Origin: DATDCY01 sp031406795 [NCBI: Candidatus Rokuibacteriota bacterium]
Lineage (GTDB): Bacteria > JAUVQV01
DNA: 43,045 nt
Direction of reading: 5' to 3'
Assembly: GCA_031406795.1 (NCBI GenBank)
Contig: JANOHV010000271.1
Span: forward strand, 1 to 43,045
Made by a program: the position numbers and the translations under genes. The notes below the pieces were generated by a model, which made no database searches, had not been told where the DNA came from, and saw only the letters and a list, made by a program, of their open reading frames with translations. Numbering within the stretch: the first letter of the stretch is position 1; each line of letters opens with the position of its first letter. Shown here one piece after another: positions 1 through 43,045 of this stretch.

Positions 1-21
1 GTTCTGAATTGATCCGACTTC

Positions 22-681
22 TCAGGGGACGCGATGGAATATCTCGTCGCGTCCCACCAGCCCGCCGCTCATGATCAGCCGGCAGGCCTGCTCCGTCGTG
101 ATGTCCGTATCGAACACCTGACTTTCGGCGACCATGAAGAAATGCCCGGTGGCGATGTTCGGCGAGTTCGGCAGGAAGACGTGCAGCAGCCTCTCGGCCG
201 GCTGTTTGCCCCCAACGCTGGTCTCCCGCGCTCCGGTCACGAACCCGATGCGGTAAAGCCCCTCCCCTCCCGGGTAGCGCATCAGCACCACCTTGTGGAA
301 TTTGTTCGAGTCCACGGCAACCAGCTGGCGGAGCATCTGCTGCACCGAACCATAGATCCCGCGCACGACCGGGATCCGCCCAAGCAGCTTCTCGAGTTCG
401 CGGACGAAGGAGCGCCCGAGGAGGTTCGCGCCCATGATCCCGACGAACTGGATGACCAGCAGCGTCAGGATGACCCCGATGCCGGGGACCGGGAACGGCA
501 GCCACGCCTCGGGGCGATAAGCAGCCGGCAAAATGGCCAGGACCCGGTCCATCCACTTCACCAGTGATGCCAGCACGTACCAGGTCAGCCAGAGGGGCAC
601 GATGACCAGCAGTCCGGTGATGAAGTGCCGCCGGGTGCGCTCGCGCAAGTGACGGAACAACTGCTGGACCCGGCCAATCAC
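22..681 (-). CDS. DUF502 family membrane protein
   Basis: This 219-residue protein matches the DUF502 family in length and layout. It has a basic N-terminus, a hydrophobic segment at about residues 20-43 and a second at about 65-90, followed by a soluble C-terminal part with the family-like stretch RIPVVRGIYGSVQQ. No enzymatic function is established for the family; a role at the inner membrane is all that can be inferred. The start is GTG, overlapping the recO stop as GTGA, so translation is probably coupled to recO. It is the last gene of the long unit that begins at the IHF/HU gene near 8440. The 21 bases before its stop hold nothing recognisable. Confidence 0.8.
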   Translation of the reverse strand: MIGRVQQLFRHLRERTRRHFITGLLVIVPLWLTWYVLASLVKWMDRVLAILPAAYRPEAWLPFPVPGIGVILTLLVIQFVGIMGANLLGRSFVRELEKLLGRIPVVRGIYGSVQQMLRQLVAVDSNKFHKVVLMRYPGGEGLYRIGFVTGARETSVGGKQPAERLLHVFLPNSPNIATGHFFMVAESQVFDTDITTEQACRLIMSGGLVGRDEIFHRVP

Positions 682-1439
682 CGGAGGACCCCCAGTCTCT
701 CGATGAAGGCGCCGCTGCGCGGCCGGACGCCGGTCCGCGCCTCGATGAACGCATCGAGGAGGCGCGAGATTTCGCGCTCGGTGGCCGTGGTCGTCCGCAG
801 ACGCCGCGCCTGCCCCTCGGGGAGCGCGAGGGCCCGCACCATGAACCCGTGTGCCCCGGGGGTGACCGGCAGAGTTCGTTCGTCGCGCGCGGGCAGGCAG
901 GTGCGGCAGACCACGCCGCCCCCCTCCGGCGAGAGCAGCACGCCGGTCCCGGCCGCGACCTCCGTGCGGCAGCCGACACAGGAGAGCAGGTTCGGCGCAA
1001 AACCGCTCAGGGCGAGCAGCCTCAACGTGGCGATGATGCGGGCCAGACCCGGGCGGCTCTCGGTCTCGAGCCGGTTAAGAAAGTCCACGAGCAGCGAGAA
1101 CAGCTCAGGTTGCGTCTCACCCTCGGTCATGCAGATCGTCAGCAGTTCGAGGAAAGCCAGCGAATGGACGGTGCGGTCGAAGTCTGCGCGGATTCCCGGC
1201 CAGACTCGCTGCGGCACGAACGAGGAGAGGCGACCGAAGCTCCTCTCCCGCGAACTGCGGAAGACCAGTTCGCCCCCCTGGAGCGGCTCGAAAAAAGTAG
1301 TCGACGACACCCGTCGCGAGAGTCGCTTGGCATAGAGCCGCACGCCCCCCTGATTCTTCGTGAGGAATGTCAGGAGCCTCTCGCGCGGACCGGCCGGCGC
1401 GACCGCGACGATCACGGCGGGCTCGCTGATGAGCTGCAT
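678..1439 (-). CDS. recO: DNA repair protein RecO
   Basis: RecO binds single-stranded DNA and, with RecR, helps load RecA during gap repair and recombination. The 253-residue protein has the usual N-terminal OB-fold region (residues 1-80, with the family-like TKNQGGVRLYAKRLSR), a helical middle, and a zinc-finger-like CxxC...CxxC pair at about residues 156-181 (LLSCVGC and VVCRTC). Length is typical. It starts with ATG three bases after the era stop and overlaps the DUF502 gene by four bases. The era-recO pairing is common in bacteria and supports the call. Confidence 0.93.
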   Translation of the reverse strand: MQLISEPAVIVAVAPAGPRERLLTFLTKNQGGVRLYAKRLSRRVSSTTFFEPLQGGELVFRSSRERSFGRLSSFVPQRVWPGIRADFDRTVHSLAFLELLTICMTEGETQPELFSLLVDFLNRLETESRPGLARIIATLRLLALSGFAPNLLSCVGCRTEVAAGTGVLLSPEGGGVVCRTCLPARDERTLPVTPGAHGFMVRALALPEGQARRLRTTTATEREISRLLDAFIEARTGVRPRSGAFIERLGVLR

Positions 1440-1442
1440 CGC

Positions 1443-2360
1443 TCAGCCTTCCCGGGAGAAGCCGAACTCGCGAAGCGCGGCCTCGTCCTTGGTCCAGTTG
1501 CGGCGCACCTTGACCCAGAGGCCGAGGAAGACCGGCGCCCCCGTCAGATCGGCGATCGCCAGACGGGCCCGCTCGCCGATCCGGCGCAATCCGCTGCCGC
1601 CGGCCCCGATGATGATCCCCTTCTGCGAGTCGCGTTCGACGTACAGGGTCGCGCGGATGGTGTAGCGGTGCGGGTCCGGTTGTTCGCTGACTTCGTCGAT
1701 CACGACCGCGACGCTGTAGGGCAGTTCCTGGTGCAGGGAGTGGAAGATCTGCTCGCGGATCATCTCGGCGAAGAACTCGCGTTCCGGCTGGTCGCTCAGG
1801 ATCTCCGCCGGATGCCGCGGCTCGCCGACCGGGAGCACGGCGAGAACGGCGTCGATCAGGGCCGCAATGTTGCGTCCCGTACGCGCCGAAATCCCGACCA
1901 CCCCGGACCAGGCGCCGGTGGCGCGCTCGCGCTCCACGATCCCCGTCAGGACCCGCGGGGCGATGAGATCCGCCTTGTTCACGGCGAGAACGGCCGGCAG
2001 GCGCGCCGCACGCACCAGTTCGCGCAGCAGGGCATCCTCGGCGGGGTGATCCGCACCCGTCGGGTCGGTGACGGCGAGGATCGCGTCGGCGCCGGTGATC
2101 CCGCGCCGCGCCTCGGCCAGCAGACCGCGATTGATCGCCTGCTCGGCGGCATGCAGGCCGGGGGTGTCCACGACGACGAATTGTCCTCCCGGCGCGTTCA
2201 CGATGCCGCGCAGCCGGCGGCTCGTCGTTTGCGGCTTGGGCGAAACGATGACGAGCTTCTGGCCGATCAGCCGGTTGATGAGTGTGGATTTCCCGACATT
2301 GGTCAGCCCGAGGCAGGCGACCACGCCGGCACGGCCCGTCACCGGATCCCCCGCGCTCAC
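1443..2360 (-). CDS. era: GTPase Era
   Basis: Era is an essential GTPase that binds the 3' end of 16S rRNA and helps mature the 30S subunit. The 305-residue sequence shows the G1 P-loop GLTNVGKST (about residues 18-26), the G3 DTPG, the G4 NKAD at about 128-131, and a C-terminal KH-like RNA-binding region with the characteristic IIGAGGSGLRRIG stretch. The start is GTG, overlapping the stop of the upstream cyclase gene as GTGA. It lies between the cyclase and recO in the same transcription unit. Confidence 0.95.
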   Translation of the reverse strand: MSAGDPVTGRAGVVACLGLTNVGKSTLINRLIGQKLVIVSPKPQTTSRRLRGIVNAPGGQFVVVDTPGLHAAEQAINRGLLAEARRGITGADAILAVTDPTGADHPAEDALLRELVRAARLPAVLAVNKADLIAPRVLTGIVERERATGAWSGVVGISARTGRNIAALIDAVLAVLPVGEPRHPAEILSDQPEREFFAEMIREQIFHSLHQELPYSVAVVIDEVSEQPDPHRYTIRATLYVERDSQKGIIIGAGGSGLRRIGERARLAIADLTGAPVFLGLWVKVRRNWTKDEAALREFGFSREG

Positions 2361-4183
2361 TGCCCGCCCCTACTGCCCGCAGCCGCATAGCCGAGGCTGT
2401 AGACGGGAATCGCGGCCTCCAGACCGCGAAAGCGCACCTCCCCGACATAGCCGAAGTGCAGCCACAGCAGCAGATCGCCGTCGTACCAGCGCACGCCTTC
2501 GATGCCACCTTCCCTGAACGGCTCGAAGGGGAGCTGTTTGCGCAGTCCATCGAGCAGGGGGCCGCTCACGACGATGCCGTGATTGACGAGGTGCCCCGCG
2601 CCGTCGATCGCGACCTCGCCCACGACGCGCGCTCCGGGGGTCTCCCGGGCGCCGGCAAGATCGCCCTCCGACGCCGAGAGCCGTCCGGCGGTGTTCACCT
2701 GCCGGCCGATGATCGTCGTCGAGGCCTGTTGCTCGTCGATCAGGAAGCGGGCGACTGCAACTCGTCCGGTGTGCAGGCTGATCCCGAGACGAAAGCAGGT
2801 GCGCCCGAGCAGGCGCATCCGCCCGAGCACCTGCTGCAGCGAGATCGCGGTGCGCACCGCCGCGAGCGCTTCTTCGCCGGGACGGGAGCTGCCGGTGAAG
2901 GTGGCCATGAAACCGTCGCCGAGGTACTTGTCCATCACGCCGCCGAAGCGCCTGACGATCAGCGCCGCGGGATCGAAGACCTCATACAGTTCGCGCGCCA
3001 GGTCCCCCTCCGAAATGGCGCCCTCCGAGGCGCGCGTGAAGCCCCGGATGTCGGCGAAGAGAATCGTGGTCGTGCGCACGCCGCTCTGGACAACCGTCGC
3101 GGGGCCGAAACGGTAGAGCCGCCCTTCGAGAAACTGCTCGCGGGTCTCCTGGTTATCGAGGGTCCCCGACTTGAACTCCAGGGCGCACCGCAGCAGGTGG
3201 ACCGTTTCGGCGCGACGGACACAGCGGGTGACCTCGGCGAAATCCTCGAACAGGTCGCTCCAGGAACGCTCGGCGGTGATTTCGCGGCGCAGGGTGCGGC
3301 TGCGCAGGAGCTGGGTGACGGCCCCTTCGAGATCGTGCAGGAGGTACTCGCGCACCGCATCGGCGAAAACCAGCCGGTTCCAGGACTCCACGGCGTCCGC
3401 GGGGGTGGGCGGGGGCAGGCCGCCGACCCGCAGGAGCAGGCCGCCGACCCCGCGGTCGCCGGCGGCGACCGCGCGGACCAGATGCGTGCGCAGAATCTCC
3501 AGGATTTCGGAAAAAGCCGCCGCGCCGATCCGGAAACGGCAGTTGCCGGGGACCAGCACCCGCGCCGGGTCGAAGGTGCGCGGATCGGTCTCGGTGAGCG
3601 CGAGCTGGTCTTCGATGACCGTCCGGACGATGGCGTCGTTCCAGGTTTCGCCGCGTCGGAAATCGTGAAGCGCCCGCTGGGGCCGCCCGGCCGCCGACCG
3701 CGAGCCCTCGTCGGCGCGCCGCATGATGCCGCACAGCAGCGGATGGATCTGATAGCGGATCTGCGAAACGGCTTCGGGGCCGCTGAAGTGCTTGTCCATC
3801 TGCTCCGCGACCTCGCGGCTGTGCGCGAGCCAGAAGATGTTCGCCAGGCCCTGCCGGCGATCGGCCGCGGCGACCATGCGCAGCGTCTCCTCGAGCGCCT
3901 CGAGATAGGCGCGCTCGGCGGCCTCCTCGGGCGAGCCGGGGCCGGGCATGATCGCGTGCCCCTGGCGCAAACCGCTCGCGGCGCCGCCGAGCCAGCGGAC
4001 GAACGCGTCCCTGAGCTGCAGACTGGTCTCGACCGCGATGCGCTCTCTCCCCGCGGCGTCGCGGTCGCCGTGGGGGATCTTCGGCGGCGGGGCGCCAAAG
4101 AGCACGGCGCTCTCCTCGGGGGTTCCCAGCAGGAAAGAGACACCCTGCCGCTGCTGCCCGGCAAGCAGAGACGCGAAGCCCAT
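2357..4183 (-). CDS. class III adenylate/guanylate cyclase with large N-terminal region
   Basis: This 608-residue protein ends in a class III nucleotide cyclase domain (about residues 370-530). The first metal-binding motif is FADIRGFT, the second region is KYLGDGFMATF, and VNTAGRL supplies the Asn and Arg that normally stabilise the transition state. All expected catalytic positions are therefore present, and an active cyclase is likely. The first 360 residues match no domain I recognise; they look helical, contain no clear membrane segment, and may sense or dimerise. The product (cAMP or cGMP) cannot be decided by eye. The gene starts with ATG 10 bases after nusB and overlaps era as GTGA, an unusual neighbourhood for a cyclase. 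Confidence 0.8.
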   Translation of the reverse strand: MGFASLLAGQQRQGVSFLLGTPEESAVLFGAPPPKIPHGDRDAAGRERIAVETSLQLRDAFVRWLGGAASGLRQGHAIMPGPGSPEEAAERAYLEALEETLRMVAAADRRQGLANIFWLAHSREVAEQMDKHFSGPEAVSQIRYQIHPLLCGIMRRADEGSRSAAGRPQRALHDFRRGETWNDAIVRTVIEDQLALTETDPRTFDPARVLVPGNCRFRIGAAAFSEILEILRTHLVRAVAAGDRGVGGLLLRVGGLPPPTPADAVESWNRLVFADAVREYLLHDLEGAVTQLLRSRTLRREITAERSWSDLFEDFAEVTRCVRRAETVHLLRCALEFKSGTLDNQETREQFLEGRLYRFGPATVVQSGVRTTTILFADIRGFTRASEGAISEGDLARELYEVFDPAALIVRRFGGVMDKYLGDGFMATFTGSSRPGEEALAAVRTAISLQQVLGRMRLLGRTCFRLGISLHTGRVAVARFLIDEQQASTTIIGRQVNTAGRLSASEGDLAGARETPGARVVGEVAIDGAGHLVNHGIVVSGPLLDGLRKQLPFEPFREGGIEGVRWYDGDLLLWLHFGYVGEVRFRGLEAAIPVYSLGYAAAGSRGGQ

Positions 4184-4193
4184 CAGCGCTCGC

Positions 4194-4688
4194 TCAAGGA
4201 GCGCCGACGACCGTTGCCGGACCCTGTTCGCGCCAGATGCGGTCGAGAATGCCGTTCACGAACGCCCCGGAATCTTCGGTGCTGAATTTCTTGGCGATTT
4301 CGATGTACTCGTTGATCGTGACCTTCGGCGGTATGTCATCGCGGTGGAGCAGCTCGAAGATCGCCAGGCGCAGGATGGTGCGGTCGATGGCCGCCATGCG
4401 AGCGGGGTCCCAGTGCTCGGAGGCCGCAAGAATGCGCTGATCGATCGACTCGCGCTGGCGCTCGGCCCCGCGCACGAGCTCTTCGGCAAAGGCGCGGATG
4501 TCCGGTTGCGCCACCCCCTGGCTCTCCCAGAACGAGGCGATGACCGCCTCGACGGGCTCGCCGCCCGCGTCGCGCTGATAGAGGATCTGCAGGGCGAACT
4601 CGCGCGACTGCCGGCGGCGGCTCGGCCGGGGGCCGGCACCCGTGCTAGGCGCGGAGCCGGGCGGCAAGGTCGGACATCTCCAGCGCAC
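4194..4688 (-). CDS. nusB: transcription antitermination factor NusB
   Basis: NusB binds boxA RNA with NusE (S10) and supports antitermination on rRNA operons. The recognisable domain begins at about residue 24 with RRRQSREFALQILYQRD and continues through the helical core to IDRTILRLAIFEL and the KVTINEYIEIAKKF motif, ending in FVNGILDRI. The first 20 or so residues overlap the end of ribH by 44 bases and look unlike NusB. A TTG at 4667 is a possible alternative start, and no better ATG or GTG lies closer to the domain. The ribH-nusB order is widespread in bacteria. Confidence 0.93.
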   Translation of the reverse strand: MRWRCPTLPPGSAPSTGAGPRPSRRRQSREFALQILYQRDAGGEPVEAVIASFWESQGVAQPDIRAFAEELVRGAERQRESIDQRILAASEHWDPARMAAIDRTILRLAIFELLHRDDIPPKVTINEYIEIAKKFSTEDSGAFVNGILDRIWREQGPATVVGAP

Positions 4689-5133
4689 TCAGCGCGGCGC
4701 TGAACCCCTTGTTCCCGAGCTTGGCGCCGGCCCTCTCGACCGCCTGATCGACGGTGTCGGCCAGCACCACGCCGTTGATCACCGGCGCGGGACCTTCCAG
4801 CATGATCTGCGCCAGGCACTTGGTGACCTCCGCCGCCAGGTAATCGAAGTGCGGGGTCGCGCCGCGGATGACCGCACCGAGACAGATGATCGCGTCGTAG
4901 CGCGCCGCGCCCTTCTTGCCGCTGCCGCGCTGCAGCGCCTGGGCCGCGAAGCCGATCTCGAACGCGCCGGGAACCCAGGCGACATCGATGTCGCCCGCCG
5001 CGACGCCGTTGCGCACCAGGGCGTCGCGAGCGCCCTCGAGCAGCCGCCCGGTGATGAAGTCGTTGAAGCGGGAGACGACGATCGCGAACCGCCGCCCCTT
5101 GCCGTCGATCTGGCCCTCGAATGTCGTGCCCAT
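4645..5133 (-). CDS. ribH: 6,7-dimethyl-8-ribityllumazine synthase
   Basis: RibH condenses 5-amino-6-ribitylaminouracil with 3,4-dihydroxy-2-butanone 4-phosphate in the penultimate step of riboflavin synthesis, usually as a 60-mer shell. The 162-residue protein has the family landmarks VVSRFNDFIT, VPGAFEIGFAAQ, the loop CLGAVIRGATPHFDY with the conserved active-site His, and a C-terminal KGFSAALSALEMSDL. An ATG start is preceded by a GGAGG four bases upstream. It sits 33 bases behind ribBA and overlaps nusB. Confidence 0.96.
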   Translation of the reverse strand: MGTTFEGQIDGKGRRFAIVVSRFNDFITGRLLEGARDALVRNGVAAGDIDVAWVPGAFEIGFAAQALQRGSGKKGAARYDAIICLGAVIRGATPHFDYLAAEVTKCLAQIMLEGPAPVINGVVLADTVDQAVERAGAKLGNKGFSAALSALEMSDLAARLRA

Positions 5134-5166
5134 GGTTCCTCCCGTCGACTGCGTGATGGCTGGTGC

Positions 5167-6402
5167 TCAGACCTGCTCGAACAGATGCCCGAGCTTGGCC
5201 TTCTTGGTTTTGAGATAGCGCTTGTTGCGGCTCTGCGGCCGCACCTCGATGGGAATCCGTTCCACCACGTCGAGCCCGTAGCCCTTGAGTCCGATGATCT
5301 TCTTGGGGTTGTTCGTCATCAGCCGCAGATGTCGCAGCCCGAGGTCGGCGAGAATCTGGGCGCCGATCCCGTAGTCGCGCAGATCCGCCTTGAAACCGAG
5401 GCGCAGGTTGGCCTGCACCGTGTCCAGTCCCTGGTCCTGCAGCTCGTAGGCCCGCAGCTTGTTGAGCAGCCCGATGCCCCGCCCTTCCTGGCGCATGTAG
5501 AGGATCACGCCGCGGCCCTCCGCAGCGATCATCTCCTGGGCGCGCTCGAGCTGCTCGCCGCAGTCGCAGCGCTGCGAGCCGAAGACGTCGCCGGTGAGAC
5601 ATTCGGAGTGCACCCGGACCAGCACCCGGTCCTTCGGGCCGAACTCGCCCTTGACCAGCGCCACGTGGTGGAAGGAATCGACGTCGTTCTCGTACATGAT
5701 CGCCCGGAAATCGCCGTAGCGCTCCGTCGGGATCACCGCCTGCGCGGCGCGCCGGATCAGCGAGTCGTTGCTCAACCGGTAGCGGATCAGGTCGGCGATC
5801 GTGCCGATCTTCAGCCCGTGCTTCCGCCCGAACTTGCGCAGGTCGGGAAGGCGCGCCATGGTGCCGTCGTCGTTCATGATCTCGCAGATCACGCCGGCCG
5901 GCACCAGGCCCGCCATGCGCGCGAGATCGACCGAGCCCTCGGTCTGGCCCGCGCGGCGCAACACGCCGCCGGGCGAGGCCTTGAGCGGAAAGATATGGCC
6001 GGGCCGCACCAGGTCGTCCGGCCGGGCGTCGGGCGCGATGGCCGCGAGGATCGTCGTCGCGCGGTCCGCGGCCGAGATGCCGGTCGTCACCCCGCGGCGC
6101 GCCTCGATGGAGACCGTGAACGCCGTCCCGTAGTGGGCCGTGTTGTCGGAGGCCATCGGCGGCAGGCCCAGGTTGCGGACCGCCTGCTCTTCGAGCGTCA
6201 GACAGATCAGGCCCCGCCCGTGCTTGGCCATGAAGTTGATCGCCGCCGGCGTGACCTTCTCGGCCGCCATCGTCAGGTCGCCCTCGTTCTCGCGGTCCTC
6301 GTCGTCGATCAGAATCACCATCTTTCCGCGGCGGATGTCGGCGATCAACTCCTCGACACTCGCCAGCGGTGCGTTGTCACTGCGCGTTCGCGCCACGGCC
6401 AT
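5167..6402 (-). CDS. ribBA: bifunctional DHBP synthase / GTP cyclohydrolase II
   Basis: This fusion supplies both precursors of riboflavin. The N-terminal RibB half (about residues 15-210) converts ribulose 5-phosphate to dihydroxybutanone phosphate; the acidic metal site [11 protein letters not shown] and GRGLICL are visible. The C-terminal RibA half (about 215-410) opens GTP; the three zinc cysteines are in [18 protein letters not shown], followed by [12 protein letters not shown] and the GIGAQIL motif. At 411 residues the length is normal for the fusion. The ATG start has a strong AGGAGG-type ribosome site just upstream. It sits between ribE and ribH. Confidence 0.97.
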
Positions 6403-6411
6403 GTTCTCCTC

Positions 6412-7047
6412 CTACTCCTCGCGTCGCGGCACCGATGCGGCGCGTCCCGCGCCGGCCGGCTGTCGCTCCAGAAAACGTTTCACCAGTTTCGCCAGGTAGT
6501 CGACCTCGAGGTTGACCTCGTCGCCGACCCTGCGCAACCCGAGCGTCGTCCGGCCGACGGTTTCGGGGATCAGGTACAACCAGAAGCCGTCGCGCTCGAG
6601 CGCACCCGCGGTCAGGCTCACCCCGTCGACGGCGATGGACCCTTTGGAAACCTGCAGGTCCATGACCGCCGGAGGCGCCGCCACGAGCACTTCGAGTCCG
6701 GCGGCGGTGGGCCGCAACCGCCTGATCCTGCCGACCGCGTCGACGTGCCCGAGGACCACGTGCCCGCCGAGCGGGTCGCTGGCGCTGACCGGACGCTCGA
6801 GGTTGACCCGGGCGCCGCTGCGCAGTCCGCCGAGCGTCGTGCTCTTCTGCGTCTCGGCCGAGAGGTCGGCGGTGAACGAGCGCTCCGCGAGCTCCGTCGC
6901 GGTCAGACAGACCCCGTTGACGGCCATGGAGTCTCCGGCGCGCAGCGCACCCCGCCCCGGGTCGTAGCCGACGCGCAGCCGCACGAAGCCCCCGCGCCGC
7001 TCGGCGCCGAGCACCGCGCCGATCTCCTGGATCAGGCCGGTGAACAC
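6412..7047 (-). CDS. ribE: riboflavin synthase alpha subunit
   Basis: RibE dismutates two lumazine molecules into riboflavin. The 211-residue protein opens with the hallmark [12 protein letters not shown] from a GTG codon and contains two similar lumazine-binding barrels: [14 protein letters not shown] in the first and [14 protein letters not shown] in the second, with [13 protein letters not shown] between them. The open frame extends further upstream, but only through sequence overlapping ribD, so the GTG at 7047 is chosen. This start lies 16 bases inside the end of ribD, suggesting coupled translation. The C-terminal tail ([19 protein letters not shown]) is poorly conserved. Confidence 0.95.
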
Positions 7048-8150
7048 GCCGGCTCCCGCAGATAGCCCTCGACCATGATGTCTTCTCCCACCGTGTTCCA
7101 GCGGACGCCGCGCAGGCGCGCGGCCTGCGCCAGCGGTCCGATGCCGCGACCGCCGATGACGGGGGGGGCGTCCCGACCGCCGATCAGCAGCGGCGCGATG
7201 AAGAAGACCAGCTTGTCGACGATCCCGGCCTCCAGACTGGAGGCGGCGATTTCCGATCCGCCCTCGATGAGCACGCTGGTGATACCGAGGGCGTACAGAC
7301 GCTCGACGACCAGCCGCAGGTCGACGCGCCTCTCGCCGCCGTCGACGACGATGACCTCGGCGCCCAGCGCGCGCAACTCGCGCACGCGCGCTTCGGGCGC
7401 GTGGGGCCCGGCGATCAGGATCGTGCGGCCGCGATTGCGGTGGGAGAGCACCCGGGCGCGGCTCGGGATGCGCAGGTGGCTGTCGATGACGACCCGGTCG
7501 GGGTGGCGGCAATCGGCCCCCGCAAGACGCGTGGTCAGGTCCGGATCGTCCGCCAGGATCGTGCCGATGCCGACCAGAACGGCGTCGATCGTGTCGCGCA
7601 TCTCGTGGACCCGCTTGCGCGAGGCCTCGCCGGTGATCCAGCGCGCCTCCCCGGTCCTGGTTGCCGTCTTCCCGTCGAGGCTCATGCCGATCTTGAGCGT
7701 GACGTGCGGCAGGCCTGTGGTCATGTTCGTGCAGTAGACTTCATTGAGTCGCACCGCCTCGGCGCCGAGCAAGCCGACGTGAACCTTGATCCCGGCCGCC
7801 TGCAGCCGCTTGATCCCGCTGCCGTCGACTTTCGGGTTCGGATCGCGCATGGCCGCAAAAACCCGGCGGACGCCGGCCTGGATGATGGCGTCGGCGCACG
7901 GCGGGGTACGTCCGTGGTGCGAGCACGGTTCGAGATTGACGTAGAGATCGGCGCCGGCGGCGGCGGACCCGGCCTGCGTGAGCGCGATCGCCTCGGCGTG
8001 CAGCTCGCCGGCGCGGGCGTGGTAGCCCTCACCGACGATTTCCTCACTCCGGACGAGCACCGCTCCCACCAGCGGATTGGGGCTGGTCCTCCCGCGGGCG
8101 CCGGCGCCGAGCTCGAGCGCCCGCGCCATGTAACGACGGCGCCCGCTCAC
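7032..8150 (-). CDS. ribD: bifunctional riboflavin deaminase/reductase RibD
   Basis: RibD deaminates the pyrimidine intermediate and then reduces its ribose side chain. The N-terminal deaminase domain (residues 1-145) has the zinc and catalytic motif HAEAIAL and the cysteine pair in PCSHHGRTPPC. The C-terminal NADPH-dependent reductase (about 150-365) has TLKIGMSLDGKTATRTGEA, the RKRVHEMR stretch and the substrate loop SVLIEGGSEIA. At 372 residues it is standard length. A GTG start overlaps the stop of the IHF/HU gene as GTGA. No FMN riboswitch lies upstream, because the preceding gene directly abuts it. Confidence 0.96.
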   Translation of the reverse strand: MSGRRRYMARALELGAGARGRTSPNPLVGAVLVRSEEIVGEGYHARAGELHAEAIALTQAGSAAAGADLYVNLEPCSHHGRTPPCADAIIQAGVRRVFAAMRDPNPKVDGSGIKRLQAAGIKVHVGLLGAEAVRLNEVYCTNMTTGLPHVTLKIGMSLDGKTATRTGEARWITGEASRKRVHEMRDTIDAVLVGIGTILADDPDLTTRLAGADCRHPDRVVIDSHLRIPSRARVLSHRNRGRTILIAGPHAPEARVRELRALGAEVIVVDGGERRVDLRLVVERLYALGITSVLIEGGSEIAASSLEAGIVDKLVFFIAPLLIGGRDAPPVIGGRGIGPLAQAARLRGVRWNTVGEDIMVEGYLREPACSPA

Positions 8151-8440
8151 GGGGTGACGCGATTGACCCGTTCGCGCAGCTCTTTACCGGCCTTGAAGAC
8201 CGGCACTTTCTTCGCGTTGATGTTCACCTGGCTCCCGGTTTTCGGGTTGCGCCCGTCGCGAGAGCGGCGATCCTTGACCTTGAAGGAACCGAAGCCGCGA
8301 ATCTCCACCCGGGGGTCGTTCTCCGAGGCCAGCGCGAGCTTGATGCTGTCGAAGATCTCGTTGACGATCACCTCGGTCTGTTTCTTGGTCAAACCCTCTA
8401 TCTTCTCCGACACCTGCTCGATCAATTCCGACTTTGTCAT
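8147..8440 (-). CDS. ihfB: IHF/HU family DNA-bending protein (IHF beta-like)
   Basis: This 97-residue protein is a complete member of the HU/IHF family. It shows the N-terminal dimerisation helices beginning MTKSELIEQVSEKI, the motif VEIRGFGSFKVKDR, the beta-arm with GRNPKTGSQVNI that inserts into the minor groove, and the C-terminal VPVFKAGKELRERVN. That last motif and the MTKSELIE start resemble IHF beta more than HU, but the split is not absolute. ATG is preceded by GGAGG with an 8-base spacer. It leads the riboflavin/nusB/era/recO unit and has a strong promoter at 8485-8513. Confidence 0.9.
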   Translation of the reverse strand: MTKSELIEQVSEKIEGLTKKQTEVIVNEIFDSIKLALASENDPRVEIRGFGSFKVKDRRSRDGRNPKTGSQVNINAKKVPVFKAGKELRERVNRVTP

Positions 8441-8484
8441 GCCCGATCCCTCCCCTGCCGTTTGCGGGCGGTTTCTCCTGCAAG

Positions 8485-8513
8485 ATTATAGAGTTGCGCC
8501 CTGCGGGGGTCAA
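8485..8513 (-). promoter_or_regulatory. sigma70-type promoter of the ihf-rib-nusB-era-recO unit
   Basis: On the minus strand a TTGACC -35 box and a perfect TATAAT -10 box are separated by 17 bases, 45 bases before the IHF/HU start codon. A run of eight A residues lies just upstream of the -35 box and could act as an UP element. This is the best match to the sigma70 consensus in the window. Confidence 0.75.
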
Positions 8514-8541
8514 ACTGTTTTTTTTGCGACTCCCGCGCCGG

Positions 8542-8859
8542 CTACGAGGGCATCTGAATGCGCAGCGCGCGAAGAAACTTCCGATCGAAAGCCGAAAGGC
8601 GCCTGATGGAAACCGGCCGCTCGGACACGACCGGCCCGATCAGCGTCTCCTGGATCTCCTCGGCACGCTCGCCCGTGCCGGTGCGCGTCAGCACAACGCC
8701 GACGGTCAGGCTCGGGGTGTACCCGCGATTCTCGATCTCGTGAAGCAATTCCTGGAGTTTCTCGGAACCCCGGATTGCGTCCTTCAGGGCCTCGCTCATG
8801 TGTTCGAAGAGCCCCTTGAGGTCATCATCCATCTGCACGGTCAGTCCTTTCTCGGTCAT
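8542..8859 (-). CDS. small conserved-looking protein of unknown function
   Basis: The product is about 105 residues, beginning MTEKGLTVQMDDDLKGLFEH, and is probably cytoplasmic: no signal or membrane segment is visible. It has an amphipathic helical N-terminus (MSEALKDAIRGSEKLQELLHEI) and a hydrophobic strand LTVGVVLTRTG. I do not recognise a family. The start is uncertain: an AAAGGA site favours GTG at 8838 or ATG at 8832, while the ATG used here lies at 8859. All overlap the end of the bifunctional-nuclease gene by 8-35 bases, so the two are probably co-translated from the promoter at 9400-9428. Confidence 0.65.
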   Translation of the reverse strand: MTEKGLTVQMDDDLKGLFEHMSEALKDAIRGSEKLQELLHEIENRGYTPSLTVGVVLTRTGTGERAEEIQETLIGPVVSERPVSIRRLSAFDRKFLRALRIQMPS

Positions 8860-9376
8860 CGGTTCCGGGGGCGGCCCCACCCGGGGAGTTCCTGGAAAAA
8901 TCAGCCGGCGTGATGTGATCGATCCATCGCCGCCACTGATCGGGCTCGCCAAGATCCTCCGTCACTTCAATGCCGCGCGAGCGGGCAAGAACATCCTGCG
9001 TGACAAAAATCGGGGCGCCGGTCCGCAACGCGAGCGCGATGGCGTCGCTTGGCCGGGCATCCAGACGATGCTCGCGGCCCTCGCGGCTCAGATAAATCGA
9101 GGCGAAGAAGGTGTTCTCCAGCAGATTGTCGACGACCATGCGCTCCATCCGGGCGTCGAGCAAGCTCAAGACATTCTTCAGTAAATCGTGCGTCATCGGC
9201 CGGGGGGTGACAACTTTCTCCATCTCGATGGCGATGGCGTTCGCCTCGAACAACCCGATCCAGATCGGCAGCAGCCGCGTCCCGCCAGCCGCCTTGAGGA
9301 TCACGATCGGGGCGTTTGTCACCGGGTCGAGGGCCAGCCCGCGCACGGTCATGGGGTGATCATCCTGAGCATTCAC
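8825..9376 (-). CDS. bifunctional nuclease (BFN/DUF151) family protein
   Basis: The 183-residue protein carries the DUF151 bifunctional-nuclease domain over about residues 9-140. Family features are LPIWIGLFEANAIAIEME, RPMTHDLLKNVL and the DARPSDAIALALRTGAPIFV signature. Some family members have DNase and RNase activity in vitro, and others are annotated only by homology, so the enzymatic role here is inferred. The GTG start follows a GAGGAG site; ATG at 9352 is an alternative. The last 40 residues are polar and probably disordered. It is the first gene after a good promoter at 9400-9428 and overlaps the small unknown gene downstream. Confidence 0.85.
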   Translation of the reverse strand: MNAQDDHPMTVRGLALDPVTNAPIVILKAAGGTRLLPIWIGLFEANAIAIEMEKVVTPRPMTHDLLKNVLSLLDARMERMVVDNLLENTFFASIYLSREGREHRLDARPSDAIALALRTGAPIFVTQDVLARSRGIEVTEDLGEPDQWRRWIDHITPADFSRNSPGGAAPGTDDRERTDRADG

Positions 9377-9399
9377 GGTTCCGCCACTCCTCTGCCGGT

Positions 9400-9428
9400 A
9401 CTATAGCATCCGGAAGGAGGCGTTGCAA
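9400..9428 (-). promoter_or_regulatory. promoter of the bifunctional-nuclease gene
   Basis: The minus strand has TTGCAA, a 17-base spacer and TATAGT; the -10 box is preceded by TGC, giving the extended form TGCTATAGT. The same nine bases occur at 13613-13621 (minus) and 39501-39509 (plus). The site lies 24 bases upstream of the GTG start, just after the stop of the deacetylase-like gene. Confidence 0.7.
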
Positions 9429-9430
9429 AT

Positions 9431-10351
9431 CTAGCGCAGGAGTTCCTCCAGCGTGATGCCCACGCAGCGCGCGAGCGACGCCAGGTGGTACCCCCCCTCG
9501 AGCGTGCAGACCAGCGGGATGCCGGCGCAGGAATCCACGATCGTGCGCACGATCTCGCGCACCCCCTGGTCGCTCACCGCGAGGTCCGCGAGCGGGTCGC
9601 CCTCGTGCAGGTCGTACCCGGCCGAAACGATGCAGCAGTCCGGCCGGAAGGAGTCGATCTCACGGCGAAACACCTCGTGATAGGCGTGAAGCAGTTCGGC
9701 ATCTCCGGATCCGGCGCGCAGCGGAATGTTCCGCGTGAAACCGACGCCCTTGCCCCGGCCCCGCTCCCCGGCCGCCCCCGTTCCCGGATAGTGGGGATAC
9801 TCGTGCGTGCTGAAGTAGAAGACGCTGTCGTCATCGTAGAAAGCGGCCTGCGTGCCGTTGCCGTGGTGCACGTCGAAATCCACGATCATGACCCGCGCCA
9901 GGCCGATGCGCTGGGCGTGGCGGGCCGCTACGGCGGCGTTGTTGATGAGGCAGAAGCCCATGGCGCGAGCGGGCTCGGCATGGTGGCCGGGCGGCCGCAC
10001 TGCGCAGAATGCCCGGGAGACCACACCCGCGCGGCAGGCGTCGAGCGCGCCGCAGACCGCGCCCGCCGCAGCGACGGCGGCCTCCCAGGAACGAGCGGAG
10101 AGGAACGTGTCGGGGTCGAGGTAGCGCTCCCCGGGGCGAGCCAGTTCGTCCAGATACGTGCCGTCGTGGACTGCCAGCAGCGCCGCCCGCCCCGCAGGGG
10201 CAACGGGGACGCGCGTCAGGCGCCTGAGCAGTCCGCTGGTCTCGACCTCCTCGAGCACACTCCGGATCCGCCGCGGAGACTCCGGGTGGCCGGGCGGGGT
10301 GCGGTGCTCCAGGAACACCGGGTCACAGAGGAAGCCGACCCGGTTCGTCAC
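9431..10351 (-). CDS. histone deacetylase / acetoin utilisation-type hydrolase
   Basis: This 306-residue protein belongs to the zinc-dependent class II deacetylase-like family, which includes AcuC and acetylpolyamine amidohydrolases. Visible landmarks are HPESPRRIRSVLEEVE at the start, RPPGHHAEPARAMGFCLINN with the catalytic His pair, the metal-binding VDFDVHHGNGTQAAFY, and the C-terminal CIVSAGYDLHEGDPLA and LEGGYHL. All catalytic residues seem intact; the substrate (acetyl-lysine, acetylpolyamine or another amide) cannot be read from the sequence. The chosen GTG start overlaps the stop of the upstream response regulator as GTGA; an upstream in-frame ATG lies inside that gene and is unlikely. 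Confidence 0.88.
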   Translation of the reverse strand: MTNRVGFLCDPVFLEHRTPPGHPESPRRIRSVLEEVETSGLLRRLTRVPVAPAGRAALLAVHDGTYLDELARPGERYLDPDTFLSARSWEAAVAAAGAVCGALDACRAGVVSRAFCAVRPPGHHAEPARAMGFCLINNAAVAARHAQRIGLARVMIVDFDVHHGNGTQAAFYDDDSVFYFSTHEYPHYPGTGAAGERGRGKGVGFTRNIPLRAGSGDAELLHAYHEVFRREIDSFRPDCCIVSAGYDLHEGDPLADLAVSDQGVREIVRTIVDSCAGIPLVCTLEGGYHLASLARCVGITLEELLR

Positions 10352-11073
10352 CCGTGCGTCTCCCCGTCCCCCCGTTCGAGCAGCGTGGCCATGAACTCTC
10401 CCCACGGGATCTTGACGTTGGCGGGGAGATTCGGGAAACTGCCCTCCTTGAAGACCACCTGACTCTGCGGCAGGTGCAGCAGGGCCAGCAGTGCCGCCTC
10501 GCCCCGCCTCTTGCCGAGGACCGCGTGCTTGAGGACGCCGTTTTCGAGGTAGATCAGCCCTTTGAAAGAACCGGCGTTGACCGAGATGACCCCGGTGCGC
10601 TGCGTAGCGCGCAGGAACTCGATGGTGTCGATGAGCATGCTCTCGAGTTCCGCGCCGCCCGCCGCCTTCTCGGCGCCGCCGAGCACGGTCTCACGCTGGT
10701 CGACCCGACCGATGAGCTGCTGGACCTTGGCCAGGATGGCGACGAGTTTGAACGGTTTGGTGAGGTAGTCGTCCGCTCCGAGCCGTAACGCCAGAAGTCG
10801 CTCGGGAGCCTGGTCGAGCGAACTGAGAAAGAGAAACGGGATCGCTCGCGTCGAGGGGAGCGTGCGCAGCGTCTGGCAGAGCTCCCAGCCGTTCATTTCC
10901 GGCATCACGATGTCGGAGATGACCAGGTCGGGCTTCCCCGCGAGCGCGGCTGCGACCCCCGCCTCGCCATTGCCGGCCTGGAGGATCGCAAACCCCTCGC
11001 GTTCGAGGGTTTCGGCGAGCAGTTCGCGCAGCGTCACGTCGTCATCGACCAGCAGTATCGTGCGCTTCGTCAT
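10348..11073 (-). CDS. response regulator with PATAN (DUF4388) output domain
   Basis: The 241-residue protein has an N-terminal receiver domain (residues 1-122) with the acidic pair at VDDD, the phosphoacceptor Asp in LVISDIVMPEMNG, and the conserved Lys in DDYLTKPF. A linker leads to a DUF4388/PATAN-like domain (about 145-235; FLRATQRTGVISVNAGSFKG and LIYLENGVLKHAVLGKRRGE). PATAN domains in deltaproteobacteria are linked to two-component and motility or adhesion signalling, mostly as protein-interaction modules without DNA binding. No cognate kinase is in the window. It precedes the deacetylase-like gene, with a GTGA overlap. Confidence 0.88.
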   Translation of the reverse strand: MTKRTILLVDDDVTLRELLAETLEREGFAILQAGNGEAGVAAALAGKPDLVISDIVMPEMNGWELCQTLRTLPSTRAIPFLFLSSLDQAPERLLALRLGADDYLTKPFKLVAILAKVQQLIGRVDQRETVLGGAEKAAGGAELESMLIDTIEFLRATQRTGVISVNAGSFKGLIYLENGVLKHAVLGKRRGEAALLALLHLPQSQVVFKEGSFPNLPANVKIPWGEFMATLLERGDGETHG

Positions 11074-11085
11074 CGCCCCGACACT

Positions 11086-11553
11086 CTAACCGCGGGCCGA
11101 AGGCGCGTCAACGTCCCCGTCGATGCGGATGATTCTCGGCAGTGCCGCAGTTCCGGCCGGCGGACGCCGGACCGGGCGACGGCTGAGCAGCAACCCCAGG
11201 ATCGCGCCGGCGATGCCGCCAAGCCCGGCGGCGTTGCCCCCTGCCAGCGACGGCATGAAGTTCGCTACGAGCACCTCGGCGACCCCGGCGCCGGTCAGCA
11301 AGCCGGCGACGGGCAGCAGATAGGCTTTCGCCGAAGAGCCGATCGCCGATCGAACCGAAACCGCCACGCGGACCCGGTCCCCGGCGACAGCGCCGACGGC
11401 GTTCTGCGCCTCGAGCAACTGCTCGCTCTCGCCGTGCCCCGCGCGACACTGTCCGGCCGACGCGCAGTCGGCGCAGGACCCCGAGCGGCGCAAGCGCACC
11501 AGCGCGGTCTGCGCGCGCACCTCGACCACGGTTCCGCGCTCCTCGATGTGCAC
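11086..11553 (-). CDS. RseC/SoxR-reducing system-like membrane protein
   Basis: This 155-residue protein fits the RseC/MucC family. It has an N-terminal beta-rich part (HIEERGTVVEVR), a cysteine cluster CADCASAGQCRAG that could hold an Fe-S centre, then two hydrophobic segments at about residues 75-95 and 105-125. In other bacteria RseC modulates sigma-E or contributes to SoxR reduction next to the Rnf complex; neither partner is seen here. The start is GTG at 11553, supported by GGAGG four bases upstream. It lies behind the tRNA-Thr terminator and 12 bases before the response regulator gene. Confidence 0.78.
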   Translation of the reverse strand: MHIEERGTVVEVRAQTALVRLRRSGSCADCASAGQCRAGHGESEQLLEAQNAVGAVAGDRVRVAVSVRSAIGSSAKAYLLPVAGLLTGAGVAEVLVANFMPSLAGGNAAGLGGIAGAILGLLLSRRPVRRPPAGTAALPRIIRIDGDVDAPSARG

Positions 11554-11572
11554 CAGGCCTCCGTCCCACCCG

Positions 11573-11600
11573 AAAAAAAAGCCCGCCGCAAGCGGCGAGC
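11573..11600 (-). terminator. Rho-independent terminator of tRNA-Thr
   Basis: Directly downstream of the tRNA on the minus strand, GCTCGCCGC and GCGGCGGGC form a near-perfect 8-9 bp GC stem around a tiny loop, followed by eight T residues. It should end the tRNA transcript before the RseC-like gene. Confidence 0.9.
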
Positions 11601-11612
11601 CGCAGACCATGG

Positions 11613-11684
11613 AGCCGACGGTCGGATTTGAACCGACGACCTATCGATTACGAATCGATTGCTCTACCACTGAGCTACGCCGGC
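11613..11684 (-). tRNA. tRNA-Thr (anticodon CGT)
   Basis: The minus strand folds into a complete 72-base cloverleaf. Acceptor arm GCCGGCG pairs with CGTCGGC with one G-T pair; the D arm is GCTC/GAGC with loop AGTGGTA; the anticodon stem is ATCGA/TCGAT with loop TTCGTAA, placing CGT at positions 34-36; the T arm is GTCGG/CCGAC with loop TTCAAAT. The 3' CCA is not encoded. CGT reads ACG, a threonine codon expected to be common in this GC-rich genome. A promoter lies 20 bases upstream and a strong terminator 12 bases downstream. Confidence 0.96.
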
Positions 11685-11703
11685 CCTTCGTAATCAGTGA
11701 TGG

Positions 11704-11732
11704 CTTATACCAGTCTCGGGCGTGCTATTCAA
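11704..11732 (-). promoter_or_regulatory. promoter of tRNA-Thr
   Basis: The minus strand has TTGAAT, a 17-base spacer and TATAAG, ending 19 bases before the mature tRNA 5' end. The rest of 11733-11843 holds no gene; it contains only the perfect palindrome CGCGCGTACGCGCG at 11828-11841, just past the peptidase stop, which may end that transcript. Confidence 0.65.
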
Positions 11733-11843
11733 GTGAGAAGATGGCGCCCACCGCTGCCCCCCCTGCTCTTCGTAAGCGAATCAGGCTTTTCCCGGTGAGT
11801 TGAGATGCCTTGCTCTTCTGCTGGATCCGCGCGTACGCGCGTA

Positions 11844-12725
11844 TCAAGGTGGCCCCGTGCTCCCGAAGAGCCTCCAGAGACTCTCCGGGTCGACGCGCTG
11901 CTCGAAGAGCCGCAGGCCGAGGTGAAGGTGCGGCCCGGTGGCGCGACCGGTGCTCCCCACGCGGCCGATGACCTGTCCCGCGCCGACGACTTCGCCCGCG
12001 GCGGCGAGCAGTTTCTCCAGGTGCATGTAGACGCTGACGAGCCCGGCCCCGTGGTCCACGAACAGCGTCAGCCCGGAGTAGTAGAAGTCCCCGGCGAGGC
12101 GCACCGTCCCCCCGGCAATGGCCTTGACCGGGGTCCCGGCCGGCGCGCTGTAGTCCTGGCCGGCGTGCGGGCTCTTGGGGATGCCGTTGAGGATCCGGCG
12201 GCGTCCGAAGTTGCCGGCGGCCCGCTGGCCGAGCGCCGGCGTGAACCCCCGGTCCCAGAGTTTGGCCGCGCCGGCGGTCCGGTACACATCAGCGGCCAGC
12301 CGCTGTTCGCGCGCGATCCGCTCTTCGAGTTCCTTCGGTGGCGTGACCATGGACGGCGGCAGGGTCAGTCGCTCCTCGGGAAACGCACGCGCCACGATGC
12401 TGATCGGCAGGCGCTGCTCGTCGCCGCCCGCCCAGCGCACGATAATCGACTCGCTGCCCGGCGCGGTCTCGAGATCGACTCCCATCAGGAAGAATGGCTC
12501 CGCCTCTCCCGGGGCGCCCAGCGCCGGATAGTCCTTGCCGAGGAAACGGGCGGACGCGGGCGCGGTCCGCCGCGGCGGCGGCCTCAGAACGAAGACGTCC
12601 CCCGGCCGTGCGCTGAGCGCGGGCGCGACCGCCTTCGTCGAGCCGCCGGCCGCTGCGGGCGCGAACGCCAGCAGCGCCAGGACGGCCAGCACGGGCAGCG
12701 CCCCGGCCGGACCGACGCGCTTCAC
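11844..12725 (-). CDS. secreted M23 family metallopeptidase
   Basis: The 293-residue protein starts with a basic, hydrophobic signal sequence (LPVLAVLALLAFAPAAAGG) and ends in an M23 (LytM-type) domain at about residues 190-285. Zinc ligands are visible in HAGQDYSAPAG and the final HLHLG, with the intermediate YMHLEKL. Such proteins either cut peptidoglycan crosslinks or act as regulators; the full zinc set suggests an active endopeptidase. The middle (about 35-150) resembles the Ig-like N-terminal part found in secreted M23 proteins. The GTG start overlaps the thiD stop as GTGA. Confidence 0.87.
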   Translation of the reverse strand: MKRVGPAGALPVLAVLALLAFAPAAAGGSTKAVAPALSARPGDVFVLRPPPRRTAPASARFLGKDYPALGAPGEAEPFFLMGVDLETAPGSESIIVRWAGGDEQRLPISIVARAFPEERLTLPPSMVTPPKELEERIAREQRLAADVYRTAGAAKLWDRGFTPALGQRAAGNFGRRRILNGIPKSPHAGQDYSAPAGTPVKAIAGGTVRLAGDFYYSGLTLFVDHGAGLVSVYMHLEKLLAAAGEVVGAGQVIGRVGSTGRATGPHLHLGLRLFEQRVDPESLWRLFGSTGPP

Positions 12726-13558
12726 GAGGCGTCCTTCCCGGACGATGAAAGCCTCGCGGCCATCGGGTTCACGGGGCCTCTCCCGCGACCAAGCGGATAG
12801 GAATGGCGGATGGCGTCGGTGACGAACGCCTTGGCGAGACGCACCGCCTCCGGCAACGCGAATCCCTGTGCGAGAAAACAGGCGCACGCCGTTGACAGGA
12901 CACACCCGGTGCCCCGGGTGTCGCGGATCGCCATCCGGGGGGCGCTCAGCACCAGGGTCCCGTCGGCGTCGGCGAACACATCCAGCGCCTCGCCGCGGCG
13001 GTGTCCGCCCTTGAGCAGGACCGCCCTGGCGCCCAGTTCGCGCAGCTGGAGCGCCGCGGCTTTCATGCCGGCGACGCCGCGGACCCGCCGCCCGAGCAGC
13101 GCTTCCGCCTCGGGAAGGTTCGGGGTGATCAGATCGGCGATCGGCAGCAGCAGTTCGAGCAGCGCTCGCTGCCCGGCGCCATCGAGCAGTGCGCGTCCGC
13201 TCGTCGATCGCAGCACGGGGTCGAGCACGACGCGCGCCGCTCCTCTGCGGGCCAGCGCCGACGCGACGGCGCGCACGATCGGGGCGTTGACCAGCATGCC
13301 GACCTTGACGGCGGCGGTCCCGGCGTCCGCGAGCACACCGGTGATCTGGGCCCGCACCAGCCGCGGGGAGACCGGCGCGACCGCTCGCACCTCGCGGGAA
13401 TCCTGGGCCGTGACCGCGGTGACGGCGAGTTGAGCGTGCCCGCCGAGCGCGGCGACGGTCCGCAGGTCGGCGGCGAGACCGGAACACCCGGCGGAGTCGG
13501 TTCCGGCGATGCACAATACCGGGTACGGCGCGCTTCCCCGGGACTTCCGCACCGTCAT
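12722..13558 (-). CDS. thiD: hydroxymethylpyrimidine/phosphomethylpyrimidine kinase
   Basis: ThiD phosphorylates HMP and HMP-phosphate to the pyrophosphate used for thiamine synthesis. The 278-residue protein has the ribokinase-like fold landmarks: PVLCIAGTDSAGCSGLAADL near the start (substrate site), DPVLRSTSGRALL, ITPNLPEAEALL, and the anion-hole motif DTRGTGCVLSTACA. Start choice: ATG at 13558 has a GGAGG about 11 bases upstream and suits the domain; ATG at 13594 is an alternative with almost no leader after the -10 element at 13613. No TPP riboswitch is visible and no other thi gene lies nearby. Confidence 0.9.
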   Translation of the reverse strand: MTVRKSRGSAPYPVLCIAGTDSAGCSGLAADLRTVAALGGHAQLAVTAVTAQDSREVRAVAPVSPRLVRAQITGVLADAGTAAVKVGMLVNAPIVRAVASALARRGAARVVLDPVLRSTSGRALLDGAGQRALLELLLPIADLITPNLPEAEALLGRRVRGVAGMKAAALQLRELGARAVLLKGGHRRGEALDVFADADGTLVLSAPRMAIRDTRGTGCVLSTACACFLAQGFALPEAVRLAKAFVTDAIRHSYPLGRGRGPVNPMAARLSSSGKDAS

Positions 13559-13612
13559 CCGCCCCTGTTCCTCCGCCTCCGTATTCCTTGACATCGCGCG
13601 ATCGCACTCATT

Positions 13613-13621
13613 ACTATAGCA
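13613..13621 (-). promoter_or_regulatory. extended -10 promoter element upstream of thiD
   Basis: The minus strand reads TGCTATAGT, an extended -10 box identical to those at 9400-9408 and 39501-39509. No good -35 box lies 16-18 bases upstream, as is common for extended -10 promoters. Transcription from here would give a leader of about 50 bases to the thiD ATG at 13558. Confidence 0.45.
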
Positions 13622-13689
13622 GACGATTCTGCCAAGCAGTTCCGTGAACGTGAATCCGCGGCGCCAGCCGCACAATTGGGTGACCGTAC

Positions 13690-14307
13690 ATGGGGGATGG
13701 TCAGGCTCGGAAAATCATTTTCATCGACAAGCGGTTCCAGGGGAAATTCATCCTCAAGTTCCTCTCGCTGCTGCTGGTCGGGACCGCCGTCTTCGTCCTC
13801 GCCGCCTATCTGATTCTCAACCGGCGCCTCGAGGACTCCTACTACAGCGCCCATTTCGCCATCAAGAGCACGGGGGAGGTCCTGCTGCCCACCTTGCTGG
13901 CCTTGAGCGGCGTCTTCATCCTCGTTCTGGGCGCCGCCGCGTTCGTCATCACCCTGTACGTCTCCCACCACATCGCCGGGCCGCTCTACGCCATCCGTCG
14001 CTACCTGGAAAACGTTTCCCGCGGCGATCTCGATTTCAGGCCGCAGCTCCGCCTCAACGACCAGACCACCCCGCTGGCAGACTCCCTCGCGCACGCGCTC
14101 GAGACGCTCAATTCCCGGCTCGTGGCCGTCCGCATCGGCGCCGATGCGATGCGCCTCTCCTCGGCGAAGCTCTCGCGCCACATGACCGCCTCGGCGGGCG
14201 CGAGCGAGGAGTGCCGCAAGGACCTGGGCGAACTGCTCGCCCGGGAAGAAGCGTTGATCCGGGAACTGGAGTTCTTCCACCTGCGGACGCCGGACGGAAA
14301 TCCCTGA
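13690..14307 (+). CDS. short HAMP-domain membrane protein
   Basis: This 205-residue protein has a basic N-terminus, membrane segments at about residues 21-43 and 66-91 with only a short external loop between them, and a HAMP domain (about 88-142; YVSHHIAGPLYAIRRYLENV, then GDLDFRPQLRLNDQ). A coiled-coil-like helical tail follows to residue 195. It has no kinase, methyl-accepting or cyclase output domain, so it is a stand-alone HAMP protein. It ends 20 bases before a nine-heme cytochrome gene on the same strand and is probably co-transcribed with it. A signalling or anchoring role for that cytochrome is inferred from position only. Confidence 0.85.
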   Translation: MGDGQARKIIFIDKRFQGKFILKFLSLLLVGTAVFVLAAYLILNRRLEDSYYSAHFAIKSTGEVLLPTLLALSGVFILVLGAAAFVITLYVSHHIAGPLYAIRRYLENVSRGDLDFRPQLRLNDQTTPLADSLAHALETLNSRLVAVRIGADAMRLSSAKLSRHMTASAGASEECRKDLGELLAREEALIRELEFFHLRTPDGNP

Positions 14308-14327
14308 AGCGCCCGCCGAGCAGATCA

Positions 14328-15416
14328 ATGCGCGTGCCCGCCCTTTTCGTCGCCGCCGTGCTCTTCGTCGCCTCGCCGGCGTCCGCTGCGCCCGAGCGCA
14401 ACCCGCACACATTCGATCAGGTCGGCTGCACCCACTGCCACCTGGTCGTTCCCGGGAAGGGTCGGGTCCTGCAACGCGGCGTCTTCCGCAAGGACATCGA
14501 CGATCTGTGCCAGGAATGTCATGCCGCCTCGCTCGAGGACAACATCAACCACCGGGTGGGGATCCAGCCGTCGATGAGGGTGCCCGAGGACCTGCACTTG
14601 AACGAGAACGGCGAGATCTCCTGCATCACCTGTCACGACCCCCACGCGGAGTACGTGAGCACGAAAACCGGCAACCGCACCTGGTTCTTGCGCCGTCAGA
14701 TGCTCAAACGCGAACTCTGCATCGCCTGCCACGCCGAGGAGAATTACCGGGAGCCGAAGCCCACGGTCACGCTGCTCGCGCCCGCCAACAACGCCGTCGT
14801 CGACCGGCTGCCCGTTCCGCTGATCGGCACGGTGTCCGACACACGGCTCGCTGAGGTCACCGTCGAGATCAACGACTCACGCCTGGTCCTGAGCGTCCGC
14901 AGCAACACCTTTTCGACGATGCTCAGCCTGCGCGAGGGTATCAACACGATCCGCATCACCGGTTCGGGGGTGGTTCCCGTCGTGCTGAACATTCTCTACA
15001 ACCCGGCGCTGCCGAAGGAGATGACGTACCGCCTCTACCGCTCGCACGGCATGGTCACCCGCAAGGACTGCTTTGCATGCCACGACGAGCGGACTCACTC
15101 CTACTCCATCGCGGTCGCGGATGTCGATCTGTGCGCGAAATGCCACGATCGTCTGCCCGCGGCCAAATTCGTCCACGGGCCCGTCGCCATCGGCAGTTGC
15201 ACCGTCTGCCACGACCCGCACGGCCAGACCAACCCGGCCTTCCTGCTGGCAAACGGAGAGGCGCTCTGCTTCCGCTGTCACACCGAGGGGGACGCGCTCA
15301 AGCATCTCGTGATCCGCCCGCCCGGCAGCGGCAACTTCCTGCGGGAGAAGGGCTGCACCTTCTGCCACGACCCGCACCAATCGGACCGCAAGTTCCTGCT
15401 CCGCCAGAAGATCTGA
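14328..15416 (+). CDS. nine-heme c-type cytochrome with Ig-like insert
   Basis: The 362-residue protein begins with a signal peptide ending ASPASAA (about residue 21) and so is exported. Nine CxxCH heme-binding motifs are at about residues 34, 61, 99, 131, 248, 269, 291, 314 and 343. Hemes 1-4 and 5-9 form two blocks separated by about 110 residues without heme (145-230) that look like an Ig-like beta domain (PTVTLLAPANNAVV ... REGINTIRITGSG). Several motifs are of the CxxCHDPH doubled-CXXCH type. The likely role is periplasmic or outer-surface electron transfer in respiration. It follows the HAMP protein by 20 bases; no terminator is evident in 15417-15524. Confidence 0.93.
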   Translation: MRVPALFVAAVLFVASPASAAPERNPHTFDQVGCTHCHLVVPGKGRVLQRGVFRKDIDDLCQECHAASLEDNINHRVGIQPSMRVPEDLHLNENGEISCITCHDPHAEYVSTKTGNRTWFLRRQMLKRELCIACHAEENYREPKPTVTLLAPANNAVVDRLPVPLIGTVSDTRLAEVTVEINDSRLVLSVRSNTFSTMLSLREGINTIRITGSGVVPVVLNILYNPALPKEMTYRLYRSHGMVTRKDCFACHDERTHSYSIAVADVDLCAKCHDRLPAAKFVHGPVAIGSCTVCHDPHGQTNPAFLLANGEALCFRCHTEGDALKHLVIRPPGSGNFLREKGCTFCHDPHQSDRKFLLRQKI

Positions 15417-15524
15417 GCGCTCCTCACCCCGCCCATTCTGGTTGAACCGGCAGTTCCGGCAACAGACCCTTCAAAGATCTCCGACTGCGCCGAACGCCTC
15501 AGAATTGCCCGTGCGAAGCGCCTG

Positions 15525-17747
15525 CTAGTCCAGGCCGGTGCGGCGGCGGAGGACCCACTCCGCCGTCAGCACGGCCAGGAGCGCCAGAAAGACCGGAAGC
15601 GTCTCCGCGAGCGGCGTGCTCTCGTCGCGCTCATGCGGACCGGACGCGGTCAGCTCGTCGAGCGCTCGCTCCAGGGCGTCGGCGGTCGCGCCCGCCTCGC
15701 CGAGTTCGAGGAACGCCCCGCGACGGCCCGACAGCAGCGCCGCCGCCGCCGCCCGGTTCAACCCCGGGGCTCTGAACTCCTCGGGCGGCCAGCGCGCGCT
15801 GACGGTGCCCGCGGCGCGTGCGTACGCGGCGCCCCGCGTCGAGGCCTCGGCGGCGATCTCCCAGGTGCCCTCCCCGGACACCGGCGCCTCAACCCGATAG
15901 ACGCCCGGCGCCTCGAGGGCGGGAACGAGGGCGCGCGTCTCCCCTGCCGGACCGCGCAGGGTCACGGAGAGTTCGACGCGCGCCGCGGGAAGAAAGTCCT
16001 CGCCCAGCACCCGGATGCGCGCACGGAGCGGCTCGCCCGGGGCGATCCTGGTTCGTTCGGCGTCCACCCTGAGTGGCTGCAGCTGGGGGTCGCCGATGCT
16101 CCAGCGGACCGCCTGCCGGACGAAGGTGAGGTAAGCCCGGTTTCCTCTCCCGCGACCGGCCTCCGCGAAGGCCCAGTCCCAGAGCGAGTCCGTCAGGACG
16201 GAGAGCACACGGCCCTTCCCGTAGCGACCGAGGACCACGAGCGGCTGGGTCTGCCCATCGCCCAGCGGCAGCTCGGCGAGGACCACCGCACCGGGCCGGG
16301 CCGCGCCCGAGAGGTTGTAACCCCTCAGCGGGGGCGGCTCGCCGCCGCGATCCGCCAGCCCCTGGAAGAACGGGTGGCTACGCCCCGCCGGGGTCAGGCG
16401 GGGCTGGATCGCCCTTTCGCTGAAGCCCCCTCCCGCGGGCGGTGTCTCCGGGAGCAGCACGGGAAACACGCGGGCGATCGGGCTCGTTTGATAGCGGCCC
16501 CCGAGGTAGGAGAGCGGCCCGCCGAGCATCCAGAATCCCCCGCCCTTGGCCACGTACTCTTCGACTTTTTCGAGATACGTCGACGGCAGGTAGGGTTGCG
16601 AACTGAAGTTGTCGAAAACGAGGAGGTCGAAATTCGCCAGTTCCTCGAGGAAGATCTTCTGGGTCGGAAACGGGATGAGGCTCAAGTCCTGCTGCGGGAC
16701 GTCGACCGCGTCGGCGGCCGTGCGCAGGATGATGAAGGAAACGACATCGAGACTCGGGTCGCCCTTGAGGGCGCTGCGAAGGAAGCGATAGCTCCACCCC
16801 GGCTGACCGGTGACGAGAAGCACACGGATCTTGTCGCGTACCGCCTCGATCGGCAACTCCGCCCGGTTGTTGTCGCTGATCTGCTCGCCTTCCTGCACCG
16901 GGAGTTGGACGACCAGCGGGTAGCTTCCCGGTGCCGGCGGTGTCCACTCGAGGCTGACGTTCAAGTCCTGGCCGTCGGCTGGCAGGCTGACCGTCCGCGA
17001 GACCAGGACCTGCTCGTCGCGCTTGAGCAGCAGCGGCACGCTTCGCCCGGCCAGCCCGCTGGCGCGCAAGAGCACCCGGATCAGCAGCGGCTGGCCGGCG
17101 AAGGCGATGGCCGGGGGCGCGGCCGAGGCGATTTCGGCATCGATGGTGCGCTCCCCCGCACCGACCCCGACGATCACCAGCGGCAGGTCCGGCAGCATGG
17201 CGAGCGTCTCGGCCCGCGCGCCGGCGCCGTGCCCCCCGTCGGTGAAGACCACGACCGCTGCTGGCTCTCCGGTCCCGCCGGCAACGCGCAACGCGCCGGC
17301 AAGATCGGTGCGCGGCCCCTCCGGTCGCAGTCCCTCGAGCCCCTCGCGCGTCAGCGGCGAGAACGACTCGGCGACCGAGAAATACCCGGGCACAAACCCC
17401 GCGATCGAGCGGTCGAACTCTCCCGTTTGCAGGAAATCCCGCACGCGCTCCAGACGCGAGCGCTCCAGCCCACCGCGCAGCCCCATGCTCCGCGAAGCGT
17501 CGACGGCGATGGTCAGGGGGCGGCGCACCGGGTGGATGGCCCTGCGGACGATGCGCGGTCCGGCGATCAGCACGAGCACCAGCGCGAGCGAGACGCAGCG
17601 CAGCAGTGCGATCAGCGCCGCCCGCGCCCCGGAAACCCGGGAGCGTAACGAGAAGAAATACCAGAGGCCGAATGCGGCGATGAACGCCGCCGCGGCGGCC
17701 GCCATGAACTGCGCGCCAGTCCCCCTGAACACCTCTCCGAGAGCCAT
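15525..17747 (-). CDS. large membrane protein with VWA-like and GATase-like regions
   Basis: The 740-residue protein has N-terminal membrane segments (about residues 13-32 and 40-62), a VWA-like region opening with the MIDAS-type ITIAVDASRSMGL, a central part resembling the class I glutamine amidotransferase-like fold (IRVLLVTGQPGWSYRFLRS, then GGGFWMLGGPLSYLGG), a C-terminal beta-rich part, and a last membrane helix (about 718-735, VFLALLAVLTAEWVL). This layout matches bacterial membrane proteins often annotated as glutamine amidotransferase or BatA-like. They usually accompany MoxR, DUF58 and DUF4159 genes. Only DUF4159 is present here, 10 bases upstream. The function is unknown; a cell-envelope role is inferred. 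Confidence 0.8.
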   Translation of the reverse strand: MALGEVFRGTGAQFMAAAAAAFIAAFGLWYFFSLRSRVSGARAALIALLRCVSLALVLVLIAGPRIVRRAIHPVRRPLTIAVDASRSMGLRGGLERSRLERVRDFLQTGEFDRSIAGFVPGYFSVAESFSPLTREGLEGLRPEGPRTDLAGALRVAGGTGEPAAVVVFTDGGHGAGARAETLAMLPDLPLVIVGVGAGERTIDAEIASAAPPAIAFAGQPLLIRVLLRASGLAGRSVPLLLKRDEQVLVSRTVSLPADGQDLNVSLEWTPPAPGSYPLVVQLPVQEGEQISDNNRAELPIEAVRDKIRVLLVTGQPGWSYRFLRSALKGDPSLDVVSFIILRTAADAVDVPQQDLSLIPFPTQKIFLEELANFDLLVFDNFSSQPYLPSTYLEKVEEYVAKGGGFWMLGGPLSYLGGRYQTSPIARVFPVLLPETPPAGGGFSERAIQPRLTPAGRSHPFFQGLADRGGEPPPLRGYNLSGAARPGAVVLAELPLGDGQTQPLVVLGRYGKGRVLSVLTDSLWDWAFAEAGRGRGNRAYLTFVRQAVRWSIGDPQLQPLRVDAERTRIAPGEPLRARIRVLGEDFLPAARVELSVTLRGPAGETRALVPALEAPGVYRVEAPVSGEGTWEIAAEASTRGAAYARAAGTVSARWPPEEFRAPGLNRAAAAALLSGRRGAFLELGEAGATADALERALDELTASGPHERDESTPLAETLPVFLALLAVLTAEWVLRRRTGLD

Positions 17748-17757
17748 CGCGTGCAGG

Positions 17758-18594
17758 TCAAATCCTCTGGCGCAGAAACGGCATGTGGATCCGGTCCTGC
17801 TTGTAGTCGCCGCACAGGGCGTACATGACGATGTTCACCCCCAGGTGAAACGCCAGGCGACGCTGTCGCTCCCCGCCGGGAGCGCAGGGGTCGCTCCAGC
17901 GCCCGAGCGGATCGCGGGCGAACGCGCCGAGGAGGTCGTTCTGCGAGTAGAACACCGCCGTCCGTCCCTGGATCGTGATCCCCTCGAGAAACGGGCTGAC
18001 CACGCGCGCTCCGGCAACCGTCCGCACCAGGAAGAACGATTTGAACACCGTGTGTTCCGCGGGGAGCCGCTCCAGTCGGGCCGCCGGCTCCACGCGCGCC
18101 AGCTCCCGACGCAAAGCGGCGTCGAAACCATAGCCGGGCGTCCCCGCGGCATCGTCGGCCACCAGCGTCCCCCCGGCCTCGAGCCAGGTGCGCAGGCGCT
18201 CGATCTCCTGCGGAGAGAAGGGCGTGAATTCGCGGTTGCCGGCGACATAGAGAAAGGGGTACGAGAACAACTGCGGATCGGCGAGGGCAACCTCGCGTCG
18301 CACCGGCTCGACTTCAACGCTGGTCATGCGTTCGATTTCACGGATGAACGGCTGCGCGGCGGACGGGTGCGGGTCCCAATCACCGCCCGAATAGCGCAAC
18401 TGCGCGAAGGAGAAGCGCTTGACCACATCCTTCGGTTGGGCCTTGAGCTCGAGGTACCCCAGCGCCCGCAACGGCGTCAGGGAGAAGAACGCCGCCCCGC
18501 CCGCGAGCGCCGCGAGCAGCCTGCGCCTTCCGGCATCCTCGGGCAGCTCCGCCCCGTTCCCCGACCGGTCACACCGCCGCACCCTTGTCTTCAT
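17758..18594 (-). CDS. DUF4159 domain protein
   Basis: The 278-residue product has an RR-containing N-terminus (GRRRLLAALAGGAAFFSL), which may be a Tat-type export signal, then a DUF4159 domain over about residues 55-270. Family features are FSFAQLRYSGGDWDPHP, the YPFLYVAG strand, and LRTWLEAGGTLVADDA. DUF4159 resembles a GATase-like Rossmann fold and is of unknown function. ATG at 18594 has GGAG five bases upstream; the frame continues to 18660 without a better start. A TATAGT lies only 9 bases upstream, too close for an ordinary leader. It is coupled to the large VWA/GATase-like membrane protein downstream. Confidence 0.8.
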   Translation of the reverse strand: MKTRVRRCDRSGNGAELPEDAGRRRLLAALAGGAAFFSLTPLRALGYLELKAQPKDVVKRFSFAQLRYSGGDWDPHPSAAQPFIREIERMTSVEVEPVRREVALADPQLFSYPFLYVAGNREFTPFSPQEIERLRTWLEAGGTLVADDAAGTPGYGFDAALRRELARVEPAARLERLPAEHTVFKSFFLVRTVAGARVVSPFLEGITIQGRTAVFYSQNDLLGAFARDPLGRWSDPCAPGGERQRRLAFHLGVNIVMYALCGDYKQDRIHMPFLRQRI

Positions 18595-18671
18595 CGCGTC
18601 TCCACTATATCCTGTTTTCTTTGGACGACAAACCTCCCGCGACGATGCGGGATCGTGCAAGGAGAGAGAGC

Positions 18672-19682
18672 ATGCCGGAGTTGCGCAAGGATCCCATTCT
18701 CGGACGCTGGGTCATCATCTCCAGCGAACGCGGCAAGCGGCCGTCGGATTTCACCCTCCCCCAGGACCGCCGCAAGGAGGGGGGGTTCTGCCCCTTCGAC
18801 AGCGGCAACGAGTACACCACCCCGCCGGAGATTCTCGCCTACCGCGACAACGGCACGGACGCCAACAAGCCCGGATGGAAACTGCGCGTCGTCCCCAACA
18901 AGGTCCCCGCCCTGCAGATCGAGGGCGCGCTTGATCGCGTCGGCGAGGGCATGTTCGATAAGATGAACGGGATCGGCGCTCACGAGGTGATCATCGAGAC
19001 CCCGGACCACGACGCGACGCTGGCGAGCATGTCGCCGAAGGCGGTCGAGGATGTGCTCTGGGCCTATCGCGACCGAATTATGGACCTCAAGCGCGATCTG
19101 CGCTTTCGCTACGCGCTGATCTTCAAGAACCACGGCATCGTTGCCGGCGCGACGCTCGAGCATTCCCACTCCCAGCTGATCGCGCTGCCGATTGTTCCCA
19201 AACGGGTGCGCGAAGAAGTCGACGGGGCGCTGACGTACTACCGGTACAAGGAGCGCTGCATCTTCTGCGACATCGTGCACCAGGAACTCGAGGCCGGCAG
19301 CCGCATCGTCTGTGAAAACTCCGAGTTTGTCGCTCTCGCGCCCTTTGCGCCGCGGTTTCCCTTCGAGACCTGGATCCTGCCCAAGAAGCACGACTCGTCC
19401 TTCGAGGACGCCTCCCCGAAGCAGTTCGTCGCGCTCGCGTCGATGCTCCAGGAGACCTTGCGGCGACTCGACGTGGTGCTCGAGAATCCCGCGTACAACT
19501 ACATCCTCCACACCAGCCCGTTTCGCGAGGAGGACAACGAATACTATCACTGGCACATCGAGATCATGCCCAAACTCACCAAGGTCGCCGGCTTCGAGTG
19601 GGGATCGGGGTTCTTCATCAACCCGACGCCGCCGGAAGAGGCGGCGCGGTTCCTGCGCGAAGCCCGCATCGTGCGGCCCTAG
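18672..19682 (+). CDS. galT: galactose-1-phosphate uridylyltransferase
   Basis: GalT exchanges UMP between UDP-glucose and galactose 1-phosphate in the Leloir pathway. The 336-residue protein begins MPELRKDPILGRWVIIS, typical of bacterial GalT, and carries the catalytic motif HSHSQL at about residues 160-165, where the uridylylated His lies. Of the zinc-site cysteines, CIFC is present in the second half, but the usual CPFC near residue 40 reads CPFDSGNE, so one ligand is replaced by Asp. AAGGAG sits 7 bases before the ATG. The gene is divergent from DUF4159 and is followed 9 bases later by a response regulator. Confidence 0.88.
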   Translation: MPELRKDPILGRWVIISSERGKRPSDFTLPQDRRKEGGFCPFDSGNEYTTPPEILAYRDNGTDANKPGWKLRVVPNKVPALQIEGALDRVGEGMFDKMNGIGAHEVIIETPDHDATLASMSPKAVEDVLWAYRDRIMDLKRDLRFRYALIFKNHGIVAGATLEHSHSQLIALPIVPKRVREEVDGALTYYRYKERCIFCDIVHQELEAGSRIVCENSEFVALAPFAPRFPFETWILPKKHDSSFEDASPKQFVALASMLQETLRRLDVVLENPAYNYILHTSPFREEDNEYYHWHIEIMPKLTKVAGFEWGSGFFINPTPPEEAARFLREARIVRP

Positions 19683-19691
19683 GAGAGCGCC

Positions 19692-20057
19692 ATGAAAGCG
19701 ATTCTGGTCGTTGACGACGAAGAAAACATCCGGCGGCTCTACGAGGACGAGTTGACCGACGCCGGCTACCGCGTGGTGTGCGCCGCCAACTGGGATGAGG
19801 CCCGGCAGGCCCTCGAGCACGGGCGCTTCGACCTGGTGACTCTCGACATCCGGATGGGTGAAGGCCCGGACGGCATCGAAGCACTGCGCCTGATCAAGGA
19901 ACTGCACCCCGGACTGCCCGTCGTCCTCGTGACCGCCTACGGGGAATACCAGGCCGATTTCGGGTCCTGGGCGGCGGAGGGCTACGTCGTCAAATCCGCC
20001 GACCTGACCGAGCTCAAGGGACGCATCGCCCGGGAACTCGGCGAGCCCGCCCCGTGA
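19692..20057 (+). CDS. stand-alone CheY-like response regulator
   Basis: This 121-residue protein consists of a receiver domain only. It has the acidic pair in LVVDDEENIRR, the phosphoacceptor Asp at about residue 52 in LVTLDIRMGEG, the conserved Thr in VLVTAYGE and the Lys in YVVKSADL. There is no output domain, so it must act through protein contacts or a phosphorelay. AGGAG precedes the ATG by 6 bases. It is probably co-transcribed with galT, an unexplained pairing; no histidine kinase is in the window. Confidence 0.88.
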   Translation: MKAILVVDDEENIRRLYEDELTDAGYRVVCAANWDEARQALEHGRFDLVTLDIRMGEGPDGIEALRLIKELHPGLPVVLVTAYGEYQADFGSWAAEGYVVKSADLTELKGRIARELGEPAP

Positions 20058-20140
20058 ATCATTCTGCTCCACCGGGAATCGTAAGGCATATGTTTAGATG
20101 TGTGCCAGCCTCTTGCCGAAACGGAAAGGCTGCTCCAGGA

Positions 20141-20175
20141 GGCCCCGTTGCAGCGCGATAGCCGCAGCCGGGGCC
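20141..20175 (+). promoter_or_regulatory. long hairpin in the lon leader
   Basis: GGCCCCG and CGGGGCC pair, and the stem continues through a one-base bulge (TTGC with GCAG), giving about 11 bp around a 12-base loop. It ends 36 bases before the lon ATG and has no following T run, so it is neither a standard terminator nor placed over the ribosome site. The surrounding gap 20058-20211 shows no convincing sigma70, sigma32 or CIRCE element. Confidence 0.4.
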
Positions 20176-20211
20176 TTCGTTGCGGCCCGCATAGAGAAAG
20201 GTGGTGCCTTC

Positions 20212-22638
<2,427 letters not shown>

Positions 22639-22646
22639 AAACGAAC

Positions 22647-22759
22647 GGGAGGGGGTTAACCCCTCCCCTACATCCGGTACCGGTACGCGTTGGAGGGGGT
22701 TAACCCCTCCCCTACCTCCGGGATCGGTACGCGTAGGGGAGGGGTTGACCCCCTCCCCC
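22647..22759. repeat. 44-bp palindromic tandem repeat with an inverted third copy
   Basis: Two direct 44-base units (22647-22690 and 22691-22734) differ at only a few positions. Each holds a core of the form GGAGGGG-GTTAA-CCCCTCC, a 7-bp stem with a 5-base loop, then a spacer ending CGGTACGCGT. A third core follows at 22735-22759 in the opposite orientation. The cluster fills the space between convergent lon and the K+ channel gene and may serve as a bidirectional terminator or a REP-like element. Confidence 0.85.
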
Positions 22760-22766
22760 GCATCCC

Positions 22767-23786
22767 TCAGATCGCGGCCAGCTGCGCGATCTCGTCGAGC
22801 TTCTTTCCCGCCCCGAGGATGATCAGGCGATCCCCGGCGGCGATCTTGTGCTCCGGCGCCGGGTTGAACTGCATGTGGTCGTTGCGCTGCTTGACGGCGA
22901 CCACGATCGCGCCGTAGTTCTGCCGCAACCCGGTCTCGAGGATGCTGTGGCCAACCAGCGGTGAGGACGCCGAAACGAGCACCTCCTCCATCTGCAGCTC
23001 GAGATGTTCGCGGCGCGTCACCAGTTCGATGAAGTCGACGACGGCCGGCCGCAGGATGGCGTTGGCGATGCCCGCGCCGCCGATGACGTACGGGCAGACG
23101 ACCTTGGAGGCCCCGGCGCGCAGCAGCTTCTTCTCGGCGCCCTCGTCGCCGGCGCGGACGACGATGTAGAGGTCCGGGCGGAGCCCGGCCGCGGTCAGGG
23201 TGATGTAGACATTGTCGGCGTCCGACGAGACGACACTGACCAGCCCGCGGGCGTGCTCGATGCCGGCGGCCTGCAGCACTGCATCGTCCTCGGCGTTGCC
23301 GCAGATCGCGAGCACGCCCGGGTCGATCGTCTGGAAGATCTCCGGGTCCTGCTCCACGACGACGAACGGCATCGGCTTCTTGAGAAATTCCCGGCTGATG
23401 ACCCGGCCCATGCGGCCGTAACCGCAGATGATGTAGTGGTCGCGCAGCCGTGCGATCTCCTTCTCCATCTTCCTCCTCCCCATGATCCGCTCGAGCTGCC
23501 CCTCGAGCACGATGCGCGAGCCGTAGCCCAGGGCCACCGCGACCACCCCGACGCCGCCGAGTATCACCAGCACCGTGAACATCTTGCCGGCGGGCGAGAG
23601 CGGGTGTACTTCGCCGAAGCCCACCGACGTCAGCGAGATGACGGTCATGTAGAACGAGTCGAGCAGCCCCCAGCCCTCGAGCGCAACATACCCGAGGGTC
23701 CCGCCGAGCGTCACGATGACCAGCAGACCGAGGGTGACGGCCAGACCGCGCCCGCCGATTCGTGCCAGCGCGTTGCCGCCGCCCAT
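22767..23786 (-). CDS. potassium channel protein with TrkA-N and TrkA-C (RCK) domains
   Basis: The roughly 339-residue protein combines a two-helix K+ channel pore (hydrophobic segments about residues 13-35 and 68-90, with the selectivity filter TSVGFGEVHPL between them), a TrkA-N Rossmann domain starting YIICGYGRMGRVISREF (about 118-240), and a TrkA-C domain at the end (HKIAAGDRLIILGAG). This is the MthK/Kch-type ligand-gated channel layout. ATG at 23786 is favoured because a promoter at 23809-23837 would start transcription near 23802; an in-frame GTG lies at 23801. Confidence 0.88.
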   Translation of the reverse strand: MGGGNALARIGGRGLAVTLGLLVIVTLGGTLGYVALEGWGLLDSFYMTVISLTSVGFGEVHPLSPAGKMFTVLVILGGVGVVAVALGYGSRIVLEGQLERIMGRRKMEKEIARLRDHYIICGYGRMGRVISREFLKKPMPFVVVEQDPEIFQTIDPGVLAICGNAEDDAVLQAAGIEHARGLVSVVSSDADNVYITLTAAGLRPDLYIVVRAGDEGAEKKLLRAGASKVVCPYVIGGAGIANAILRPAVVDFIELVTRREHLELQMEEVLVSASSPLVGHSILETGLRQNYGAIVVAVKQRNDHMQFNPAPEHKIAAGDRLIILGAGKKLDEIAQLAAI

Positions 23787-23808
23787 GATGCCGACTCTCA
23801 CGCCCGAC

Positions 23809-23837
23809 ACCCTACCGTTTCGGCTGCGGACGGTCAA
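23809..23837 (-). promoter_or_regulatory. promoter of the K+ channel gene
   Basis: The minus strand has TTGACC, a 17-base spacer and TAGGGT. The predicted start near 23802 gives a leader of only about 15 bases to the ATG at 23786. Confidence 0.5.
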
Positions 23838-23860
23838 GAATTCATCTGTATTCTGTATTC

Positions 23861-23889
23861 TTGACTCCGCCGGGGGCGGGCCCTACCAT
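23861..23889 (+). promoter_or_regulatory. promoter of the tat genes
   Basis: The plus strand has TTGACT, a 17-base spacer and TACCAT, ending 36 bases before the tatB-like GTG. It lies back to back with the channel promoter, 23 bases apart. Confidence 0.5.
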
Positions 23890-23925
23890 GCCGCGAGCGC
23901 GCGTGGTGCGTGTCGGAGGCGATCG

Positions 23926-24303
23926 GTGTTCGGAATCGGGATGCAGGAGATCGTTCTGATCTGTGTGATCGCGCTGGTCGTCGTCGGGCCGAAGAAACTG
24001 CCCGAGCTAGCTCGTGCGCTCGGCAAGGGCTACGGTGAATTCCGTCGCGCTTTCGACGAAATGAAGCGCAACGTGGAAACCGACTTCCAGACCGACGAGA
24101 TCCGCCGCAGCCTTCTCGATCTTCCGCCTCGACCGACGGCCGCGCCGCAGCAGCCGGCGGAGTCCCTGCTCCCCCAGCCGCCGGCGGCCACGGCCGATTT
24201 CACCTACCCGCCGGTCATGGACGGCTCCCCCCCCCCGCCGGAAGCCACCGAATCGCTGCCGGCCCGAAACCCGCCCCCCGCTCCGGGGCAAGATCATGGT
24301 TGA
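23926..24303 (+). CDS. tatB: Sec-independent translocase subunit TatA/TatB
   Basis: The 125-residue protein has the TatA/B layout: a short periplasmic N-terminus, one membrane helix (about residues 5-22, IVLICVIALVVVGPKKLPEL), the conserved GP hinge, an amphipathic helix (about 25-45) and a long Pro-rich tail. The beginning FGIGMQEI and the long tail favour TatB over TatA, but the split is uncertain. It starts with GTG, preceded by GGAGG with a 6-base spacer. It overlaps tatC by 8 bases. Only one TatA/B protein is seen here, so it may serve both roles or a tatA may lie elsewhere. Confidence 0.9.
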   Translation: MFGIGMQEIVLICVIALVVVGPKKLPELARALGKGYGEFRRAFDEMKRNVETDFQTDEIRRSLLDLPPRPTAAPQQPAESLLPQPPAATADFTYPPVMDGSPPPPEATESLPARNPPPAPGQDHG

Positions 24304-25078
24304 ACCCGAGGCGGAGCCCGGGTCCGCAGATCGCGTTTCGCTCGTCAGCCACCTCGAGGAGCTGCGCAGCCGGCTCGTGCGCGCGTCCGTGGCGATCCTG
24401 ATCGGTTTCGGCGTGTGCTACTGGCAGGTGCAGCCGATCTTTCACTGGCTGGTGAAACCCCTGCACGACGTGATGCCCGATGCGCCCCTGGTCATGCTCA
24501 AGCTCACGGAGGGCTTCATGACCTACCTCAAACTGGCCCTGTGGGGCGGCCTGCTCGTCGCCTCCCCGGTCGTACTCTATCAGCTCTGGGCCTTCGTTGC
24601 GCCGGGTCTCTACCGGCACGAGAAGAAACTGATCGCCCCGCTGGTCGTCGTCTCGACGATTCTCTTCGCGCTGGGCGCGGCGTTCACGTATTACCTCATA
24701 CTTCCCTTCACCTTCAAGTACCTGATCATGGAGTTCTCCACCGGCGACGTGAAGGCCACGCTCTCGATGTCCTCGTACATCTCGTCGACCTGCATGTTCA
24801 TGCTGACGTTCGGCCTGATCTTCCAGATTCCACTGCTGATGATGCTGCTCGCGCGTATGGGTATCATCAAGGGTGCGACGCTCGCCCGTAACCGCAAGTA
24901 TGTGCTGCTGGGGAGTTTCGTCCTCGGGGCGGTCCTGAGCCCGCCAGACGTCTTCTCCCAGGCCCTGGTCTCGCTGCCGCTTTTTCTGTTGTTCGAGATC
25001 AGCATCTGGATCATCCGGGTCCAGGACCTGCTCAAACGAAAGAAGACCGCCGCCGCTGCCGCCGCGCCCGCCGGTTAG
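24296..25078 (+). CDS. tatC: Sec-independent translocase subunit TatC
   Basis: TatC is the receptor for twin-arginine signal peptides. The 260-residue protein starts with the conserved cytoplasmic segment LVSHLEELRSRLVRA and contains the expected six hydrophobic helices, with KPLHDVMP and TEGFMTYLKLAL in the first periplasmic loop region, YRHEKKLIAPLV, and PPDVFSQALVSLPLFLLFE near the end. Its ATG lies 8 bases inside tatB. It ends 6 bases from the stop of the convergent kdsB. A Tat pathway fits an organism with exported redox enzymes. Confidence 0.96.
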   Translation: MVEPEAEPGSADRVSLVSHLEELRSRLVRASVAILIGFGVCYWQVQPIFHWLVKPLHDVMPDAPLVMLKLTEGFMTYLKLALWGGLLVASPVVLYQLWAFVAPGLYRHEKKLIAPLVVVSTILFALGAAFTYYLILPFTFKYLIMEFSTGDVKATLSMSSYISSTCMFMLTFGLIFQIPLLMMLLARMGIIKGATLARNRKYVLLGSFVLGAVLSPPDVFSQALVSLPLFLLFEISIWIIRVQDLLKRKKTAAAAAAPAG

Positions 25079-25084
25079 GCCCTC

Positions 25085-25867
25085 TCAGCGGCCCGCCTCG
25101 GCGGCTGCGCGCGTGCGCGCGCGCTCGAGATCCTCCAGCGTGTCCACCGAAATTCCATCCCAGGGGGTGACGACAACGCGGATGCGGTGGCCGTGCTCCA
25201 GGATGCGCAACTGTTCGAGCCGCTCGGAGCGCTCGCCGAAGGTTGGCTCCAGCGCCGTGAAGCGCTGGAGGAACGCCGGACGATAGGCATAGACCCCGAT
25301 GTGCCGCAGGTACCCGGCCGTCTCGATGGCGCCGCCGCCGGTTCCGCAGGCCGGGTCCGGCCGGCGCGCCTGCAAGCCTTCGCGCCAAGGTATGGCGTGG
25401 CGGGAAAAATACACGGCGTAGCCGTCGCGGCCGACAAGAACCTTCACCACCGCCGGGTTCAGCAGGTCGCCGGCGTTGCCGATGGGGGTCGCGAGCGTGG
25501 CGGCCTCCGGGCCCGCCGCTGCCGAGAACGCCGCAATGAGCGCCTCCAGCGGCCCGCTCTCGACGAACGGTTCGTCACCCTGGACGTTGAGCACGAGATC
25601 GCAGTCCTCGCCGCCGACGGCCTCCGCAATCCGGTCGGTGCCGGAGGCGTGGTGCGCGCCGGTCAGAACCGCCCTGCCGCCAGCGGCGCAGACGGCGGCG
25701 CGGATGCGCTCGTCGTCGGTCGCCACAAGCGTGCCCGCCACGCCGCGCACGAGCGAGCAGCGGCGCCAGACACGAACGATCATCGGTTCTCCGCAGATGT
25801 CGGCGAGCGCCTTGGCGGGCAGCCGCGTCGACCCGATGCGGGCCGGGATCGCGATGATGATCTTCAC
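25085..25867 (-). CDS. kdsB: 3-deoxy-manno-octulosonate cytidylyltransferase
   Basis: KdsB activates Kdo with CTP to give CMP-Kdo for the LPS inner core. The 260-residue protein starts IIIAIPARIGSTRLPAKAL, the nucleotide-binding loop, and has VATDDERIRAAV, LVLNVQGDEPFV and the C-terminal DGISVDTLEDLERA, all typical of the family. The start codon is GTG. It is downstream of the heptose kinase gene by 9 bases and belongs to the trm112-hldE-kdsB set, which implies that the cell makes LPS and is Gram-negative. Confidence 0.95.
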   Translation of the reverse strand: MKIIIAIPARIGSTRLPAKALADICGEPMIVRVWRRCSLVRGVAGTLVATDDERIRAAVCAAGGRAVLTGAHHASGTDRIAEAVGGEDCDLVLNVQGDEPFVESGPLEALIAAFSAAAGPEAATLATPIGNAGDLLNPAVVKVLVGRDGYAVYFSRHAIPWREGLQARRPDPACGTGGGAIETAGYLRHIGVYAYRPAFLQRFTALEPTFGERSERLEQLRILEHGHRIRVVVTPWDGISVDTLEDLERARTRAAAEAGR

Positions 25868-25876
25868 CGCGGTCGG

Positions 25877-26875
25877 CTAGCGCGGGAGCGCCGCGAGCAA
25901 CTGGGACCGGTTGACCGGCACCGTCCCGAACTCGCCGACGACAATCCCCGCGGCGATGTTCGCCAGCAGCGCCGCCTGCGGGAGGGGCGCGCCTACGGCG
26001 AGGGCTAGAGCGAGCACGCCGACCACGGTGTCCCCGGCGCCGGTGACGTCGAAGACCTCCCGGGCAACGGTCGGGATGTGCAGCGGCTCGCAGCCGGGCT
26101 GAAAGAGGCTCATGCCGGCCTCGCCACGGGTGATCAGGATTGCGGCTCCTCCCGCGTTGTGCAGCAGGGCCGCCCCCGCGCTCTCGACGGATTGCTCGAT
26201 GTGCCCGGCCGTCGCGCGCGCGGCCGCGAGCGCCTCGGCCAGATTCGGCGTGATCACCGTGGCACGCCGGTAGAGTTCGAAGCGCGAGGACTTGGGGTCG
26301 ACGGCAAGAGGTCGGCGCGCCTTCCCGCGGTTGAGCGTGCGGATGCCGTCCATCAACGCCTCCTGGATCAACCCCTTGCCGTAGTCGGAAACGACCACGG
26401 CGTCGATCGTCGGCCAGGTCTTCTTCAGGAACGCGGCCACGGCGCGCTGGACCTCGGCGGCATGCGGGCCGAGCCGCTCCCGATCGAAGCGCACAACCTG
26501 CTGATGGTGGGCGACGACCCGGCACTTGAGGATCGTCGGGCGGCCGGCGTGCGCGCGAACGCCATCGACACCGATCCCGGCCCGCTTCAGTTGTTCACGC
26601 AGCCAGTCCCCCTCGGCGTCGGCGCCGACGACACCACAGACCTCGACCGCCGCGCCGAGGCGCCGCAGGTTGTGCGCCACGTTGGCGGCGCCGCCGAACC
26701 GTTGCGTCTCCTTGGCCACCTCGACGACGGGCACCGGTGCCTCCGGCGAAATGCGCCTGACCACGCCGGCATAGTAGCGATCGACCATGAGGTCCCCGAC
26801 CACGAGCACCCGCGCGCCCGCGAAGTCGGCGACGCGGGCGCGCAGACCGGCTGACGAATCCGCCGATCGCCTCAT
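25877..26875 (-). CDS. hldE: D-glycero-beta-D-manno-heptose-7-phosphate kinase
   Basis: This 332-residue ribokinase-family protein corresponds to the first domain of HldE (also called RfaE1 or HldA). It has VLVVGDLMVDRYYAG, the substrate-binding VEVAKETQRFGGAANVAHNL, VVSDYGKGLI, ITPNLAEALAA, and the anion-hole signature DVTGAGDTVVG. The adenylyltransferase domain is absent, so a separate rfaE2 should exist elsewhere. The product feeds ADP-heptose synthesis for the LPS core, in line with its neighbour kdsB. The start is ATG without a strong ribosome site. Confidence 0.93.
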   Translation of the reverse strand: MRRSADSSAGLRARVADFAGARVLVVGDLMVDRYYAGVVRRISPEAPVPVVEVAKETQRFGGAANVAHNLRRLGAAVEVCGVVGADAEGDWLREQLKRAGIGVDGVRAHAGRPTILKCRVVAHHQQVVRFDRERLGPHAAEVQRAVAAFLKKTWPTIDAVVVSDYGKGLIQEALMDGIRTLNRGKARRPLAVDPKSSRFELYRRATVITPNLAEALAAARATAGHIEQSVESAGAALLHNAGGAAILITRGEAGMSLFQPGCEPLHIPTVAREVFDVTGAGDTVVGVLALALAVGAPLPQAALLANIAAGIVVGEFGTVPVNRSQLLAALPR

Positions 26876-26945
26876 GGGCGCATGGCGCCGAAGATTGCAG
26901 GGAGCAGCGCGGCCACCCCGGGCTCGGGAAGCCGGGGCGCCCGGG

Positions 26946-27140
26946 TCAGGTCTGTTCCGGAACGGCCCCGGGTGTCCAGGGGAGAGCCTCCTCGAAGATC
27001 ATCACGGGGATGTCGTCCGTGATGGGATAGGCGACGCCGCAGCGCGGGCAACCGAGCGCAGCCGCATCGGGAGTCAGGATCAGTCCTCCCTTGCAGCAGG
27101 GACAGGCGAGAATCTCGAGCAAACCAGGAGCCAGGCTCAT
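26946..27140 (-). CDS. Trm112 family (YcaR-like) small zinc-ribbon protein
   Basis: The 64-residue protein shows the Trm112/UPF0434 pattern: [16 protein letters not shown] at the start, a second CPRCG knuckle at about residue 33, and the conserved [12 protein letters not shown]. YcaR lies next to kdsB in Escherichia coli, and here it heads the same LPS set. Family members activate methyltransferases in eukaryotes; the bacterial role is unclear. A near-perfect promoter ends only 8 bases before its ATG, so the mRNA may be leaderless. Confidence 0.88.
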
Positions 27141-27148
27141 GGGTGCCG

Positions 27149-27176
27149 ATTATACCGGCAGCGGCCGGTTTGTCAA
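27149..27176 (-). promoter_or_regulatory. consensus promoter for trm112-hldE-kdsB
   Basis: The minus strand has perfect TTGACA and TATAAT hexamers separated by 16 bases. The -10 box ends 8 bases before the trm112 ATG, so transcription should begin within about one or two bases of the start codon. Confidence 0.75.
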
Positions 27177-27206
27177 AATCTGATACAATTTGCATCGTCC
27201 AGCGGC

Positions 27207-27212
27207 TATAAT
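27207..27212 (+). promoter_or_regulatory. -10 box upstream of the HesB-like selenoprotein
   Basis: A perfect TATAAT on the plus strand lies 33 bases before the ATG at 27246. No good -35 hexamer is found 16-18 bases upstream, so an activator may be needed or the box may be fortuitous. Confidence 0.4.
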
Positions 27213-27245
27213 CATCTGACAAGAGAACAACCAACAGGAGGTTTC

Positions 27246-27566
27246 ATGGTCAACGTTTCGGATGGCGCCAAGGAGAAGCTGCTCGAGTACCTCAGGACCA
27301 ACAACTCGGACCTCGCGGTTCGGGTGACCCTCTCCCACGGCTGAGGGGGGCCCTCATTGGGCTTGGTGCTGGATGCACCTAAAGCGCAGGACAAGGTTTA
27401 CGATTTCCCGCCCCTGAAGATGGTCATCGACGATTCGCTCCAGGGAGAGCTCGGGACGGTCAGCGTCGACTACAACGACTCGACGTGGCGCAGCGGCTTC
27501 AAGGTCACCTCCGCCAAGCCTCTCGGCAGCGGCGGCGGCGGCTGCGACAGCGGGAAGTGCTGCTGA
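27246..27566 (+). CDS. HesB/IscA-like selenoprotein (in-frame UGA = selenocysteine)
   Basis: Read through one TGA at 27342-27344 (codon 33), this frame gives a 106-residue HesB/IscA-like protein. The N-part MVNVSDGAKEKLLEYLRTN ... VRVTLSHG is followed by Sec and GGPSLGLVLDAP, continuing to TVSVDYNDSTWRSGFKVTS and a Cys-rich tail CDSGKCC. The TGA falls where IscA-type proteins have their first metal-binding Cys. HesB-like selenoproteins with this SHG-U context are a known family in Geobacter and relatives. A hairpin fitting a bacterial SECIS follows the UGA, and the frame is open on both sides with the family sequence intact, which argues against a pseudogene. AGGAGG lies four bases before the ATG. 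The role is probably Fe-S or metal-cluster related; it is not established. Confidence 0.88.
27362..27384 (+). promoter_or_regulatory. predicted bacterial SECIS element
   Basis: CTTGGTGC pairs with GCACC and, across a two-base TA bulge, AAG. This gives 8 bp capped by the five-base loop TGGAT. The apical loop begins 25 bases after the UGA codon, within the spacing known for bacterial SECIS hairpins, and it contains the loop guanines expected for SelB recognition. It lies inside the coding sequence. Confidence 0.7.
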
Positions 27567-27589
27567 TCGCTCCGCGGACGTCGATTCGA

Positions 27590-27621
27590 GGCGCGGGCCT
27601 CTTGAGGGGGTCCGCGCCTTT
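27590..27621 (+). terminator. hairpin terminator or attenuator between the selenoprotein gene and pheA
   Basis: GGCGCGGGCCTC and GGGGTCCGCGCC form about 12 bp around a short loop, followed by TTT. The stem ends only 6 bases before the pheA ATG, so it either terminates the selenoprotein transcript or regulates entry into pheA. The T run is short. Confidence 0.55.
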
Positions 27622-27627
27622 CATCGC

Positions 27628-28740
27628 ATGAAAACCGGAAAAGCCCTCCCAAAAGGCGCCGAGCGCCTCGACGCCAACCGCGAGCGGATCGATGCCATCG
27701 ATCGGCGGCTGGTGGCGTTGCTCAACCGCCGCGCCACGGTCGTGCACGCCATCGGCGAGATCAAGAAGGCGCGCGGCATCCAGGTCGTCGACGCCGGTCG
27801 CGAGGAGCAAGTCATCGCGCGCATCGAGAAGGCGAACACCGGCCCCTTCCCCAACGAGTCGCTCAGAAGCATCTATCGCGAGATCTTCACCGCGTCGCAC
27901 CAGATCGAGGAACCGCTGACGGTCGCCTACTTTGGTCCCGAGGCGACGTTCACTCACCAGGCCTGCCGTCGGGTCTTCGGGTCGGCGCCGAACACCCTGC
28001 CGAAACCGAGCATCCGCGAGGTGTTCCGCGCAGTCGAGCGCGAGGAGGCGGCCTTCGGTGTCGTTCCCGTCGAGAACTCCACCGAAGGGGTGGTGAACCA
28101 CACCCTGGACATGTTCCTCGAATCGCCGTTGACGATCCACGCCGAGGTCGTCCTCGTCGTGCACCACCATCTGCTCTCGAAGAGCGGACAACTCGCGGAG
28201 GTGCGCACTCTGTATTCGCACTACCAGCCCGTCGCGCAGTGCTCCGAATGGCTGCAGGCCCACCTGCCGGAAGTCCCGGTAAGGGAAGTCTCGAGCACCT
28301 CCGAGGCCGCGCGTCGCGCCGCGGCCGACCCGGCGGGGGCCGCGATTGCCAGCCGCCTGGCCGGAGAACTCTACGGGCTGCGCACGGTGCGGCGCAACAT
28401 CGAGGACCGCCGCGACAACGTGACCCGGTTCATCGTCATCAGCCACCGGGAGCACGAAGCGACCGGCAAGGACACGACCTCGATCCTCTTCTCGATCAAG
28501 GACCGCGTCGGCGCGCTGCACGACATTCTGCTGCCCTTCGCCCGCAAGAGCATCAATCTCACCAGAATCGAGTCCCGGCCGTCGCGTCGAAGGGCTTGGG
28601 ATTATGTATTCTTCGTCGATTTCGACGGGCACCGCGCCGATCCGGTCGTCCAGGGCGTGCTCACCCGGGTGCGCCGCTCGTGCTCCGTGCTCAAGGTCCT
28701 GGGTTCCTATCCCACCAACCGGGAGGCACAAGAACGATGA
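27628..28740 (+). CDS. pheA: bifunctional chorismate mutase / prephenate dehydratase
   Basis: The P-protein converts chorismate through prephenate to phenylpyruvate for phenylalanine synthesis. The 370-residue protein has an AroQ-type mutase domain (about residues 15-90, RIDAIDRRLVALLNRR), a dehydratase domain (about 97-275) with VAYFGPEATFTHQA, VPVENSTEGVV and the catalytic TRFIVIS, and a C-terminal ACT domain (about 285-362) with GALHDIL and the phenylalanine-binding ESRPS. Feedback inhibition by Phe is therefore likely. It has no evident ribosome site: the hairpin at 27590-27621 occupies that space. It overlaps the following aminotransferase by ATGA. Confidence 0.95.
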   Translation: MKTGKALPKGAERLDANRERIDAIDRRLVALLNRRATVVHAIGEIKKARGIQVVDAGREEQVIARIEKANTGPFPNESLRSIYREIFTASHQIEEPLTVAYFGPEATFTHQACRRVFGSAPNTLPKPSIREVFRAVEREEAAFGVVPVENSTEGVVNHTLDMFLESPLTIHAEVVLVVHHHLLSKSGQLAEVRTLYSHYQPVAQCSEWLQAHLPEVPVREVSSTSEAARRAAADPAGAAIASRLAGELYGLRTVRRNIEDRRDNVTRFIVISHREHEATGKDTTSILFSIKDRVGALHDILLPFARKSINLTRIESRPSRRRAWDYVFFVDFDGHRADPVVQGVLTRVRRSCSVLKVLGSYPTNREAQER

Positions 28741-29837
28741 GCCTGGCTCCCCCGCACATCGCCTCGATCCAGCCCTATGTCCCCGGCAAGCCGATGGCCG
28801 AGCTTGAGCGCGAACTCGGCTTGAGTTCGACCATCAAACTCGCCTCGAACGAAAACCCGCTCGGCCCCTCGCCGAAAGTTCTGCGCGCCGTGCGGGCGCA
28901 CCTGGCCGAGATCAACCGCTATCCGGACGGGAGCGCCTTCGAGTTGACGCGCGCGCTCGCGGCGCGGCTCGAAGTCCCCCCGGAGGCCATCCTGCTTGGC
29001 AATGGGTCGAACGAAGTCATCGACATCGCGGTGCGCACGTTCCTGCGCCCCGGCGAGGAGGTGGTTTCCGCGGCGGGCGCATTCGTGGTCTACCAGCTCG
29101 CGACCCAGGCTGCCGGCGGGACAAACATCGTCGTGCCAATGCGCGAGCATACCCACGATCTCCCGGCGATGGCGGCCGCCACGACCCCGCGGACGCGCCT
29201 GGCTTTCGTCGCCAACCCCAACAACCCGACCGGAACCTGGGTCGCCGAGCGGGCGGTCGAACGCTTCCTGGCCGCGCTGCCCGCCGGGGTCATCGCCGTG
29301 TTCGACGAGGCGTATTTCGAATACGTCTCCCGCAGGACGTTTCCCGACACCCTGAAGCGCGTGCGTTCCGGGCGGCCGGTGTTCTGCCTGCGCACCTTCT
29401 CAAAGGCCTATGGCATCGCCGGGCTGCGCATCGGCTACCTGGTCGGCCCGCCCGAGTACGTGGCGGAGATGAACAAGGTCCGCGAGCCTTTCAACACGAA
29501 CCACCTCGCGCAGGTGGCGGCCGTCGCCGCGCTCGCCGACGAGCGGCACCTGCGGCGCGTGGTCCGGCTGAACCGGCGGGAGCGTCAGCGCCTTGGCGTC
29601 GGGCTCGCCGCACTCGGCCTGGAAGTCATTCCCTCCGAGGCGAACTTCCTGCTGGTCGGCATGCGGCGCGACGGCAACGCGCTCTATCAGGATCTGCTGC
29701 GCCGCGGAGTCATCGTCCGTCCCGTCAGCAGTTACGGCTATCCGCTGCACCTGCGCATTACCGTGGGGTTGCCGGAGCAGAACGACCGTCTCCTCGAGGC
29801 GCTGCGCGAATCGCTGGCCGCCGTCCCGGTGCGCTAG
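28737..29837 (+). CDS. hisC: HisC-like pyridoxal-phosphate aminotransferase (aromatic context)
   Basis: This 366-residue class I/II aminotransferase has the HisC landmarks IKLASNENPLGPSPKV, LGNGSNEVID, VANPNNPTGTW, the PLP-binding Lys in FSKAYGIAGLRIGY, and the C-terminal LRITVGLPEQND. HisC proteins transaminate histidinol phosphate, but many also act on phenylpyruvate. Its ATGA coupling to pheA suggests that it makes phenylalanine or tyrosine here, while the second HisC paralog next to hisD (31928-33001) serves histidine synthesis. This split is an inference. It ends 41 bases from the convergent cytochrome gene. Confidence 0.88.
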   Translation: MSLAPPHIASIQPYVPGKPMAELERELGLSSTIKLASNENPLGPSPKVLRAVRAHLAEINRYPDGSAFELTRALAARLEVPPEAILLGNGSNEVIDIAVRTFLRPGEEVVSAAGAFVVYQLATQAAGGTNIVVPMREHTHDLPAMAAATTPRTRLAFVANPNNPTGTWVAERAVERFLAALPAGVIAVFDEAYFEYVSRRTFPDTLKRVRSGRPVFCLRTFSKAYGIAGLRIGYLVGPPEYVAEMNKVREPFNTNHLAQVAAVAALADERHLRRVVRLNRRERQRLGVGLAALGLEVIPSEANFLLVGMRRDGNALYQDLLRRGVIVRPVSSYGYPLHLRITVGLPEQNDRLLEALRESLAAVPVR

Positions 29838-29878
29838 CCCCTCCGCCCGGTTGTGTCCGGACGCCGCTCAGACCGCGG

Positions 29879-31771
29879 TCAGTATTGCGTGTGGCACCGG
29901 GCGCAGAGCGACATCACCTCGCGGTCCAAAAGATTCGGAAAGTCCGAGCCGTGCGGCTGGTGGCAGCCGCTGCAGGCGAGCGCGCCGTCCCTCTTGCGGA
30001 TCGGGAAGCGGGGGGGCAGCGACGCCTTCCCGCTCGCCGGCTGTCCGGTGCCCACGTCGATTTCGACGAAGAGGTGCAGCTCGTGCACCTCGGCGTGGCA
30101 GGTGCCGCAGATGTCGAAGGCGGTCTTCTTCAGCAGCGCCTTTTCCGGACCCCCATGCGGACCATGACAGGATGAACACATCCCCGAGAGGACGGGTGTG
30201 TGCGGGACCGCCCACTCTTTTCCGTCGCTGTTGAAGTTCTTCTCCTCGTGGCAGCCCGCGCACAGCGCTCGCTGGGGGGCGGTGAGGAGGCGGCGGCTCT
30301 GCGCGACGTGCGGTACATGGCAGGCCGGGCAGCCGTCGTCGAGCGCCGGGTGCGGCACCGCCCAGGCAGTCCCCGCGGGGTCGCGTGTCGGGTCCTTGTG
30401 GCACTTCAGACACAGCTCGCGTCCGGGAGCCGCCACCAGCAGCTTCGGCAGCGCGGCGCCGTGGGGTGCATGGCAGCGCGAGCAGGCCCCCTGGGCGACC
30501 GGCAGGTGGATCGAGCCGCCCTTGGCGGCGTCAGGGGCGGCGAACGCATCGTGGCATCCGAAGCACAGCGGGGCCTGCGGGCTCTTGAGCATGCCGGCCG
30601 CCGGGGCCACGTGCGGCAGGTGGCAGGCGAAGCAGCCGTCATCCAGTGCCGCGTGAGTCGTTGTCCACTCCTTGCCCTCGGGTGTCAGTGAAGGATCGTC
30701 GTGGCACTTGATGCACAGGGCCTTGCCCGGGGCGGCCAGCAGCTTCTGGAGATCGGAGCCGTGCACCGCGTGGCAACCGGCGCATTCCCCCTCCTCCACG
30801 GGACTGTGGCGCACCAGCTGCTTCCCCCCCTCCTCCTGCGGGAAGGGGTCGTGGCAGTCGGCGCATAATTGCGCTGCCGGCTTCTTGAGCAGCCGCGGGG
30901 CCTCGGCCACGTGTGGCAGGTGGCAGGAGGGGCAGCCGTCGTCGAGCGCAGGGTGCGGCACCGCCCACGCCGCGCCGCTCTTGTTCAGCGAGGGATCGGC
31001 GTGGCAGAGCAGGCAAAGCTTGACGCCCGTTGCCGACAACAGGTTCTTCGCCGCGGCGCCGTGGGCCCCGTGGCAGCCGGTGCATTCCCCCTGCTGCACC
31101 GGGCGGTGCATCCGCTTCTTCCCGCCCGCGGTGAAGTCGTCGTGGCAGCCGAAGCACAGGCCACGTTTCGCGGCGGGCGGCAGTTGCTTGAGCGAGAGCC
31201 GGTGGAAGGCGTGGCAACCGAGGCAGTCGCCCTCCTCGGCCGGAGGGTGGAGGACCGCCTGCGGCTTGCCGTCCTTGCCCTTGAGCACGTCGTCGTGGCA
31301 ACGCGCGCACAGCGCCGGCGGTTTCTCGAGGAGGCTCGCGCCCCCCCCCCCTGAAAACTTGTGACACTCCTCGCAGCCGTTGTCGACTGCGTGGGTGTCA
31401 GGAGCGGAGAAACCGGCCGGTGCGGGCGGGGCAGTTCCTCCCCCGAGAAAGACCGTCACTTTATGATCCAGCAGGGACAGGGAATTCTCGCCGGGATCGA
31501 GCTTGATCCGGACCGTGAATGCGCCGGCCCCCACCGGCTGCGTCCTTGACCCGCTCCCGCCGGTGATCGTCAGCGAGCCGGGCGCGCCCCCGGGAAGGTA
31601 CCCGAGCAGTTCGAGAGACCCGTCGCCCGCGAGCAACGCCCGGTCGGGCGGGTAGACAATCGCCGGCGCGGTCGCCGCTCGCGCCCCGCCGGCAGACAGA
31701 CCGATAACCAGCGCGAGGAGCGCGGCGCGAATCGCCGCAACCCGACGGCTCGTCAGACCCGAATAGCCCAT
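29879..31771 (-). CDS. 20-heme c-type cytochrome with tandem tetraheme modules
   Basis: The 630-residue protein has a signal peptide ending GGARA (about residue 32), an Ig-like beta region without heme (about 33-112, with PGENSLSLLDHKVTV), then 20 CxxCH motifs over the remaining 500 residues. From 31018 down to 30116 it is built of three consecutive modules of 100, 101 and 100 residues, each with four hemes at relative positions 2, 29, 52 and 79 and recurring HPALDDGCPxCH and PHVA motifs. ATG at 31771 is chosen because it directly precedes the signal peptide; an in-frame upstream ATG at 31822 is less likely. The role is probably long-range electron transfer across or outside the envelope. No partner gene adjoins it. 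Confidence 0.93.
   Translation of the reverse strand: MGYSGLTSRRVAAIRAALLALVIGLSAGGARAATAPAIVYPPDRALLAGDGSLELLGYLPGGAPGSLTITGGSGSRTQPVGAGAFTVRIKLDPGENSLSLLDHKVTVFLGGGTAPPAPAGFSAPDTHAVDNGCEECHKFSGGGGASLLEKPPALCARCHDDVLKGKDGKPQAVLHPPAEEGDCLGCHAFHRLSLKQLPPAAKRGLCFGCHDDFTAGGKKRMHRPVQQGECTGCHGAHGAAAKNLLSATGVKLCLLCHADPSLNKSGAAWAVPHPALDDGCPSCHLPHVAEAPRLLKKPAAQLCADCHDPFPQEEGGKQLVRHSPVEEGECAGCHAVHGSDLQKLLAAPGKALCIKCHDDPSLTPEGKEWTTTHAALDDGCFACHLPHVAPAAGMLKSPQAPLCFGCHDAFAAPDAAKGGSIHLPVAQGACSRCHAPHGAALPKLLVAAPGRELCLKCHKDPTRDPAGTAWAVPHPALDDGCPACHVPHVAQSRRLLTAPQRALCAGCHEEKNFNSDGKEWAVPHTPVLSGMCSSCHGPHGGPEKALLKKTAFDICGTCHAEVHELHLFVEIDVGTGQPASGKASLPPRFPIRKRDGALACSGCHQPHGSDFPNLLDREVMSLCARCHTQY
30116..31018 (-). 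repeat. three tandem 300-bp coding repeats (tetraheme modules)
   Basis: Within the 20-heme cytochrome gene, module 1 covers 31018-30719, module 2 30718-30416 and module 3 30415-30116. Each starts with a LCxxCH codon block and contains four CxxCH motifs in the same register (spacings 27, 23, 27, then 23 to the next module). This implies internal duplication. Confidence 0.85.
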
Positions 31772-31834
31772 GGCTTCGTTCTTGAAGCAATATTCATGCT
31801 CAGCCCGCGTGCATTTTGCCAACGAAACTCATTG

Positions 31835-31870
31835 ATTATACAGAATAATTATTTCTGGGGCAAGCGTCAA
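31835..31870 (-). promoter_or_regulatory. overlapping promoters of the 20-heme cytochrome
   Basis: Two alternative sigma70-like pairs interleave on the minus strand: TTGCCC-17-TATAAT (31835-31863) and TTGACG-17-TATTCT (31842-31870). Both lie in an AT-rich island 64-99 bases before the ATG at 31771. A second TTGACG lies about 20 bases further upstream. Confidence 0.6.
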
Positions 31871-31914
31871 TCCCAACAGGTGCGTCAAATGCCACACATT
31901 GCCTGGAAAATGTG

Positions 31915-31926
31915 CCCCGATCGGGG
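31915..31926 (-). terminator. short palindrome after hisC, possible weak terminator
   Basis: The perfect palindrome CCCCGATCGGGG directly follows the hisC stop on the minus strand and is followed by CACATTTT. The stem is short, so termination strength is doubtful. Confidence 0.4.
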
Positions 31927-31927
31927 T

Positions 31928-33001
31928 CTAGCACCGGAACTCCGCCTGCAAGGCTTCGAGAAAAAGATCGTTCTCCGACTGCACGCCGACGGTGACTCTC
32001 AGGCAACCGGAAAGCAGTCCCGGGGCGCCGCCGAGATCGCGGACGAGGACCCCCTTGCGACGCAGGGCTTCGAACACCAGGCGCGATGTCCGGTTCGTCC
32101 GAAAGAGGATGAAGTTCGCGTCGCTGGGGAAGATCGTGATCCCCGGCACGCGGGCCAGCGCGCCTGCGACGCGCGCGCGCTCCGCGAGGATCGCGCGAAC
32201 CTGGCCCTCGAGAAACGCGCCGTTTTCGAGCACCGTCTGCGCCGCGATCTGCGAAAAACTGCCGACATTGTACGGCAGGCGCACTTTGTCGAGTTCCCCG
32301 ACCACCTGCGCATCCGCGAGCAGAACGCCCAGGCGCAGCGCCGCAAGACCGATTTTCGAGAGCGTTTGCAGGACGACCAGGTTGCGGTGGCGCGCCAGAA
32401 GATCGACGACGCTGACGCCGGCGAAGTCGTGATAGGCCTCGTCGATGACGACGATCCCGGATGCCGCCTGGGTGTAGCGCTCCATGACGCCCCGGTCGAA
32501 CAGGTTCCCGGTGGGGTTGTTCGGCGACGCGAAGATGCTCAGGCGCGGCTTGCACCGGCCGGCGCTCCTCGCCAGTTCCGCTTCGTTCAGTGCGAAGGAG
32601 GCAGTCAGCGGCACCTCTTCGACGCGCCAACCCAGACAGACCGCGATATGGCGGTACATCGAGAACGTCGGCGTCGGCACCAGCAGCGTCGCCCCGCCTC
32701 CGCCGCAGGCCGCGAGCAGGAGCAGGATCAGGTCATCGGAACCGTTGCCGAGCAGCACCCCCTCCGGCGTCCAGCCGCAGCGGTCGGCGAGCGCCCGCCG
32801 CAGCGCGGTCGCCGCCGGGTCGGGGTAGCGGTTGAGCTCCAGGGCGGCCGCGGCGGCGCCGATGCGCGCCATCAGCGCCGCGGGCGGCGGACAGGGGTTT
32901 TCATTGGCGTCGAGCTTGATCAGCCCGTGCGCCTCTTCGGCCTCGTAGCGACGCAGGCTCCGCAGTTCCGGCCTGAACAGACGCGCGACTTCCTCGCTCA
33001 C
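31928..33001 (-). CDS. hisC: histidinol-phosphate aminotransferase
   Basis: HisC transaminates imidazole acetol phosphate in histidine synthesis. The 357-residue protein has LIKLDANENPCPPP, LLGNGSDDLILLL, FASPNNPTGNL, the PLP Lys in TLSKIGLAALRLGV and LRVTVGVQSEND near the end. Its GTG start overlaps the hisD stop as GTGA. This hisD-hisC arrangement makes it the better candidate for the histidine enzyme of the two HisC paralogs in the window. A much longer open frame runs upstream through hisD in another phase and is not used. Confidence 0.92.
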   Translation of the reverse strand: MSEEVARLFRPELRSLRRYEAEEAHGLIKLDANENPCPPPAALMARIGAAAAALELNRYPDPAATALRRALADRCGWTPEGVLLGNGSDDLILLLLAACGGGGATLLVPTPTFSMYRHIAVCLGWRVEEVPLTASFALNEAELARSAGRCKPRLSIFASPNNPTGNLFDRGVMERYTQAASGIVVIDEAYHDFAGVSVVDLLARHRNLVVLQTLSKIGLAALRLGVLLADAQVVGELDKVRLPYNVGSFSQIAAQTVLENGAFLEGQVRAILAERARVAGALARVPGITIFPSDANFILFRTNRTSRLVFEALRRKGVLVRDLGGAPGLLSGCLRVTVGVQSENDLFLEALQAEFRC

Positions 33002-34296
33002 GCCTTCTCCCTGCGGACCAGCACCGACCGGGCGTGCGCCTCCAGCCCTTCGAGTCGCGCGAAGCGCACGACCTTGTCGGCCATGGCCGCGAATTGCTCC
33101 TCGGAGAACGACATGATGTTCGAGCGCTTCTGGAAGTCCGGGGTTCCCAGGGTCGAGAAGAAGCGCGCCGAGCCGCCCGTCGGCAGCACATGGTTGGGTC
33201 CCGCGAGGTAATCGCCGAGGGCCTCGGGGGTGTGCGCCCCGAGAAAGACGCTGCCGGCATTGCGGATCAGCGGCAGGAATTGCAGCGGCTCGCGCACGAG
33301 CAACTCGAAGTGTTCGGGTGCCACGGTGTTGGCGACCTGGATGCCCTGCTGCAGGTCGCGGACGACCAGGATCAGACCCTGACCGCGCAGCGCGGCGCGG
33401 GCGATCTCGGGACGCGGCAGCGCGTCGACCTGTCTCTCGACCTCGACCCGGGTGCGGTCGGCGAGCTTCTGCGAGTCGGTCACCAGCACGCAGGTCGCCA
33501 GTTCGTCGTGCTCGGCCTGCGAGAGCAAATCGGCCGCGATGTGACGGGGATCGGCGGAGGCGTCGGCGAGAATGAGGATCTCGCTGGGACCGGCGATCAT
33601 GTCGATGTCGACTTCGCCGAACACCAGCTTCTTGGCAGTCGCGACGTAGATGTTGCCCGGCCCGACGATCTTGTCGACCCGCGGGATCGTCGCCGTCCCG
33701 TAGGCCAGCGCCCCGACCGCCTGGGCGCCGCCGATGCGGTAGATCTCCTCGAGTCCGAGCATGTCGGCCACGACGAGCACGTGCGGGTTGAGCACGCCCT
33801 CCGGCGCCGGCGTGCAGATCGCGAGCGACGGGACGCCGGCGACTTGAGCCGGGATCGCGTTCATCAGCACCGAACTCGGGTAGGCGGCCTTCCCTCCGGG
33901 CACGTAGAGCCCGACCCGCCCGATCGGCGTGACCAGCTGGCCGAGCAGCGTTCCGTCCGCGGAGGCCTCGAACCACGACTCGGCCCGCTGCCGCTGGTGG
34001 AAGGCGCGAATGCGCCCCGCCGACTCCTCGAAGAGCGCCAGGGTCTCGCGCGGAACCTTGCGGTAGGCCTGCCGCACCTCCTTCCTGCTCACGGGGAACT
34101 GCGCCGGCGCCAGGCGCACCCGGTCGAAGCGCTCCGTGTACTCGGCAACGGCCTCGTCCCCGCGCAGCTGCACCTCCTGCAGGATCTGTCTGACCGGCTC
34201 TTCGACGGCGGTGGCGTCGCGCCGGCCGCGATGTTCGAGACAGTTGAGCATTTCGCGAAATTCGCGATCCCGGTACCGGACTGTCTTCATCTTCAA
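32998..34296 (-). CDS. hisD: histidinol dehydrogenase
   Basis: HisD performs the last two steps of histidine synthesis, oxidising histidinol to histidine. The 432-residue protein contains VGLYVPGGKAAYPSSVLMNA, IYRIGGAQAVGALAYGT, the family signature around DMIAGPSEILILAD, LSQAEHDELA (zinc and catalytic residues) and the C-terminal NHVLPTGGSARFFS. Length is typical. ATG is preceded by GGAGG with a 7-base spacer. The 42 bases to murA upstream hold no gene; hisG, often found here in related genomes, is missing. Confidence 0.97.
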   Translation of the reverse strand: MKMKTVRYRDREFREMLNCLEHRGRRDATAVEEPVRQILQEVQLRGDEAVAEYTERFDRVRLAPAQFPVSRKEVRQAYRKVPRETLALFEESAGRIRAFHQRQRAESWFEASADGTLLGQLVTPIGRVGLYVPGGKAAYPSSVLMNAIPAQVAGVPSLAICTPAPEGVLNPHVLVVADMLGLEEIYRIGGAQAVGALAYGTATIPRVDKIVGPGNIYVATAKKLVFGEVDIDMIAGPSEILILADASADPRHIAADLLSQAEHDELATCVLVTDSQKLADRTRVEVERQVDALPRPEIARAALRGQGLILVVRDLQQGIQVANTVAPEHFELLVREPLQFLPLIRNAGSVFLGAHTPEALGDYLAGPNHVLPTGGSARFFSTLGTPDFQKRSNIMSFSEEQFAAMADKVVRFARLEGLEAHARSVLVRREKA

Positions 34297-34338
34297 TCCT
34301 CCCTGAGTCTTGCCAGTTCGCTGAACAGGGCGTTGCCG

Positions 34339-35598
34339 CTAGGCTCGTTCCCTGACGCGACCGGTCCGCGCGCCGATCCCGGCGAGCTTTTCGTCGAGTC
34401 GCTCGTAGCCGCGGTCGAGATGGTAAGCGCGGGCGACGACCGTTTCCCCCTCGGCGCGCAGCCCCGCCAGCACCAGCGAGGCGCTCGCCCGCAGATCGGT
34501 GGCCATCACGCGGGCGCCCGAGAGCGACGCCTTGCCGCGCACGATCGCCAGATTGCCGTCGAGCGTAATGTCCGCGCCCAGACGTTTGAGCTCGGCAACG
34601 TGCACGTAGCGATTCTCGAAAATGGTCTCGTGGATGACCCCCAGGCCGCGCGAGACGGCGAGTAGCGCCATGAACTGCGCCTGCATGTCGGTCGGGAACT
34701 CGGGATAGGGACCGGTCTTGATGTCGACCGCGCGCGGCCGCGGCGGCCCCTCGACACGCACACCCGCCGGGGTCTCCTCCACGCGCGCGCCCGCTTCGCG
34801 CAGCTTGGCGAGAACCGCGCCGAGATGCGCCGGGTCGGCGCCTTCCACCAGCACGTCGCCGCGGGTGATCGCGGCGGCGAGCATCAGGGTGCCCGCCTCG
34901 ATGCGGTCGGGCATGACCGTGTGGTCGAGCGGCCGCAGTTGTTCGACCCCGTGGACGACGATCGCGGCGGTCCCGGCGCCGAAAATGCGCGCGCCCATGC
35001 CGCTGAGCGCCCGGGCGAGATCGGTGATCTCGGGCTCGCAGGCGGCGTTGGTGATCTCGGTCGAACCCTCGGCGGTCACCGCCGCCATCAAGGCATTCTC
35101 GGTCCCGGTGACGGTCTGTTTCTCAAAGTGGATGCGCGCGCCCCGCAACCTGCCGGAACGCGCCGTGATGTAGCCGTGCTCAATGGCGATCTCCGCGCCA
35201 AGGGCGCGCATCGCCGCCAGGTGCAGGTTCACCGGCCGTTCGCCGATGGCGCACCCCCCGGGGAGCGAGACCCGCGCCTGGCCGGCGCGCGCCAGCAGCG
35301 GGCCGAGCACCAGAACCGAGGCGCGCATCGTCTTGACCAGGTCGTAGGGTGCCTCCTCGCCGCTCAGCGCCCTCGTGCTGATAAAGAGTTCGCCGCCCCG
35401 CCACTCGACCTTCGCGCCGAGAATCTCGAGCAGCTGCGTCATGGTGTCCACGTCGCGCAGGTGCGGGACATTGCGCACCCGATGCTCCCCGGGAACGAGG
35501 ATGGTGGCCGCGAGAATGGGCAGGGCGGCATTCTTCGCGCCGCCGACCCGCACACTGCCGCGCAGGCGCGGCCCGCCGGCGATCGTGATGCTTTCCAT
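34339..35598 (-). CDS. murA: UDP-N-acetylglucosamine 1-carboxyvinyltransferase
   Basis: MurA transfers enolpyruvate from PEP to UDP-GlcNAc, the first committed step of peptidoglycan synthesis. The 419-residue protein begins ITIAGGPRLRGSVRVGGAKNAALPIL with the essential Lys and Asn, has the catalytic Cys in LPGGCAIGERPVNLH (about residue 115), so it should be fosfomycin-sensitive, and the typical EFPTDMQAQFMAL. It starts one base after the prmC stop. It is part of the prfA-prmC-murA-hisD run. Confidence 0.97.
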   Translation of the reverse strand: MESITIAGGPRLRGSVRVGGAKNAALPILAATILVPGEHRVRNVPHLRDVDTMTQLLEILGAKVEWRGGELFISTRALSGEEAPYDLVKTMRASVLVLGPLLARAGQARVSLPGGCAIGERPVNLHLAAMRALGAEIAIEHGYITARSGRLRGARIHFEKQTVTGTENALMAAVTAEGSTEITNAACEPEITDLARALSGMGARIFGAGTAAIVVHGVEQLRPLDHTVMPDRIEAGTLMLAAAITRGDVLVEGADPAHLGAVLAKLREAGARVEETPAGVRVEGPPRPRAVDIKTGPYPEFPTDMQAQFMALLAVSRGLGVIHETIFENRYVHVAELKRLGADITLDGNLAIVRGKASLSGARVMATDLRASASLVLAGLRAEGETVVARAYHLDRGYERLDEKLAGIGARTGRVRERA

Positions 35599-35599
35599 G

Positions 35600-36457
35600 T
35601 CAGGCGGCCCTCCTCGCCGCGATCACCCGCTCGATGCCGCCGAGATCGCGACGGCTCGAGATTTCGACGAACCGGCCGGTCCGCTGCAGCAGCGTGCGCA
35701 CCCGGTCGGCCTGTCCCGCGCCGATCTCGAGCAGCAGCCAGCCGCCGTGACGCAGCAGCGGCGCCGCGCCCGCGACGATCCGCCCGATCAGGGCAAGTCC
35801 GTCGGGCCCGCCGTCGAGCGCCGCGCGCGGCTCGAAGTCGCGCACCTCCGCCTGGAGACCCTCGATCTCGGCCGTAGGGATGTACGGCGGGTTCGAAACG
35901 AGCGCGTCGAGCGACCCGGGACGGGCGCACAGCGGCTCGAGCAGGTCGCCTTCGCGGAACTCGATGCGGTCAGCCAGACCGTGCTCGGCGGCGTTGGCCC
36001 GCGCGACCGCGAGAGCCGGCGCCGAGCGATCGGTGCCGAGGAAAGCGCCGGCCCCAAGTTCGCGCGCCACCGCGATCACGATGGCCCCCGACCCGGTGCC
36101 GACATCCGCCACGCGCGCCCCGGGGCGGAGGCGATCGAGTGCGGCCTCGACCAGGGTCTCGGTCTCGGGACGCGGGACGAGCACGTGGGGATCGACCCGC
36201 AGGCGCAGGGACCAGAATTCACGCTCCCCGGTGACGTACGCCAGGGGGATACGCCGCGCCCGCTCCGCGAGCAGCCGCTCGTACCGCGGGGTGACCTGCG
36301 GATCCACCGGCTCGCGACCCCGGGCGAGCAGCGCCGCGCGATCAATCCCGGCAGCGTGCTCGAACAGCACGCAGGCCTCGAGACCCGCCGTCTCGATCCC
36401 GACGGCCGCCAGCCGCGCGCGGCCCCGCTCGACCGCAGCGGCGATCGTCCCCGTCAC
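35600..36457 (-). CDS. prmC: peptide chain release factor N5-glutamine methyltransferase
   Basis: PrmC methylates the Gln of the GGQ motif in release factors. The 285-residue protein has the helical N-terminal recognition domain with [13 protein letters not shown], the SAM-binding [33 protein letters not shown], and the active-site NPPY in LVSNPPYIP. Its GTG start overlaps the prfA stop as GTGA, so enzyme and substrate are co-translated, a widespread arrangement. Confidence 0.96.
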
Positions 36458-37521
36458 TCCGGGCCCCCGCTCAGCGCCATGGACTGGAAATGAGCTGCGA
36501 GCGCGTCGATCATCTCCTGGATGTCGCCCTCCATGAAGCTCTCGAGCCGGTAGATGGTCAGGCCGATCCGGTGATCGGTCACGCGGTTCTGGGGGAAATT
36601 GTAGGTCCGGATCCGCTCGCTGCGGTCCCCGGTGCCGACCATGCCCTTGCGCTCGGAGGCACGCTTCGCCGCCGCCGCCGCCTCGAGGCGATCCTTGAGG
36701 CGCGCGCGCAGGATGCGCAGGCCCTTGGCCTTGTTCTTGTGCTGGGACTTCTCGTCCTGACAGGAAACGACGAGTCCGGTCGGCAGGTGCGTAATGCGCA
36801 CCGCGGAGTCGGTCGTGTTGACGCTCTGGCCGCCGGGGCCCGAAGACCGGAAGACGTCGATCCGGAGCTCCTCGGGTTTGATGTCGATCTCGACTTCCTC
36901 CGCCTCGGGGAGCACGGCGACCGTGACGGCCGAGGTGTGAATCCGTCCACTGCCCTCGGTGACCGGCACGCGCTGCACGCGGTGGACGCCTGCCTCGTAC
37001 TTGAGGACGCTGTAGGCGCCGTGGCCCTCGACGAGGGCGATGACTTCCCGGAGGCCGCCGATGCCGGTCGAGGTCTGGCTCATGACCTCGATGCGCCAGC
37101 GCCGCCCCTCGGCGAAACGGCAGTACATCCGGAACAACTCGGCGGCGAAGAGTGCAGCCTCCTCCCCCCCCGTGCCGCCCCGGATCTCCAGAAAGGTGTT
37201 CTTGTCGTCATTCGGGTCGCGCGGCGTCAGCAGGACGCGCAGCTCGCGCTCGCTGGTCTGGAGCTGCTCGGCGAGTTCGACCAGCTCCTCCTGCGCCAGG
37301 GAGCGCAGTTCGGCGTCGCCCTCCTCGAGCAGGGCGCGGCTCTCGTCTTGACGCAGCCGCAGCTGCCGGTATTCCTGATATTTCTCGACGATCGGCCCGA
37401 CGGTGCCGCGCTCGATCATCAGCTCCCGGTAGCGCTGCCGGTCGCCGAGGACCGCAGGGTCGGCCAGCTGCCGGTCGATCTCCTCGCAGCGTTTCTCGAC
37501 TTCAGCCAGCTTGGTGAACAC
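36454..37521 (-). CDS. prfA: peptide chain release factor 1
   Basis: RF1 reads UAA and UAG stop codons. The 355-residue protein contains the GGQ peptidyl-hydrolase loop in [19 protein letters not shown], the ISxxGxxG-type [18 protein letters not shown] region and a typical C-terminal [18 protein letters not shown]. The start is GTG and lies 20 bases inside the DUF1385 gene. It precedes prmC, whose product modifies it. Confidence 0.97.
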
Positions 37522-38392
37522 CGCGGACTCCCCTTTCCATCTCCAACACCTCGCGCAGCGCGCGCAGGGCCACTTCGATCTGGTCGTCGCTCGGGGGCCG
37601 CGTCGTCAGGGCCTGCAGCCAGTACCCCGGCGCCGCCAGCCAGCTCGCACGCGGGCGGGCGCCGAGGCGCAGGATCTCGAAGGCGATCCCGGCGACAAGC
37701 GGCAGCAGCGCCAGGCGCGAAACGAACTTCGCGAAGAAGCCCCAGGGCCCCGGGATGAACGAAAATACCAGCACGCTCACGGCAACGACGACAAGCAGGA
37801 AGTTCGTGCCGCAGCGCGGGTGGCGGGTCGAGTGGGCGCGGGCGCCCGCCACCGTGAGCGGATCGCCGTGTTCGTACGCCGAGACGACCATGTGCTCGGC
37901 TCCGTGGTACTCGAAAACCCGCCGAATCTCTGACCATTGGGCGATCAGCGCGAGATAGACGAGAAAGATGACGAGCCGGATCGAACCATCCACCCCGTTG
38001 AAGGCGAACCCCGCGCCGAGAGACGGCGCCAGGCGGGCGATCCCCTGGGTCAGCGCCAGCGGCAGCAGGAAGAAGATCCCGATGCCGGCGGCGACGGCGA
38101 CCGCCGACGCGAGCGCCATGCCGAGAGCGTTCGGCACCTCCTCCTCGGCAACCGCCTGCGCCGCGGAGAACCGCAACGCCCGCATGCCATGGGCCAGCGA
38201 CTGCAGCAGCGCGGGCGTTCCCCGCAGCACGGGCAGCCGCAGCAGCCGCCAGCGATCCGAGAGCAGGCGCAGCGGTTCGCGCAGCACCGCGACCTGGCCG
38301 TCCGGACGGCGGACCGCGACGGCAAGCGATCGCGGGGCGCGCATCATGACCCCTTCGATCACCGCCTGTCCGCCGATCAATGGCTCTCCCAT
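37502..38392 (-). CDS. DUF1385 family membrane protein
   Basis: The 296-residue protein starts [18 protein letters not shown], the hallmark of DUF1385, and has several hydrophobic segments (about residues 88-110, 130-150, 195-235) with the conserved [20 protein letters not shown] and [13 protein letters not shown]. The family is widespread in Firmicutes and deltaproteobacteria next to prfA and rpmE; the function is unknown, though a metal- or lipid-related membrane activity has been proposed from its His/Cys motifs. ATG at 38392 is chosen over upstream frame sequence overlapping thyX. It overlaps prfA by 20 bases. Confidence 0.88.
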
Positions 38393-38409
38393 TCCCGCCC
38401 GAGACCCGC

Positions 38410-39150
38410 TCAATCCGGGAGCGCCAGCCGCGGCTGCGGCTCGCCGGGGGCCCAGCCGCGGTAGGCCGCTCGGACGTCGCGCAGCCGCCCGCAGGCCAGC
38501 TTGCCCTCGGAACAGGCTCCCGCGATGCACGCAGGACCGCACCTTTCGAACAGCACCGGGGCCGCGTCCCGGGCCAGACCGAGCATCCGCTCGGCGAGAC
38601 CGCGGATCTCCCACTGCGCCCTCAGGCAGCAGCGCAGCGCGAAGAAGTGGCGCAACTCGCGGGCGTTCATCGTGACGATGAGGCGGGTCGCCGCCGCGTT
38701 GGGGAGCACGAAACGCGCGTCCTCGGCGGGAACCCCGGCCGCCAGCAGCTCGCGATACCGACGGCCGGCATCCCGCATCGCCCGGGCAAACGTCCGCGAG
38801 AGTTCCGGCCGCGCGGCGATGGACGGCGGGACCACGTGTTCGAAATCCGCACCCGCGGCGACGTAGCGCTGGCTCTGCTGGGAATAGGAGGCGACGCGGT
38901 GCCGCACGAGCTGGTGACTCGCCGCACGAGAGAGACCCTCGACGCCGAAGCTGAACACTGCGTGTTCGAGGACCGAGAGATGCCCGAGGCCGAGAATGCG
39001 GCGGATCAGCACCGCCGCCCCGGCCGCGTCGGCCCCGCGTTCGAGATCGTCGATGCCGTCCGGCGAATAGCAGAGCCGGGCCGCCAGGGCCACAGCAAGC
39101 TCGGGTTCGGCGGTCCGGCGCAACAGGGAAACGCGCACGCGACCGTTCAT
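38410..39150 (-). CDS. thyX: flavin-dependent thymidylate synthase
   Basis: ThyX makes dTMP using FAD, NADPH and methylenetetrahydrofolate. The 246-residue protein has the ThyX signature RHRVASYSQQSQRY at about residues 78-91, upstream GHLSVLEHAVFSF, and LPNAAATRLIVTMNARELRHFFALR, which holds the catalytic Arg and Ser-less active site of the family. The ATG at 39150 fits the family start. It is 34 bases behind rpmE and 17 bases before DUF1385. Confidence 0.95.
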   Translation of the reverse strand: MNGRVRVSLLRRTAEPELAVALAARLCYSPDGIDDLERGADAAGAAVLIRRILGLGHLSVLEHAVFSFGVEGLSRAASHQLVRHRVASYSQQSQRYVAAGADFEHVVPPSIAARPELSRTFARAMRDAGRRYRELLAAGVPAEDARFVLPNAAATRLIVTMNARELRHFFALRCCLRAQWEIRGLAERMLGLARDAAPVLFERCGPACIAGACSEGKLACGRLRDVRAAYRGWAPGEPQPRLALPD

Positions 39151-39184
39151 TGGGTAATCCGGCGTCGGGAGAAACCCGACAGGA

Positions 39185-39400
39185 CTAGGCCTTGGCCGCT
39201 TCTTTCTGCCCGTACTTCTTGCGGAAGCGCTCGACACGGCCGGCGGCATCGATGAGCTTCTGCTTGCCGGTGAAGAAGGGATGGCATTTCGAGCAGATGT
39301 CGACCTTGTAGCTCGGTTTCGTCGAACGCGTATGAATGACCTCACCGCAGGCGCAGGTGATCGTGATCGCGTCGTAATCGGGGTGTATGCCCTCTTTCAT
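39185..39400 (-). CDS. rpmE: 50S ribosomal protein L31
   Basis: The 71-residue protein begins [20 protein letters not shown] and has the zinc-binding CxC ... CxxC set (CAC and CSKC), so it is the zinc-containing C+ type of L31. The middle [21 protein letters not shown] is diagnostic. A GGAGG lies about 10 bases before the ATG, and a promoter at 39444-39472 drives it and probably the thyX-DUF1385-prfA-prmC-murA-hisD-hisC run behind it. Confidence 0.96.
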
Positions 39401-39443
39401 CTCTTCGGCCTCCTCGCCCTTGAAGCTTGTGTAAAGAGTGTGG

Positions 39444-39472
39444 AAGATACCCGCTCGATCGCGGAAAGTCAA
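39444..39472 (-). promoter_or_regulatory. promoter of rpmE and the downstream unit
   Basis: The minus strand has TTGACT, a 17-base spacer and TATCTT, 43 bases before the rpmE ATG. Confidence 0.65.
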
Positions 39473-39500
39473 GCAGTGGTGGAAAAATCCCGTCGCGGGG

Positions 39501-39509
39501 TGCTATAGT
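39501..39509 (+). promoter_or_regulatory. extended -10 promoter for the unknown secreted protein
   Basis: The plus strand reads TGCTATAGT, identical to the elements at 9400-9408 and 13613-13621 on the minus strand. No clear -35 box is present. It lies 61 bases before the GTG at 39571. Confidence 0.5.
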
Positions 39510-39570
39510 CCGACGACGGGTTTCGACAGGACTTTGGCAGGGGCCGCAGCCGTTCGGAGGTCGATTCGGT

Positions 39571-40848
39571 GTGCTTGAGAAGTTGATCCGCCGCGCGACC
39601 GCCCTGCTGATCGGCATCCTCGCGCTCGGCGCGTCCGCAGGTGCTTCCCGCGGCGCCGAAACCGGCTCCGGGGCCGCGCCGCCGGAGATCGAACTGCGGA
39701 AATCGTTCAGATCTCTCCGCCGCGTCGGGCAGCAGCTCTCCGGCGGGGGGCGGGAAAACCGCGCGGGAGTCGACCCGGGCACTCCGGCCGGCCAGCCAGG
39801 GGTGGATCCGCCGCGCCTCGGGGGAGTTGCGGATGCCCTCGGGGAGCAGCTCCAGTCCTCGGGCACGCTCCATCTGCCGGACGTCGGCGGAGGGGGGATC
39901 GTGCTCCAGGCAGCAAACACGCCGATTCTGGAAACGGTCACCGGACGCCATCTGATCCTCGACCGCGACCGGACCATCGCCGCGGACGTCGTCGAGGGTA
40001 TCAGCCGCCGCTGGCCGGGCTTCTTGGTCGTCCAACCCCCCGCCGGCGCGGGGCTGCAGACCATCATCGACACGCTGCTCGACGCGGCCGGTTACGACGC
40101 GGTTCTGCGCGACGCGCCGCTGACCTTCGGTCGGGGAATAACCCTGCGGATCACGCCCGACTTCATCGTGCTGCGAAGCGATCGCGACCTGCTCGCCGGC
40201 GAGACGCGGGCGATCTCGGTGGTCGAACCGGCCGAGGTTCTCCCCCCCGAACTGAGGGAACTGGCCGGACAGCACCGCGTGCGGATCGTCGAACTGACCG
40301 CCGCCGGCGAACCCGCCGGCAGCGAGCAGGCCCCCTGGCGCGACTCCGCCGGCCGCGTCACCACGGTGGAAGCCACCCGCGCCGCGCCGGTCATCGAGGA
40401 GATCGCCCTCGCGCTGGGCTGCACGGTCGAGCGCCGCGTGCCGTTTCCCGCAACCGCCGAGGCGCCCGCACGCACCGCCGATCTCGGGATCGGCCGCGAC
40501 GCGAAAACGCACTACGTCTTCGCGCGGGCGGACCCCGGCAACCGGGAGAGCGCGGGCGACAGCCGCGAGGCGGCGATCACGGTGAAATCCGCAGCCGCAC
40601 TTCCGGAGGCGATCGGCACGCTCATCGAACGCCTCGGCCTGACGGCGATCGGTCCTGCGGTGGAGTTCTATCGCGCGGCGAAGCCTGGCGCCAGGCGGCG
40701 GTTCGTCATCGGCGTGCCGGGCTGGCTGGTCGAATCCGGCGGCCGGCGGCTCCTGATCACCGACGTCGCGCCGCCGCCCCTGGTGCGTCTCTACCTGACC
40801 CGCGAAGGGATCGACCTCTTCGAATACCGGATCCGCGACGGCCGCTGA
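39571..40848 (+). CDS. secreted protein of unknown function, secretin-N-like region
   Basis: The 425-residue product starts with a signal peptide (LEKLIRRATALLIGILALGASAGASRG). Residues about 100-205 (NTPILETVTGRHLILDRD, then TIIDTLLDAAGYDAVLRD and LRITPDFIVLRSD) resemble in pattern the N1-type domains of secretins such as GspD, but no outer-membrane secretin domain follows. The remaining 220 residues include more alpha-beta segments and are not recognised. GTG is the start, with GGAGG 10 bases upstream; the frame is open further up but lacks a good start there. It is monocistronic and convergent with ppiD. The secretin link is a visual inference and should be treated as weak. Confidence 0.65.
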   Translation: MLEKLIRRATALLIGILALGASAGASRGAETGSGAAPPEIELRKSFRSLRRVGQQLSGGGRENRAGVDPGTPAGQPGVDPPRLGGVADALGEQLQSSGTLHLPDVGGGGIVLQAANTPILETVTGRHLILDRDRTIAADVVEGISRRWPGFLVVQPPAGAGLQTIIDTLLDAAGYDAVLRDAPLTFGRGITLRITPDFIVLRSDRDLLAGETRAISVVEPAEVLPPELRELAGQHRVRIVELTAAGEPAGSEQAPWRDSAGRVTTVEATRAAPVIEEIALALGCTVERRVPFPATAEAPARTADLGIGRDAKTHYVFARADPGNRESAGDSREAAITVKSAAALPEAIGTLIERLGLTAIGPAVEFYRAAKPGARRRFVIGVPGWLVESGGRRLLITDVAPPPLVRLYLTREGIDLFEYRIRDGR

Positions 40849-40900
40849 ACGGGGCCCAGCCGCCGGCTTGCGACGAGGTGAATTTCCCGCCGTCTGCGGC

Positions 40901-42814
40901 CTACAACTTGCCGACCAGCGCCTCGTTGATCTTCACGGCGCGCAGCCGCCGAAGATCTTCCAGCCAGGCCTCGAAATACTGCTCCCGCTTCGCGCTGCGG
41001 AGCCGGGCGACTACGGTCTGCTTCTCCGCCTGAAAAGCCTCGCGCGTCGCGGGGATCCTGCCGTCGACCCGATAGAGAATGACCCTGCCGTCGGGGGCGG
41101 CCACCGGACCGCCGAAGGACCCGACTTCCAGGGAGAACGCACCCTGGAGGAGTTCGCCCTTGACGCCCGCCTCCGCAACGAAATCCCGCTGCGTGAACAA
41201 GGCGGTTTCCCGCACTTCACCCTTGGTTTTCGCGGCGATGCTCGGGGGCTGTTCGCCCCGGCGCAGTTCCTCGAGCCGCAGCCGGCCTTCGCCGATAAGA
41301 CGCTGGCGCGCCTGCTCGGCCAGCAGCGTCCGCTCCACGTCGCCGCGAGCCTCCTCGAAGGAGGGCACGGCTGCCGGACGCTTGGCCAGCGCCTTGTAGA
41401 CCCAATAGTCGTCTCCCTGGCGCACCGGTTCGCTGACTTCACCCTCCCCGAGGGAGAACATGGACTCGACGACGTCGGGCCGGGCCGCGGGGCCGGGGAG
41501 CGGCCCCTCGCGCGGCACCAGGTCCGTGGTGCCGACGATCATGCCGAATTTCGCCGCCGCCGCCTCCAGATCGCTGGTGGCGAGCGCGTCGTTGAGCGCC
41601 TCGACCCGGTTGGCGACCGCCTCGCGCGCCGCCGCCGCCGCGTACTTGCGGGCCACGTCGGCCTGCGCCTGCTCGAAAGCCGGCGTGCCGGCCTCACGCG
41701 TCTCTTCGACCTTGATGATGTGAAAACCGTATTGGGTCCGCGCCAGATCGCCGACCTGGCCCTTGCTCAACGCGAACGCCGCCTGCTCGAAGGCGGGAAC
41801 CATCTGGCCGGCCAGAATCCACCCGAGATCGCCGCCGGCCGGGCCGGTCGTGTCCTGGGAGAACTCGCGCGCCAGTGCGGCAAAGTCGATCCCGGCGGCC
41901 CGGGCCTTGTCCAGGACGAACTGCGCCCGGTCGCGGATCTTCTTTTCCTCCTCGGGCGGCGCCCCCTCGGCGAGACGAAACAGGATGTGCCGCGCGCGAA
42001 CCGAACGCTCGGTCCTGAACGCAGCGGCATTCTGCTCGAAGTAACTCCGCAGTTCCGCCTCGCTCGCCGGCGCGGCCGCCGCGAAGTCCCTGGCAAGCAC
42101 CGCGGTGTAGGCGAATCGAGCGCGCTCCGGCCGGGTGTACTTCGCCGGGTCGGCGTCGAACACGCGGCGCGCCTCTTCGAGCGAAACGGTCGCACCGGGG
42201 CCGGGGCCGGATGCCGGCAGGATGACCAGCAGGAGCCGCAGCTTCTCCTTCTCGCGGCGGAATTCCTCGAAGGCCTCCGCCTCGGCGATCTGCACGGGTT
42301 CCTGGACGAGGGCCCGGACCTTGCCGGCAAGCAGTTCGCCGCGCACATCCTCCTCGTAGGCCACCGTCTTGACGCCGGACGCGGCTAGCACTTCGCGGTA
42401 CTTCTTCGGATCGAACACGCCATTCTCCTGGAAAGCCGCGGTCTCGCGCACCTTGCTCGCGATCTCCGCGTCCCCGACGACGAGACCCATCCGGCGCGCC
42501 TCGTCGAGCAGGAGTCGCCGCCCGATGGCGGAATCCAGCGCGCCCTTCTTGACGCGGAAGCGCGTTTCGAGTTCATTGGCCGGGATGCCCGGGTAGAAGC
42601 GCCGGTAGAATTCCATCCGGCTGTCATGCGCTCGCAGGTATTCCGCGTACGGGACTTCGGCCGTGCCGACCCAGGCCGCGACCGAGCGCTCCGCATTCCC
42701 TGCACCCGTGTCCCCTCGGCCCCAGACGAGGAAGATGGTGCCGATGAAGACGCCGACGATCAAGATGATGATGACCAGGACAAAAACCGCGTTCCCTCGA
42801 ATGAAGCGCATCAT
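40901..42814 (-). CDS. ppiD: periplasmic chaperone/peptidyl-prolyl isomerase PpiD
   Basis: The 637-residue protein has one N-terminal membrane anchor (about residues 8-31, NAVFVLVIIILIVGVFIGTI), a SurA/PpiD-type N-terminal domain (about 35-160), a parvulin domain at about 265-365 (VRARHILFRLAEGAPPEE, GGDLGWILAGQMVPAFEQAA, YGFHIIKVEE) and a long C-terminal region to VKINEALVGKL. This is the PpiD layout, an inner-membrane-anchored foldase for exported proteins leaving SecYEG. ATG at 42814 is followed by a second ATG, and a G-rich ribosome site lies 9 bases upstream. It is driven by a promoter at 42868-42896. Confidence 0.92.
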   Translation of the reverse strand: MMRFIRGNAVFVLVIIILIVGVFIGTIFLVWGRGDTGAGNAERSVAAWVGTAEVPYAEYLRAHDSRMEFYRRFYPGIPANELETRFRVKKGALDSAIGRRLLLDEARRMGLVVGDAEIASKVRETAAFQENGVFDPKKYREVLAASGVKTVAYEEDVRGELLAGKVRALVQEPVQIAEAEAFEEFRREKEKLRLLLVILPASGPGPGATVSLEEARRVFDADPAKYTRPERARFAYTAVLARDFAAAAPASEAELRSYFEQNAAAFRTERSVRARHILFRLAEGAPPEEEKKIRDRAQFVLDKARAAGIDFAALAREFSQDTTGPAGGDLGWILAGQMVPAFEQAAFALSKGQVGDLARTQYGFHIIKVEETREAGTPAFEQAQADVARKYAAAAAREAVANRVEALNDALATSDLEAAAAKFGMIVGTTDLVPREGPLPGPAARPDVVESMFSLGEGEVSEPVRQGDDYWVYKALAKRPAAVPSFEEARGDVERTLLAEQARQRLIGEGRLRLEELRRGEQPPSIAAKTKGEVRETALFTQRDFVAEAGVKGELLQGAFSLEVGSFGGPVAAPDGRVILYRVDGRIPATREAFQAEKQTVVARLRSAKREQYFEAWLEDLRRLRAVKINEALVGKL

Positions 42815-42867
42815 GGCGCGTTACCCCCCCCTTGCACGTGCCTTCCGACCGTTGAAATCGATCGCGC

Positions 42868-42896
42868 ATCCTACCCCGATTTTCAATCGTATGCAA
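42868..42896 (-). promoter_or_regulatory. promoter of ppiD
   Basis: The minus strand has TTGCAT, a 17-base spacer and TAGGAT, 53 bases before the ppiD ATG. Confidence 0.6.
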
Positions 42897-42933
42897 CCAT
42901 CGGATGACGCCCGCAAACGATTCCGCCGGGTTG

Positions 42934-42966
42934 TTGACAACCCCGCTATGCCATGATACCTATACC
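42934..42966 (+). promoter_or_regulatory. possible promoter of the plus-strand gene at the window edge
   Basis: A perfect TTGACA lies at 42934-42939. The -10 region is ambiguous; CATGAT, GATACC and TATACC all occur downstream, but none at the ideal distance. Confidence 0.35.
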
Positions 42967-43010
42967 GGCGATTTGACGAGCCCTTGCCAGGTTGAGGAGT
43001 TGAAGCGACG

Positions 43011-43045
43011 ATGAAGAAATCAGCAGCTTTGTTCCGCCGGGCTCA
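43011..43045 (+). CDS. start of a gene cut by the window edge
   Basis: Eleven codons are visible, starting MKKSAALFRRA. The basic then hydrophobic start suggests a signal peptide, and GAGGAG lies about 13 bases upstream. The product cannot be named from this fragment. Confidence 0.5.
   Translation, partial: MKKSAALFRRA

Follow-up and report, generated by a model that had tools for sequence, protein, structure and literature searches.

A gene in a 43,045-nucleotide stretch of DNA from DATDCY01 sp031406795, assigned to Candidatus Rokuibacteriota (the whole stretch is hereafter called the window), is a new member of the already described HesB-like (UxGP) selenoprotein family. One in-frame TGA interrupts it and, judged by comparison with its relatives, this is almost certainly a true selenocysteine (Sec)-decoding gene. 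Across the sequences compared, which span several phyla, the UGA of codon 33 is kept along with a stem-loop that starts 20 nt further on. What sets the window gene apart is an LDAP variant with a matching SECIS change, plus the lineage in which it is found. The features are collected in Table 1.

Table 1. Features of the HesB-like selenoprotein locus and its direct neighbours (window positions).
Feature	Position	Strand	Remarks
HesB/IscA-like selenoprotein gene	27246..27566	+	106 residues, Sec = residue 33; terminal TGA included
Shine-Dalgarno AGGAGG	27236..27241	+	4 nt upstream of ATG 27246; read from the sequence
In-frame TGA (Sec residue 33)	27342..27344	+	aligned with the IscA-type first cluster Cys; kept in G001 and G002
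Second, upstream helix (predicted)	27348..27364	+	27348-27353 with 27359-27364
Hairpin GGTGC-TGGAT-GCACC	27365..27379	+	distance from the TGA 20 nt to the stem, 25 nt to the apical loop (27370-27374); G in loop
C-terminal Cys tail CDSGKCC (C100, C105, C106)	27543..27563	+	
True stop codon TGA	27564..27566	+	G001 and G002 likewise have TGA directly after CC
pheA-type gene (chorismate mutase / prephenate dehydratase / ACT)	27628..28740	+	61 nt downstream of the selenoprotein gene
Divergent neighbour, Trm112/YcaR-like small protein	26946..27140	-	35.5 and 34.4 bits, both below curated cut-offs

HesB-like selenoproteins are listed in earlier surveys and reviews (PMC1088965, 2005; PMC1794560, 2006; PMC9312934; PMC13188914), and the last gives the family motif as UxGP. 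Mutagenesis and 75Se labelling served to identify the member from Methanococcus maripaludis; its function is called not clear and, as an unpublished observation, nitrogen fixation is said not to have been impaired in a disruption mutant (PMC11097638). This agrees with the first-pass annotation, which had spoken of a described but poorly understood family, and the functions of most selenoproteins are likewise said not to be clear (PMC13188914). For selenoproteins in Rokubacteria, one literature search listed just one paper, which concerns candidate phylum KSB1.

We assigned the family from the read-through protein. Along residues 1-101 it scored 98 bits with NCBIfam NF038090 (IscA_HesB_Se), for which the cut-off is 85, and it stayed under the cut-off of TIGR01911 (HesB_rel_seleno; 45 bits, cut-off 66.35), the model that reviews cite for HesB-like selenoproteins; because only the NF038090 cut-off was passed, the gene is filed under NF038090 and not under TIGR01911. 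The general family model, Pfam PF01521, scored slightly below its cut-off (25.4 bits, E 1.8e-5, cut-off 26.3). The UxGP motif is present as UGGP at residues 33-36. A profile of 77 sequences (the window protein and 76 relatives) matched six solved IscA-family sequences, including HI1723 (2apn), AQ_1857 (1nwb), E. coli IscA (1r94, 1s98) and SufA (2d2a), and in the two alignments shown, to HI1723 and AQ_1857, Sec33 falls on a Cys and the tail Cys falls on a C-terminal Cys. By this alignment the Sec does replace the first cluster cysteine, as had been proposed. The AlphaFold2 model (mean pLDDT 83.8, pTM 0.67, residues 95-99 below 50) has a predicted fold that matches IscA 1r94 (TM 0.74 by query, 0.80 by target). 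With the NF038090 score, the alignment to solved proteins, the predicted fold and the TGA kept in relatives, the earlier call of a HesB/IscA-like selenoprotein is upheld, more exactly as a HesB-like selenoprotein; the protein is no classical IscA, PF01521 being below its cut-off and the tail reading CDSGKCC instead of CxC.

With the described HesB-like selenoproteins the window gene shares the Sec at the first Cys in UGGP, its length, a SECIS-type hairpin directly after the UGA and the tail cysteines. It differs from the family norm by Ala44 in place of the usual Glu (LDAP vs LDEP), with a matching codon change, and also by its tail CDSGKCC, its score below the TIGR01911 cut-off and its Rokuibacteriota-related lineage; the LDAP variant is also found in 6 other sequences among 117. 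Classical A-type carriers are marked by a first Cys and a C-terminal CxC. IscA, SufA and ErpA (PF01521) resemble the window protein in predicted fold, in length and in the positions of the first ligand and the tail Cys, whereas the window protein has Sec for Cys, GGP instead of SGF after it, no C-terminal CxC and a PF01521 score below cut-off. The same predicted fold is shared (E 5e-4) by DsrR (2k4z), an IscA-like protein of Allochromatium vinosum that takes part in sulfur oxidation and is not known to carry the cluster cysteines; unlike DsrR, the window protein has Sec and tail cysteines.

We searched for relatives with a degenerate DNA motif made of the TGA and the codons of a following GGPxLGL(A/V)LD. 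This motif occurs once in the window against 0.00 expected (100 shuffles), and in at least 119 stretches of an 84,980-genome collection, labelled Desulfuromonadales, other deltaproteobacteria, Bacillota, Spirochaetes, Gemmatimonadetes, Delongbacteria, Zixiibacteriota and others. Among the loci listed, BLAST ranked L060 first (55% identity over 82 residues); it lies in a Candidatus Rokuibacteriota MAG (genome G001). Genome G002, from the same phylum, is closer to the window: it shows 76% DNA identity over 2.1 kb including the selenoprotein gene, its 11.2-kb contig is mostly colinear with the window, and its Lon protease is 82% identical to that of the window (72% for G001). G001 and G002 are the nearest relatives among the matches listed, which makes their lineage the probable source of the window. 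Residues that appear invariant among the pattern-found sequences are largely fixed by the search pattern; a profile found variants with UAGP (L173, L176, L177), with USGP (L165) and with Val for the usual Asp (L168). By a profile that does not require the TGA, a one-TGA gene was found in 2/2 genomes searched of the G001/G002 phylum, and in another phylum 7 of 195 genomes matched at E <= 1e-17, all 7 with one TGA. The 119 genomes of the phylum of G005 gave 13 matches, none over the cut-off, of which 6 have the TGA and 7, namely six IscA-type proteins and L159, do not. Viral contigs yielded no tblastn relative and 0 pattern matches. Among plasmids, seven records matched distantly (24-30% identity); the proteins concerned are annotated either as 'adhesin' or as belonging to iron-sulfur cluster biosynthesis.

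The start, the internal TGA and the end of the gene all lie where the first-pass annotation had placed them, and the start is preceded by the good ribosome site that it had pointed out (Table 1). As read from the sequence, frame 27246-27563 is open except for the one TGA, with Sec33 in the context SHGUGGPSLGLVLDAP. Third-position GC is 0.91 on the 5' side of the TGA and 0.86 on the 3' side. Compared with G002, dN is 0.095 and dS 0.504 before the TGA, and 0.209 and 0.715 after it, so that both halves of the gene look constrained; the 13 codons directly 3' of the TGA carry 5 synonymous and 0 amino-acid differences. Frame and codon use thus run on unbroken past the TGA, as claimed. We also considered whether the terminal TGA might encode a second Sec and rejected this idea: G001 and G002 likewise stop with TGA after CC, and the sequence beyond aligns poorly, which leaves no sign of one.

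Bacterial SECIS elements are described in PMC1088965 as hairpins shortly 3' of the UGA with a small apical loop that carries a G. The first-pass annotation had pointed to a hairpin with SECIS spacing in the window; taken alone, this hairpin is unremarkable (z = -1.86; 12 of 200 shuffled sequences reach an equal or better fold, and the same 5-bp stem arises in 14% of synonymous recodings of the window), and it is the comparison of sequences across the family that is decisive. Of 117 distinct sequences, 114 (all except L025, L029 and L108) can form a 4-bp stem in register, against a mean of 15.6 and a maximum of 27 in 200 synonymous shuffles, and 106 can form a 5-bp stem, against a mean of 5.8 and a maximum of 14. 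These counts exclude L094 (run of N) and L107 (no start codon near the TGA, no tail Cys), which, if a true member, speaks against this picture of the family, and they are partly conditioned by the search pattern, which fixes some bases of the 5' arm and loop and leaves columns 24, 27, 30 and 34-39 free. The members found by profile are therefore a cleaner test: all 14 TGA members shown from that search have the 4-bp stem, 5 of them being re-finds of pattern loci.

Because the stem lies in codons, compensatory changes can be read off directly. The codon pairs flanking the loop are GCT/GAG (Ala/Glu) in 91 of the 117 sequences, GTT/GAA (Val/Glu) in 17, GCG/GCG (Ala/Ala) in 5 and GTG/GCA (Val/Ala) in 2, the window and G002, with two exceptions to all pairs; the loop itself is TGGAT or TGGAC in 116/117. 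Alignment A2 keeps 125 rows once L107, duplicate and short sequences and those containing N are left out. Its paired cells amount to 96.3% (86.6% after shuffling), two-sided changes affect 59 cells (10.7 after shuffling), and its covariation score is 0.356 (0.174 after shuffling). Columns 27 and 35 pair in 125/125 rows (118 UA, 7 GC), and slid versions of the stem pair at most 52.7% of cells; one of these (+3) reaches 41 two-sided changes, though with only 32.3% of cells paired. Further pair types are not in excess (9 vs 8.9 shuffled). With the stem at SECIS spacing, kept far above the shuffled expectation and accompanied by paired codon changes, the earlier reading of the hairpin holds. For the second, upstream helix, three pairs are predicted across the family (columns 10-12 with 18-20); two of these hardly vary and the other is broken in 33/125 rows, so that the helix is weakly supported.

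The stem is incomplete in 7/7 Cys homologues, a control in which six are IscA-type proteins with differing amino acids at the stem and the seventh, L159, is HesB-like and keeps 4/5 of the SECIS-type pairs. L159 resembles in this the Desulfitobacterium hafniense HesB-like protein, for which a figure legend reports a remnant SECIS (PMC1794560). In its genome, G017, this Cys form stands beside a Sec paralogue, L170, whose stem is intact, and the two possibly record a Sec-to-Cys change. Other amino acids surround the loop in L170, L168 and L165 and the stem is kept, for example with A-T for G-C at columns 25-37; L168 combines its Val with the unusual loop TTGTA.

Components of Sec decoding were found in G001 and G002, which are relatives and not the source genome: both have SelA, SelB, SelD and a tRNA-Sec with anticodon TCA (UCA in the tRNA). 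The tRNA-Sec scores are 67.9 and 71.9 bits, above the Rfam cut-off; the SelB match of G001 covers only positions 2-399 of 581, and the SelD genes of G001 and G002 have one TGA each. Among 14 genomes examined, of unstated completeness and with G014 (the genome of L107) kept for these counts, the cut-off was passed by 9 for tRNA-Sec (missed in G008, G009, G012, G013 and G014), by 12 for SelB (missed in G009 and G011) and by 12 for SelD (missed in G006 and G014). In the control genomes tRNA-Sec passed its cut-off in 5/14 and SelA was matched in 2/14, so the tRNA-Sec model alone is not specific.

A mutated Cys codon, whether in a pseudogene or through a sequencing error, would also give a single in-frame TGA in an otherwise intact gene, and the record comes without reads; we nevertheless consider this origin very improbable, as the same TGA occurs in two relatives and more than 100 other loci and the hairpin is kept by compensatory changes. 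A pseudogene is, moreover, not expected to show such constraint 3' of the TGA, so the dN/dS values and the 13 conserved codons speak against it. More improbable still is a reassigned code in which TGA stands for an ordinary residue and no Sec is made. Only the place of the TGA inside an open frame favours this idea, while 21 of the 32 window ORFs selected by composition end in TGA (one being the 3' part of the selenoprotein gene), including Era, RecO, RibD and prfA, G001 and G002 have the TCA tRNA-Sec, and a SECIS-type hairpin would be needless under such a code.

The surroundings of the gene were also inspected. The pheA-type gene downstream is colinear in G002; a selenoprotein-pheA operon was considered on this ground and on the 61-nt distance but was not called, the two genes being about 1.2 kb apart in G001. 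On the other side, a perfect TTGACA-16-TATAAT promoter lies at 27149-27176 (-) (12/12 positions; shuffles give a mean of 0.1 promoter-like sites), and because it ends 8 nt before ATG 27140 the Trm112-like transcript would be nearly leaderless. Elsewhere in the window, positions 29879-31822 (-) encode, among amino-acid biosynthesis genes, a multihaem c-type cytochrome (647 aa; 9-10 doubled CXXCH stretches) that passes the threshold of the decahaem model for the DmsE family. The prfA gene lies at 36454-37521 (-); its product, release factor 1, is not known to read UGA. Across the family, where one representative per cluster was scanned for identity, neighbour clusters are lineage-specific, the largest being present in 11 loci. 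Six loci (L026, L048, L062, L068, L071 and L112) have a CcdA/DsbD-type membrane protein together with a TlpA/AhpC-type protein on the same strand within 3.5 kb. Because the clusters are lineage-specific, and the cytochrome bd and desulfoferrodoxin genes seen at some loci stand on the opposite strand, we drew no function from the neighbours.

As is established for Sec decoding in bacteria, the loop would be bound by SelB together with Sec-tRNA(UCA), and Sec would be inserted instead of termination. The product would then take the IscA (A-type carrier) fold predicted by the model, with Sec33 at the first cluster-Cys position and a flexible C-terminal tail that usually bears one to three cysteines. 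Of 113 sequences (window included, near-identical species not merged, and L107, L094, L009, L044, L067, L116 and L119 left out), 112 have a tail Cys and 53 have exactly one; the first Cys after Sec stands at 62-63 residues in 57/112, and a CxC is found in the tail of 6/113. With somewhat less than even confidence, we propose that Sec33 and the tail Cys form a selenolate/thiolate site that may bind an Fe-S cluster or a metal; the tail without CxC and the single tail Cys in 53/113 count against this step. We hold such a site to be slightly more likely than selenol/thiol redox chemistry through a Sec33-tail Cys selenenyl-sulfide, in which the protein would be a true selenoprotein and no Fe-S or metal carrier, a serious though not favoured alternative. 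A review considers most uncharacterised selenoproteins likely to be redox proteins (PMC13188914), one Sec and one tail Cys are also the minimal set common to the family, and neighbours within 3.5 kb include, on the same strand, CcdA/DsbD-type (6 loci) and TlpA/AhpC-type proteins (6 loci), as well as cytochrome bd subunit II (10 loci) and subunit I (7 loci) and desulfoferrodoxin (5 loci). However, the window has no CxxU or UxxC motif, the predicted fold is that of IscA and not of thioredoxin, every cytochrome bd or desulfoferrodoxin neighbour lies on the strand opposite to the Sec gene, and no neighbour is common to the family.

HesB-like selenoproteins could conceivably fill the place of A-type carriers in anaerobic lineages reported as having none, a hypothesis to which we give a low probability. 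According to PMC2682760, A-type carriers, as defined by PF01521, are missing in all Spirochaetes as well as in many Firmicutes and Deltaproteobacteria, and the Sec-form loci include names from these groups. A PF01521 survey would miss Sec forms, because such proteins would be cut at the TGA in annotation. Over 22 genomes with the Sec gene, of unstated completeness, PF01521 gave a stop-free match in 4 (G004, G008, G009, there partial, and G010), only TGA-bearing matches in 6 and no match in 12; in these 12 it misses the Sec form itself, and L159 in G017 was likewise not reported. As 18/22 genomes are without a stop-free match, a count that covers genomes with the Sec gene only and has no baseline, the Sec protein might stand in for an A-type carrier. 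PF01521 was matched in 9/14 control genomes.

Altogether, the window gene, from a little-studied uncultured lineage, is a well-supported example of what standard annotation would break in two, and the family comparison shows a SECIS in which the codons before and after the loop change together, even where the amino acid changes. Should classical A-type carriers still prove scarce beside this gene once a proper baseline is set, their function could be tested for directly in the Sec protein; and if the Sec protein does act in their place, its selenolate ligand would make it a distinct class of carrier.
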